Origin: Oscillospiraceae bacterium
Lineage (GTDB): Bacteria > Bacillota > Clostridia > Oscillospirales > Oscillospiraceae
DNA length: 49,142 nucleotides
NCBI GenBank assembly: GCA_017938625.1
Contig: JAGBBD010000024.1
Coordinates: forward strand, 1 to 49,142
Direction: 5' to 3'
Shown: one piece after another, positions 1-49,142 of the stretch
How positions within the stretch are numbered: position 1 is the stretch's first letter
Layout: each line of letters opens with the position of its first letter
Program-made: the position numbers and the translations under genes
The notes under the pieces: generated by a model
Database searches by the model: none
Told to the model about the DNA's origin: nothing
What the model saw: only the letters and a program-made list of their open reading frames with translations

Positions 1-8
1 AGCCGCTT

Positions 9-437
9 TTACTTTTCCAGAAATTCAATTGCCGCTTTATATTTTTCAACACGCTTTTGGGCAGCCTCGTCCACAATGTCCAATCTACTCAGATCGCTGT
101 TGTGCCGCAGATCTGCAAGCTTCACGACCCTTGCAATGGGATCTTTTTTGATTTCGGCAACATAGTCCATATATTCTACCGCTTTATCATGAGTCATCAG
201 CCGAAGCGCCTTCAAGACCTCCTGTGGAAAACCAACAGACTTCAGCCGTTCTATGGTCATATCCGTATCCTCGATCACATCATGCAGCAGCGCTACGCAG
301 GTTGAAGGTTCATCTGTCATCTGTTCCGCCAAATGGATAGGATGGAATATATAGGGCATTTCACTCTTATCCTTCTGACCATGATGCGACTGGTATGCGA
401 TCTGCATGGCTTTCTTGGTCAATGCTGTGTAAATCAT
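9..437 (-). CDS. Small HD-domain (p)ppGpp hydrolase-like protein
   Basis: This is a stand-alone HD-domain protein of 142 residues that resembles the hydrolase half of RelA/SpoT and the metazoan MESH1 type. The metal-site motifs are in order: an N-terminal H-G-Q-x-D-K segment, YIFHPI, the paired-acid motif HDVIEDTD near residue 52, and VKLADLRHN near residue 106. There is no synthetase, TGS or ACT domain, so hydrolysis of alarmones (ppGpp to GDP, or related nucleotides) in the cytoplasm is the likely role. It is somewhat shorter than most small alarmone hydrolases (about 180 residues) but starts and ends cleanly. The start has AGAGG seven bases upstream. It is divergent from the dihydrouridine synthase gene. 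Substrate assignment is an inference from the family, since HD proteins of this size can also act on other nucleotides. Confidence 0.8.
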   Translation of the reverse strand: MIYTALTKKAMQIAYQSHHGQKDKSEMPYIFHPIHLAEQMTDEPSTCVALLHDVIEDTDMTIERLKSVGFPQEVLKALRLMTHDKAVEYMDYVAEIKKDPIARVVKLADLRHNSDLSRLDIVDEAAQKRVEKYKAAIEFLEK

Positions 438-487
438 AAAACCACCTCTTTTTCGATACTACCACAAAATATTCTATGCCGCAACGG

Positions 488-516
488 TTGCCGTAAGCTT
501 TTGTTCGTGATATGAT
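488..516 (+). promoter_or_regulatory. Sigma-A promoter for dus
   Basis: TTGCCG (488-493), a 17-base spacer and TATGAT (511-516), with TGA just before the -10 (extended -10). The predicted transcript start near 523 leaves a leader of about 20 bases. An in-frame ATG overlapping this -10 at 512 is therefore not the translation start. Confidence 0.7.
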
Positions 517-541
517 AAGAAAAACACTTTTGGGAGGTCAT

Positions 542-1498
542 ATGCTGCTGGATCTTGCACCTTTGGAAGGTATCACAGGCTCTTTGTTCCGCAGTCTGTA
601 TCATGAATTTTTCCCGGGTATTGACCGTTACTACACCCCTTTCATCTCCCCCACTTCCGACCACCTTTTTACCGCCAAGGAACAGCGCGAGATCTTACCG
701 GAGAACAACGAAGGCATGATCGTGATCCCTCAGCTTCTGACCAAAAACGCAGCAGATTTTCTTTGGGCTGCACAGGAGCTGCATACCATAGGGTACGATG
801 AGATCAACTTAAATCTCGGCTGTCCATCCGGCACAGTTACAGCAAAAGGGAAAGGTGCCGGTATGCTGGCAGATCCTGCTGCGCTTGATGCATTTCTTGA
901 CAGCATCTATTCTGCTGCACCGTGCAAGATCTCTGTAAAAACGAGACTTGGAATGGAGCAGCCGGAAGAATTTGAACATATTCTGCAGATCTATGAAAAG
1001 TATCCACTTTCCGAATTGATCATTCATCCCAGAGTTCGAAAAGATTTTTACCGCCATCCTGTGCGTCGGGAGTCGTTTGAGAAAATCTACTGTTCTTCAC
1101 AGCTTCCTCTGTCCTATAATGGAAGTATCGTTTCACCACAAGACTATCTGCAATGTGCGCAGAAACATCCGTCGCTCAAAGCAATTATGATCGGACAAGG
1201 CGTCATCGCAGACCCATTCCTGCCGGGAAAGATCAAATACAAGGCAGAAGGAAGCAAGGAGCTTTTAAGACAGTTCCACGATAGGCTTGTTGACGCATAT
1301 ACACAGCGCTTCGGCAGCAGGAACAACGCTGTAAAGCGAATGAAAGAACTCTGGTTTTATCTTTCCTGTTCCTTCGAAAATGGCGAGCAATATCGCAAAA
1401 AGATTCTGAAATCACGCTCTGCCGATGATTATGACGCTGTTGTCAGTCAGATTTTCTCCTCTGCCGCTCTGCTTTCTGTCAGCACCGGAGACTGGTGA
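542..1498 (+). CDS. dus: tRNA-dihydrouridine synthase
   Basis: FMN-dependent enzyme of 318 residues that reduces uridine to 5,6-dihydrouridine in the D loop of tRNA, acting in the cytoplasm. The family pattern is clear. The substrate and FMN segment reads INLNLGCPSG with the catalytic Cys at about residue 94. It is followed by GKGAGML, the FMN-binding lysine strand KTRLG, the HPRVRKDFY segment and the YNGSI strand of the TIM barrel, then a C-terminal helical domain. The start was set at 542 because TGGGAGG lies four bases upstream. The longer reading from 512 would begin inside the promoter. The hydrolase gene at 1544 follows closely on the same strand and is probably co-transcribed. I cannot tell which uridine positions are modified. 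Confidence 0.93.
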   Translation: MLLDLAPLEGITGSLFRSLYHEFFPGIDRYYTPFISPTSDHLFTAKEQREILPENNEGMIVIPQLLTKNAADFLWAAQELHTIGYDEINLNLGCPSGTVTAKGKGAGMLADPAALDAFLDSIYSAAPCKISVKTRLGMEQPEEFEHILQIYEKYPLSELIIHPRVRKDFYRHPVRRESFEKIYCSSQLPLSYNGSIVSPQDYLQCAQKHPSLKAIMIGQGVIADPFLPGKIKYKAEGSKELLRQFHDRLVDAYTQRFGSRNNAVKRMKELWFYLSCSFENGEQYRKKILKSRSADDYDAVVSQIFSSAALLSVSTGDW

Positions 1499-1543
1499 TA
1501 TGCCTTTTACAACACGATCAAGAAATATAATGAGGGTAAACAT

Positions 1544-2719
1544 ATGGATTTTACTTATTTAAAAAACTTTATGGATCGACTGACCATGGACACCGTTCCA
1601 GGAAACAGCGTGGTTGTTTACCATGAGAATAAAGAAGTATTTCGTTACAGCGCAGGTTACAGCGATGTAGAAAGCAAAACGCCTATGACAGGTGATGAAC
1701 TGCTGAACATCTACTCCTGTTCCAAGCCCGCGACTGTGGTTGCGGCTCTGCAGCTTTATGAAAAAGGTTATTTCCTGCTGGATGATCCGCTGTATGAGTT
1801 CATGCCTCAGTTCCGCGAAATGTACGTCAGAGATGAATCCGGTGAGGTGCGCAAAGCAACTACCCCCATTACCATGCGTCATTTGTTCACCATGACATCC
1901 GGTCTTTCCTATGACAAGTATCCTCCCTCCATGCTGCAGGCTGATAAGGACACCAATGGTCAGATGCCTACAGTGGCAGCTCTGGGCTACCTTGCACAAG
2001 AACCTCTTGCCTTTGAGCCCGGCAGTCACTGGAAATATAGCCTTTCTCATGATGTTCTGGCAGCGGTCGTTGAAGCGATCTCCGGCAAGCGTTTCAGCAA
2101 ATACATGACAGACGAAGTCTTTGCTCCCATAGGAGTCAAAGATGTTTATTACCATCAGACAGAAGAAACCCTGCCCAGAATGGCAAGTCAGTATATGTTC
2201 AAAACGGATGAAGAGATTGAGATCTCCAAGGGACAGATATCCTCTTCCGGAAAAGACGGCTATTGGGAGAAACAAACCTATGAAAACGACCTGCTTTATG
2301 GGCCCGAGTACGACAGCGGCGGCGCAGGTATCATTACCTCTGTTCCGGAATATGCAAAATTTGCCTCATGTCTTGCTAACGGCGGTATCGCTCCCAATGG
2401 TGAGCAGATCCTCAGCGCCGGCACCATCGAGCTGCTGCGCACCAACCAGCTGAGCGATACACAGCTGAAGGATTTCAACTGGCCACAGCTGACGGGATAT
2501 GGCTATGGTCTTGGTGTACGAACGATCCTTGACCGTGCCGCTGCCGGATTTAACGGACCTGACGGTGAATTCGGATGGGGTGGTGCCGCAGGCGCGACCA
2601 TCTCGGTAGATCCCGACAGTAAGTTCTCCTATTTTTATTCGCACCACATGCTGATTCCCAAAGAAGAGTTCTACCAGCCCAGACTGCGCAACATCGCATA
2701 CGCCTGTCTTTATCGATAA
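1544..2719 (+). CDS. Beta-lactamase family serine hydrolase (class C/esterase-like)
   Basis: A 391-residue member of the beta-lactamase/transpeptidase-like fold (Pfam Beta-lactamase, PF00144). The nucleophile motif SxxK is SCSK at residues 58-61, and the second motif is YSL within a KYSLSHDV segment (YxN in true class C enzymes, so the Asn is absent). A glycine-rich GWGGAAGA near residue 345 stands where KTG/HxG is found. There is no signal peptide, so it is probably cytoplasmic, which argues for an esterase or peptidase role rather than antibiotic resistance. GAGGG precedes the start by about ten bases. It follows dus by 45 bases with no terminator between and ends at a good hairpin, so the two genes likely form one transcript. 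The substrate is unknown. Confidence 0.85.
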   Translation: MDFTYLKNFMDRLTMDTVPGNSVVVYHENKEVFRYSAGYSDVESKTPMTGDELLNIYSCSKPATVVAALQLYEKGYFLLDDPLYEFMPQFREMYVRDESGEVRKATTPITMRHLFTMTSGLSYDKYPPSMLQADKDTNGQMPTVAALGYLAQEPLAFEPGSHWKYSLSHDVLAAVVEAISGKRFSKYMTDEVFAPIGVKDVYYHQTEETLPRMASQYMFKTDEEIEISKGQISSSGKDGYWEKQTYENDLLYGPEYDSGGAGIITSVPEYAKFASCLANGGIAPNGEQILSAGTIELLRTNQLSDTQLKDFNWPQLTGYGYGLGVRTILDRAAAGFNGPDGEFGWGGAAGATISVDPDSKFSYFYSHHMLIPKEEFYQPRLRNIAYACLYR

Positions 2720-2720
2720 A

Positions 2721-2753
2721 AGAAATGCACCGTGTTTAACGGTGCATTTCTTA
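2721..2753 (+). terminator. Intrinsic terminator after the serine hydrolase
   Basis: A 12-bp inverted repeat (2721-2732 with 2740-2751, AGAAATGCACCG and its complement) follows directly on the stop codon. The downstream T run is short, so termination may be partial. Confidence 0.6.
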
Positions 2754-2755
2754 TC

Positions 2756-2784
2756 TTGAAGATGCGTTGTCAATATGCTATATT
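2756..2784 (+). promoter_or_regulatory. Promoter for the acyltransferase gene
   Basis: TTGAAG (2756-2761), 17-base spacer, TATATT (2779-2784). The predicted start near 2791 lies before the AGGAAGGG ribosome binding site of the gene at 2815. This supports the ATG at 2815 over an upstream ATG at 2775 in the same frame. Confidence 0.65.
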
Positions 2785-2814
2785 ATTGGTATCTCAAAAG
2801 GAAGGGTAACACCT

Positions 2815-3969
2815 ATGCAGAAGATCCCGATCAAGCACAAAATCACGTGGTTTATCATTCGACCTTTGGTCGCGGTGTTTTTATTTATAAAATTCGGTTA
2901 TCGGTTTAAGCTTGCAAAAGGATTGCCGGAACAATACATTGTTCTGGCCAATCACACAACAGATTATGACCCTCTGTTTACTGCTGTCAGTTTTCCCAAG
3001 CAAATGTACTTTGTCGGCAGTGAGCACATCTCCAGATGGAAGTTGGCATATCCACTGATCAAGTGGGCATTTCAGCCTATTCTTCGATACAAAGGAACTT
3101 CCGCCGCCTCCACAGTCATGGAAATGCTGCGAACAATTCGTAAGGGCGGCAATATTTGTATGTTCCCCGAGGGTGCCAGAAGCTGGAACGGGATCACCGC
3201 CCCTATCCTTCCTTCCACGGGTAAAGTGGTCAAAAGCGCCAAATGCGGTCTTGTGACCTATAAGATCGAAGGCGGTTATTTTGCCAGTCCCAATTGGAGT
3301 GAAAAAGGTACACGCAGAGGTCGTGTGCGTGGGTCGGTCGTCAATATTTATACCCCCGAGCAGTTGTCTGCTATGAGCCTTAACGAGATCAACAACGCGA
3401 TCAACAAGGATCTTCATGAAGATGCTTATATGCGCCAGCTGGCGTGTCCTGCAAAATATAAAGGTGCTCAGATCGCCTATAAAATGGAAAATATGCTCTC
3501 CCACTGCCCCCACTGCGGCGCAATGGACAGCCTTCGTTCCCAAAAGGACACTGTCACCTGTACAAATTGCAGTCACAGTTTCCGATATACGCAGTTTGGT
3601 ATGCTGGAAGGTATCGATGTCAAGACAGTGAAAGAGCTCTTTTCGTGGCAAAAAGAGCAGGTATTGCAGGATGCGCTGAAGGATGCCGTGTACACATCTT
3701 CCGAAGCTTCCCTTTACACCATTGAAAATCACAAGCAGCAGTTGCTTGCGCAGGGCCGAGTCAAAATGGACCGCAACGTCATTTCCTGTGACGGCAAGGA
3801 CGTTCCCCTATCGGAGATCACCGATAGGGCGATGCATGGCAGACACGCATTGGTATTCTCGGTCGGTGATACATATTATGAGCTGATTTTTGCAGCAGAT
3901 GCCTGCGTCTTGAAATATCATCTGCTCTATCAGGCTTACCGTGACGGCGCGATCACAAAATATAATTGA
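2815..3969 (+). CDS. 1-acylglycerol-3-phosphate acyltransferase-like protein with zinc ribbon
   Basis: A 384-residue PlsC-family acyltransferase. The catalytic HX4D motif is HTTDYD (His47, Asp52) and the phosphate-binding motif is FPEGARSW, about 85 residues later. The N terminus carries one hydrophobic segment (about 12-28) for membrane association. The family adds the second acyl chain in phosphatidic acid synthesis. Unusually, the protein continues about 180 residues beyond the acyltransferase core with a CxxC...CxxC zinc ribbon (CPHCGAMD to CTNCS, about 226-250) and a further domain I cannot name. That extension is much longer than in classic PlsC (about 240 residues), so it may be a Clostridia-specific subfamily rather than the housekeeping enzyme. 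Start chosen by AGGAAGGG eight bases upstream. Confidence 0.8.
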   Translation: MQKIPIKHKITWFIIRPLVAVFLFIKFGYRFKLAKGLPEQYIVLANHTTDYDPLFTAVSFPKQMYFVGSEHISRWKLAYPLIKWAFQPILRYKGTSAASTVMEMLRTIRKGGNICMFPEGARSWNGITAPILPSTGKVVKSAKCGLVTYKIEGGYFASPNWSEKGTRRGRVRGSVVNIYTPEQLSAMSLNEINNAINKDLHEDAYMRQLACPAKYKGAQIAYKMENMLSHCPHCGAMDSLRSQKDTVTCTNCSHSFRYTQFGMLEGIDVKTVKELFSWQKEQVLQDALKDAVYTSSEASLYTIENHKQQLLAQGRVKMDRNVISCDGKDVPLSEITDRAMHGRHALVFSVGDTYYELIFAADACVLKYHLLYQAYRDGAITKYN

Positions 3970-3995
3970 GGTCGTATAGAATACTTTCGTGATAC

Positions 3996-4019
3996 CAATA
4001 ATGTTTTCAGGAATTATTG
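3996..4019. promoter_or_regulatory. Inverted repeat upstream of rubrerythrin
   Basis: CAATAAT (3996-4002) and ATTATTG (4013-4019) form a perfect 7-bp dyad separated by 10 bases in the leader of the rubrerythrin gene. A small GCCG-CATT-CGGC hairpin follows at 4021-4032. It could be an operator for an oxidative-stress regulator, but it does not match the spacing of a classic PerR box. No convincing -35/-10 pair was seen. Confidence 0.3.
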
Positions 4020-4065
4020 TGCCGCATTCGGCAGATAATAACAAAATCAAATGGAGGAATGAATC

Positions 4066-4608
4066 ATGAGCAAAAACCCATATGTCGGTACTAAGACCGA
4101 AAAAAACCTGTGGGAAGCCTTCGCAGGTGAATCCCAGGCTCGCAACAAGTATACCTATTTTGCATCCGTCGCCAAAAAGGCCGGTTATGAGCAGATTGCA
4201 GCTCTGTTCCTGCAGACTGCTGAGAATGAAAAGGAACATGCAAAGCTTTGGTTCAAGGCTCTTGGTGAACTGGGTGACACCGCCGAGAATCTGCAGCACG
4301 CAGCAGAGGGCGAAAACTATGAGTGGACCGATATGTATGATCGCATGGCAAAGGAAGCCGAAGAGGAAGGCTTTACAGAGCTTGCCGCAAAATTCCGCGG
4401 TGTAGCTGCCATTGAAAAGTCCCATGAAGAGCGTTATCGCGCGCTGCTTAAGAATGTTGAGACCAAGACTGTTTTTGAAAAAGCCGGCATTGTCATGTGG
4501 GAATGCCGCAACTGCGGTCATCTGGTGACCGGCACTAAAGCACCTCAGCTTTGCCCCGTCTGCGCACATCCTCAGAGCTTCTTTGAAGTCCGCAAGGAAA
4601 ACTATTGA
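4066..4608 (+). CDS. rbr: Rubrerythrin
   Basis: A 180-residue rubrerythrin: an N-terminal four-helix ferritin-like diiron domain followed by a C-terminal rubredoxin-like FeS4 domain. Diiron ligand motifs are visible: the first E in [22 protein letters not shown], and [11 protein letters not shown]. The rubredoxin knuckles are CRNCG and CPVCAHP in the last 35 residues. The family reduces hydrogen peroxide to water using electrons from NAD(P)H-rubredoxin routes and protects anaerobes from oxygen. The length is typical. The start has TGGAGGAATG upstream. It is a single-gene transcript ending at a strong terminator shared with the convergent acetate kinase gene. The codon choice suggests high expression. 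Confidence 0.96.
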
Positions 4609-4618
4609 TCTGCAATAT

Positions 4619-4655
4619 AAAAAGGACAGTTTCCAGTTGGAAACTGTCCTTTTAT
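4619..4655. terminator. Bidirectional terminator between rbr and ackA
   Basis: A 14-bp perfect stem (4621-4634 with 4639-4652) with loop AGTT. T runs lie on both strands, and it serves the convergent rubrerythrin and acetate kinase genes. Confidence 0.9.
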
Positions 4656-4665
4656 TTTATCACAA

Positions 4666-5853
4666 TTATTTTGCCAGAGCAGCAGTATCCTTTGCGATCA
4701 TCAGTTCCTCGTTGGTGGGAATAACGAAGATCTTCACTCTGGAATCATCTGCCTGCACCTCAGCCTCAACACCGCGAGTCTTGTTCTTGACAGGATCGAT
4801 CTTGACGCCCATATACTCCAGACCCTCGACCAGCTTCTCGCGCATGTCGATGGAGTTTTCGCCAACACCGGCAGTGAAGACGATGGCATCGCAACCGCCC
4901 ATAGCGGCAGCGTAAGCACCAATATCCTTCTTGACCTCATAGACGAACTTGTCCAGAGCCAGCTGTGCACGCTCGTTGCCCTCGGCAGCGGCATTGTCCA
5001 GATCACGGAAGTCGGAGGAAACACCGGAGATGCCCAGCACACCGGACTTCTTGTTCAGGATGTTCATCATGGTCTTGATGTCGTAGCCATAGCGATCCAT
5101 CAGATACTCAATGATGGTGGCATCAATATCACCGGAACGGGTGCCCATAGGAACACCTGCAAGAGGGCCAAGGCCCATGGTTGTATCGACGACCTTGCCG
5201 TCAACGCAAGCGGACAGAGAGGAGCCGTTGCCCAGATGGCAGCAAATCACCTTGCTGTGCTCGGGGTTGCCCAGCATATCAACAGCACGGGCGGAAACAT
5301 AGCGGTGAGAAGTACCATGGAAGCCATAGCGACGAACATCATCGTTTTCATAGTACTCATAGGGGATTGCATAGGTGTATGCCTTAGCGGGCATGGTCAT
5401 GTGGAAAGCGGTATCAAAGACAGCGACCTGAGGCTTGTTGGGCATGACAGCCTGGCAAGCACGGATACCCATCAAGTTTGCAGGGTTGTGCAGGGGACCC
5501 AGGGGGATGCACTTCTCGATGGCTGCGATGCAGGCATCGTCGATGAGGCAGGACTCAGTGAATGCCATACCACCATGCAGGACACGGTGACCGACAGCAT
5601 CGATCTCATCGGTGGACTTGATAACACCATTGGTCTCATCGACCAGAATGCTCAGAACAGCCTGGATAGCCTCGGAATGGCTGGGCATGGCAATGTCCTG
5701 CACGACCTTATCGCGGCCGGGAACACTATGGTTGAGTCTGCCATCGATGCCGATGCGCTCACACAGACCCTTGGCGTAGACATCGCCCGTATCGGGGCTC
5801 ATGAACTGATACTTCAAAGAAGAACTGCCGGCGTTAATGATCAATACTTTCAT
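4666..5853 (-). CDS. ackA: Acetate kinase
   Basis: A 395-residue acetate kinase, which transfers phosphate between acetyl-phosphate and ADP to make ATP and acetate, the last step of mixed-acid fermentation. The ASKHA fold is evident. The N-terminal phosphate loop reads INAGSSSLKYQ, followed by DAVGHRVLHGG, FDTAFHMTMP, RRYGFHGTSHRYVS, CHLGNGSSL and VFTAGVGENS. The catalytic Arg, Asp and His positions lie inside those motifs. The length is standard. The start follows AGGAGATG. No phosphotransacetylase gene (pta) lies in the window, so ackA is transcribed alone here. The neighbour on the other side is the divergent acetate-using tRNA enzyme TmcAL. GC-rich preferred codons suggest strong expression. 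Confidence 0.97.
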   Translation of the reverse strand: MKVLIINAGSSSLKYQFMSPDTGDVYAKGLCERIGIDGRLNHSVPGRDKVVQDIAMPSHSEAIQAVLSILVDETNGVIKSTDEIDAVGHRVLHGGMAFTESCLIDDACIAAIEKCIPLGPLHNPANLMGIRACQAVMPNKPQVAVFDTAFHMTMPAKAYTYAIPYEYYENDDVRRYGFHGTSHRYVSARAVDMLGNPEHSKVICCHLGNGSSLSACVDGKVVDTTMGLGPLAGVPMGTRSGDIDATIIEYLMDRYGYDIKTMMNILNKKSGVLGISGVSSDFRDLDNAAAEGNERAQLALDKFVYEVKKDIGAYAAAMGGCDAIVFTAGVGENSIDMREKLVEGLEYMGVKIDPVKNKTRGVEAEVQADDSRVKIFVIPTNEELMIAKDTAALAK

Positions 5854-5879
5854 TGTTTTACATCTCCTGTGAATTATTG

Positions 5880-5908
5880 TTTCAAAACTCTGAAATCTAT
5901 GGTACTAT
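5880..5908 (+). promoter_or_regulatory. Possible promoter for tmcAL
   Basis: TTTCAA (5880-5885), 17-base spacer, TACTAT (5903-5908). It would give a leader of about 80 bases before the TTG start at 5998 and lies within the transcribed leader of the divergent ackA. The match is weak, so this is a tentative call. Confidence 0.35.
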
Positions 5909-5927
5909 AGCAGTACATACTTTTGAT

Positions 5928-5956
5928 ATTCTACTATAGATTTTATCAGTAGACAA
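5928..5956 (-). promoter_or_regulatory. Promoter for ackA
   Basis: On the minus strand TTGTCT (5956-5951), 17-base spacer, TAGAAT (5933-5928), about 75 bases upstream of the ackA start. Confidence 0.5.
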
Positions 5957-5997
5957 GAGGTAAAAGTGGATTTTTTATCCTTGGGAGGAAAATTTCC

Positions 5998-7152
5998 TTG
6001 AAAACAGTTGGTATTATTTGTGAATATAACCCCTTTCATCTGGGACATCAGCGGCAGTTTGATCTGATCCGGAAAGAATTCGGTGAAGATACCATGATTA
6101 TCTGCATTATGAGCGGCAATTACGTTCAGCGCGGAGTCCCTGCCATGTGGGATAAATACACCCGCGCCAATGCCGCAGTTGCCTGCGGTGCAGACCTTGT
6201 CTTTGAACTGCCGATCACAAAGGTTCTCTCCTCTGCAGAAGGCTTCGCTCGCGGTGGTGTAGAAATTCTGGTAAAGTTTGGCTGCACAGATATTCTCTGC
6301 TTTGGTGCCGAGTGCGGCGATACAGAGCAGATCATGAACACTGCCAGAAAACTCAACGATCCAACGTACAAAGACCGTTTGCAAAATTTTCTTTCTCAAG
6401 GGATGTCTTATGCTGCGGCAAAGCAGGCCTCTCTTGATGACAGCACTTCCCTGCTGTCTGACCCAAACAACATCCTTGGTGTCGAATACTGCAGGGCGAT
6501 CCTGGAGATAAACAGTACACTTACCCCATTTGCCATCAAAAGAAACGGTGGGTATCACGATACCGCCGCAGATGCGTCAGAGCCCTCTGCCACGGCAGTA
6601 CGGGCGCTCTATCCCAATGATAATTGGAAGCAATTTGTGCCGGAAGCATCTGCTTCCTTGTTATCTTCCGCCCGGTATTATGCATTATCTGCCGGAGAGC
6701 GTGCTGTATTGGCACGTCTGCGCGCTTTGAATGAAGATGAATGGGAGCAGTGTGCTCACGGCTCAGAAGGTCTTTGGAGCAAAGCAATGAAAGCAAGCAG
6801 GACACAAGGTTCCTATGAAGCGATCGTTGATGCTGTGAAGTCTAAACGATATCCAAGAACAAGAATCCAGCGATTGCTCCTGTGCGCTTATCTCGGTATC
6901 CGTCAGCACCATTTGCAGCAAGCAATTTCTTATACCAGACTCCTTGCCTTTTCTCCCCGCAGCCGCTCTTTACTTCGCAAGATCAAAGACACCGCCGAAA
7001 TCTCTGTGGTCAATCCCGGCGAGATCCCAAATGATAAGGATTTTTACGCGATTGAGACGCGCGCCGCAGATCTGTTCACCTTATTCTGTACGGACAATAT
7101 CTGCCTATGCAGGACAGAACAAGATGCCAGAGTCTTCATACCGCACAACTGA
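5998..7152 (+). CDS. tmcAL: tRNA(Met) cytidine acetate ligase
   Basis: A 384-residue enzyme of the YlbM/TmcAL family, which activates acetate with ATP and acetylates the wobble cytidine (ac4C34) of elongator tRNA-Met. The nucleotidyltransferase-like N terminus carries the HxGH motif HLGH (residues 14-17) in an EYNPFHLGHQ context. Next come SGNYVQRG, a DKYTRANAAV helix and a GADLVFELP segment, and GVEYCRAI near residue 160 completes the family pattern. Translation starts at TTG with GGGAGG nine bases upstream, and no ATG fits the conserved N terminus. The gene is divergent from acetate kinase, so an acetate-producing and an acetate-consuming enzyme share one intergenic region. The length is close to that of B. 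subtilis YlbM. Confidence 0.92.
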   Translation: MKTVGIICEYNPFHLGHQRQFDLIRKEFGEDTMIICIMSGNYVQRGVPAMWDKYTRANAAVACGADLVFELPITKVLSSAEGFARGGVEILVKFGCTDILCFGAECGDTEQIMNTARKLNDPTYKDRLQNFLSQGMSYAAAKQASLDDSTSLLSDPNNILGVEYCRAILEINSTLTPFAIKRNGGYHDTAADASEPSATAVRALYPNDNWKQFVPEASASLLSSARYYALSAGERAVLARLRALNEDEWEQCAHGSEGLWSKAMKASRTQGSYEAIVDAVKSKRYPRTRIQRLLLCAYLGIRQHHLQQAISYTRLLAFSPRSRSLLRKIKDTAEISVVNPGEIPNDKDFYAIETRAADLFTLFCTDNICLCRTEQDARVFIPHN

Positions 7153-7238
7153 TATCCACAGGTTTGTGACGTTTTCTTCCCCTTGGTTCTTGTGTTTTTT
7201 GCTTCCATAAAAAATTTCTGATTTTTTAAAAAAAGGAC

Positions 7239-7267
7239 TTGCAAAACCATGACACCTGTGATATTAT
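7239..7267 (+). promoter_or_regulatory. Promoter for tRNA-Arg
   Basis: TTGCAA (7239-7244), 17-base spacer, TATTAT (7262-7267), 25 bases upstream of the tRNA. Confidence 0.75.
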
Positions 7268-7291
7268 ATTGTGGCTCCGAGAGAGCGGTAT

Positions 7292-7368
7292 GCGCCGGTA
7301 GCTCAGTTGGATAGAGTGACTGGCTACGAACCAGTAGGTCAGGGGTTCGAGTCCCTTCCGGCGTACCA
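7292..7368 (+). tRNA. tRNA-Arg(ACG)
   Basis: A 77-base cloverleaf. The acceptor GCGCCGG pairs with CCGGCGT (one G-T pair). The D arm is GCTC...GAGT, and the anticodon stem ACTGG/CCAGT has loop CTACGAA giving anticodon ACG. The T arm is CAGGG-GTTCGAG-TCCCTT-like. CCA is encoded. The A34 is expected to be deaminated to inosine and to read CGU/CGC/CGA. It is followed at once by a terminator, so it is a single-gene transcript. Confidence 0.97.
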
Positions 7369-7370
7369 AA

Positions 7371-7399
7371 ACCAGATGCAGAAACGCATCTGGTTTTTT
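7371..7399 (+). terminator. Terminator of tRNA-Arg
   Basis: An 8-bp stem CCAGATGC (7372-7379) with GCATCTGG (7386-7393) followed by TTTTTT. Confidence 0.85.
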
Positions 7400-7412
7400 A
7401 TTTCTGCAGCAA

Positions 7413-7438
7413 AAATGAGGTGCTTGCGCACCTCATTT
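7413..7438. terminator. Terminator after sbcC
   Basis: A perfect 10-bp stem AATGAGGTGC (7414-7423) with its complement at 7428-7437 and loop TTGC. Flanking A and T runs allow function in both directions. It lies immediately past the sbcC stop. Confidence 0.8.
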
Positions 7439-10201
7439 TTATATGACAATTTTTGCTTTGCTTCCGCCCGTCTTTTCTTTTGTGACAACGATCTGCTTAT
7501 CGATCTTCTCTTTCAGATCTGCCACGTGGGAGATGATACCAACAAGGCGGTTTCCTTCTGTCAAGCCGGCAAGCGTGCGATAAGCCTGTTCCAGAGATTC
7601 GGGATCCAATGAACCAAAGCCTTCGTCCACAAACATAGTATCCAAGCTGACGCCGGTAGACATCTGTACCTCATCGGACAGTCCAAGCGCCAGCGCCAGA
7701 GATGCCTTAAAAGACTCCCCGCCCGAAAGTGTTTTGACACTCCGCTCTGTACCGTTGTAGTGATCTACCACATCCAGTTCTAAACCACTTTGACTCTGGT
7801 TGTTCTGGGCAACTTTTCTTCGTTTGAGATCATACTGCCCACCGGTCATTTTCATCAACCGCACATTGGCGCGAGCAACAATCCGGTCAAAATAAGTTTT
7901 CTGGATATAAGTCTCCAGCATGACTTTCTCCTTGCCCGTGACTGTTCCGTTGGCTGTGTTGGACAGCGCACGAAGCCACATAAGCTGCTGCTCCGTTTCA
8001 GCCGCTTCTTGATATCTCACAGAAATATTGTTCAGACAACTCTCGTTGACAGACAGTCTCGTATTGAGCACTTGAAGATCTGCCAGTACAGAATCTTTTT
8101 TCTGTGTAAGCATATCTTTTTTCTGCTCCAGAGCCAGCGCATCCTCCGGAGACTTTCCGGCAAGGACCGCTTCCAACTGCTCTTTTTTGGCACGCAACGA
8201 CGTAACTTGATGGGAAGCTTCAGAAAAAGCTGTCTCTGCCTCAGTCAGTTTCTTTTCCAGCTTTTTCTGCTTCAATTGCAGCAGGCGCAGCTCTGACAAC
8301 GCCTTTGCCCTGTCCGCAAACGGCAGCTTTTGGACAAGGTCTTTCTCCTGCTTTTTCAGCAGTTCTACAGATGTCTTGTTCGCTGCAGCTGTCTGACCTG
8401 TCTCAAAGAGCTTTTGCTGAAGCTCAGAAAGCTTGTCTTCTCGTACAGGAATCTCTCGTTTCAATTCCGCAAAGCGTGTCTGCTGTCTTTCGATCAAAGT
8501 GATCTGTGTTTCACAATCTGCAATGGCAGAAGACACTTCTGAAAGCCTGGTAGCTATCCTCTCGGCAGCATTTTCCAGAGTTGTCGTGCCAAATAAGATC
8601 TCCAGCGCTTTCACCAGGGCTTCTTCCGCAGTTTCTACACGCACCTTCTGGACGCTGGCATCGCTGCTGGCAGCCGAAGCATCGGCGTCTGCCTTTTGGA
8701 ATAGCTCCTTTGCTTTTTTGACCTCTGCCTCCGTGGGAGCATTCTCTGTTAAAATTGCAGGAGCAGGATGGGAAGTTGAACCACAGACCGGGCAAGGACT
8801 CCCCTCTTGCAGCTCAGCCGCAAAAATGCCAGCTTGGGCATCCAGAAAGGTTCTGTGCTTCGTTTCATAATCGCCACGGAGCATCTCAGATTTTTGAACA
8901 CCGGAAAGATATATCTGCTGTTTTTTTGCCAGCACCTTCTTCTGCTGTTCCAAATCTGACAGGTCATCTGCTGCAGCCAGAAGAGTCTTTCTGCTTGTCC
9001 TATACTGCTCCAGAGTGCTGCTGAGTTTTTCCTTTTCGACAGCCGCACCCTCCAGCCCGACTTTTTCCCGGCGCAGTGTTTCGAGCTCATACAAAAGCTT
9101 TGTGATTTGCTCAGAAGCATCACTATGTTCCAAATTTGCCTGCAGCAGTTTTTCTTCCGCTTCTGCACAGGATCTTCGCAATTCTTCCAGGGCATCCAGA
9201 TCCTTTTGTACCTTTTCAATATCAGAAATACGCAGCGCGATCTCTTCCCGTTCCGGTTTGCGAGATTGTTCTTCGTCCAACGCCTGCCGCAAAAAAGTCA
9301 ACTGATCTTCTGTTTTCGTCAGTTCGGTTGCGCATAAATCCAGTGCAGTTTTGTTTTCTTCATACTCCCGGCATCCTGCAAGCGCTGTGATCACCAACTG
9401 CAGCCCTTGCTCCAGCTGCTGCAGCTGTTCTTCCAGCGCTTTTTGCTTCTGTGCATCGTCATGAAGCAAAGTCTGGAGCAGACTGATCGTCTCAGAAACA
9501 GGGCGTTCTCCCTGTGCCGCAAGCTGTGCTTCGTCTATATAAAGGCTGGCTTCATCACAGATTATCCCCTGCGCATACTGACGGATGCTCTGAGATATCT
9601 CACTCCATTTTTTCTGTGCATCATTTGCTGCATCTTTTAAACGCAATTGCAGCGTCACATAGTTCGCCGTATTAAAAATACTGCGGAACACGTTCTGACG
9701 ATCCTTTGTTTCCGACAAAAGCAACCGAAGGAAATCACCCTGCGCGATCATAGTAACTTGAGAGAACTGTTCCTTATCAAGACCAAGGATCTCTTGAATG
9801 GCAGGATCCACATCCTTTGTCTTTGTTAAGATTTTGCCATCCGGATATGTCAGCTGTGCTTCCGCCCTTTGAGTCGTCATGCCCTCTCCGCGTTCTCTGG
9901 GGCGCTGATATTCAGGATTGCGGCGAACAACATACGTTTTTCCCTTATGCGAAAATGTCAGTTCCACCATTGTGGGCACACCGGCGGCTGCATACTTGGA
10001 GCGCAGCATCGATGCATCCCTGGTCTTTCCGCTTGCCGAGCCATACAATGCAAATGTGATCGCATCAAAGATCGTCGTCTTGCCGGCACCGGTATCGCCC
10101 GTGATCAGATAAAGACCGCTCTGTCCCAAAGTTTCAAGGTCAAGCTCTATTTTATCGGCATAAGGCCCAAATGCGCTCATTATCAGTTTCAGAGGTCTCA
10201 T
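7439..10201 (-). CDS. sbcC: Exonuclease subunit SbcC (SMC-like ATPase)
   Basis: A 920-residue SMC/Rad50-type ATPase that works with SbcD to cut DNA hairpins and blocked ends. Walker A is GDTGAGKT (residues 35-42). Two long coiled-coil arms flank a zinc hook with a single CPVC motif near residue 470. The C-terminal lobe has the ABC signature LSGGESFKASLAL and Walker B MFVDEGFGSLD. The domain order and length are those of bacterial SbcC. The start codon overlaps the sbcD stop by four bases (ATGA), with GGAGG just upstream, so translation is coupled. SbcCD is expected to act in the cytoplasm on palindromes arising at replication forks. No anomaly was noticed. Confidence 0.95.
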   Translation of the reverse strand: MRPLKLIMSAFGPYADKIELDLETLGQSGLYLITGDTGAGKTTIFDAITFALYGSASGKTRDASMLRSKYAAAGVPTMVELTFSHKGKTYVVRRNPEYQRPRERGEGMTTQRAEAQLTYPDGKILTKTKDVDPAIQEILGLDKEQFSQVTMIAQGDFLRLLLSETKDRQNVFRSIFNTANYVTLQLRLKDAANDAQKKWSEISQSIRQYAQGIICDEASLYIDEAQLAAQGERPVSETISLLQTLLHDDAQKQKALEEQLQQLEQGLQLVITALAGCREYEENKTALDLCATELTKTEDQLTFLRQALDEEQSRKPEREEIALRISDIEKVQKDLDALEELRRSCAEAEEKLLQANLEHSDASEQITKLLYELETLRREKVGLEGAAVEKEKLSSTLEQYRTSRKTLLAAADDLSDLEQQKKVLAKKQQIYLSGVQKSEMLRGDYETKHRTFLDAQAGIFAAELQEGSPCPVCGSTSHPAPAILTENAPTEAEVKKAKELFQKADADASAASSDASVQKVRVETAEEALVKALEILFGTTTLENAAERIATRLSEVSSAIADCETQITLIERQQTRFAELKREIPVREDKLSELQQKLFETGQTAAANKTSVELLKKQEKDLVQKLPFADRAKALSELRLLQLKQKKLEKKLTEAETAFSEASHQVTSLRAKKEQLEAVLAGKSPEDALALEQKKDMLTQKKDSVLADLQVLNTRLSVNESCLNNISVRYQEAAETEQQLMWLRALSNTANGTVTGKEKVMLETYIQKTYFDRIVARANVRLMKMTGGQYDLKRRKVAQNNQSQSGLELDVVDHYNGTERSVKTLSGGESFKASLALALGLSDEVQMSTGVSLDTMFVDEGFGSLDPESLEQAYRTLAGLTEGNRLVGIISHVADLKEKIDKQIVVTKEKTGGSKAKIVI

Positions 10202-11334
10202 ATATCCTCCTTCCAGATCGCTTCGATCAGCTGCTGTACATACTGCCTTTGCACATCTTCCATAGGTCGCCTGTTTTGCTGCTCATATAGTTCCTCAAAC
10301 AGCTGCAAGGGAGATTTTTGTTCGATCTCACGAGCGCTGTCGATCTCACAAGAAGACCGAGTCCTTGCGTTATCGTAACTCAGGCGCATCAGATTGGGAT
10401 AGATCACCCGCAGCCGACCTACTGCCTCCGGCACATCCTCTTCATCTGTCAAGGTAATATGAAGATAATCATCTATGGCAGTTCCGGCGTAGTTTTCTTT
10501 TGCCGTCAGTTCCTCGTATGTGCCGCGCAGCTGCCGCATATCATGTCTGGGGACAAGAGGCAGCGTTCGCAGCTGCAAATTGCCCTTCTCAAACAGCTCC
10601 ACAATGGTCACACTCTTTTCGTGCGCACATTCGGAGAACGAATATTTCAGAGGTGTTCCGCAATACCGAATCTTCCCGTGAGCAATATTCTGAGGGCCAT
10701 GAATGTGTCCCAGCGCAACATAGTCAAATGCCTCAAATACGGACGCATCCACATTATCTGTTCCGCCAACGCTGATCTCCTCCGATTCGCAACGAACAGC
10801 TCCTGTGACAAACTGATGCGTCACAAGGATATTTCGCTTTTCTTTATCAAGCTGCATATGCCCCACCGCAACACGGACAGCATCTGTGTAGCTTTCGATC
10901 GTTTCCTCCTCAAAGTATCTGCGTACCTGAGCAGGTTTTACGAACGGCAGCATATATATATTGACATCGCCAAATTCATCACACAGCGTCACCGCTTCGA
11001 TCTTGCCGTCATAAACAGGTGACAAATAGACACCAGAATCCGTAAGCAAACGACTTGCAAATGCCAGACGCTCCGCAGAATCATGATTACCGCTGATGAG
11101 AAACACTTTCGTATTTCTTGTGCATAGGCGATACAAAAAACTATCCAACAGTTCCACCGCTTCTGCTGAGGGCACGGCGCGATCATACACATCACCCGCG
11201 ATCAAAACACCGATGGGACGCTCAACATCTACCATATTCAAAATCTGATCGAGAATGTATTTCTGGTCTTCTATCATGGAAAAATCATTCACACGTTTTC
11301 CAAGATGCAGATCAGACAGGTGCATCAGTTTCAT
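10198..11334 (-). CDS. sbcD: Exonuclease subunit SbcD (Mre11-like nuclease)
   Basis: A 378-residue calcineurin-like Mn-dependent phosphoesterase that partners SbcC. The five metal motifs are present: LSDLHLGK, AGDVYDRAVPS, SGNHDSAERL, VTHQFV and LGHIHGPQ, followed by a C-terminal capping domain. The start was placed at 11334 because TTGGAGGAAGCC precedes it and the conserved MKLMHLSDLHLG begins there. The frame is open for ten more codons upstream without conservation. Its last codons overlap the sbcC start. It lies 62 bases after the secreted stalk-protein gene, from which it is separated by a hairpin lacking a T run, so read-through from that gene's promoter is plausible. Confidence 0.94.
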   Translation of the reverse strand: MKLMHLSDLHLGKRVNDFSMIEDQKYILDQILNMVDVERPIGVLIAGDVYDRAVPSAEAVELLDSFLYRLCTRNTKVFLISGNHDSAERLAFASRLLTDSGVYLSPVYDGKIEAVTLCDEFGDVNIYMLPFVKPAQVRRYFEEETIESYTDAVRVAVGHMQLDKEKRNILVTHQFVTGAVRCESEEISVGGTDNVDASVFEAFDYVALGHIHGPQNIAHGKIRYCGTPLKYSFSECAHEKSVTIVELFEKGNLQLRTLPLVPRHDMRQLRGTYEELTAKENYAGTAIDDYLHITLTDEEDVPEAVGRLRVIYPNLMRLSYDNARTRSSCEIDSAREIEQKSPLQLFEELYEQQNRRPMEDVQRQYVQQLIEAIWKEDI

Positions 11335-11364
11335 GGCTTCCTCCAAATTATATTTTCTAAGCAC

Positions 11365-11391
11365 AAGGCGGCTGCTTGGGGCAGCCGCCTT
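11365..11391 (-). other. GC-rich hairpin between the stalk-protein gene and sbcD
   Basis: An 11-bp perfect inverted repeat (AAGGCGGCTGC, 11365-11375, with 11381-11391). In the direction of transcription it is followed by GTGCTTAG rather than T residues, so it is a weak terminator at best. It could be an attenuator or a processing site ahead of sbcDC. Confidence 0.5.
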
Positions 11392-11396
11392 ACATA

Positions 11397-12464
11397 TTAT
11401 CTTGTTGAAACTCCCGGAATTCTTGTGGTTTCCAACAGCTGTGGAGTGTAGGCCCCTTCTTCCAAAAGGCGCTGTAAAACAAACGTGGAGTCAGACCTAC
11501 AGACAAGGAGCTGTGCCGCATCCAGGTTCTGCAGCACTTCATCCACCGAATTGCGACCGCTCCATTCCTTGAATACAGAATACCGGGCAATATCCGGGGC
11601 ATTGCCCGGCAGCAAAGCCATAAGGCTCTTGCAGAAAAGTACCTTATCCAAAGCATCGTTTGCAGCTTGAAGTGCCGTCAGATACTCCGTCTCCCCTTCT
11701 TCCACGGTCAGACCGATTTGATGGCCTTGTGCATAGATCTCTCTCACCAGTTCCTTTTCTTCCATGATTTGTTTCTGGGAAAGAAAAAAGGCAGCATAGA
11801 CCTTCATGGTCTTCAAGGTTTCCAGCGTTTGTTCCGATACGGCACTTCCGGCAAATGCCAGATACACGGTCGCAGGTCCCGTGTTTTCCGGAGTCTCCTC
11901 TTTCTCATTTGCACCGTCCTGCGGCGCATTGGGTGCTTGGGTTTCTTGTTCCTGCTCTAAAATAATGGAGATCAGTGTTTCTGCTTTTCGGATGAACACA
12001 TCGTTCCCAAGCTGCTGGCTCCCGTCTGTAAATCGCAGAACAGGACAACCGGATGCGCTGGTCAGCATGGATGCAGTCAAGCCAAAATGTGAAACAGCCC
12101 TTGTAACAGGAATATACGGAATGCCGTTTCTGAATACGATCTCAACAGAGTTGACACGCTGGTTCTCATCTGTGATGGTACCGGCATTCAAATCGTACAC
12201 AAGACGCTTGGCTCTTGTAAACAGTGCCAGGCTTCCCTTGTCTGCATTATAGGACACAGCGATCCCTGCAGGACTTGCCTGAAACACCGTGTAAGGAACA
12301 TACAACGCTGCGCCCTTATAATAGGGTGCTTCCGACGCAGATAAGTACATGGGAACGCTGTCGTTCACACCAACAAAACACAAAGAGCTTGCTGTGATAT
12401 TGCCGGGTGTCACCGATATAAGAACTGCCAAAAGCAGCAAAATGGACATCAATCTTTTTTTCAT
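11397..12464 (-). CDS. Secreted stalk-domain protein with degenerate polysaccharide-deacetylase domain
   Basis: A 355-residue exported protein. A signal peptide (MKKR, hydrophobic stretch to about residue 22, cleavage near ITA-SS) is followed by a module resembling the copper-amine-oxidase N-terminal/stalk fold (about 30-150), with the paired YVPYTVFQA and YIPVTRAVSHFG segments. A Glu/Pro-rich linker (about 175-200) leads to a domain laid out like NodB deacetylases: VYLAFAGSA, a Leu/Lys-rich helix, VYAAFFLS and GHQIGL. Active NodB enzymes have an Asp-Asp pair in the first motif and HxxxH in the third. Here neither is present, so catalysis is unlikely and a wall-binding role is inferred. Start chosen by AAGGAGTG eight bases upstream and a perfect promoter. 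Confidence 0.72.
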   Translation of the reverse strand: MKKRLMSILLLLAVLISVTPGNITASSLCFVGVNDSVPMYLSASEAPYYKGAALYVPYTVFQASPAGIAVSYNADKGSLALFTRAKRLVYDLNAGTITDENQRVNSVEIVFRNGIPYIPVTRAVSHFGLTASMLTSASGCPVLRFTDGSQQLGNDVFIRKAETLISIILEQEQETQAPNAPQDGANEKEETPENTGPATVYLAFAGSAVSEQTLETLKTMKVYAAFFLSQKQIMEEKELVREIYAQGHQIGLTVEEGETEYLTALQAANDALDKVLFCKSLMALLPGNAPDIARYSVFKEWSGRNSVDEVLQNLDAAQLLVCRSDSTFVLQRLLEEGAYTPQLLETTRIPGVSTR

Positions 12465-12483
12465 GGGATCACTCCTTACCTGC

Positions 12484-12512
12484 ATTATACCAGAGTTCTT
12501 TTTTCTGTGCAA
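12484..12512 (-). promoter_or_regulatory. Consensus promoter for the stalk-protein gene
   Basis: On the minus strand TTGCAC (12512-12507), 17-base spacer, TATAAT (12489-12484), giving a leader of about 13 bases. Confidence 0.8.
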
Positions 12513-12535
12513 GCATCACCATACAAGCTTTGCTC

Positions 12536-12564
12536 TTGCCAGAAACAAAATCACGTGATATGAT
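12536..12564 (+). promoter_or_regulatory. Promoter for the dCMP deaminase gene
   Basis: TTGCCA (12536-12541), 17-base spacer, TATGAT (12559-12564), with a TGA extension before the -10. It diverges from the promoter of the stalk-protein gene. Confidence 0.75.
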
Positions 12565-12592
12565 GTAGAAAAATTCTACAGGAGGCGAAACC

Positions 12593-13081
12593 ATGCAGAG
12601 AATTGACAAAGAGAATTATTATCTGGATATTGCACAGACCGTGTTGGAGCGTTCCACCTGTCTGCGCCGCCACTACGGTGCCATTATCGTACGCAACGAC
12701 GAGATCGTAGCCACCGGCTACAACGGAGCCCCCAGAGGCAGAGCCAACTGCTGCGAGCTTGGCTACTGTGTCAGAGAGCAAATGAAGATTCCCAGCGGTG
12801 AGCGCTATGAGCTCTGCCGCAGCGTACACGCAGAAGCGAATGCGATCATTTCAGCCTCCCGCAATGAATGCATCGGTGCAACACTGTATCTTGTCGGCAG
12901 GGATGCTATGACCGGCAAGCTTCTCAGCAACGCCACCTCCTGTTCCATGTGCCGCAGAACCATCATCAATTCCGGTATCGAACGTGTGGTCATCCGCAAC
13001 ACAGAAACGGAATATACCGTCGTTGCCGTACAGGAATGGATCGACGATGATGATTCCATTCATATGCCTTTCCAGGTATGA
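12593..13081 (+). CDS. dCMP deaminase (ComEB-like)
   Basis: A 162-residue zinc-dependent deoxycytidylate deaminase, converting dCMP to dUMP for thymidylate synthesis. The zinc-site motifs are HAE (His79, Glu81 as proton shuttle) and SCSMC (Cys117, Cys120) with RRTIINSG downstream. The N-terminal ATGYNGAP segment is typical of this family. The length is normal. The start has AGGAGG eight bases upstream. It is the first gene of a probable two-gene transcript with the small membrane protein at 13133. Confidence 0.92.
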   Translation: MQRIDKENYYLDIAQTVLERSTCLRRHYGAIIVRNDEIVATGYNGAPRGRANCCELGYCVREQMKIPSGERYELCRSVHAEANAIISASRNECIGATLYLVGRDAMTGKLLSNATSCSMCRRTIINSGIERVVIRNTETEYTVVAVQEWIDDDDSIHMPFQV

Positions 13082-13087
13082 TTTTCC

Positions 13088-13126
13088 CCTCCTTCGGCGA
13101 TACTATTGACAGATCGCCGGAGGAGG
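13088..13126 (+). promoter_or_regulatory. Hairpin sequestering the ribosome binding site of the gene at 13133
   Basis: CCTCCTTCGGCGAT (13088-13101) pairs over 14 bp, with one G-T, with ATCGCCGGAGGAGG (13113-13126) around an 11-base loop. The 3' arm contains the whole GGAGGAGG Shine-Dalgarno of the ORF starting at 13133. No T run follows, so it is not an ordinary terminator of the preceding deaminase gene. It should hold translation of the downstream gene low unless opened. Confidence 0.65.
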
Positions 13127-13132
13127 TAATTT

Positions 13133-13381
13133 ATGGTCAAAGGGACTACAAGACAGGTCATTATTGTCAAAGGCACAAAAGCTACATTGTTTGATCAAGC
13201 GATTTTTCTGGTACGCGATGATATCGTGGCAAAGGGAGGTGTGACTGACAAAGCCCTTGTCAGTGAGGCGTATGCCGCCTGCAAGACTTCCCTCCGCGGT
13301 ACATTTCTGAAAAAGATGCTTTGGTCCTTATCCGGCGGTGGAGTCATTAGTCTAATATGGTTGATGACCGTGATATTCTGA
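13133..13381 (+). CDS. Small membrane-anchored protein of unknown function
   Basis: An 82-residue basic protein. The soluble N-terminal 55 residues include a VIIVKGTK strand and an LFDQAIFLVRDD segment. One C-terminal hydrophobic helix (about 62-82) runs to the last residue, suggesting a tail-anchored topology. I believe similar short proteins occur next to other genes in Oscillospirales, sometimes misannotated as translation initiation factor 2, but that is from memory and unverified. The gene has an excellent GGAGGAGG site that is buried in a 14-bp hairpin, so translation is probably conditional. It ends at a strong terminator shared with the convergent Clp gene. No function is assigned. 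Confidence 0.7.
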   Translation: MVKGTTRQVIIVKGTKATLFDQAIFLVRDDIVAKGGVTDKALVSEAYAACKTSLRGTFLKKMLWSLSGGGVISLIWLMTVIF

Positions 13382-13386
13382 ACAGG

Positions 13387-13418
13387 AAAAGACCGACAGT
13401 ACAACCTGTCGGTCTTTT
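13387..13418. terminator. Bidirectional terminator
   Basis: A 13-bp perfect stem (AAAAGACCGACAG, 13387-13399, with 13406-13418) around TACAAC. A and T tails on both sides serve the convergent small membrane protein and the ClpE-like gene. Confidence 0.9.
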
Positions 13419-13419
13419 A

Positions 13420-15735
13420 TTATTCTGTGACCAAAGAAACCTTATCTTCGCTGATCCGGATTTGAATGCTGTGGATAGGCTCCACAAAGCTTTCAATGAT
13501 CTTTTCTGCAATGGCATCTTCCACATCCTTCTGAATCGTGCGTCTGAGGTTTCTCGCACCATAGGTGATGGAATAGGACTTGCCAACAAGGTAGTCCAGA
13601 AGACTCTCATCCCAAGTCAACTCCACACCACGCTCTGCCAGAGACGTTTTCAGCTCTTCCAGCATAATGACCGCAATACGGCGGAAATCGGCTTCAGTCA
13701 AACGGTTGAAGCATATGACCTCATCTACACGATTGATAAACTCAGGTCGCAGGATCTCGCTCAGCGCCTTCATCGCCTTTTCCTTTGTCTGATCAGACAT
13801 GGATCTGCCAAAGCCAAGAGAACCATCCTTGCGCTCGGAGCCTGCATTGGAGGTCATAACGATGATGGTATTCTCAAAATTCACAAGTCTGCCTTGCGCA
13901 TCCGTGATGCGTCCATCATCGAGAATCTGGAGCAGAATGTTCAGTACATCGGGATGTGCTTTTTCCAGTTCGTCAAACAGAACAACAGAATAAGGCTTGC
14001 GGCGGATCTTCTCCGTCAGCTGACCTGCTTCGTCATAGCCCACATAGCCGGGAGGCGAGCCAATGAGTTTGGAAACAGAGTGCTTTTCCATATACTCGGA
14101 CATATCCAGACGAATCAAGGTTTCCACAGAATCAAACAGATCCTCTGCAAGACACTTGACTAACTCTGTTTTGCCCACACCGGTAGAGCCAACAAAGATA
14201 AAGGACACAGGACGCTTCTTCGGAGAGATGCCGACACGGTTGCGGCGAATAGCAGCAGCAACCGCACCAATGGCTTCATCCTGACCGATGATGCGTTTCT
14301 GCAGCCTTGCTTCAAGGCTGCGCAGCTGCTCAAACTCCTGAGCGCGAATCTTACTGGCAGGAATTTTAGTCCAAAGCTCAATGATCCGTGCCAGATTTTC
14401 CATGGTCAGAACAGGCTTCGGCTCTTCCTCCAGACGTGCGATCTCCTGATCCAGCTGCAGATTGCGGCTGCGGATGGTGGCAATGCGCTCATAGTCCACC
14501 TGCTCCACAGTTTCAGAAAGCATTTGCAGTTCCAGGTCATTGTCATCATGCATCTTGCGAAGTGCAGCCAGCTTGCCGATATTCTTGTTTTTCAAATTCA
14601 CATCGGAACAAGCTTCGTCCAACAGATCGATCGCTTTATCCGGCAGGAAACGATCTGTAATATAGCGCTCAGAAAGAATCACTGCTTGACGAGCGATCTC
14701 AGGTGTAACTTCCACACCATGGAAATCCTCATAGTAATGCGCGATTCCGGTGATGATCTTGACAGCTTCCTCAATGGTAGGCTCATTGACCGTAACAGGC
14801 TGAAAGCGGCGTTCCAACGCAGAATCCTTCTCAATATACTTGCGATACTCATTGAAGGTCGTAGCTCCAATAACCTGGATCTCGCCACGTGACAGAGCAG
14901 GTTTCAGAATATTTGCAGCATTCATGCTGCCTTCCGCATCGCCTGCACCAACAAGATTATGGACCTCATCGATCACGAGGATGATATTGCCCAGTTTTTT
15001 GACCTCTTCGATCAAGCTCTTCATACGGCTTTCAAACTGACCGCGGAATTGAGTCCCTGCCACAAGCGCAGTCAGATCCAGCAGATAGACTTCCTTATTC
15101 TGCAGCTTATAGGGAACATCTTTTTCCACGATTCTCTGAGCAAGACCTTCGGCGATCGCCGTCTTACCGACACCGGGCTCACCGATCAGGCAAGGATTGT
15201 TCTTCTGTCTTCTGTTAAGGATCTGGATGACACGCTCCGTTTCTACTTCTCTGCCGACAACTCTGTCCAGCCCGCCGTCTCGTGCCTTCTTTGTCAGGTT
15301 CAAGCAGTAAGTATCCAGGAACTTCCTCTTTTTATTCTTGGGACGCTCCGACTTCCCGGGCTTTTCTGCCCTGCTGTCTTCGGACTCTGCAGGCTCCTGC
15401 TTGGGCTGCTGACCGCCAAAGAGTTTGTTCAAGAAAGGGAAGGTAGCCGTCTGGCTCATGTCTTCTCCGTCTTCATCTTCATCCTCTGCATTTTGAGCGT
15501 CTGCGCCCATCAAGCCTTCCATACCTTCAAAGGCTTCCATCATCTCGTTGGACAGACCCTCCAGTTCATCCTCTGTCAGGCCCATCTTTTTCATAATATC
15601 GTCAACAGGCTTCAGCCCCAGTTCTCTGGCGCATTTTAAGCAATAGCCTTCACTGGTGGTCGTGCCCGCTTCCAGTTTCGTTACAAAAATAACAGCAACG
15701 TTCTTTTTGCATCTGGAACATAATGTGGGTTGCAT
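13420..15735 (-). CDS. ClpE-like Hsp100 ATPase with N-terminal zinc finger
   Basis: A 771-residue class I Clp/Hsp100 unfoldase. It has no Clp N-domain. A zinc finger with Cys6, Cys9, Cys32 and Cys35 opens the protein, followed by a charged linker (about 50-145) with a run of Asp/Glu and then of Lys/Arg. AAA module 1 has Walker A GEPGVGKT (186-193). A short middle region follows, and AAA module 2 has GSTGVGKT near residue 500. An LGF tripeptide in DGSLGFGR, in the position of the ClpP-docking loop, says it feeds a ClpP protease, which is not encoded in the window. The layout is closest to ClpE rather than ClpC. A dyad TTGTGT-N7-ACACAA overlaps its likely promoter. Start after AAAGGAGAAC. Confidence 0.88.
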
Positions 15736-15763
15736 GATTTGTTCTCCTTTGGTTATAAACCGT

Positions 15764-15782
15764 TTGTGTCAGTATAACACAA
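15764..15782. promoter_or_regulatory. Candidate operator over the ClpE-like promoter
   Basis: TTGTGT (15764-15769) and ACACAA (15777-15782) form a perfect 6-bp dyad with a 7-base spacer. The spacer contains TATACT on the minus strand, a plausible -10 for the Clp gene 40 bases downstream. It does not look like the tandem heptamer bound by CtsR or the CIRCE element bound by HrcA. Confidence 0.4.
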
Positions 15783-15811
15783 TTCAGACTCATTTGATAT
15801 GGACAATTTTT

Positions 15812-16993
15812 TCAAGGGATGTATACATTCCCCTGCCCGCTGCCCAACAGCAGAACCGATCCGTCTTCTCTCATAACAACTGCGGTGGTACTGCCGATCT
15901 GTGTTGTTTCGTGATAGACATGCAGAGACTGCGTGTAGATCGTAAGCTTGCCCGGCGTCAACACAGCGATATATCTGCCGCCGGCAGACAAGTCCAGTAT
16001 TTCCTCACCGATATAGCAGGAAGCGATCTCTTTTCCCTTTTCATTGACGGTTGTCAAGCTGTAGCGATTACCTGCTCTATACATATTCGTTGACAGCGTC
16101 AAAAATCCATTTCCGCCCAGATCAAAATCCTTGAGATACTCATCGGTGTAGCTGTAATGTCCGAGCTGCTCACCCTTCATATTGAAGTACTGCACACCGG
16201 TCTCACAAACAGCGCACATGAGATCTGAGTCAAGGAAGGTGATATCATAGACCAGCTCATTCCCAAGACTGATCTTATTCTGTATCTCTTCCGAATCCGT
16301 TCTGAACAGATAGATGCTGCTTTCAAACACACCATCAGTTTGTCCCATTGCGATGGCAGCCATATCTCTGCCATTGGGTGCCAAGGCGCACAGCGGAAAA
16401 TACGTGGTGGACGAAAGCCATCGATAGATCAGATCCTGTTCCTCGTTGTACACAGACAACACAGATTTATAGCCGCTGGCAGATGATGACAGGCAGATCG
16501 CACCGTTTGAGGACAAGTCAGCATCCAGGATAGGATGCGTCTCTTCCAATGAGAGAACTTCGCCCTTTCCCTTCTGCAAGGCAAGCAAGGTGCTGCCGCC
16601 CACATCATAAGCAACTGCCATATTTCCGCTGACCAAAAGCTGTGGAAGCTCCAGCGGTTTTTGCAGCACATGGCGCTCAGCACCATTTTTATCATAGGCA
16701 CTCAAGCCGCCGATGGAGGCAACGATCAGATCATCCCCCATTTTTTCGTAGCGGTTGCTACTGTGAGAATCAAAGGAATAGACACCAAAATTCTCATCGT
16801 TGCGCACTGTCAGATATCTGCCCCAGCGGCGCAGTCCGTCCAGGTTCAAGCCTTCATTGAACAAGAACAGCGCCACGGAACAGCAAACTGCTGCTACGAT
16901 CACAACAAAGACAACGATCTTCTTCACCAGCGCACGACGGTCCGGAATTTTATCTGTATTCAATTCTGTAATGTTTTCCATATTATCCGACAT
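15812..16993 (-). CDS. DUF5711-type membrane-anchored beta-propeller protein
   Basis: A 393-residue protein. A short cytoplasmic N terminus precedes one transmembrane helix (about 21-43, rich in Val/Ile/Ala). The remainder is made of repeating short strands of the type found in beta-propellers, for example LLVSGNMAVAYDVGGSTLLAL, DADLSSNGAICLSS and LSAGGRYIAVLTPG. Such extracellular domains bind partners or sense envelope state, but no function is established for this family. The pattern agrees with DUF5711 as I know it from Clostridia. Start taken at 16993, where AAAGGTG lies eight bases upstream. Two upstream ATGs at 17014-17017 have no ribosome binding site. It overlaps the truA stop by 11 bases, so it is translationally linked to truA. 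Confidence 0.72.
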   Translation of the reverse strand: MSDNMENITELNTDKIPDRRALVKKIVVFVVIVAAVCCSVALFLFNEGLNLDGLRRWGRYLTVRNDENFGVYSFDSHSSNRYEKMGDDLIVASIGGLSAYDKNGAERHVLQKPLELPQLLVSGNMAVAYDVGGSTLLALQKGKGEVLSLEETHPILDADLSSNGAICLSSSASGYKSVLSVYNEEQDLIYRWLSSTTYFPLCALAPNGRDMAAIAMGQTDGVFESSIYLFRTDSEEIQNKISLGNELVYDITFLDSDLMCAVCETGVQYFNMKGEQLGHYSYTDEYLKDFDLGGNGFLTLSTNMYRAGNRYSLTTVNEKGKEIASCYIGEEILDLSAGGRYIAVLTPGKLTIYTQSLHVYHETTQIGSTTAVVMREDGSVLLLGSGQGNVYIP

Positions 16994-17747
16994 GGAACGA
17001 CACCTTTCCGTCATCATACCAGAGTTTTGTCATGTACAAGCCGCCGGGTGGCACAGTGGGCCCTGCTGCAGTACGGTTGCCGGCTTCCAACAACGCACCG
17101 ATCTCTTCTGGCTTGATCTTTCCCTCTGCCGCATAAACCACAGTCCCCGCCATGGCTCGTGCCATATTATACAAAAAACCGTTTGCGCAGACTTTGAGCT
17201 CGATGAGATCGCCCTTACGAACAACATCGTAGTAATAAACCGTACGGACTGTAGATTTTACATCCGTCCCCACAGAACGCACCGCTGCAAAATCGTGCGT
17301 GCCAACAAAGGCAGAAGCTGCCTTCTGCATGATCGTTTCGTCCAGATGTTTCGGGTAAAACCATGCCCGATTGACATAGAAAGGATCCCGGATTCTGGAG
17401 TTGTAGATCAGATACGTGTATTCTTTTCTGACACATGAGCCGATGGCGTTAAAATCTTCATGAACTTCCATGGCATCCGTCACAACAATATCTTCCGGAA
17501 GATGGGTATTCATAGCGTATGGGAGCCGCTCCACCGGAATGGTAGAGGTCGTTCTGAAATTGGCGACATATCTCCTGGCATGAACACCAGCATCCGTTCG
17601 GCCGCAGCCCGTCATCTTAACAGGATGCCCCACGATTCTGGCCGCCGCTTCCTCCATGGTCTGGCCGATGGTCACATCATTTTTTTGCACCTGCCAGCCA
17701 TGATAAGCAGTCCCTTCATAAGTCAAAAACAAGGCAATGTTACGCAT
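16983..17747 (-). CDS. truA: tRNA pseudouridine(38-40) synthase
   Basis: A 254-residue TruA that isomerises uridines 38-40 in the tRNA anticodon arm. The catalytic Asp52 sits in GRTDAGVHA, the N terminus has the AYHGWQVQ segment, and the C-terminal half contains FLYNMARAMAGT and GLYMTKLWY. The length is typical. It lies last in the classical ecfA1-ecfA2-ecfT-truA order, with AGGAGGAACGG between the ecfT stop and its ATG. Confidence 0.96.
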   Translation of the reverse strand: MRNIALFLTYEGTAYHGWQVQKNDVTIGQTMEEAAARIVGHPVKMTGCGRTDAGVHARRYVANFRTTSTIPVERLPYAMNTHLPEDIVVTDAMEVHEDFNAIGSCVRKEYTYLIYNSRIRDPFYVNRAWFYPKHLDETIMQKAASAFVGTHDFAAVRSVGTDVKSTVRTVYYYDVVRKGDLIELKVCANGFLYNMARAMAGTVVYAAEGKIKPEEIGALLEAGNRTAAGPTVPPGGLYMTKLWYDDGKVSFHVG

Positions 17748-17756
17748 CCGTTCCTC

Positions 17757-18560
17757 CTACAGTCCAAAGCGAGCCAACACGATCACCGCAGTCAGAAGCA
17801 CCACGCCCAGCAACATAGCCACTACATCTGCAGCAGCATAAGCAAGCTGCTTCATTCTTGTTCTGCCGTCACCACCATGATAGCAGCGGCACTCCATTGC
17901 CACAGCTAATTCATCCGCTCTGCGGAATGCGCTGATAAACAACGGCACAAGAATAGGAATAAGCGCTTTGGCTCTGGAAAGCAAGCTTCCTGTTTCAAAA
18001 TCCGCACCTCTTGCCTTCTGCGCAGACATGATCTTATCTGTTTCTTCGATCAAAGTGGGAATAAAGCGAAGTGCGATACACATCATCATGGACAATTCAT
18101 GTACCGGAACTTTGATTCTCTTCAAAGGCTTGAGCAGCTGCTCCAGACCATCTGTCAGCGCAATGGGAGATGTGGTATAGGTGAGCATAAATGTGCCGCA
18201 GATCAGCATGGTGATACGCAGAACCATAAAGGCCGCGCTTTTGATGCCCTGTTTTGTAATGGTAAAGATCCAAAAACTTACCAAAGCTTCACCCTGTGTA
18301 TAAAACAAATTTAAAAGGCCCGTCAGAATGATAATGAACAGAAGCGGCTTCATGCTTTTGAGCAGAACTTTTACAGAGATCCTGGAGATTGCGACCACAG
18401 AGATCAGCGCCAACAGCACAAGTGCATATGACACATAGTTCTTGGCAGAAAAAAGAGCGATGATATAGACCACAACAAGCAACAACTTCGTTCTGGGATC
18501 AAGGCGATGCACAAGTGTATCACCCGGAAAAAACTGACCGAGCGTAATATCTTTCAGCAT
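17757..18560 (-). CDS. ecfT: ECF transporter transmembrane component EcfT
   Basis: A 267-residue T-component of the energy-coupling-factor transporters for vitamins and trace metals. Several hydrophobic helices are clear, including FIIILTGLLNLFY and an N-terminal LLLVVVYIIALF stretch. The coupling-helix motifs near the C terminus read KARGADF and MECRCYHGG. The first keeps the canonical A-R-G, while in the second the common A-R-G is C-R-C. The start lies one base after the ecfA2 stop, and its ribosome binding site AAGGAGGG is formed by the last codons of ecfA2. The substrate-binding S components are not here and must be encoded elsewhere, as is usual for a shared group II module. Confidence 0.94.
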   Translation of the reverse strand: MLKDITLGQFFPGDTLVHRLDPRTKLLLVVVYIIALFSAKNYVSYALVLLALISVVAISRISVKVLLKSMKPLLFIIILTGLLNLFYTQGEALVSFWIFTITKQGIKSAAFMVLRITMLICGTFMLTYTTSPIALTDGLEQLLKPLKRIKVPVHELSMMMCIALRFIPTLIEETDKIMSAQKARGADFETGSLLSRAKALIPILVPLFISAFRRADELAVAMECRCYHGGDGRTRMKQLAYAAADVVAMLLGVVLLTAVIVLARFGL

Positions 18561-18561
18561 C

Positions 18562-19419
18562 TCATCTGCCCTCCTTTAGGGCAAGCAAAGCCTCTTTCGC
18601 CTGCTGCACAGTATATACGGAAGGGTCGACCTGCAGTCCCATCTCACGGAGTTTCAGGAACACATGTGTCATCTGCGGGACATCCAGTCCCATCGCGATC
18701 AGTTCTTCGGCACGGGCAAACACTTCACGAGGACTGCCACTCATAGCAACGGTACCCTGATTCATAACGATCAGCCTGTCCACATTGGAGGCAATCTCCT
18801 CCATGGAATGGCTCACCATGATCACGGTAGCATTCTGCTTTTTCTGATATTCCCGAATATTTGCCAGAATTCCCTCTCTGCCCACAGGATCAAGACCTGC
18901 TGTCGGCTCATCGAGTATAAGGACATCCGGCTCCATGGCGATCACACCTGCAATGGCAACACGGCGCTTCTGCCCACCGGAAAGCTCAAAGGGCGATTTG
19001 TTTAGATTTTCCTCCGGAACTCCCACAAATTCTGCCGCTCTGCGGACACGGGCATCAATCTCATCCTTGGACAACCCCATGTTTTTGGGGCCAAAAGCAA
19101 TATCCAAATACGCCGTTTCCTCAAACAATTGATACTCGGGGTACTGGAAGACCAGACCTACACGAAATCTGGTCTGACGGGTAAACGCTTTGCTGCTCCA
19201 GATACTCTTTCCATCCAGCAGAATATCACCGGAGGTCGGCTTCAGAAGTCCGTTCAGATGCTGGATCAGCGTAGACTTTCCCGAGCCTGTGTGACCAATG
19301 ATGCCAATAAACTCGCCGGGGAAAACCGATATATCTACATTTTGAATCGCATCACGCTGGAACGGAGTGCCCGCTCCGTAAGTATGCGTCAAATTCTTTG
19401 TTTCTAAGATGGGTTTCAA
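18562..19419 (-). CDS. ecfA2: ECF transporter ATPase EcfA2
   Basis: A 285-residue ABC ATPase, the second of the pair that powers the ECF module. Walker A is GHTGSGKS, the Q-loop is in VFQYPEYQLFEET, the signature is LSGGQKRRVAI, Walker B is DVLILDEPTAGLDP and the switch His is in VSHSMEE. The C-terminal extension typical of EcfA is present. Translation begins at TTG (19419-19417) with TGGAGG seven bases upstream. The conserved KPILETKNLTHTY starts there, and no ATG is available. Confidence 0.95.
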   Translation of the reverse strand: MKPILETKNLTHTYGAGTPFQRDAIQNVDISVFPGEFIGIIGHTGSGKSTLIQHLNGLLKPTSGDILLDGKSIWSSKAFTRQTRFRVGLVFQYPEYQLFEETAYLDIAFGPKNMGLSKDEIDARVRRAAEFVGVPEENLNKSPFELSGGQKRRVAIAGVIAMEPDVLILDEPTAGLDPVGREGILANIREYQKKQNATVIMVSHSMEEIASNVDRLIVMNQGTVAMSGSPREVFARAEELIAMGLDVPQMTHVFLKLREMGLQVDPSVYTVQQAKEALLALKEGR

Positions 19420-19443
19420 CTTCTCATCCTCCAGAAAAAATGC

Positions 19444-20298
19444 TCAAGGTGCATGGATGAAATCGTAAATAGCCTGCGCACACTGATCGACCGACAGAGC
19501 ATCCAGCGGAAGATCAAAGCCTTCTTTGCTGAGTTCATGCATCAGCATGGTCGTTTCCGGAACCGTCAGACCGACAGACTGCAAAAGCTCGACTTGTGTA
19601 AAAACCTGCTCCGGTGTGCCATCTGCAATAATGCCGCCATCGGACATGACGATCACGCGGTCAGCCAGAACTGCTTCCGGCATATGGTGGGTGATCAGAA
19701 TCACCGTCATGTCATTTTGCTTGTTCAGCTGAGAGATCGTAGACAGTACCTCTCTCCTGCCCTGGGGATCAAGCATCGCAGTAGGTTCATCCAAAACGAT
19801 GCATTTAGGACGCATGGCGATCACACCGGCAATGGCAATGCGCTGCTTCTGTCCGCCGGAAAGCATATGAGGCGCATGTTCCCGATACCGGGTCATTCCC
19901 ACCTGCTGCAAAGCTTCATCCACACGACGGCGGATCTCCTTCGGATCAACCCCCAGATTCTCCGGTGCAAATGCTACGTCCTCTTCCACTACGTTGGACA
20001 CGATCTGGTTATCGGGATTTTGGAACACCATACCGACAGTACGGCGAATATCGATCAGTTTCCCTTCGTCGGCAGTATCCATGCCGTAAACATGAACTGT
20101 TCCTCCGGTCGGAAGCAAAATCGCGTTGAAGTGCTTGGCAAGTGTAGATTTTCCGCAGCCGTTATGGCCCAGGACCGCAACAAAGCTGCCGGACTCGATC
20201 TGCAGATCCAGTCCTTCAAACACCTGTACATCCGGTGTTTCTTCCGATCCGGGATAGTCATAGGTCAGTTTTTCTACAACAACCGCTTGTTTTTCCAT
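19444..20298 (-). CDS. ecfA1: ECF transporter ATPase EcfA1
   Basis: A 284-residue ABC ATPase. Walker A is GHNGCGKS, the Q-loop is in VFQNPDNQIV, the signature is LSGGQKQRIAI, Walker B is CIVLDEPTAMLDP and the switch region is LITHHMPEAV. It forms the heterodimer with EcfA2. It is first in the four-gene ecfA1-ecfA2-ecfT-truA run and follows the methyltransferase gene by 15 bases. Confidence 0.95.
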   Translation of the reverse strand: MEKQAVVVEKLTYDYPGSEETPDVQVFEGLDLQIESGSFVAVLGHNGCGKSTLAKHFNAILLPTGGTVHVYGMDTADEGKLIDIRRTVGMVFQNPDNQIVSNVVEEDVAFAPENLGVDPKEIRRRVDEALQQVGMTRYREHAPHMLSGGQKQRIAIAGVIAMRPKCIVLDEPTAMLDPQGRREVLSTISQLNKQNDMTVILITHHMPEAVLADRVIVMSDGGIIADGTPEQVFTQVELLQSVGLTVPETTMLMHELSKEGFDLPLDALSVDQCAQAIYDFIHAP

Positions 20299-20313
20299 AT
20301 GTTAATCCTTTTA

Positions 20314-21177
20314 TCAATCTTTATACCATCGCCCGGTGCTGCCGCAGGGCAGAACAAGACCGGAATTGGTTACAGGAAGACCAAGTTCCTGACACTCCGT
20401 ATGCCCGCCATGTTTCTTTGTGACTAATGTATCAAGCATATATCCCAACACAGATGGCGCAAGACCTGTCGTGTAAGAATTGACGATGATGAACAACGGG
20501 TCATCGGAAAGCACGCCTGTGACCAACTGCAGGAAGGGATACAGATCCTTTTCTAGTTTCCAAATCTCGCCGGAAGGGCCACGGCCATAGGATGGAGGAT
20601 CCATGATGATGGCATCATACCGTCTGCCGCGCTTGATCTCACGCTCAACAAACTTGGCACAGTCATCAATGATCCAACGGATGGGGGCATTTTCCAGTCC
20701 CGAAGACTTGGCATTTTCTCTCGCCCATGACACCATGCCCTTGGCTGCATCCACATGGCAGACGGAAGCACCTGCAGCCGCTGCAGCAAGGGTCGCACCG
20801 CCTGTGTAGGCAAACAGATTCAGTACCTGCACAGGGCGGCCGGCATTTTTGATCTGCTCCATAGAGAAGTCCCAGTTGACAGCCTGCTCCGGGAAAATGC
20901 CTGTATGCTTAAAGTTCATGGGCTTGACATTAAATGTCAAAGGGCCGTAATGCACCTGCCAACGCTCCGGCAAGCGCTTCTCCGACCACTGACCTCCGCC
21001 CGTGTTGGAACGGGCATAGCGACCATCATACGTCTTCCAGCGTCGGTCAGATTTGGGTGTATTCCAAATGACTTGCGGATCGGGGCGAACCAACGTGTAC
21101 TCCCCCCACCGCTCCAGCTTTTCACCGGACGAGGTGTCAATGACCTCATAATCTTTCCATCCATCTGCAATCCACAT
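20314..21177 (-). CDS. Class I SAM-dependent methyltransferase (RlmI-like)
   Basis: A 287-residue methyltransferase of the rRNA large-subunit type. The SAM-binding motif is VLNLFAYTGGATLAAA, and the catalytic/target motif is DPPSYGRGPSG, followed by LVTGVLSDDPLFIIVNSY. The N-terminal part, rich in Trp/Tyr/Arg, is shared with proteins annotated as 23S rRNA (cytosine/guanine) methyltransferases. No PUA domain is present, so the exact target is uncertain. Start chosen at 21177, where AAAGGAGAACACC precedes the ATG. The frame is open six codons farther without support. It is downstream of the penicillin-binding protein gene and leads directly into ecfA1. Confidence 0.78.
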   Translation of the reverse strand: MWIADGWKDYEVIDTSSGEKLERWGEYTLVRPDPQVIWNTPKSDRRWKTYDGRYARSNTGGGQWSEKRLPERWQVHYGPLTFNVKPMNFKHTGIFPEQAVNWDFSMEQIKNAGRPVQVLNLFAYTGGATLAAAAAGASVCHVDAAKGMVSWARENAKSSGLENAPIRWIIDDCAKFVEREIKRGRRYDAIIMDPPSYGRGPSGEIWKLEKDLYPFLQLVTGVLSDDPLFIIVNSYTTGLAPSVLGYMLDTLVTKKHGGHTECQELGLPVTNSGLVLPCGSTGRWYKD

Positions 21178-21224
21178 GGTGTTCTCCTTTATCACAGATC
21201 AAACAGGATCTGCGGCTGTGTTTT

Positions 21225-23690
21225 TTAACGTCCACCCATCAGCTGATCGATCAGATCGCCGAGAAGGGTGTCATCGTCTTTCTCTTCTTCGTCCTCGTCA
21301 TTTTCTTTGGGCAGATCATCCTTGGAATGGATATAGCACTCCAAGTTCTGTGCATCTACCTCCACCGCCACAGGCGTGAACAATCCTGCTTTCAGCGGTG
21401 TGTCGCAGACCACATATTCCTGATCTTCCACAACGATGCCCGGGGTGGGGAACCCGCGGACAATATTGAGCATACTTTGCTTATACGTTCCGTTGCCCTT
21501 CACATGGGCGCAATATTCATTGGCAACGTGCTTGGATTCGCTGCACATATCGACCATACGGTGAACAGTACAATTTTCAGTAGGCACATCATCCATATAC
21601 AATTCCGCAGTCACAGTTCTGTCGCCTCTGGGATCCTGACGACAAGCATCTGTTGCAAGATGTCCGCTGTCATAGCAATAGGACACGGTGATCACATCTG
21701 TGGGCTTATGGAACTGTGCATATTCCAGCTCTTTGTGCACACCTTCCATGACCTCATGCCAGAGATAGACAGCGGGATTGACGGTGCTCTCAGTCAGAAC
21801 GATTTCCTCAGGATAACTATAACCGCACCAGACAACGGCAGTATAGTAAGGCGTATAACCTGCAAACCATCTGTCCTTGTCATCGCTGGTGGTACCGGTC
21901 TTGCCTGCCACCTGCATATCCTTTAGTGCAGCATTGACGCCGGTGCCATCCGTCACGGTATTCATCATCATATAATTAGAATACCATGCAGTCTTTTCGC
22001 TGATTGCCTGGTTGGTATCCTGCGTGTTGTCCAAAACAACTTCGCCATTGGCATCAAGCACCTTGGTGTACGTTCTTGCTTCACGATAGATGCCGTCGCT
22101 TGGGAACACCGTATAGGCAGCAGTCATTTCCCGGACTGTCACACCACGGTTAAGACCGCCCAAAGCCAATGCGCTCAAGCTCAAGTCCGTAAGCACCGAG
22201 CCGGTGGAGGTAACGCTCTCCTCCAGCAAGTTCATCCCAAAGCGCTGCTGTGCAAAATCAAAGCAATTTCTGATGCCTTGCTCGTCCACGACCTTAACTG
22301 CAACTGTATTCAAAGACAGACACATGGCATCGTTGACAGACATCAGTCCGTGATAGACCGAATCGCTGTTCTTGGGCCATGCATATTCATTGGTAAACTG
22401 GTGCGGTGTATCATCGTAGACCGTAATGGGCGTAATGCTGCCGTTTTCAAGGGCAGGAGCATAGGTCGTAATAGGCTTGATAATAGAGCCGGGCTGCAAA
22501 CGCGCCTGCGTAGCATTGTTAAACACAAGGCTGCCTGTTTTCTTGCCCACACCGCCGGACAGAGCAACAATGTCGCCTGTCTCGTTATCGGTGATCACAA
22601 TGGCGCTTTCCAGCTGCTGGCTGCTGGCAGTTTTGGGAATCTTGTTCAGATCCTGGTACACACGATCCACCTGTGCCTGGATCTCCGGATCAATGGTAGC
22701 ATAGATCTTGTATCCACCTGTCTGCAGCATACGCAGAGCTACCTTATAGTCGTAGCCTGTTTTCTCCATCAGATCGTAGACCACATCGTTGATAACCTGA
22801 TCTTCAAAGTAGGTAAAGAAAGCATCACCTTCGTCTTCACCGCTGGTATTGACAAAGACCAGTTCCTCTTCCAATGCTTTTTCATACTGGTTTTCGCTGA
22901 TCATGCCCTGCTGGAGCATTTCACTGAGAATGATCTGCTGGCGTTCTTTGTTCTTTTCAGGACGAAGGTACGGATCAAACAAAGATGGGTTGTTGGTAAT
23001 ACCGATCAAAGAGGCACATTCTGCCAGACTCAGATCTTCCACATCCTTGCCGAAATAGACCTCGGATGCAGCCTGCACACCGTAACATCCCTGTCCCAAC
23101 GGAATGATATTGAGATACCACTCCAGAATGTCATCCTTGGAATAACGGTCTTCAAAATCAAGCGCTCTGAGAATCTCAAGCAGCTTGCGGCGCACGGTGA
23201 TCTCATCGTCATGGGTCAGATTCTTGATCAGCTGCTGGGTGATGGTGGATGCACCATACAGGGACTTGTTGCCCATAAACAGATCCACACCTGCTCTTGC
23301 TGAACGGATCCAGTCAACACCTTGATGCTCATTGAAGCGCTTATCTTCAATGGCAACACAGGCATTTTTCAGGTTGATGGGGATCTCTTCCAGACCGACC
23401 CAGACACGGTTTTCGCTGGAATAGAGCTTTTTCAATTCCTTCCACCTGCCGGTTTCACGGTCTTCATAATAGATCACAGAGGTCTGATCCAGCGCAAAGC
23501 CCTCCACAGAGAAATCCACTTGCTCTGAAAGATCATTTTTGATATACATGGCAAAGATGCACAGAAATACCAGCGCCGTCAAAAAACCGACAAGTACCAG
23601 CGTACCGAAGATCTTTCCACACCAGCGCAGAGCCGTGCGCCCTCCGGTCGGCTGCATATCGCCGCCATTTGTGCTGAGAATATCTGCCAT
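21225..23690 (-). CDS. Class A penicillin-binding protein (PBP1a type)
   Basis: An 821-residue bifunctional peptidoglycan synthase. A cytoplasmic tail and one transmembrane helix (about 25-48) are followed by the GT51 glycosyltransferase with catalytic Glu115 in AIEDKRFNEHQG and the GASTITQQLIKNLT motif. The transpeptidase domain then has SIIK (Ser402, Lys405), SLN and KTGTT. It polymerises and cross-links cell wall at the outer face of the membrane. The C terminus is a glycine-poor, strongly acidic tail with a run of Asp/Glu. A pair of Cys in the region after the transpeptidase (around CYDSGHLATDACR) may form a disulfide. GGGAGG seven bases upstream fixes the start. Confidence 0.95.
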   Translation of the reverse strand: MADILSTNGGDMQPTGGRTALRWCGKIFGTLVLVGFLTALVFLCIFAMYIKNDLSEQVDFSVEGFALDQTSVIYYEDRETGRWKELKKLYSSENRVWVGLEEIPINLKNACVAIEDKRFNEHQGVDWIRSARAGVDLFMGNKSLYGASTITQQLIKNLTHDDEITVRRKLLEILRALDFEDRYSKDDILEWYLNIIPLGQGCYGVQAASEVYFGKDVEDLSLAECASLIGITNNPSLFDPYLRPEKNKERQQIILSEMLQQGMISENQYEKALEEELVFVNTSGEDEGDAFFTYFEDQVINDVVYDLMEKTGYDYKVALRMLQTGGYKIYATIDPEIQAQVDRVYQDLNKIPKTASSQQLESAIVITDNETGDIVALSGGVGKKTGSLVFNNATQARLQPGSIIKPITTYAPALENGSITPITVYDDTPHQFTNEYAWPKNSDSVYHGLMSVNDAMCLSLNTVAVKVVDEQGIRNCFDFAQQRFGMNLLEESVTSTGSVLTDLSLSALALGGLNRGVTVREMTAAYTVFPSDGIYREARTYTKVLDANGEVVLDNTQDTNQAISEKTAWYSNYMMMNTVTDGTGVNAALKDMQVAGKTGTTSDDKDRWFAGYTPYYTAVVWCGYSYPEEIVLTESTVNPAVYLWHEVMEGVHKELEYAQFHKPTDVITVSYCYDSGHLATDACRQDPRGDRTVTAELYMDDVPTENCTVHRMVDMCSESKHVANEYCAHVKGNGTYKQSMLNIVRGFPTPGIVVEDQEYVVCDTPLKAGLFTPVAVEVDAQNLECYIHSKDDLPKENDEDEEEKDDDTLLGDLIDQLMGGR

Positions 23691-23755
23691 AAAAACACCT
23701 CCCGGGAGAATTGCTGAATATATCGATTGGCATAATGACCCATGGTATTCAAGGT

Positions 23756-23764
23756 ATTATATCA
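23756..23764 (-). promoter_or_regulatory. Extended -10 promoter for the penicillin-binding protein gene
   Basis: TGATATAAT on the minus strand (23764-23756), about 65 bases upstream of the start. The -35 region is poor, which fits an extended -10 promoter. Confidence 0.55.
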
Positions 23765-23820
23765 CACTTTACCGTTAATATCCATATTTATTTTCTTTCT
23801 TCCACCTGCCCTATTTCCTC

Positions 23821-23849
23821 TTGATTTTCCCCATAGGGCAAGGTAAAAT
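23821..23849 (+). promoter_or_regulatory. Promoter for the DUF1292 gene
   Basis: TTGATT (23821-23826), 17-base spacer, TAAAAT (23844-23849), 31 bases upstream of the start codon. Confidence 0.65.
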
Positions 23850-23879
23850 AGAAATACACTAAGAACATCGGAGGTCAAT

Positions 23880-24164
23880 ATGAGCGAACAGTTTGGCAAT
23901 GATATCATCACCATTACAGACGAAGATGGTGTGGAATATGTTCTGGAAGTTCTGGCTGTAATGGAGCTGGACGGTACAGATTATTATGCACTGGTCCCTG
24001 CCGAAACAAACGACGATGAGGATCTGGAAGTCAGCATTCTCAAGGCCGTGATGGAAGACGGCGAAGAGATCCTGTGCGCTATTGAGGACGAAGATGAACT
24101 TGAGCACGTCTATGATGTGATCATGGAAGAGCTTTATAAGGACGAGGAAGAAGAGGAAGAATAA
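23880..24164 (+). CDS. DUF1292 family protein (YrzB-like)
   Basis: A 94-residue very acidic protein (C-terminal run of Glu/Asp) of the DUF1292 family. The family core is visible as ITDEDGVEYVLEVLAVMELDGTDYYALVPAE. B. subtilis YrzB belongs here, and its function is unknown. It has CGGAGG eight bases upstream. The 6S RNA gene starts within 30 bases of its stop. Confidence 0.88.
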   Translation: MSEQFGNDIITITDEDGVEYVLEVLAVMELDGTDYYALVPAETNDDEDLEVSILKAVMEDGEEILCAIEDEDELEHVYDVIMEELYKDEEEEEE

Positions 24165-24190
24165 TATTCTCCGGCATGATATAAAATAGT

Positions 24191-24402
24191 AACAGGTTCC
24201 CTGCTTGGTGCGTGACAGGCCCATTTAGACCCACATTTTTTTATTGGGATGCCAGACTTCTTCGTGGGATTGCAGACCTCCCGCCCCGGCTCTGACCGGA
24301 AGCGGACGTTGGGAGCAGAAAACACGCAGAGCAGCGACCCACCTGCCTATACGTGCAGGTTATAACTGGGTCTGCACGGCCAAAGTGGGGAACTCCGTTT
24401 AA
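24191..24402 (+). ncRNA. ssrS: 6S RNA
   Basis: A noncoding stretch of about 210 bases that folds into one long interrupted hairpin. GTTCCC (24196-24201) pairs with GGGAAC (24388-24393). TTGG (24205-24208) pairs with CCAA (24380-24383), CGTG (24211-24214) with CACG (24375-24378), and CAGGCCC (24216-24222) with GGGTCTG (24368-24374, one G-T). A terminal stem CTCCC/GGGAG (24278-24282 with 24311-24315) closes the far end, leaving a large internal bulge. That is the open-promoter mimic of 6S RNA, which binds the sigma-A RNA polymerase holoenzyme. TATAAA at 24180-24185 is a suitable -10, and a strong terminator follows. In B. subtilis a 6S gene (bsrA) lies next to the tcdA orthologue yrvM. Here tcdA is one gene away. 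Ends are approximate. Confidence 0.8.
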
Positions 24403-24434
24403 ATCAAGGATGCTTTCAGCATCCTTGATTTTTT
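24403..24434 (+). terminator. Terminator of 6S RNA
   Basis: A 12-bp perfect stem (ATCAAGGATGCT, 24403-24414, with 24418-24429) and a T run at 24429-24434. Confidence 0.9.
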
Positions 24435-24478
24435 ATGTAAAATTTCTGTGACTTTCACACAAAACAGAAGAATGACTC

Positions 24479-24507
24479 TTGCATAGTCTGACGGTTTTAT
24501 GTATAAT
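24479..24507 (+). promoter_or_regulatory. Strong promoter for the PpiC foldase gene
   Basis: TTGCAT (24479-24484), 17-base spacer, TATAAT (24502-24507). Confidence 0.85.
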
Positions 24508-24560
24508 GTACGGGTATCGCTTTGGCGACAACAAGAAGTATGAGAGGAATGAACCAAAAC

Positions 24561-26069
24561 ATGAGCGCATCGCGTGAAAAGAAAAATCGCCAGCAGCAGG
24601 CTGTCAATCCTACTGCAGCTGCCCCCGAAACAAAAAAAGGTATGAGCAAGTCTTTGAAGAAGATCCTCGCCATCGTGGTCACCATCGTTGTGATCGCAGC
24701 CGTGGTTTTCTTCACAATGCTTTCTGCCGGTTTCTTTGAAGCCAATACCACCGCAGCCACTGTCGGCACCCACAAGCTGTCCCCCGCCGAGGTCAACTAC
24801 TGGCTGTCCGATACTTACGCAGAAGAGCAGGCCGCTATGGCATACTTGATCGATGAAGAGCAGCCTCTGAGCGAGCAGGAGTATCCTCAGGAAGGTTTTG
24901 ACACCTGGTATGACTACATGCTGGATCTGGCACTGAACAAGGCCGCCAACACCTATGAGATCTATGATGAAGCTATTGCAAACGGCTTCACTTTGACCGA
25001 CGAAACCAAGGAGTCCATCGATTCTCAGTTGGAAACTCTGAGCCTCTATGGTTCCATGTACGGTTACACCAACGCTTCTTCCTATCTGGCTGCTATGTAC
25101 GGTCCCGGCAGCAAGGTCTCCAACTATGAAGACTATCTGACCGTCAACTACACCGCACAGGAGTACACCACCGCTATGTACGCCGAGAAGGAGTACACCC
25201 AGGAAGAGCTGGACGCTTTCTATGCAGAAAACGCTGACACCGTCGATACCGTCGGCTTCCGCGTGTTCGAACTGGCTGCCGAGGTTTCCACCGATGATAA
25301 CGGTGCAGAGACCGTGACCGAAGAAGCACTCGCCGCTGCTGAAGAAAAGGCCATCGCCATGGCAGATGCCGCAAAGGGCGACGAAGCAAAGTTCCTGGAG
25401 CTGGCTGTTGAGAACACTCCCGAAGATCTGCGTGCAGAGTTCGATGCCGATGCCAACACCATGGCTCCCAACATGACCAAGGCAGACACCCCCGAGATGA
25501 TGCGTGAATGGCTGAGCGATGACGCTCGCGCTCATGGCGATGTCTATGTGGTGGAAAATGACACCGCTACCGGTTTCTATGTTATCTTCTTCCGTGAAGC
25601 TGTTGACATGGACATTTCCCTGCCCAGCGTCCGCCACATTCTGGTTTCCGCTGAGGATCCCACCGATGCTGACTCCATGGCAGCTGCCAAGGCTGAAGCA
25701 GAGTCCATTCTGGCTGAGTATGAGGCCGGTGAGCAGACCGAAGAAGCTTTCGCCGCTCTGGCTGATGAGCGTACCGCTGATACCGGCAGCGCCGGCAACG
25801 GTGGTCTGTACGAGGACATCATCCCCGGTCAGATGGTCACCGCATTCAATGACTGGTGCTTCTCCATCCACAACGAAGGTGATACCGATGTGATCGAGAC
25901 CGAGTACGGTTATCATGTCATGTATTACTGCGGCTCCAGCCTGGAAAGCTATCGTGACATCGCTACCGAGGCTGCCAAGCGTGAAAGTGAATACACCGCT
26001 TGGGAAGAAGCCATCGAAGAGAGCGCTGACTACACTCTGGTGAGCAGCAAGTATATCAATGTGATCTAA
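24561..26069 (+). CDS. Membrane-anchored PpiC-type peptidyl-prolyl isomerase (foldase)
   Basis: A 502-residue exported protein. A positively charged N terminus (KKNRQQQ, then KSLKK) and one transmembrane segment (about 35-58) anchor it, with the rest outside. An N-terminal SurA/PrsA-like helical domain (about 65-330) carries several Tyr-rich stretches. A parvulin domain follows (about 355-460), with PSVRHILVSAED, ADERTADTGSAGNGG and VIETEYGYHVMYY. It is expected to help secreted proteins fold at the outer membrane face. The mature part is very acidic and uses the GC-ending codons favoured by abundant proteins, and it has one of the best promoters in the window. Start taken at ATG 24561 with AGAGGA 12 bases upstream. 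ATG 24552 or TTG 24522 are alternatives. Confidence 0.88.
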   Translation: MSASREKKNRQQQAVNPTAAAPETKKGMSKSLKKILAIVVTIVVIAAVVFFTMLSAGFFEANTTAATVGTHKLSPAEVNYWLSDTYAEEQAAMAYLIDEEQPLSEQEYPQEGFDTWYDYMLDLALNKAANTYEIYDEAIANGFTLTDETKESIDSQLETLSLYGSMYGYTNASSYLAAMYGPGSKVSNYEDYLTVNYTAQEYTTAMYAEKEYTQEELDAFYAENADTVDTVGFRVFELAAEVSTDDNGAETVTEEALAAAEEKAIAMADAAKGDEAKFLELAVENTPEDLRAEFDADANTMAPNMTKADTPEMMREWLSDDARAHGDVYVVENDTATGFYVIFFREAVDMDISLPSVRHILVSAEDPTDADSMAAAKAEAESILAEYEAGEQTEEAFAALADERTADTGSAGNGGLYEDIIPGQMVTAFNDWCFSIHNEGDTDVIETEYGYHVMYYCGSSLESYRDIATEAAKRESEYTAWEEAIEESADYTLVSSKYINVI

Positions 26070-26081
26070 GCATATTTGCAA

Positions 26082-26114
26082 GGGCGCTGCAGCAAACGTT
26101 GCAGCGCCCTTTTC
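26082..26114 (+). terminator. Terminator after the PpiC gene
   Basis: A 12-bp stem from GGGCGCTGCA (26082) to 26109 with loop AAAC and TTTT. It separates the foldase gene from tcdA, whose AGGAGG site follows at once. Confidence 0.85.
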
Positions 26115-26124
26115 AGGAGGAACT

Positions 26125-26835
26125 ATGAACGAACAAACCGTCCGTACAAAAATGCTTTTGGGCGATGACGCGCTGCAGAAGCTTGCAAACTCTCACGTTG
26201 CCGTATTTGGGATCGGCGGTGTTGGCAGTTACTGTGCCGAAGCCCTCGCCAGAGCCGGTGTCGGTCAATTAACATTGATTGATGATGATACCGTATCTGT
26301 CAGCAATCTCAACAGACAGTTGGTTGCCCTCCACTCAACCATCGGCAAAGCCAAGACGGATGTGATGGCACAGCGCATTCATGATATTGCGCCGGATTGC
26401 AAGGTCAATGTTTTGACAAGGAGGTACACACCGGAAGATCGCGACGGTTTCTTCTCCCCTACTCCCGACTACATTGCCGACTGCATTGACTCTGTTTCCT
26501 GCAAAACAGATCTGATCGCCACAGCGCTGAAAAATGAGATCTCTATCATCAGCGCCATGGGGACAGGCAATAAGCTGGATCCTTCCAAGTTTGTGATCAC
26601 GGATCTTTCCAAGACCAGCGGATGCCCCCTTGCCAGAGTCATGCGCCGGGAACTGAAAAAACTCGGCATCTTGCATCACACAGTGCTCTACAGCACAGAG
26701 CCCGCCATGACCCCATTGTTTCAGCCGCAGGACAACAGCCGAGTCCCCGGATCTGTCTCGTGGGTACCGAGCTGTGCAGGTCTCATGATGGCGGGGTACA
26801 TCATTACGGCTCTCATTGGCAGAACACATTCATAA
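26125..26835 (+). CDS. tcdA: tRNA threonylcarbamoyladenosine dehydratase
   Basis: A 236-residue ThiF/E1-like enzyme of the TcdA (YgdL/YrvM) type, which cyclises t6A37 to ct6A in ANN-decoding tRNAs using ATP. The nucleotide loop is GIGGVGSY (residues 29-36), followed by the LTLIDDDTVSVSNLNRQ segment with conserved Asp and Arg, then IADCIDSVSCKTDLI and AMGTGNKLDP. It is smaller than ThiF fusion proteins and lacks the zinc CxxC pairs of MoeB. Read-through past the preceding terminator or an unseen promoter must drive it. Confidence 0.9.
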   Translation: MNEQTVRTKMLLGDDALQKLANSHVAVFGIGGVGSYCAEALARAGVGQLTLIDDDTVSVSNLNRQLVALHSTIGKAKTDVMAQRIHDIAPDCKVNVLTRRYTPEDRDGFFSPTPDYIADCIDSVSCKTDLIATALKNEISIISAMGTGNKLDPSKFVITDLSKTSGCPLARVMRRELKKLGILHHTVLYSTEPAMTPLFQPQDNSRVPGSVSWVPSCAGLMMAGYIITALIGRTHS

Positions 26836-26839
26836 AAAC

Positions 26840-26876
26840 CACCCTTCCGGGAATACTTTCCGGGAGGGTGATTTTT
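26840..26876 (+). terminator. Terminator hairpin whose 3' arm is the next gene's ribosome binding site
   Basis: CACCCTTCCGG (26840-26850) pairs with CCGGGAGGGTG (26860-26870) over 11 bp with one G-T, followed by ATTTTT. The GGGAGGG in the 3' arm is also the Shine-Dalgarno for the ATG at 26877. The element can both terminate tcdA transcripts and hide the ribosome binding site of read-through transcripts. Confidence 0.7.
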
Positions 26877-27239
26877 ATGAAGAAGCGAAAATGGATCTCA
26901 TATGGACTCTCCGGCGGTGCAGCCGGTCTAATCAACGGACTGTTTGGAGCAGGCGGCGGCATGGTCCTTGTCCCTTTGCTGATCAAAGTCTGCAAGGTGG
27001 AAGACAAAAAAGCATTTTCATCCGCGATCTCGATCATTCTTCCCCTCAGTCTGGTGTCATTGTTCGTATATTATAAAAAGGATGTTTTCCCTCTGCAGGA
27101 GGCTCTCCCCTATCTTTTCGGCGGTCTGATCGGCGGCATTGCCGGAGGGCTTCTGTTTAAAAAGACATCTGCCGCATTCCTGCATAAATTCTTTGGGCTG
27201 ATTATTCTGTGGGGAGGTATCAGACTGTTATGGAGTTGA
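26877..27239 (+). CDS. TauE/SafE family permease, first half
   Basis: A 120-residue hydrophobic protein with about four transmembrane helices. The glycine motif GLINGLFGAGGGMVLVPLL is the signature of one half of TauE/SafE (DUF81) anion exporters, which are usually a single chain of about 250 residues made of two such halves. Start at 26877 with GGGAGGGTG seven bases upstream. It overlaps the next gene by ten bases, and the two probably assemble into one transporter. Transported substrate unknown (family members move sulfonates, sulfite or related anions). Confidence 0.85.
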   Translation: MKKRKWISYGLSGGAAGLINGLFGAGGGMVLVPLLIKVCKVEDKKAFSSAISIILPLSLVSLFVYYKKDVFPLQEALPYLFGGLIGGIAGGLLFKKTSAAFLHKFFGLIILWGGIRLLWS

Positions 27240-27601
27240 CCGGGTTTGGTATTTCAGCCGTGATTGGAGCCTTGTGCGGTGTCATTTCCGGTTTTGGTAT
27301 CGGTGGAGGGTCACTGCTCATGGTCTGGATGACTGCAGTTGCCGCCCTGGATCAGCGCACTGCACAGGGAATCAACTTGCTCTACTTTATTCCGACCTCG
27401 GTGGGAGCGCTGGCATTTCACATTAAGAATAAAATGATCGCTTGGGATGTGGTGATCCCTGCTGTTATATTTGGCTGTGCTGCAGCGATCTTATCCGCAT
27501 GGATCGCAACCACCATTGATGTGACCATCCTCAGAAAGCTGTTTGGAGGCTTTCTATGCATCGTTGGGGCAAGAGAGCTTCTGATAAAAGTCAAGAAATA
27601 A
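27230..27601 (+). CDS. TauE/SafE family permease, second half
   Basis: A 123-residue protein with about four transmembrane helices and the second copy of the family motif, GVISGFGIGGGSLLMVWM. The ATG at 27230 overlaps the stop of the first half-gene, and GGGGAGG 12 bases upstream supports translational coupling. GTG at 27209 in the same frame is less likely. It ends at a bidirectional palindromic terminator. Because both halves keep intact reading frames and their own starts, this looks like a genuine two-subunit transporter and not a frameshift. Confidence 0.85.
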   Translation: MELTGFGISAVIGALCGVISGFGIGGGSLLMVWMTAVAALDQRTAQGINLLYFIPTSVGALAFHIKNKMIAWDVVIPAVIFGCAAAILSAWIATTIDVTILRKLFGGFLCIVGARELLIKVKK

Positions 27602-27634
27602 AAACTCCCTTGTGCGTACGCACAAGGGAGTTTT
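27601..27634. terminator. Perfectly palindromic bidirectional terminator
   Basis: All 34 bases are self-complementary: a 16-bp arm (27601-27616), TA, and the reverse complement (27619-27634). A and T runs lie at the ends. It stops both the permease transcript and the convergent lyase transcript. Confidence 0.9.
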
Positions 27635-27639
27635 GTGGT

Positions 27640-30600
27640 TTACTGTCTGCTCAGCAGATATGCCTTTGCAGAAGTGGCGAACTTCATGATGGCATTGTAC
27701 AAAGGAGCAGCTGCGGTGGCGGAGCCACGGTTTGCGTAGCTTTCCACGGAGTCGGAGCCGTAGGCAATGGGCGCCTCGATGCCATCTTCATACAGTTCCA
27801 CCGTTACAAGGCACTTGGCATCTGCCAGAACGATATCATCGACCTTCACCTTATAGCGGTCACCTGTCGCACCATAGAGTTCAAACTCTGTTCCGGGGAT
27901 CTCCACTTCCACATACTCGTCCTTCCAGTTGGTGAAGGAGACCTTTGCTGTGATAGTGCTCATGTCCTTACCCTTGAGTCCCTGGAAATAGACATTGAGC
28001 AGAATGCAGTCATCCAGAGCAAGATTGGAACCAATGTTATTTGTGCCCTTGATCTGGTTATTGGCACACACCACAGTTCCGGTTGCCAGAGCCTTCTGAG
28101 CGTCGGTCAGCTGGTTGTTGGCAAGGTCATCTGCCTTATATCCAAAGTTGGTCTGCGCAGCCGCACCGTAGTTTACCATGTCAACCACCAGAGTCTTCAT
28201 CTGGCTCGTAGAAGAGGCTGCCGCAAGAGCCTTTCCTGCATAGTCGCGGACAGAAGTTGTGTACTCCTCACTCCAGAAGTTCCCATCTGCATCCTTGATG
28301 GTGATGGTCAGTGCGTCTGTCATCTCCATGGCTCTGACGCGGACAGAAATTCTTGTGCGGGTCGCATCAAAGACAGACCACTGCTCCATGGGAATCTCAT
28401 GGGTCACACCTGCTTCCTCTTCTGTCTGCTGGTGAATATACGCTGTGTATACGCCACCTTCCGGCAGATTGGGAACGATAAAGTTGACCTGCAATTCATT
28501 GCCCAAGTTCATGTTGGAGCCTGCAACGGTCACTTTTTCGATCTGAGAGATCTTGCCGCCGCACTTATCGCAGTTGGTATCTGCATCAGAGCCGTCCTTA
28601 CAGGCAGCAATGCTCTCGCTTGTGACCACACCACAATTGGTGCAGGTTCTTGTCACAGTGTGCGTTCCGTCTCCGTTTCCCGTATAGGAAACTCTGTTTC
28701 GCTTATGGAAGCAGCTTACTTCTGCACTCAAAGGAATACTGAAAGTCTGACCCTCCGCAATATTATGGATAAAGCCCTTGCTCGGATCGGTACCGTCAAT
28801 GTAGCTGCGAGTCAGAGTCTGCTTGTTCAAATCCAGAACTGCTGTGTCGCCATTGACTTGTGCGCCGTAGATCTGATACGCACCATTTTGCGCGCCGTCA
28901 TTGTCGACATAGATATACTTGCCTGCCAGGTCTTCTGCAGTAACAGGGGTTTCCATGGAGATCGTCATGGAATAGGTGTCGGCAAGACCCTTCGTGAAAT
29001 CGATCACTTCGCCTTCCACACGCTGCAAGCCATCCATGACCAAAGAGACCCCGTCAGCATTGGTCATGGTGCGCACTTCGCTGCCATAAGCATAGGTGAT
29101 CTCTCCGTTTTCAACAGAGCAAACACCTGTAAATCCGCAGAATTGCAGGAACTCCTGACCGTCATCCAAAATGGAATACGTCACATCAGGATTGGTTGCA
29201 TAGATGATATAGTCCGTACGCCCTGAGGTCAGCGTCACTTTCATAGCTGCCGCTCTGTCTGTCACCGCTTCCTTTCCGGAAACAACTTCCACATCCAGGA
29301 GCTGCGTGCTTTCAATGTAAGGAACGTCTCTGTAGGGCTGGATAACAGAGGTGAAGAGTGTATCCATCCCCTTCTTTCCGCTGCGGCGGACAAGAAGATA
29401 CTTCAAAATTTCTGGGTTTCTGCCGTTCTGAGTGGGGTGACCGTCCGCAACAGCAACCTCCGTCATAGGCTCCTCGGACACCATAGTCAGACGCATACGG
29501 ACACCTTCACTGTTTATGACCACATCCCGGAAGTCCTCGATCTCAAAGTCCACACTGAATGTATTCTCCGGTTCATCATCACGATAGACATTATCCAGCC
29601 AGCTGTAACCGCTACCGGTATTGGCTGCGGCGTCGGTGGAATAAGGATTGGAATACCAATTGCCAAACGCAACTTCGGGGCCTGCATAAGTTCCCATGGC
29701 CTGATGCACAAAGGACAGTCCCTCGGTTTCAGGCTCAATGGTAGATGCCGCATGGAAGCTATAGACGTGCTCACTGCCGCCAAGGACACGGAAGAAGTCT
29801 ACAGCGTAGTACACATTCTCCTGCGCCTGCACACTCACCAGCGTACGGCGGTAGATATCCGCTTCGTCATATGCATTGGGTGCAGATGCATCTGCGATCT
29901 TCACCTCTCCCACATCTTCAAAATGCAGAGGGAAGCTGTTCTTGGAAATGGCGTGCTGGCATTTGTCGTCCACAACAACAGTATTATGGCTGACTGTATT
30001 GCGCATCCACTGCATACGTTCAGGATCCTGTGCATTGACCACCTTGGGGTAACCAAGAGTGGGAGACGAAATAATGCCAAACGCTTCAATGCCAATGGTC
30101 AAAGCTTCATGGGCACCATGGGTACCGCCACACATTCCGAAGAACATCCAATAATCGGAGAACTGATCATCGTTGACGCCCTTCTGGAAAACCTCAGGAC
30201 CATTCCGCAGAATGGCAAGACCATGACCGCAAAGCATCTCACTGCGATTCCAGATCCACTCACCATCTTCTTCCACGATCTTCAAGATTGCAGACCGAAT
30301 ACCGGCTTCCGGATCTTTGGTAAAGATGGATGCATGCAAACCACTGACAGAGTTTTTATTTGCAAAATACAGGCCCCTTGACAGTTCTCTGTCGCCGGAG
30401 TTGATAAATGCTTCCAGCATATAGCTCGGCTGCGCGGATGTGCCGTAGCTCTGTACATTACCGGACTCGCCGGTATTGACAGAAGCAGTACCGCAAAGAA
30501 TGATTTTGTTATAGGGATTGAACATGGAAACGAACTTGGGGTTCTTCCACAGATCCACACCTTCAACTCTTGTATAACCATTGAGCGCATCGGCAACAGA

Positions 30601-33600
30601 CATCAGATTCTGATACCACATGGGGTTATACATCATGCTGCCTTCATTGCCAAAGCCGTCACGATCTACATCGTTGACAAGACGATCCAGTACGCTGCCG
30701 CCTGTTACATAGAGTTCTCTGGCACTAAGGGTTTTGTTTTCACCGGCCCGGAAGATCCAGTCGATCATTTCTTTCGTTTCGGGAAGACGATCCAGCGCCA
30801 CAGCGGCATATGCCATGGATGCCTGATGCATGCCAAAGTTTCCAAGATTTTTGGCACTCAGACAGGCATCTCTGATTTGAAGCAAAATACCCTCATCCAC
30901 ATTGTTGCGGATATATTCCGGGGTGATCTGTTCTGCGCTCACACCCTTCCATGCAGCATGCGCACGCAGATACGCGATCACATCAGCATTATCCATAGCA
31001 GGCCAGAACGCATCTGCAGCCTTTGCCAGCGTCTGACCGATGGAAGAAGCTTCCCAAATAGCATTGACGATCTTACCCTTGTCGAAACCATCATAAGTAT
31101 AGTAGTCGTACTCGGGATAAATGTCTGCAATTCGGTCAAGCAGGATGGCACCGGCAGAGCCGTACTTTTCATCACCTGTGTACAGATACGCATCCTGCAG
31201 GGCGGTAATGGCGCCGAGCATGTCGTTCTTTGCTGTAGAACTCAGAGAATCAAACACGCAGTGCATATAGTAGCCGATGTATGTATGGATCTCTTTTGCA
31301 CCGTTGCTGTAGGTATTGCCGGTATCGTAACCAAAACCGTCATCTACGCCCCAGCCTGCCCCCATTTCCGGATACAGCTCATTAACAAGATATTGTGAGT
31401 CTGCATTCTCCGGATAGAAGCGCCCATCCTCACCAAGGCCGGATTTGTAGTAACTTTCAAAATCGTTTGACGGGAAGTCACGCTTACAGGCAGGACAGGT
31501 AATTTTCCACGGGTTGGTCAAAGGATCCACGATCCAGGGATAGACACCATAAGTGGCTGCCAGATCCTTACCGCAATAACGGCAGTAATATGCCTCCGGA
31601 TCCGTTCTTGTGCCGACACGGGTGGATCTGGGGAATGCCTGATAAATGAAATTATCGTAATAAGTATCAAGATAAGTAAGAACCTTATCTGCATTCCTGA
31701 CAGCTGTTGTTTTGAGATTAGCTGCCCAGGAATACTTGGAAACGTTTTCGATCGCATTGGCTCGCTCTTCATATGTAAAGAGCGTCGGCTCAGTCTTGCC
31801 GGTCGTCACCGTGATCCAAATCGATGCAGACATGGTTCTGCCGTTTTCCGTTACCGTTGCCGTGATTTCTGCTGAGCCTTCTTTCCCTGTGACAGTCACC
31901 TTTCCGGCAGAAGATACTTTGGCAACAGATGTATCGCCGCTGGAATAGGAAACACTTGCACCAGAAGGCAGAGAGATCTGTGTCCCGTCAGCTTTATATG
32001 CCAGCAGGCTCAAGGAAGTTCCGGAGGATGTGGGTGCCAGAGTAGTCTTTCCTGCTGTCAGTTCAACAGAATAGACACTGCCGTTCATAACGGAAACAGA
32101 CAACGTTTTCTTGATTGCCTTGTTGCCGATCTCGCCATTGAGCGTGATCACCGCTGTGCCCTTTGCAACTGCAGTCAGCGTATTGCCGCTGACAGATACC
32201 ACCTTGGCATTGCTGCTGGAAAGGCTGTAATAGTTGGTATAGTCCGGTGTGGCAGAAGAAGATACGCACTTGAGAGTATATGTTCCCTTTTCATTGGCAG
32301 TCTTGATCTTCACTTCCGGCACAAGGCTCTCGCCGATCAAAAGCTGGTTTTTGGCATTGAAGGTGATCTCCATCTCGTTGGGATCACTCGTCGCACGGCA
32401 AATGAACTTACCCAGGGAGAACGTGCCGCGCGTGGTGCATTCATAGACACAGGTATGGACACCTGCCTCCAGATAAATGGTGTTCATGATGGAATTACCG
32501 CTGTAGGTCAGGTTTTTGCCCTGGTTGAAATCCATAACACCAACATATACATCATCGACGAAAACATCAGCAATACCGCCGTAAGTAAACAAGGTACCCC
32601 ATGTTTCGATCACATACCAGCCATCTTTCTCAATGGTAAAATCGATCGCCAGCTTATCGCCCAGTTTCGGAGAACTGAGCAAGATACCGTGTTTTGTCGT
32701 ATAGCTCAAGGTCGATCCGCCGGAAACCGTCAGATCACGGTTGATCTGCATACCATCTTCCTCAAGAGTTGCTGTTTCCATTGCAACACAACGTCCGTCG
32801 GTCAGATCCAGGATCATGTCGCCCGCTTTCAGTTCGGTATTATCCACAACAGTCACAAGCATGGTATCCGTGATCGCCGTTCGAGCAACGCCCGCGGTAG
32901 CAGTCACTGTAACAGTACCAGGTTTCAAACCTACAAGACGGCCATTCTCATCAATGCAGGCAACAGACTCGTCATCGATTGTATAAGAAACCGGGAAATT
33001 ATCCATGTCGGCTTTTGCGCCGGACGCTTTCTTGCCTGTCGCAGACAGCTGCAGCGTGTTGCCTGTACCAACATAATCTGCTGAGGTGTCAATTGTAATC
33101 GAGGCAAGATCGGTATCATCTGTGACCACAATGTCAACATAATCTTTCAGAAGGACGCCGTCCACCTGCACATAAACGTGGATTCTGGCAGAACCTTCAC
33201 CCACACAGGTAACACTACCGTCTGTCTGATCAACTTTGGCTACGGAAGTGTTATCAGACATAAAGTAGATGTCACCTGCACGGCGGACGACATCGATATC
33301 GTATTCTTTGCTCAGATTAGAAATACCGGTCAAGGTGCCGACACCGACCTGTCCATACTTCAAAGCTTCTGCCTCAAAGCCATCAACTAAATAAGATACA
33401 CGAGTCAGATCCTCAATTGCGCTCATGCTCTCAACAACCGTTACCGGGAAGGTCACGACTTCCGTACCGTTTTTATAAAGCGTGATGTTCGTCCTTCCCT
33501 CTTTCACGCCGGTAATGATCAGCTTGCCGGTACCGTCGATTTTGGGCTTAGCAATGGCAGTATTCTCGCTGGTCACAGTATGCGTACCGGAAGACAAAAC

Positions 33601-34440
33601 CGCATCAAAAGGGAGATAGTTCTGCGTCAGATCCACTTCATTGTCGTGAGCAGTTTCAATATAAACATCACCAAGCGGAGAAAACTCAACGCTGCGAAGA
33701 TTTATCAGTCTTCTGCTGCTGCTTTGACCGCCGGCAAAATCTTTCACGCTGGCGATCATCAGAGTATTTTCTCCACTGTTCAGATACACGGCACCAAGTC
33801 CGTTGGTGATCGTTTTCGTCTCACTGCCAAAATAGTAGTCCTGATAGATCCGCTCACCGTTGATATAAATATCACCATAGCCACTACCGTAATATACACC
33901 TGTCGTGGCAGTGGTATTATACGCACCGGTGGTAGATTCATGGAACGCCTGAAGATCCATATGATACCAACCGGCTGTTTCGACCTCAAAGACGATCTGC
34001 AGCTTATTACGCTCACTTAAACTCAGATACGTGGGGTAATGGGAGATGCCCCAAGGGATATCCTTCGCGCAGTTGATATAAAGCTGCTTCATGAAATACG
34101 TATTGGAGAAACGGCAGGCACTCTCATCGATCCACCAACCAAACCGCTCTTTTGTAAAAGTGCGCATTTGCTCATAAGCGGCAGTTACCTCGCTGCTCAT
34201 TTCCACACCATATGACTTGCAGCCAATATACATGGTATTGCTATCGGCAGCAGGCTGCAGATCTGCCCACCAATCCTGCTCGGATGCCGCTATGGCAAAC
34301 TCCTTAAAATCAAGCTTCACAGAAGCACTTTCGCTTGAAGCTGCTGAAACTACAGCGCTGTCGCTCATAGAGCATGAGAGCACACACAGCACCGTCAACA
34401 GCACAGGCAGCAGTACTTTTTTGATCATACCTTTCAGCAT
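27640..34440 (-). CDS. Giant secreted heparinase II/III-like polysaccharide lyase
   Basis: A 2266-residue exported protein with a signal peptide (about 1-34). Modules in order: a jelly-roll carbohydrate-binding-like domain (about 40-255), Ig-like/Big_2 repeats (about 258-540), a second jelly-roll (about 545-690) and more Big_2 (about 700-880). An alpha/alpha toroid follows (about 885-1320), with a CRYCG...CPACKRDFPSNDF zinc-like site near 960-990, then a heparinase II/III beta-sandwich (about 1415-1800). Lyase residues fit the family: Asn1201 and His1205 in GNFGMHQ, Tyr1271 in EGSMMYN, His1441/His1444 in GTHGAHEAL, and His1485 in SHNTVVVD. A small Cys-rich module (about 1900-1960) and a C-terminal adhesion-like module end the protein. 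It should cleave uronic-acid polysaccharides outside the cell. No LPxTG. No transporter or sulfatase is adjacent. Confidence 0.88.
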   Translation of the reverse strand: MLKGMIKKVLLPVLLTVLCVLSCSMSDSAVVSAASSESASVKLDFKEFAIAASEQDWWADLQPAADSNTMYIGCKSYGVEMSSEVTAAYEQMRTFTKERFGWWIDESACRFSNTYFMKQLYINCAKDIPWGISHYPTYLSLSERNKLQIVFEVETAGWYHMDLQAFHESTTGAYNTTATTGVYYGSGYGDIYINGERIYQDYYFGSETKTITNGLGAVYLNSGENTLMIASVKDFAGGQSSSRRLINLRSVEFSPLGDVYIETAHDNEVDLTQNYLPFDAVLSSGTHTVTSENTAIAKPKIDGTGKLIITGVKEGRTNITLYKNGTEVVTFPVTVVESMSAIEDLTRVSYLVDGFEAEALKYGQVGVGTLTGISNLSKEYDIDVVRRAGDIYFMSDNTSVAKVDQTDGSVTCVGEGSARIHVYVQVDGVLLKDYVDIVVTDDTDLASITIDTSADYVGTGNTLQLSATGKKASGAKADMDNFPVSYTIDDESVACIDENGRLVGLKPGTVTVTATAGVARTAITDTMLVTVVDNTELKAGDMILDLTDGRCVAMETATLEEDGMQINRDLTVSGGSTLSYTTKHGILLSSPKLGDKLAIDFTIEKDGWYVIETWGTLFTYGGIADVFVDDVYVGVMDFNQGKNLTYSGNSIMNTIYLEAGVHTCVYECTTRGTFSLGKFICRATSDPNEMEITFNAKNQLLIGESLVPEVKIKTANEKGTYTLKCVSSSATPDYTNYYSLSSSNAKVVSVSGNTLTAVAKGTAVITLNGEIGNKAIKKTLSVSVMNGSVYSVELTAGKTTLAPTSSGTSLSLLAYKADGTQISLPSGASVSYSSGDTSVAKVSSAGKVTVTGKEGSAEITATVTENGRTMSASIWITVTTGKTEPTLFTYEERANAIENVSKYSWAANLKTTAVRNADKVLTYLDTYYDNFIYQAFPRSTRVGTRTDPEAYYCRYCGKDLAATYGVYPWIVDPLTNPWKITCPACKRDFPSNDFESYYKSGLGEDGRFYPENADSQYLVNELYPEMGAGWGVDDGFGYDTGNTYSNGAKEIHTYIGYYMHCVFDSLSSTAKNDMLGAITALQDAYLYTGDEKYGSAGAILLDRIADIYPEYDYYTYDGFDKGKIVNAIWEASSIGQTLAKAADAFWPAMDNADVIAYLRAHAAWKGVSAEQITPEYIRNNVDEGILLQIRDACLSAKNLGNFGMHQASMAYAAVALDRLPETKEMIDWIFRAGENKTLSARELYVTGGSVLDRLVNDVDRDGFGNEGSMMYNPMWYQNLMSVADALNGYTRVEGVDLWKNPKFVSMFNPYNKIILCGTASVNTGESGNVQSYGTSAQPSYMLEAFINSGDRELSRGLYFANKNSVSGLHASIFTKDPEAGIRSAILKIVEEDGEWIWNRSEMLCGHGLAILRNGPEVFQKGVNDDQFSDYWMFFGMCGGTHGAHEALTIGIEAFGIISSPTLGYPKVVNAQDPERMQWMRNTVSHNTVVVDDKCQHAISKNSFPLHFEDVGEVKIADASAPNAYDEADIYRRTLVSVQAQENVYYAVDFFRVLGGSEHVYSFHAASTIEPETEGLSFVHQAMGTYAGPEVAFGNWYSNPYSTDAAANTGSGYSWLDNVYRDDEPENTFSVDFEIEDFRDVVINSEGVRMRLTMVSEEPMTEVAVADGHPTQNGRNPEILKYLLVRRSGKKGMDTLFTSVIQPYRDVPYIESTQLLDVEVVSGKEAVTDRAAAMKVTLTSGRTDYIIYATNPDVTYSILDDGQEFLQFCGFTGVCSVENGEITYAYGSEVRTMTNADGVSLVMDGLQRVEGEVIDFTKGLADTYSMTISMETPVTAEDLAGKYIYVDNDGAQNGAYQIYGAQVNGDTAVLDLNKQTLTRSYIDGTDPSKGFIHNIAEGQTFSIPLSAEVSCFHKRNRVSYTGNGDGTHTVTRTCTNCGVVTSESIAACKDGSDADTNCDKCGGKISQIEKVTVAGSNMNLGNELQVNFIVPNLPEGGVYTAYIHQQTEEEAGVTHEIPMEQWSVFDATRTRISVRVRAMEMTDALTITIKDADGNFWSEEYTTSVRDYAGKALAAASSTSQMKTLVVDMVNYGAAAQTNFGYKADDLANNQLTDAQKALATGTVVCANNQIKGTNNIGSNLALDDCILLNVYFQGLKGKDMSTITAKVSFTNWKDEYVEVEIPGTEFELYGATGDRYKVKVDDIVLADAKCLVTVELYEDGIEAPIAYGSDSVESYANRGSATAAAPLYNAIMKFATSAKAYLLSRQ

Positions 34441-34499
34441 AAATTCTACCTTCTTCCCACACGTTACAAACCCTATTGTGATTTGCGCATAATAACAAA

Positions 34500-34508
34500 A
34501 TTATATCA
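34500..34508 (-). promoter_or_regulatory. Extended -10 promoter for the lyase gene
   Basis: TGATATAAT on the minus strand (34508-34500), 60 bases upstream of the start. No good -35. Confidence 0.5.
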
Positions 34509-34584
34509 TAAATTGGCACAGAATCACATACAATTTTACCTATTCATATTTTTTGTCATCTGTCATAGAAACAACAGCTTTTAC

Positions 34585-34626
34585 CAAAAAATAATGGCGC
34601 AGTTTTCGTCAAACTGCACCATTATT
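34585..34626 (-). terminator. Terminator of the polC transcript
   Basis: A 16-bp stem with one mismatch (34590-34605 with 34611-34626) followed on the minus strand by TTTTTT. It ends the pyrH-to-polC gene run just after polC. Confidence 0.8.
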
Positions 34627-34627
34627 C

Positions 34628-37600
34628 TTAAAACAAAGTAACCTGACTGGTATCGGGAAGGTCTCCAAACGCACCTGCTGCCCTCAGGTTTTCAATATGG
34701 GTCTTGGACACCTTGGGACAGGCCGCAGAGAATTCCTCAATAGAAATGAAATGCTTGCCTTTTCTGCCTTCCACAATATCCAATGCCGCCGCTTCACCAA
34801 GGCCGGAGACTGATACAAATGGCGGAATAAGCTTGTCTCCCTTTACCAGGAAGCGCAGGGCATCGGATTCGTAAATGTTTATGCGTTCAAAGGAGAACCC
34901 ACGCAGATAGAACTCATAACACAGCTCCAAAGTTGTCAGCAAATCATCTTCCTTATCCGTCTTGTCTGGATTTGCATGCATTTTACGGATTTCTTCTTTG
35001 ACTGTGTCCATGCCTCTTGTCATCATGGCAGCATCAAAGCCATCCTTCTGACTACGGCGATAGAAGTAGGCGGCATAAAACGCAAGAGGTCTGTGAACTT
35101 TAAACCAAGCGATACGGAATGCCATCATAACATACGCAACGGCGTGGGCTTTAGGGAAGAGATACTTGATCTTTTTGCAAGATCCAATATACCAGTCCGG
35201 CACACCCGCTTCGACCATTTCCTCTTCCGCTCCGGGCGGCAGGCCTCTGCCCTTTCGCACACTTTCCATGATCTTGAAGGAGCGCTGTTCCGGCATTCCC
35301 TTGGAGATCAGATAGTTCATAATATCGTCGCGGCAGCCGATGGCCTGTGAAACAGATGCTGTGCCGGAAACGATCAGATCTTTTGCATTGCCAAGCCACA
35401 CGTCCGTACCGTGAGAGAAGCCGGAAAGTCTGACCAGAGTATCAAAACGGTCTGGCATGGTGTCCATCAGCATGCCTCTTGTAAAGCCTGTACCAAATTC
35501 GGGAATACCGCACGAGCCCATGGGGCCCAGAATGGGATCATCCTCAAACCCAAGGACTTTGCTGGATTTGAAGATAGACATGGTGTCCTTGTCGTCGAGA
35601 GGGATCTCTCTGGCATTGACACCGGTCAGATCCTCCAGCATACGGATCATGGTGGGATCATCGTGACCCAGCATATCCAGCTTCAGAAGATTTGCCTCCA
35701 TGGAATGGTATTCAAAATGGGTGGTGATGGTCTCAGAACTGGTATCATCCGCAGGATGCTGCACCGGGCAGAAATCCCAGATCTCATTTTCTCTTGGAAT
35801 GACCACCAGACCGCCGGGATGCTGACCGGTGGTACGCTTGACTTTGACACAGCCTGTGGCAAGGCGATTTTCCTCCGCCTTGCTGACGGTGATATTCCGT
35901 TCGTCAAGATACTTTTTAGCATAGCCGTACGCCGTCTTTTCCGCCACAGTACCGATGGTGCCTGCTCGGAACACCTGACTGGCACCGAACATTTCCACAC
36001 AGTATGCATGGGCCTTTGCCTGATACTCACCGGAGAAGTTCAGGTCAATATCAGGAACCTTGTCACCGCCAAATCCAAGGAATGTCTCAAAAGGAATGGC
36101 AAAGCCTTCTTTTGCAAACTTTTCGCCACATCTGGGGCATACATCATCCGGCAGATCCGCGCCGCAGGCATAGCCTTCAGGTACATCAAAGGTATGATAC
36201 TTGCACGCAGGGCAGCGATAATGAGGCGGGAAAGAGTTAACTTCCGTGATACCGGACAGGTACGCCACAATGGAAGAACCAACCGAGCCTCGGGAGCCAA
36301 CAAGATATCCGTTCTCCAGAGAGTTCTGCACCAGCTTCTGGGCAGACATATAGATCACATCATAGTGACAGGAGATAATATCGTGCATTTCCGTCTCAAC
36401 GCGCTTGACGATCAGAGGATGCGGCTCGTCACCATACAATTCCTTCATCCGTCCGTACACAAGGCGGTTCAGGTCTTCTACCGAGTTTTCAATGGCAGGC
36501 GCAAACAGCTTCAATGGCACAGGTCTGATCTTTTCGCACATATCCGCGATCAGATTGGGATTGGTGATGACCACCTCATGTGCCAGTTCTTCACCAAGGT
36601 AATCAAATTCTGCCAGCATTTCCTCCGTAGTACGGAAGTAGAGCGGATTCTCACGGTCGCAGTCTTTGAACCCCTTGGATGCCAGAAGCATTCTGCGATA
36701 AATCTCGTCCTCGGGATTCTGGAAATGGACGTCACCGGTCGCAACAACCGGCTTGTCCAGCTCTCTTGCAAGACGAATGATCGTGCGGTTGAACTCCTTG
36801 AGTTCTTCATCATCCTTCGCCAGACCGTCTGCCAACATAAAGCGGTTATTCGCCAAGGGCTGAATCTCTAAGAAGTCATAGAAAGAAGCAATTCTCAGCA
36901 GTTCATCATGACTCTTGTGGGCAAGGATCGCCTGGAACAAGTCACTTGCTTCACAGGCAGAACCGACGATCAAACCTTCACGCCACTTTACCAGTTCCGA
37001 CTTTGGAATTCGCGGCACACGCTTGAGATAATTCAGATGCGCATAGGAGATCAGACGATAAAGATTTCGCAGACCGGTCTGATTCTTGGCAAACAAGATC
37101 ATATGGTAAGCATGACGATCCGTAGGCGGAACAGCAGATCTCAGCTGAACGATGGCAGGATCGATCTGCTCCAGCGCAGTCACTCCTCGCTCTTCCAATT
37201 TTGCGAGGAAGTGATGGAACAGATGGCCTACTGTGACGGCGCTGTCTGCTGCGCGCAGGCTTGCCGTTCTGGTCAAGTTCAGCGCGTCCGCCAGAACATT
37301 CAGCTTGTGGCTCTTCATGCCAGGCTGCATTTCCTGTGCCAGCACAAGGGTATCTACATAGACAGGCTGATACTCAATATGCTCCGCCTTACAGGCAGCC
37401 AGCAGGAAACCAATATCCACATCAGCGTCATGGGTGACCAGAGGGCGATCGCCACAGAAGGCCATAAAATCCTGCAGGACAGCACCAATGGTCGGTGCAT
37501 CACGAAGCATATCTTCTGTCAGTCCGAACAGTTCCAGCATCTCAGGACTCAAAGGACAGACAGGCTGCACAAAAGAACTGAACTGCTTTATCATTTCACC

Positions 37601-38893
37601 GCAGCAGTAGATCGCCGCACCAACTTCAAGAATCGTGTCCGTTTCCTTGTTCTGCCCTGTTGTCTGCAGCCAGAACGTCACGAACTCATCGGTCAAAGGC
37701 ATCTCACGCTGACCGTGAACGACCAGACTTTCATCCACATCGTTCACAAAATACGCCTCACAGCCATAGATGATCTTGATGTCCTTTTTGTCGGCAGCCT
37801 TCAGCGCGTCCGGGAATGCCTGTGCCACTCCATGGTCCGTAATGGCAATGGCCTTATGTCCCCATTCGATCGCCTGTGCGACCACCTTTCCCACATCGGT
37901 CAAGGCATCCATGTTGGACATCTTGGTATGCAGATGCAGCTCCACACGCTTTTCAGGCGCATTATCCACGCGTTTCCTTTTCTTGCCTACCATAATGGAT
38001 TGAGGACGCAGGACGTTTTCGTTTTCAAAGCGGTCAAAATTCATGGTGCCTTGAATACGCAGCCAGCCGCCCGGCTTTTTGATCTTATCCAGAACAGGTG
38101 CAGCTTTATCGGCTTCCATGAACATATTGATGCGAACAGAGCCGGTATAGTCCGTAATATCAAAGGAAACGATCCATGCATTGCGTTTTTTCAGTTCCCT
38201 GTGATTGACCGCAAAAACCTCGCCCTCTACGATCACTCTGGAAGTATCCAATGTCACGTCGGACATAGGAATGGAATCTCCGGTAAATGGTCTGCCAAAG
38301 ATCAGCTCCGGGTTTTCCATAGGTGCTGCTGCCTTGCTTTCCTTTTCCTGTCTGAATGTGGGCAGAGGCATATTTTTTACTGCCTCCAGGCGCAGTTTTT
38401 CCGTTTCCTCATACAGAGCCTCGCCTTCCACACTATGTGCATCGATTTCGATCTCAGGGCATATGCCAAAGAGCTTTTTCAGGTGCTCACGCAGGTGCAC
38501 AAGCAGCGGATCCAATTTGTCCTTGCCGTTGGCAACCAGGTGGATGACGATCTTTTCTTCGCTCATATCCCACCGGCTGCCCGCCAGAATCAGACGAACA
38601 GCAGGATCGTAGGGATATAAAATATCAATCAGATCCCGCGGCTCAGCTTGACTGATCACTGAGGCAGGATATGTAATATTCAGTTTCAGATCCACAACAT
38701 CATAGCAGCTTTTGATCCTGCTATGTGCTGTTTTGATATGCTTTCCGGTCAGATACACCGGACTGGACACATCCATCTCGATCTTGCGAGCCTGCGGGTC
38801 GATCTGCACATCACAGATCTCCGCCGTACCCCAAAGGCTTTCCTCCAAATCGCATTGAGAGAACATATCCAAAAAGCGTACTGTATTGTTCAT
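34628..38893 (-). CDS. polC: DNA polymerase III alpha subunit, Gram-positive PolC type, with degenerate exonuclease
   Basis: The 1421-residue replicase. Order: N-terminal domain, OB fold (VIVEGEVFAVN), PHP first part (VELHLHTKMSNMD, AIAITDHG, IIYGCEAYF), inserted DEDDh exonuclease-like domain (about 400-560), PHP second part (GSACEASD, ATGDVHF), zinc knuckle (CPACKYHT...CPRCGEKF), and a palm with PDIDLNFSGEYQ and KLDMLGHDDP. A helix-hairpin-helix C terminus completes it. The polymerase and PHP motifs look intact. The exonuclease does not: the FDVETTG motif reads FWLQTTG (Trp408, Gln410), and the late His is missing. Proofreading by this domain is therefore improbable. The start follows TAGGAG, which overlaps the ispG stop. 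Last gene of the pyrH run. Confidence 0.96.
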   Translation of the reverse strand: MNNTVRFLDMFSQCDLEESLWGTAEICDVQIDPQARKIEMDVSSPVYLTGKHIKTAHSRIKSCYDVVDLKLNITYPASVISQAEPRDLIDILYPYDPAVRLILAGSRWDMSEEKIVIHLVANGKDKLDPLLVHLREHLKKLFGICPEIEIDAHSVEGEALYEETEKLRLEAVKNMPLPTFRQEKESKAAAPMENPELIFGRPFTGDSIPMSDVTLDTSRVIVEGEVFAVNHRELKKRNAWIVSFDITDYTGSVRINMFMEADKAAPVLDKIKKPGGWLRIQGTMNFDRFENENVLRPQSIMVGKKRKRVDNAPEKRVELHLHTKMSNMDALTDVGKVVAQAIEWGHKAIAITDHGVAQAFPDALKAADKKDIKIIYGCEAYFVNDVDESLVVHGQREMPLTDEFVTFWLQTTGQNKETDTILEVGAAIYCCGEMIKQFSSFVQPVCPLSPEMLELFGLTEDMLRDAPTIGAVLQDFMAFCGDRPLVTHDADVDIGFLLAACKAEHIEYQPVYVDTLVLAQEMQPGMKSHKLNVLADALNLTRTASLRAADSAVTVGHLFHHFLAKLEERGVTALEQIDPAIVQLRSAVPPTDRHAYHMILFAKNQTGLRNLYRLISYAHLNYLKRVPRIPKSELVKWREGLIVGSACEASDLFQAILAHKSHDELLRIASFYDFLEIQPLANNRFMLADGLAKDDEELKEFNRTIIRLARELDKPVVATGDVHFQNPEDEIYRRMLLASKGFKDCDRENPLYFRTTEEMLAEFDYLGEELAHEVVITNPNLIADMCEKIRPVPLKLFAPAIENSVEDLNRLVYGRMKELYGDEPHPLIVKRVETEMHDIISCHYDVIYMSAQKLVQNSLENGYLVGSRGSVGSSIVAYLSGITEVNSFPPHYRCPACKYHTFDVPEGYACGADLPDDVCPRCGEKFAKEGFAIPFETFLGFGGDKVPDIDLNFSGEYQAKAHAYCVEMFGASQVFRAGTIGTVAEKTAYGYAKKYLDERNITVSKAEENRLATGCVKVKRTTGQHPGGLVVIPRENEIWDFCPVQHPADDTSSETITTHFEYHSMEANLLKLDMLGHDDPTMIRMLEDLTGVNAREIPLDDKDTMSIFKSSKVLGFEDDPILGPMGSCGIPEFGTGFTRGMLMDTMPDRFDTLVRLSGFSHGTDVWLGNAKDLIVSGTASVSQAIGCRDDIMNYLISKGMPEQRSFKIMESVRKGRGLPPGAEEEMVEAGVPDWYIGSCKKIKYLFPKAHAVAYVMMAFRIAWFKVHRPLAFYAAYFYRRSQKDGFDAAMMTRGMDTVKEEIRKMHANPDKTDKEDDLLTTLELCYEFYLRGFSFERINIYESDALRFLVKGDKLIPPFVSVSGLGEAAALDIVEGRKGKHFISIEEFSAACPKVSKTHIENLRAAGAFGDLPDTSQVTLF

Positions 38894-38901
38894 GCTAACT
38901 C

Positions 38902-39939
38902 CTAAATGCTATCTACATACCGCAAAAGTGCAGGCAGCAGTTCTTCATAAGGCAGCTTCTCTTTCAGCTCTCCTTTGACGAACAGGACACCGCAATCATC
39001 GCCGCCTGCAATACCCACGTCGGCTTCTCTTGCTTCACCGGGACCATTGACAATGCAGCCCATAACCGCAACGGTGATCGGCTTTTCACATTCTGCCAAG
39101 GCTTTTTCCACTTGATCTGCCAGTCCGATGAGATCGATTCTGGTTCTGCCGCAAGTCGGACAGGCAACAATATTGACGCCTTCCTTCCGAAGTCCCGCAG
39201 CTTTCAAAATAGCCTTTGCCGCATAGACCTCGCGTACAGGGTCTGCTGTTAATGACACACGCAGTGTATCTCCAATTCCAAGACAAAGGAGGCCTCCGAT
39301 ACCCATGGCAGACTTGATCGTGCCCATATACTCCGTGCCCGTTTCTGTCACACCGATGTGCACCGGATAATCAGAGCGCTCGGAAAACAGACGATAAGCC
39401 TGCATCATCAAAGGAACGCTGCTGGACTTCATAGACACACAGATGTCATAAAATCCGTACTTTTCCAGAAGGGCGATATGAGAAAAGGCACTTTCCACCA
39501 AAGCTTCCGGTGTGGGATGGCCATACTTTTCCAGAAGACTTTTTTCAAGACTGCCGCCATTGACTCCGATTCTGATGGGGATACCATGGGCTTTACAGCA
39601 GTCCACCACTGCTTTGACACGATCCTCACCGCCGATGTTGCCGGGGTTGATGCGAATCTTGGCAGCTCCGCCTTCGGCAGCGGCAATGGCAAGCTTATAA
39701 TCAAAATGGATATCTGCTACCAGCGGCAGCGGAGAAACAGCTGCGATCTTTGCAAAACCTTCCGCAGCAGCCATGTCCGGCACTGCCAACCGCACGATCT
39801 GGCAGCCTGCTGCCGCCAAGGCGCGAATTTGAGACAAGGACGCTTCCACATCCGTTGTCTTGGTATTGAGCATAGACTGAATGGAGACCGGTGCTCCACC
39901 GCCAATGCATATATTTCCAACTTTGATCTGTCTTGTCAT
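38902..39939 (-). CDS. ispG: 4-hydroxy-3-methylbut-2-en-1-yl diphosphate synthase
   Basis: A 345-residue IspG/GcpE, the penultimate enzyme of the non-mevalonate (MEP) isoprenoid pathway, a [4Fe-4S] reductase. The N-terminal TIM barrel starts with the VSIQSMLNTKTTD motif and has RLAVPDM and KIRINPGNIGG. The C-terminal cluster domain has CPTCGRTRIDL and MGCIVNGPGEA with the three Cys and the Glu that hold the cluster. The length is typical of the bacterial two-domain form. AAAGGGATACCA precedes the ATG. It sits between rseP and polC and shares the MEP pathway with dxr two genes upstream. Confidence 0.96.
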   Translation of the reverse strand: MTRQIKVGNICIGGGAPVSIQSMLNTKTTDVEASLSQIRALAAAGCQIVRLAVPDMAAAEGFAKIAAVSPLPLVADIHFDYKLAIAAAEGGAAKIRINPGNIGGEDRVKAVVDCCKAHGIPIRIGVNGGSLEKSLLEKYGHPTPEALVESAFSHIALLEKYGFYDICVSMKSSSVPLMMQAYRLFSERSDYPVHIGVTETGTEYMGTIKSAMGIGGLLCLGIGDTLRVSLTADPVREVYAAKAILKAAGLRKEGVNIVACPTCGRTRIDLIGLADQVEKALAECEKPITVAVMGCIVNGPGEAREADVGIAGGDDCGVLFVKGELKEKLPYEELLPALLRYVDSI

Positions 39940-39955
39940 TGGTATCCCTTTCTAT

Positions 39956-41017
39956 CTATCCGATGATCAGTTTCCAAATATCTTTCAGCGTGATAAACGC
40001 GATGAACAGCAGCAGCAGTACCATACCTGCTGCATGGATATAACCTTCGTATTTAGGATCAATCTTTCTGCGAAGTGCTTTTTCCAGTACAGTCGTGATC
40101 AACAGAAAAAACACTCTTCCGCCATCCAAAGCAGGAATGGGAAGCAGGTTCATCACCGCAAGATTGATGGCAATAAATGCAGCAAGATAAGAGATGTTCA
40201 GTGCTGCAACTCCTGCTGTTTCAGACGATTTTCCCGTCTGTGCGATCACAGATACGATGCCCACAGGGCCGGACATATCGTCCACATCCACCAATCCCTT
40301 AATGAGATCCGACAGGCTCATCCAGACCATACGGGCAAAATCAAGGGATGAATACCACGCGTTTTTCAGCACCGTTCCCACAGTTTTGTCTTCATAGCCG
40401 AAGTAAATGCCGTAGCGCAGCACTGTCTCGCCGTTTTCCTCATATTCCTGCAGTTCCATGGGAAAATCATCAAGTTTGATCAGCCTTCCGTCTCGCTTGA
40501 TCTCAAGATCAAATTTACCCGTTGTGTTGCGCGACATCAGCATACCGATATCGGAATACATATAGACCCGTCTTCCGTCAATACGGTGGAATTCATCGCC
40601 GATCTGCAGCCCCTGCTCCGATTGCAGTGGACACAGCGGAAAAAAGTCAGAGATCTTGGCAGTACTGAAGCCTGCCACCGTAGAATACATGATGATCAAG
40701 ATCAAAAGACCTGTCAAAAAGTTCATGGCAGAGCCTGCAACAAGGATAATGGCACGCTTCCATGGCTTCGCTGACGTAAAGGCTCTGGGATCCTCGCTGG
40801 TTTCATCTTCTCCTTCCATGGCACAGTAACCACCAATGGGGATACAGCGAAGAGCATAGGTGGTCTCTCCTACGGTCTTTTTCCAGATCGCAGGACCCAT
40901 ACAGATGGAAAACTCATTGACACGCACGCCAAAAAGCTTCGCTGTTATAAAATGCCCTAACTCGTGAGTCATAATCAGGACACCGAAGATCAAAACTGCC
41001 AGAAGGATATACAACAA
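39956..41017 (-). CDS. rseP: Site-2 intramembrane zinc protease RseP
   Basis: A 353-residue M50 protease. The first transmembrane helix carries the zinc motif HELGH (residues 18-22), and the other half of the site is NLLPIPALDGGR in a C-terminal helix. A single PDZ-like domain lies between (about 110-190, LQIGDEFHRIDGRRV). It cuts anti-sigma factors or leftover signal peptides within the membrane. Translation starts at TTG (41017) with AAAGGTG nine bases upstream. The next codon is also TTG. Confidence 0.94.
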   Translation of the reverse strand: MLYILLAVLIFGVLIMTHELGHFITAKLFGVRVNEFSICMGPAIWKKTVGETTYALRCIPIGGYCAMEGEDETSEDPRAFTSAKPWKRAIILVAGSAMNFLTGLLILIIMYSTVAGFSTAKISDFFPLCPLQSEQGLQIGDEFHRIDGRRVYMYSDIGMLMSRNTTGKFDLEIKRDGRLIKLDDFPMELQEYEENGETVLRYGIYFGYEDKTVGTVLKNAWYSSLDFARMVWMSLSDLIKGLVDVDDMSGPVGIVSVIAQTGKSSETAGVAALNISYLAAFIAINLAVMNLLPIPALDGGRVFFLLITTVLEKALRRKIDPKYEGYIHAAGMVLLLLFIAFITLKDIWKLIIG

Positions 41018-41031
41018 TCAGATCACCTTTC

Positions 41032-42186
41032 TTAATCAAGTGCTAAATAATTCCGAACTGCCTGTCGGGCAAGACGGTCTGTTTCCAAGATCTGCTCCAG
41101 AGTTGGATTCTGAATGACCGCAATAGTATCCATGGCATGGCGGATAGAATCGGAGATATCATAGAAGCCGATCTTGTCTGCCAAATATGCTGCCACCGCT
41201 TCTTCATTGGCACCATTGAGCACCACACAAGCCGTACCGCCGATCTTTGCCGCTTCCATTGCCATCTTGAGACACGGGAACGTATCATAATCCGGCTCAG
41301 AAAAGGTCAAAGCGCCCATCGCCAAAAGATCCAGATCTGCTGCAGGGCTGGGCACCCGGTTGGGATAAGTCAGAGCCAATTGGATGGGAATACGCATATC
41401 CGGCGTACCAAGCTGCGCCATCACTGCACCATCAGTATACTCCACAAGAGAGTGAACGATGCTCTGACGATGAACAACAACAGAGATCTTTTCAGGCGGC
41501 ATCTCATAAAGACGCATGGCTTCAATAAATTCCAAACCTTTGTTGAGCAATGTCGCACAGTCAATGGTGATCTTGGGTCCCATTTTCCAGTTGGGATGCT
41601 TGAGCGCATCATCTTTTTTTGCTGTCCTCAACTGCTCCCTTGTCATACCGTAGAACGCGCCGCCGGAAGCTGTCAGAATCAGCCGTTTCACTTCCGTTTT
41701 ATCGTGACAGCCCATCAGGCACTGGAAGATCGCGGAATGTTCAGAATCCACCGGGATGATCTGTGCTCCATGTTCCCGCGCCTGTGCCATAACAAGTTCA
41801 CCGCCGCAGACCAAGGTCTCCTTGTTAGCAAGACCAATGCGCTTGCCTGCCTTGCAGGCTTCAAGGGTCGGCTCCAGACCCATCATGCCCACAACGGCAG
41901 TAATCACCGTATCGGCTTCTTCAATAGAAGCTGCTCGAAGCAGCCCTTCTCTGCCATACAGTATCTCGATCTTCTGCTCACCAAGGGCAGCACGAAGTTT
42001 TACGGCAAGCTCCTGTGTCGCCATAACAGCCAAGAGCGGCTGATACTTTTTGCACTGCTGCACCATAAGCTCCAGTTTGCTGCCACAGGTCAAAGCCACT
42101 ACTCGTACACCAAGCTGATCCACAACATCCAAAGTCTGACGCCCAATAGAGCCGGTAGAGCCAAGTATGGAAATCGTCTTTGTCAT
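41032..42186 (-). CDS. dxr: 1-deoxy-D-xylulose 5-phosphate reductoisomerase
   Basis: A 384-residue NADPH-dependent enzyme of the second MEP-pathway step. The nucleotide motif GSTGSIGRQTL opens the protein. The active-site segments are LANKETLVCGG, VDSEHSAIFQ, TASGGAFYG and HPNWKMGPKITID. The size matches the family. I chose the ATG at 42186 (GGAAGTGG upstream), where the conserved strand begins. An in-frame ATG at 42204 overlapping the cdsA stop would add six unconserved residues. Confidence 0.95.
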   Translation of the reverse strand: MTKTISILGSTGSIGRQTLDVVDQLGVRVVALTCGSKLELMVQQCKKYQPLLAVMATQELAVKLRAALGEQKIEILYGREGLLRAASIEEADTVITAVVGMMGLEPTLEACKAGKRIGLANKETLVCGGELVMAQAREHGAQIIPVDSEHSAIFQCLMGCHDKTEVKRLILTASGGAFYGMTREQLRTAKKDDALKHPNWKMGPKITIDCATLLNKGLEFIEAMRLYEMPPEKISVVVHRQSIVHSLVEYTDGAVMAQLGTPDMRIPIQLALTYPNRVPSPAADLDLLAMGALTFSEPDYDTFPCLKMAMEAAKIGGTACVVLNGANEEAVAAYLADKIGFYDISDSIRHAMDTIAVIQNPTLEQILETDRLARQAVRNYLALD

Positions 42187-42200
42187 AATTCCACTTCCAT

Positions 42201-43016
42201 TCAAGCAACGATCAGGGGCAGCAACAGCAACAGTGCCTCTGTCAAAGGAGCAACAAAGCTCATGCTGTCAAAGCGGTCAAGAACACCGCCGTGCCCCGGG
42301 AGCAAGCTGCCATAGTCTTTGATGCCAGTCTGCCGCTTGATGACAGAAAACGCAAGATCACCGATCACACAAGTGACAGAGCCAAGGACACCATATAGGA
42401 TACAGGCTGCATACTGCACTTCCATATGGAAGACAAGATCCAAAATAAGGGTATACAGGAACATCAGCACAATGCCGCCTAAAGCTCCGCCAACAGCGCC
42501 CTCCCAACTTTTCTTGGGGCTGATGATGGGAGCCATTTTATGCTTGCCGATGGCGCAGCCCACAAAATAGGCAGCACTGTCGGTACCGAAGCAAAGCACC
42601 AATGGGATCAGTATGTAATATCTGCCATAATCCATAACACGGATGCGTGTCAAAGCCGAAAGCATCAAAGGCACGATCAAACCTGCAAAAACAGAAATGC
42701 AGACGTTTTGAAAGGACAGCTGGGCATGGGATGCGATCATAAGGCAGACAAGGGCGATCACATAGACCCACAGTCCAATAAGCGCCTCTGCCCAGAACAT
42801 ATCGCCGCTGCACCAGAGCGACACAGTCAGCGCCATAAGCATAGAAACACCGATCAATCGGATATCTTTTACAAGTCCCGTTGCCCAGAGCAGTTCATAG
42901 ACTGCCACAACAGACATGGCAGCGATCAAAAGTGCTGTTGCTATGGGCGGCAGCGCCAGAAGCACCACCAGAAGCAGAGGCAGACCCACAGCTGCCACAA
43001 TAATTCTTGTTTTCAT
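42201..43016 (-). CDS. cdsA: Phosphatidate cytidylyltransferase
   Basis: A 271-residue membrane enzyme making CDP-diacylglycerol from phosphatidate and CTP. At least seven hydrophobic helices are seen, and the C-terminal family signature (SVIKRQTGIKDYG followed by PGHGGVLDRFDS) is complete. The start at 43016 has GGAGGAG eight bases upstream and lies two bases after the uppS stop. The frame stays open 37 codons upstream inside uppS without conservation. Confidence 0.94.
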   Translation of the reverse strand: MKTRIIVAAVGLPLLLVVLLALPPIATALLIAAMSVVAVYELLWATGLVKDIRLIGVSMLMALTVSLWCSGDMFWAEALIGLWVYVIALVCLMIASHAQLSFQNVCISVFAGLIVPLMLSALTRIRVMDYGRYYILIPLVLCFGTDSAAYFVGCAIGKHKMAPIISPKKSWEGAVGGALGGIVLMFLYTLILDLVFHMEVQYAACILYGVLGSVTCVIGDLAFSVIKRQTGIKDYGSLLPGHGGVLDRFDSMSFVAPLTEALLLLLPLIVA

Positions 43017-43017
43017 T

Positions 43018-43761
43018 TCAGACTCCTCCAAATCGGCGGTTGCGCTGATTGAACGCGGAGATCGCCTTTTCCAGTTCCTCCGGCGTATAGTCGGGCCAGA
43101 GAACATCTGTAAAATAGTATTCCGCATATGCCGACTGCCACAACAGGAAATTGGAAATTCTCTGCTCGCCGCTGGGACGAATAATCAAATCGGGATCCGG
43201 CACAGAGCCGGAATACAGCATCTTGCCAAAGGCTTCCTCATCCAGTTCCTCGGGCTTTGCCGCCCCTGCCGTGCACTGTGCGGCAAATGCACGTGCTGCA
43301 CGGACGATCTCATCTCTGCCACCGTAATTCAGACAGATATTGGCTTGGAAACCTTCATACTTCTTAGATATCTGCTTTGTTTTTTCCGCCAGTTCCTGCA
43401 ATTCCGGGCTCAAACGGCTGAGATCTCCAAAGAACTCCAGTTTGATACGATCCTTTTCCATTTTTTCCAGCGCTTCAAACAGGTATTTCTTCAGAAGGCC
43501 CATAATGGCAGAGACCTCTTCTTCGGAACGCTTCCAGTTTTCCGTGGAAAACGCATAGACTGTCAGGTATTCCACACCGATATCTCTGCAATATGTTGCA
43601 ATATTGCGGAACACCTCACTGCCGGCTGCATGGCCTGCCGTTCTGGGAAGTCCGCGCTTGGTCGCCCATCTGCCGTTGCCATCCATGACAATGGCAATGT
43701 GGCGAGGAACAGGACGATCCGCCTGCAGAGACACTTCCTTCTTCTTTCCAAACAATCTCAT
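43018..43761 (-). CDS. uppS: Isoprenyl (undecaprenyl) diphosphate synthase
   Basis: A 247-residue cis-prenyltransferase extending farnesyl diphosphate to the undecaprenyl carrier for cell-wall synthesis. The catalytic Asp is in MDGNGRWA, followed by GHAAGSEVFRNI, TVYAFSTENWKR and the C-terminal RPSGEQRISNFLLWQ. GAGGTGATGCT precedes the ATG. It links the isoprenoid genes of this run to peptidoglycan synthesis. Confidence 0.96.
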   Translation of the reverse strand: MRLFGKKKEVSLQADRPVPRHIAIVMDGNGRWATKRGLPRTAGHAAGSEVFRNIATYCRDIGVEYLTVYAFSTENWKRSEEEVSAIMGLLKKYLFEALEKMEKDRIKLEFFGDLSRLSPELQELAEKTKQISKKYEGFQANICLNYGGRDEIVRAARAFAAQCTAGAAKPEELDEEAFGKMLYSGSVPDPDLIIRPSGEQRISNFLLWQSAYAEYYFTDVLWPDYTPEELEKAISAFNQRNRRFGGV

Positions 43762-43778
43762 AGCATCACCTCATATAA

Positions 43779-43820
43779 ACCCTCCCCCTGAATAAATCCG
43801 CACTTACTCAAGGGGAGGGT
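43779..43820 (-). other. Hairpin between frr and uppS
   Basis: A 9-bp GC-rich repeat ACCCTCCCC (43779-43787) with GGGGAGGGT (43812-43820) and a 24-base loop. In the minus direction it is followed by TTTATAT. It may be a weak terminator or attenuator that lowers expression of uppS and the genes after it. Confidence 0.45.
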
Positions 43821-43835
43821 CCTATTTTGATGAGA

Positions 43836-44384
43836 TCAGATCTCCATCAGTTCTTTTTCTTTCTTAGCGCACTGCTCGTCGACCTTTTTGATATACTTGT
43901 CGGTCAATTCCTGCAGATCCTTCTCGTACTTCTTCTGATCATCCTCCGTGATCTCGCTCTTCTTGACAGCCTTCTTAATGGCATCCATGCCATCACGGCG
44001 AATGTTGCGCACAGCGACCTTCGCATCTTCGGCGTACTTCTTCACCTGCTTGGTCAGATCCTTACGACGTTCTTCCGTCAGCTGAGGGAAGACCAGACGA
44101 ATAATTCTGCCATCGTTCTGAGGATTAATGCCCAGATCAGAGACCTGAATGGCTTTTTCGATCGCCTTAAGCAGGCTGCCGTCCCAAGGCTGGATGACCA
44201 GAGTTCTGGGATCGGGGGAAGAAATGGCAGCAACCTGACCAATAGGGGTATCCACACCGTAGTATTCCACGCTGATCAGATCCAAGACCTGAGAGTTGGC
44301 GCGACCTGCACGGACAGCACCAAACTGGCTGTTCAAGACCTCAATGGTCTTTTCCATTTTTCTGGTATATTCCTTAAAATCCAT
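43836..44384 (-). CDS. frr: Ribosome recycling factor
   Basis: A 182-residue RRF that, with EF-G, splits post-termination ribosomes. The family signatures are present: VRAGRANSQVLD, the PLxSIP-like linker region TPIGQVAAISSPDPRTLVIQPWD, and a long C-terminal helix rich in Lys/Glu. Its ribosome binding site AAGGAGGAA is formed by the last codons of pyrH. Confidence 0.96.
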   Translation of the reverse strand: MDFKEYTRKMEKTIEVLNSQFGAVRAGRANSQVLDLISVEYYGVDTPIGQVAAISSPDPRTLVIQPWDGSLLKAIEKAIQVSDLGINPQNDGRIIRLVFPQLTEERRKDLTKQVKKYAEDAKVAVRNIRRDGMDAIKKAVKKSEITEDDQKKYEKDLQELTDKYIKKVDEQCAKKEKELMEI

Positions 44385-44385
44385 A

Positions 44386-45108
44386 TTAAAATTCCTCCTT
44401 GACAGTTGTTCCGATCTGCTCGCCCATGACGACGCGCAGGATATTTTCAGGGTCTTTCAGTGCAAAGAGCACAATGGGGATATGGTTGTCCATAGAAAGA
44501 GAGGTCGCAGTTGTATCCATAACAGCAAGGTGCTTTGCAAGGACCTCATCATATGTAATGTGGTCATACTTGACGGCGGCCGGATCCTTCTTGGGGTCTG
44601 CAGAATAAACGCCGTCAATGTTCTTGGCGAGCAAAATGGCATCTGCCTCGATCTCCGCAGCACGCAGGACTGCACCGGTATCTGTAGAGAAATAAGGGTT
44701 GCCTGTACCGCAGCCAAAAATCACCACTCTGCCCTTTTCCAGATGACGGATGGCTTTGCCTCGAATATAAGGCTCTGCAATGGCATTCATGGCAATCGCA
44801 GTCTGCACACGAACAGGAACATCACGCTGCTCTAAACAATCGGCAACAGCCAAGGCGTTGATAACCGTCGCCAGCATACCCATGTGGTCAGCACGGGTGC
44901 GCTCCATGCGGTCACCGCCGTCCTTCAGACCGCGCCAGAAGTTGCCGCCGCCGACGACGACACCCACCTGAACACCGACCTCAACACACTTTTTGATCAC
45001 ATCACAAACCTGACCGATCACTTCAAAGTCCAGGCCGCGGTGCTGATCGCCGGCAAGCGCCTCGCCGGAGACCTTAAGTAAGATTCTCTTATACTTCGGT
45101 TCACTCAT
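44386..45108 (-). CDS. pyrH: UMP kinase
   Basis: A 240-residue hexameric UMP kinase of the amino-acid kinase fold, making UDP for RNA, wall and DNA precursors. Motifs: [24 protein letters not shown], a [14 protein letters not shown] segment and [14 protein letters not shown]. Start at ATG 45108 with AGGAG 12 bases upstream. GTG at 45120 in the same frame is the alternative. It is the first gene of the minus-strand run. The rpsB and tsf genes that usually precede pyrH are absent. Confidence 0.95.
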
Positions 45109-45251
45109 ACAAGATGACACTCCTCACTCTTTATTCCCATCTATTTTATATGATAATCGCCAATTTGGAAAGAGTAAATTTCAATGTTTTTAGTTTCTTT
45201 ACAAAAAATTTTAAGTTGCACAAAATTTTCCCATCTTTTTTGTATTCCTCG

Positions 45252-45280
45252 TTGCGAAAGCAAAAAAAATCGGTTATAAT
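45252..45280 (+). promoter_or_regulatory. Consensus promoter for glnS
   Basis: TTGCGA (45252-45257), 17-base A-rich spacer, TATAAT (45275-45280). The AT-rich region 45121-45314 between pyrH and glnS shows no T-box or other leader structure that I can recognise. Confidence 0.85.
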
Positions 45281-45314
45281 CTTCAGTTAGAAAAGCTACG
45301 AGAGGATGTGCTTT

Positions 45315-47003
45315 ATGGCAGAAGAAATCAAAGCGGTAGAATCTCAGAATTTTATCCATGCATTTATCACCGAGGACATCGGTCCCGGCGGACAATATGA
45401 AGGGATGCAGGTACACACCCGTTTCCCGCCCGAACCCAACGGTTACCTGCATATCGGACACTGCAAGGCACTGTGCATCGACTTTGGCACAGCAGAAAAG
45501 TTCGGTGGTCTCTGCAATCTGCGTATGGACGACACAAATCCCACCAAGGAAGATGTGGAATTTGTTCACGCTATTCAGGAAGATATCCACTGGCTGGGCT
45601 TTGACTGGGGCGACCGTTTCTTCTATGGTTCGGATTACTTTGAAAAGGACTATGAGTTCGCAGTGGAGCTGATCAAAAAAGGACTGGCTTATGTCTGTGA
45701 ACTGACTCCCGAACAGTTCGCTGAGTATCGCGGTGACACGACCACTCCTGCAAGATCTCCCTACCGTGATCGCCCCATTGAAGAGAGTCTGGATCTGTTC
45801 GCACGGATGCGTGCCGGTGAGTTCCCCGACAATGCCATGACCCTGCGTGCCAAGATCGATCTTGCCTCCGGCAACTTCAATATGCGCGATCCTGTTATCT
45901 ACAGAATTCGTCATATGCATCACCATCGTCAGGGCGACAAGTGGTGCATCTATCCCATGTATGACTTTGCCCATCCCATTCAGGATGCGTTGGAAGGCAT
46001 CACCCACTCCCTGTGCTCTCTGGAATTTGAAAACCATCGTCCCCTGTACAACTGGGTGATCGACAATGTTTCCGTTCCCAGCCATCCCAGACAGATCGAG
46101 TTCGCAAGACTGGGCATTGATCACACCGTTCTGAGCAAGCGCAAGCTGCGCGCCTTGGTAGAAAACGGTTATGTGTCCGGATGGGATGATCCCAGAATGC
46201 CCACCCTGTGCGGTCTGCGACGCCGTGGCTACACCCCCGCTTCCATCCGCAATTTCTGTGAGCGTGTTGGTGTTGCCAAGAGCCCCAATACCATTCCTTA
46301 TGCATTCCTGGAGTTCTGTCTGCGTGAGGATCTGAACGAAAGTGCACAGCGCGTTATGGCAGTGCTCAAGCCCATCAAGCTGACCATCACCAACTACCCA
46401 GAAGGTCAGTCCGAGACTGTCACCGTTGAAAACAATCCCAACCGTCCCGAAGACGGCACCCGCGAAGTCACCTTCTCCCGCAATCTGTGGATCGAGGCTG
46501 ATGACTTCCTGGCAGAGCCCATTCCCAAGTATAAGCGTCTGTATCCCAATGGTCCCGAGTGCCGTCTGAAGGGTGCTTATCTGATCCAGTGCACCGGCTA
46601 CAACACCGATGAAAACGGCAATGTAACCGAAGTTCTGGCTACCTATGATCCCGAGTCCCGCGGCGGTGATCCTGCAGACGGACGCAAGGTCAAGGGCGCT
46701 ACCATTCACTGGGTCGACTCTGAGACCTGCATTGATGCAGAGGTGCGTCAGTACGACAATCTGTTCGATGACCCCGATCCCGATGCCGCAGGCAAGGACT
46801 TCCTCGCTTGTCTGAACCCCAACTCTCTGGAAGTTCTGACCGGCTGCAAGGTGGAAGCCGCTCTGGGTAACACACAGCCCGCCGATCGCTTCCAGTTCAT
46901 GCGTGTTGGTTATTTCTGTGCCGATTCCAAGGACTCCAAGCCCGGTAACCTTGTGTTTAACCGCGCAGTTTCCCTGAAGGACAGCTTCAAACCCGGTAAA
47001 TAA
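45315..47003 (+). CDS. glnS: Glutaminyl-tRNA synthetase
   Basis: A 562-residue class Ic synthetase charging tRNA-Gln directly. The HIGH motif is in PPEPNGYLHIGHCK, the KMSKS-like loop is VLSKRKL, and the QNFIH start and the C-terminal beta-barrel anticodon domain (from about 340) are standard. Many Firmicutes lack GlnS and use the amidotransferase route, but GlnS is known in several Clostridia, where it is generally thought to have been acquired. GC-ending preferred codons suggest high expression. AGAGGA lies nine bases before the ATG at 45315. An ATG three codons upstream has no site. Confidence 0.96.
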   Translation: MAEEIKAVESQNFIHAFITEDIGPGGQYEGMQVHTRFPPEPNGYLHIGHCKALCIDFGTAEKFGGLCNLRMDDTNPTKEDVEFVHAIQEDIHWLGFDWGDRFFYGSDYFEKDYEFAVELIKKGLAYVCELTPEQFAEYRGDTTTPARSPYRDRPIEESLDLFARMRAGEFPDNAMTLRAKIDLASGNFNMRDPVIYRIRHMHHHRQGDKWCIYPMYDFAHPIQDALEGITHSLCSLEFENHRPLYNWVIDNVSVPSHPRQIEFARLGIDHTVLSKRKLRALVENGYVSGWDDPRMPTLCGLRRRGYTPASIRNFCERVGVAKSPNTIPYAFLEFCLREDLNESAQRVMAVLKPIKLTITNYPEGQSETVTVENNPNRPEDGTREVTFSRNLWIEADDFLAEPIPKYKRLYPNGPECRLKGAYLIQCTGYNTDENGNVTEVLATYDPESRGGDPADGRKVKGATIHWVDSETCIDAEVRQYDNLFDDPDPDAAGKDFLACLNPNSLEVLTGCKVEAALGNTQPADRFQFMRVGYFCADSKDSKPGNLVFNRAVSLKDSFKPGK

Positions 47004-47010
47004 GATAAAT

Positions 47011-47043
47011 AAAAACAGAGGCATCCCGGATGCCTCTGTTTTT
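47011..47043. terminator. Bidirectional terminator between glnS and the TrmB fusion
   Basis: A stem of about 14 bp centred on CCC (from AACAGAGGCATC at 47014 to 47038) with A run before and T run after. It serves both convergent genes. Confidence 0.88.
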
Positions 47044-47045
47044 CA

Positions 47046-48485
47046 TTACTCAGCGTATTTTCCCAAAGCGCCGCCAGCTGCGTTGCCAAGAATCTCAATA
47101 CCCTTAGCGCTGTAGTGACCTGCCACATAGGGGTTCATATACTCAGGCTCTTTGTTAAGCTCTTCCGCGATCTTTGTGAGCATGATAAAATCAGGATTTT
47201 CGTCACACAGTTCTTCCTGTGCCTGCATGATCTGCAGATCCCGCTCATCATTGGTAAAGCGCCCAACCCTGATCACAGCAAAACGCTCAGCGCCAAAGTC
47301 TTTCATGCAGGACTGTGCCAGCTGTGCCAGTTTCTGCTTATAGGTATCTTTTGATGTGCCGCTGATGGCATCACTTTCACCCTGCAGCCAGACCACATAA
47401 ATGTGTCCAATGGTGTGCTCGCGCTTCGCCTTCTTGATGGCTGCATTGGCTTTCTGTACCAAAGTGCTGTAGATCTCCGCACCCGGCGCCCACTGATCGA
47501 TCACGCTGCTGCCCTTAGCGGTATGGACAGCGAGAACGCTGGTTTCTCTCTGATCGATATAGGCTCTGCAGAAAGAAGGTACCAGATTTGTGTTGCCATA
47601 GCAGGATGCGCCAAAGACATGATCCTTAAGCCAGGCAGGGATCTGATCTCCACTCTCCAGTGCCCATCCCTCGCTGCCGTCAAACTTGATATTTTCACCC
47701 ACGGGGTTGCGCAAAGGCACGATTTTATTGGTCAGCCACTTATACTCATAGGCATCCTTGACCGTTTCTGCCTCGGACAGGCGCTCGGTCTCGCCCTGCA
47801 TATTACTCTGCCCTGCAAAGATGATCACATCCATGGTATTGGCAGGCTTGCTGCGGACGATGCACTCACAGCGGTTGATGGGCGTCCCCAGATTATAGAA
47901 CTTTTCTTCGTAGCCGGTCATAATGCCAACAGGCCCGTTCTCATGCAGATTTCTTGTCACGTTGCGCATTTCCAGATCGCAGCGCGCGAACTCTTCCAGA
48001 GAAAACTCAAACAGCTTTGCATTGTCCGTCTTGAAGTGTATCTGTCCACCCAGCTTCAGCACACGGCGGTATTTATCAAGGAAGGTGTGATATGTCAGAC
48101 GACGCTTGGCATTTTTGCTTCTGGGCCAGGGGTCGCAGAAGTTGATGTACAGAAGATCCAGTTCGCTCTCTTCAAAGAAGTTTTCGATCTCCGCCACGTC
48201 CATGGAAATGAAGAACACATTTTTAAGGCCCATCGCCTTTGCCTTTTCCATGCCCACGACCATGGCATCCTTGACGATCTCTACTGCGATCAAAAGCATA
48301 TCCGGCTCTGCGGCAGCAGTTTCCACTGTGAATTTTCCTTTTCCACAGCCTACTTCCACACGCAGCTGGCTGCAGTCGGGCTTCAGTTCGCGCCATCGAC
48401 CTTTGTAAGTCTCAGGATTCTGAATCCAGTATTCACTGCAGGCATCCATTCTGGACTGCAGATTGTTTTTCTTTCGCATTCTCAT
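47046..48485 (-). CDS. trmB: Fusion: tRNA (guanine-N7-)-methyltransferase TrmB plus SASA/DUF303 acetylesterase-like domain
   Basis: A single 479-residue frame. Residues 1-212 are a complete TrmB, which makes m7G46 in the tRNA variable loop: SAM motif VEVGCGKGKF, INFCDPWPRSKNAKRRL, GGQIHFKTDN and the C-terminal TGYEEKFYNLGTPINRCE. Residues 218-479 are a SASA (sialate O-acetylesterase, DUF303, CE6-like) SGNH hydrolase: FAGQSNMQGE with Ser227, AKGSSVIDQW, WLQGESD (366-372) and GHYSAKG with His457. The Asp expected three residues before that His is Val454. No ribosome binding site precedes the internal ATG (47834), and no stop separates the halves. There is no signal peptide, so both domains are cytoplasmic. 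The start follows GGGGGAAAG. TrmB alone is normally about 215 residues. Confidence 0.88.
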   Translation of the reverse strand: MRMRKKNNLQSRMDACSEYWIQNPETYKGRWRELKPDCSQLRVEVGCGKGKFTVETAAAEPDMLLIAVEIVKDAMVVGMEKAKAMGLKNVFFISMDVAEIENFFEESELDLLYINFCDPWPRSKNAKRRLTYHTFLDKYRRVLKLGGQIHFKTDNAKLFEFSLEEFARCDLEMRNVTRNLHENGPVGIMTGYEEKFYNLGTPINRCECIVRSKPANTMDVIIFAGQSNMQGETERLSEAETVKDAYEYKWLTNKIVPLRNPVGENIKFDGSEGWALESGDQIPAWLKDHVFGASCYGNTNLVPSFCRAYIDQRETSVLAVHTAKGSSVIDQWAPGAEIYSTLVQKANAAIKKAKREHTIGHIYVVWLQGESDAISGTSKDTYKQKLAQLAQSCMKDFGAERFAVIRVGRFTNDERDLQIMQAQEELCDENPDFIMLTKIAEELNKEPEYMNPYVAGHYSAKGIEILGNAAGGALGKYAE

Positions 48486-48562
48486 GGGTCTTTCCCCCGT
48501 CTTTGTAATTTGGTGCATTGATTATATCAAAAAACATTCCCTTGGTAAAGCGTTTTTCTGAC

Positions 48563-48591
48563 TTGCTTTTCACATAACTATCCGTTATAAT
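48563..48591 (+). promoter_or_regulatory. Consensus promoter for the tRNA-Pro locus
   Basis: TTGCTT (48563-48568), 17-base spacer, TATAAT (48586-48591). The predicted start near 48598 lies just before the broken tRNA copy. Confidence 0.8.
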
Positions 48592-48610
48592 AATTCCGCT
48601 GCAGTCAGCT

Positions 48611-48665
48611 CCGGGTTTAGCGAAGTTTGGTATCGCGCTTGGTTTGGGAGAATACGCCCAGCCGG
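48611..48665 (+). pseudogene. Decayed, truncated tRNA-Pro-like copy
   Basis: CCGGGTTTAGCGAAGTTTGG opens a 55-base stretch that matches the intact tRNA-Pro downstream through the acceptor 5' strand, D arm and anticodon 5' half, including the TTTGGGA anticodon loop with TGG. The 3' half of the anticodon stem does not pair, and no T arm or CCA is present. It lies between a strong promoter and the intact gene. Confidence 0.6.
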
Positions 48666-48682
48666 ATAATACAACTTAATAA

Positions 48683-48758
48683 CCGGGTGTAGCGCAGTTG
48701 GTAGCGCGCCTGCTTTGGGAGCAGGATGCCGCAGGTTCGAATCCTGTCACTCGGACCA
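48683..48758 (+). tRNA. tRNA-Pro(TGG)
   Basis: A 76-base cloverleaf. The acceptor CCGGGTG pairs with CACTCGG, and the D arm is GCGC...GCGC. The anticodon stem CCTGC/GCAGG has loop TTTGGGA giving anticodon TGG. The T arm is CAGG-TTCGAAT-CCTG. CCA is encoded. It is expected to read all proline codons through the modified U34. Confidence 0.97.
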
Positions 48759-48768
48759 CCTTTCCTCG

Positions 48769-48796
48769 AAAAACCGCCTTTTTAGGCGGTTTTTCT
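48769..48796 (+). terminator. Terminator of tRNA-Pro
   Basis: An 11-bp stem AAAAACCGCCT (48769-48779) with AGGCGGTTTTT (48784-48794), ending in T residues. Confidence 0.85.
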
Positions 48797-48968
48797 GCGT
48801 TAAAAGTTCGATTTTTAGAGTGCGCTTGACCACATTCCAACTGTAATCTGAGAGGTAAAATGGTGGTTTTGGTCACGGTGCAGAAGAACTCCGAAATCAG
48901 CAAAATCCCTAACCCATCCCTAACGGTAAGCGAAACCTCAAAAATTCGCATATCGGGTGATGCGGCGA
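48797..48968. other. Intergenic stretch without a recognised gene
   Basis: The 341 bases between the tRNA-Pro and the final ORF hold no convincing coding region. An ORF on the minus strand across the tRNA is an artefact. A short direct repeat of CCCTAAC occurs near 48907-48923. I recognise no RNA gene here. Confidence 0.5.
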
Positions 48969-48997
48969 TTGAAATTGAATGTAATCTTCACTATAAT
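48969..48997 (+). promoter_or_regulatory. Consensus promoter upstream of the final partial gene
   Basis: TTGAAA (48969-48974), 17-base spacer, TATAAT (48992-48997), giving a leader of about 95 bases. Confidence 0.75.
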
Positions 48998-49043
48998 AAA
49001 TTGTGACAGGAATCCCATGCGTGGACATGATTCTTACCGATAT

Positions 49044-49057
49044 AATTTCGCGAAATT
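49044..49057. promoter_or_regulatory. Palindrome overlapping a second -10-like element
   Basis: AATTTCGCGAAATT is a perfect 14-base palindrome whose first bases are the end of a TATAAT at 49041-49046. It is a candidate operator in the leader of the ORF starting at 49100. Confidence 0.4.
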
Positions 49058-49099
49058 TACAACCTCTTTTATAGAGCAGAAAAGGAGGTACAACCATAT

Positions 49100-49142
49100 A
49101 TGGAGTACATAGTAATTGGCATTTGCATCGTAGCAATCGTTG
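49100..49142 (+). CDS. Start of a further gene, cut by the window end
   Basis: ATG at 49100 with AAAGGAGG 11 bases upstream and an open frame to the end of the window. The first 14 residues, MEYIVIGICIVAIV, are hydrophobic, so a membrane protein or signal anchor is likely. The product cannot be identified. Confidence 0.6.
   Translation, partial: MEYIVIGICIVAIV

Follow-up and report, generated by a model that had tools for sequence, protein, structure and literature searches.

A PolC-type replicase with an intact PHP site and a retained exonuclease domain lacking most of its catalytic residues in a member of the Oscillospiraceae

The polC locus

The window analyzed here is a stretch of 49,142 nt, positions 1-49,142 of contig JAGBBD010000024.1 in the Oscillospiraceae bacterium assembly GCA_017938625.1. 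It encodes a DNA polymerase III alpha subunit of the PolC type (Table 1), which scores 1465.7 bits against TIGR01405 (cut-off 1043.45) and 1593.7 bits against NF001688 (cut-off 873). The Pfam domains follow the order of the PolC type, namely OB, PHP with the inserted exonuclease, Pol3, fingers and HhH, with the OB match (19.7 vs 27 bits) and an N-terminal NI match (13.4 vs 22) falling below threshold. Since approximately 174 residues of the exonuclease domain are present, the protein is not of the exo-less type.

Table 1. Features of the polC locus, in window coordinates.
Feature	Position	Strand	Basis
polC (DNA polymerase III alpha subunit, PolC type)	34628..38893	-	ORF of 1421 aa, 0 internal stops
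DEDDh-type 3'-5' exonuclease domain, ~residues 402-575	37169..37690	-	PF00929, 67.5 bits (cut-off 24)
Exonuclease motif I, W408 and Q410	37664..37672	-	Alignment with 86 relatives
Exonuclease motif II, D489 and D493	37415..37429	-	Alignment with 86 relatives
Exonuclease motif III, L546 and S551	37241..37258	-	Alignment with 86 relatives
PHP domain, split by the exonuclease insertion	36725..37936	-	Nine metal-ligand positions, motif blocks
Polymerase core and C-terminal part	34631..36493	-	PDIDLNFSG and GFSHGTDVW intact

Loss of the catalytic residues

At the five positions where an active DEDDh exonuclease carries D, E, D, H and D, the window PolC has W, Q, D, L and S. Four of the five catalytic residues are thus gone (D408W, E410Q, H546L and D551S in the alignment with 86 relatives), leaving D493 as the only one. 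The initial annotation had reported the sequence FWLQTTG at residues 407-413, with both motif I acids replaced, a retained Asp in VDIGFL and a missing His in motif III, all of which the translation and the alignment bear out. Its count of three losses, however, has to be raised to four: the last Asp was taken to remain because D550 of SLRAADSA was counted, whereas the spacing of HxAxxD puts the catalytic position at 551, a Ser whose codon (37241-37243) lies just outside the interval 37250..37700 considered at the time. Among the relatives, motif I has both acids in 85 of 86 and motif III has His and Asp in 84, with all five residues found in 84; the exceptions are L091, a partial sequence which has the motif I acids and ends before motif III, and L086, a PolC from a genome of the same genus (G002), which reads K, V, D, R and S and is dead as well. 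The two dead sequences are 74% identical, and share Ser551 as well as an acid in place of the conserved Asn at 489 (Asp in the window PolC, Glu in L086).

Two readings would deny that catalysis has been lost. The chance that an assembly or sequencing artefact is responsible is negligible: the source genome is fragmented and incomplete (70.98% complete, 68 contigs), but the frame runs at full length and without stops, also through the dead domain, and an assembly error is contradicted by L086, altered at the same four positions in a second genome. That the domain still cuts through a shifted metal site, formed by the acid at 489 and D493, is very improbable. The acid replaces the conserved Asn in both dead sequences, as this reading would have it, but nothing is left of the motif I acid pair, the His or the final Asp. 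In the solved PolC structure 9qpc, motif I reads FAVATTG; its two Ala residues stand precisely where the acids would be, and the protein is presumably an exonuclease-minus form made by engineering.

Among the sequences sampled, the loss appears limited to one genus, in which two genomes show it. The 224 distinct exonuclease sequences of relatives comprise 219 intact, 2 dead and 3 partial ones that are intact where readable, giving 2 dead among 221 fully readable. In the class-wide sample, from which the window's own row is left out, 67 of 68 are intact and one is unreadable (dead: 0/67 readable). A loss common to the whole family or class was rejected, being unseen in these sequences. PolC without the exonuclease domain occurs in ten of the sampled same-family genomes (seven g9 genomes, G228, G323 and G355).

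Fold and evolutionary rate of the dead domain

An AlphaFold2 model of residues 312-800 has a mean pLDDT of 86.3, and Foldseek aligns the modelled domain to E. coli epsilon and S. thermophilus DnaQ with TM scores of 0.82-0.86 (by target length). Together with the PF00929 profile match this assigns the domain to the DnaQ-like (RNase_T) fold, which is predicted to survive the catalytic loss. Loss of DEDDh catalysis in a domain that was retained and not deleted, as first proposed, is well supported by the sequence and the predicted fold.

The dead domain evolves several times as fast as the remainder of PolC. The dead tips have ratios of exonuclease to non-exonuclease branch length of 11.5 and 5.5, four intact congeners have 1.7-2.3, and the ratio of exonuclease to polymerase dN is about 6 in the dead pair (0.417/0.070), against 2.0-3.4 in five intact pairs. 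The non-exonuclease part of PolC is itself about twofold faster in the dead clade, which fits a relaxation of PolC as a whole and speaks against the explanation we favor below. Exonuclease dN/dS in the dead pair (0.147) is not above that of two distant intact pairs (0.199, 0.284); it was left out of the evidence because dS is near-saturated in the dead pair, whose dN/dS the distant intact pairs equal or exceed. The shared Ser551 and acid at 489 may reflect one late loss on the stem, or there may have been two separate losses; since the exonuclease stem branch shows no acceleration (ratio 2.3), these cannot be told apart.

The 84 intact PolCs have 46 conserved columns in the exonuclease domain. 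The two dead sequences have both lost the same 9 of them, and all 9 lie among the 22 columns of three active-site motifs (p = 4.5e-4), in a test made post hoc, after the catalytic losses had been noticed, and using three out of four stretches shown as motifs. Counting the fourth stretch (512-519) as a motif gives p = 1.9e-3, and with the four catalytic columns excluded all five remaining losses fall within the 18 motif columns out of 42 (p = 0.010).

PHP site and polymerase core

The window PolC has all nine PHP metal ligands (H320, H322, D329, H354, E379, H597, C647, D721, H723), conforming to the set HHDHEH[C/H]DH given in section 14 of PMC12926913, and L086 keeps the same nine. In the window PolC, conserved PHP columns are retained at 37/39 and 82/85, and the polymerase part keeps 353 of 360 highly conserved columns. 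The exo-less PolCs available at full length likewise have the nine ligands (8/8). The G. kaustophilus PolC, with one PHP ligand changed, is described in PMC5636811 as being without PHP exonuclease activity, and the portions of the literature covered contained no PolC with demonstrated PHP exonuclease activity.

Other exonucleases, repair and neighboring genes

The window's genome (G000) encodes L081, a standalone DnaQ-like protein of 178 aa with the DEDDh residues, and both dead genomes have three PF00929 proteins, a number equal to that in five other congeners. The two dead assemblies (71% and 80% complete) yielded no additional DEDDh exonuclease, and the gain of a new one alongside the loss was rejected within that scope. 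PF00929 proteins of L081-like size, matched by size, occur in G001-G004, G006 and G007 and were not found in G005; as one also occurs in congeners whose PolC exonuclease is intact, the protein did not arrive along with the loss. Freestanding PF00929 proteins are found in six of eight exo-less genomes (sequences inspected for G305, G181, G389 and G228).

MutS1 is present in all eight genomes of the genus, so that loss of MutS was rejected; MutS branch lengths, calculated without an outgroup, were excluded from the rate evidence. Six proteins encoded near polC show no raised rate in the dead lineage, with distances from genus node to tip of 0.189 (G000) and 0.218 (G002) vs 0.214-0.238 in three intact congeners.

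Discussion

We suggest that PolC of this lineage retains its DEDDh domain as a pseudo-exonuclease and that proofreading is carried out by the PHP site of the same chain, a reading to which we give a probability of about 0.6. The transfer to this site, with its nine intact ligands, would be the most likely outcome. The ancestor would have had redundant proofreaders, the PHP and DEDDh sites of PolC and the PHP site of DnaE, and because of this redundancy the DEDDh site of PolC could have become dispensable and been lost. Removal of mismatched primer ends would then fall to the PHP site, by analogy with mycobacterial DnaE1. The dead domain may have been kept since it is embedded in the PHP domain and could still have a structural or strand-guiding part; alternatively, the loss may be too recent for deletion. 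More tentatively, this could represent a natural reversal, in which the DEDDh proofreader became a pseudoenzyme serving as a structural or strand-guiding module and the older PHP site regained proofreading.

The initial annotation had offered two consequences, proofreading supplied elsewhere or a raised mutation rate, and the former fits better, as the six neighboring genes are not faster and MutS1 is present. Proofreading in trans by a separate DnaQ-like exonuclease is nevertheless unlikely: L081 and the freestanding proteins of the exo-less relatives would be candidates, but such a protein is also found in congeners that have kept the PolC exonuclease intact, inspection by eye shows no clamp-binding motif at the end of L081, and two of the eight exo-less relatives (G015 and G364) have no PF00929 match. 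Somewhat less probable again is a lineage with little replicative proofreading, relying on mismatch repair and polymerase selectivity at the price of a raised mutation rate. The loss of four catalytic residues and the twofold faster evolution of PolC outside the exonuclease domain would agree with it, as would the GC content around PolC, 49.8% and 54.1% in the dead genomes vs 56.6-62.3% in G001, G003, G006 and G007, a weak sign given that G106, of another genus and with an intact exonuclease (L121), is at 46.3%; the neighboring genes, MutS1 and the intact PHP site argue against it. There is only a slight chance that bulk replication has passed to DnaE1, with PolC no longer the main replicase. 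In G002 a 1149-aa DnaE carries the nine PHP ligands, but the window PolC still has its polymerase core, and the search for DnaE in the window's own assembly gave no match; as the adjacent whiA likewise failed to turn up there, the segment is probably missing and a loss of DnaE is not concluded.

The lineage makes two questions testable: whether the PHP site of a PolC can proofread unaided, and what service the exonuclease domain renders the polymerase besides cutting. Congeners with an intact domain are ready controls, and same-family exo-less PolCs with an intact PHP site offer a third state for comparison.

With the typical clostridial PolC (TIGR01405; PMC3919608) the window PolC shares domain order, nine-ligand PHP site and polymerase core, and differs in that its inserted DEDDh site has lost the catalytic residues. 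Exo-less PolCs, reported as 6% of PolCs and nearly all from Clostridia and Negativicutes (Timinskas, 2013; PMC3919608), resemble it in having no working internal DEDDh site and in keeping the PHP ligands; in these the domain is absent, whereas here it has its whole length and is predicted to fold normally, and the active site alone is lost. Mycobacterial DnaE1, for which proofreading by the PHP domain has been measured (PMC5636811), likewise has a PHP site with nine ligands within the replicase chain, but is of the DnaE type without a DEDDh insertion, and the corresponding role in the window PolC is suggested by sequence. A DnaQ-like domain retained in inactive form within a DNA polymerase is also described for Pol I orthologs and PolA2 (PMC12926913), which, unlike PolC, are not Pol III alpha subunits. 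In Pol III alpha subunits, according to the statement of a 2026 survey, it is PHP and not DnaQ that is inactivated, and the lineage of the window PolC is an exception to it.

Loss of Catalytic Residues in the PolC Exonuclease Domain

The polC reading frame of the window (see table) contains zero stops, and a search of the assembly (genome G000; 2.25 Mb, 68 contigs, completeness 70.98%) found one PolC. The gene opens the order polC, ispG, rseP, dxr, cdsA, uppS, frr and then pyrH, names which we take from the look of the sequences, except for pyrH, which was named by an NCBIfam search.

Coordinates of polC and of two further proteins in the window
Feature	Position	Strand	Description
polC	34628-38893	minus	1421-aa ORF, scores as PolC
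2266-aa protein	27640-34440	minus	looks secreted and partly Ig-like (by eye); no NCBIfam match
490-aa protein	47046-48518	minus	residues 12-218 match TrmB; remainder without NCBIfam match

Alignment of 87 PolC sequences (the window and 86 relatives) places W408, Q410, D493, L546 and S551 at the five DEDDh positions. This bears out the initial annotation in that both motif I acids are replaced, by Trp408 and Gln410, and that the motif III His is gone, with L546 at the aligned position. The annotation had further held that the Asp of VDIGFL and the last Asp remain; the former is kept as D493, the latter is lost, because HxAxxD puts the Asp five residues past the His, so that the catalytic position is 551, now Ser, and D550 is merely its neighbor. 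A second PolC from the same genus (L086, genome G002; 74% identity) reads K, V, D, R and S at these positions. The first two positions are D and E in all other 85 relatives, and the remaining D, H and D are present in 84 of them, L091 being truncated before them; the window and L086 are the dead pair beside 84 relatives keeping all five residues.

The loss is rare. Across 251 rows (the best 80 of 229 named loci, genus loci, three further loci and family loci), corresponding to 224 distinct exonuclease regions including the window, 219 are intact, two are dead (window, L086) and three are partial (L091, L149, L294) and intact where readable, as are two partial sequences outside this count (L159, L168). 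The family survey found a PolC match in 386 of 400 genomes; the exonuclease regions examined were those of the 30 top-ranking matches, of 80 selected by E-value out of 94 low-scoring matches, and of 50 from the range between. A class-wide sample gave matches in 143 of 147 genomes, the window's included; 67 of 68 exonuclease sequences (from 28 of 30 listed loci and 40 of 81 further full-length rows, with the window's row and one sequence from the earlier count excluded) are intact, and one is unreadable at motif III.

Divergence and Predicted Fold of the Exonuclease Domain

On a fixed PolC topology, the ratio of exonuclease to non-exonuclease branch length reaches 11.5 (0.748/0.065) on one dead tip and 5.5 (0.587/0.107) on the other; the stem shared by the two has 2.3, and four intact congeners have 1.8, 1.7, 2.1 and 2.3. 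Exonuclease dN relative to polymerase dN is likewise about 6.0 in the dead pair vs. 2.0-3.4 in five intact pairs. Of 46 exonuclease columns, each at least 97% conserved across the 84 PolCs with an intact domain, 31 are kept in the window and 30 in L086, so about one third are altered in each, a caveat to scaffold retention; in a leave-one-out control, intact sequences kept a minimum of 83% and a median of 100%. All nine columns lost in both dead sequences fall within motifs I-III (22 of the 46 columns; p = 4.5e-4), as do all five shared losses left once the four catalytic columns are removed (18 of 42 columns; p = 0.010). The losses therefore cluster at the active site, with much of the scaffold kept.

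AlphaFold2 modeling of residues 312-800 (51 relatives in the alignment) gave a mean pLDDT of 86.3 and a pTM of 0.78, values to be read with the caveat that intact relatives in the input may bias toward the intact fold. Foldseek matched the model to the full PolC 9qpc (E 2.8e-48) and to the DnaQ domains 8h2f, 2ido and 1j53 (TM by target length 0.86, 0.83-0.84 and 0.82). The exonuclease fold is thus predicted to be retained.

Candidate Proofreaders

A retained pseudo-exonuclease would probably leave proofreading to the PHP site of the same chain. All nine PHP ligands are present (H320, H322, D329, H354, E379, H597, C647, D721, H723), fitting the HHDHEH[C/H]DH rule of a 2026 survey (PMC12926913), which also credits Clostridia mostly with three proofreaders, active as judged by motif. 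According to PMC5636811, mutation of Asp23 or Asp226 inactivates the PHP exonuclease of mycobacterial DnaE1, and G. kaustophilus PolC, with one PHP ligand changed, shows no PHP exonuclease activity. The window PolC reads GDVH where the solved PolC 9qpc reads GNVH. Several points count against the pseudo-exonuclease reading: PolC outside the exonuclease domain evolved about twofold faster in the dead clade (0.175, 0.217 vs. 0.079-0.122), the G000 and G002 assemblies are incomplete, and G002 carries a second C-family polymerase-like match, described below.

The initial annotation had considered proofreading supplied elsewhere, or a raised mutation rate. Three proteins matching PF00929, the DnaQ-like exonuclease profile, occur in each of G000, G002 and the congeners G001, G003, G004, G006 and G007, namely PolC and open frames of 178-263 and 321-372 aa; G005 shows a single one. 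The DnaE of G002 likewise has nine PHP ligands; searches of the G000 assembly (71% complete) turned up neither dnaE nor whiA, its neighbor in G002, most likely owing to a gap. As for mutation rate, an alignment of six neighbor proteins from six genomes (1641 columns, with G106 as outgroup; the set omits G007, whose contig is short, and G004 and G005, whose PolC is truncated or unfound) gave genus-node-to-tip distances of 0.189 (G000) and 0.218 (G002), and of 0.238, 0.214 and 0.236 in the intact G001, G003 and G006. There is no sign of sustained general acceleration in the dead lineage, while a moderate or recent rise is compatible with these distances.

Two side observations concern these genomes. 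GC near PolC (L246, L241, L240, L242-L245) is 49.8% in the window's genome and 54.1% in G002; four congeners with an intact exonuclease lie at 56.6-62.3%, and G106 lies at 46.3%. G002 also carries a second C-family polymerase-like match (G002:C8:19428-20423; L101, L113) with one internal TGA, about 31-33% identical to the PolC palm and later parts.

Exonuclease-Less Relatives and Known Systems

PolCs lacking the domain altogether, already described in 2013 (PMC3919608), occur within the window's family in seven of nine sampled genomes of genus g9 (G015, G181, G269, G305, G336, G364, G389; open frames of 1162-1194 aa), the other two being intact, and in G228 of genus g5 (1242 aa). The full set of nine PHP ligands is retained in all eight. 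Two more exonuclease-less PolCs, with PHP ligands present where covered, are those of G323 (g78), whose match contains one stop, and G355 (g81), where the gene is divided between two contigs. The loci of these ten genomes are L151-L158, L161, L167 and L176. Genome searches gave no PF00929 match in G015 (98% complete) and G364 (92%), and freestanding PF00929 proteins in the other six of the eight, so that PHP-only as well as trans proofreading is possible in this group. Four freestanding DEDDh sequences were examined (L179 in G305, L182 in G181, L178 in G389, L186 in G228; open frames of 183-211 aa); the G305 protein shares 45% identity with the exonuclease domain of a PolC and looks like a domain transferred out of the polymerase. 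In the class sample, PolC-like frames of 1238-1323 aa from seven genomes (G404, G437, G486, G508, G483, G489, G530), whose match ends about where the exonuclease insertion would start, are probably further exonuclease-less PolCs.

No published PolC whose exonuclease domain is kept yet inactivated was found among open-access titles and abstract openings and parts of PMC3919608, PMC12926913, PMC3656037 and PMC5636811. The window PolC, with its dead exonuclease and kept PHP ligands, shows the opposite of the pattern stated in PMC12926913, where it is PHP, not DnaQ, that is inactivated in Pol III alpha subunits.
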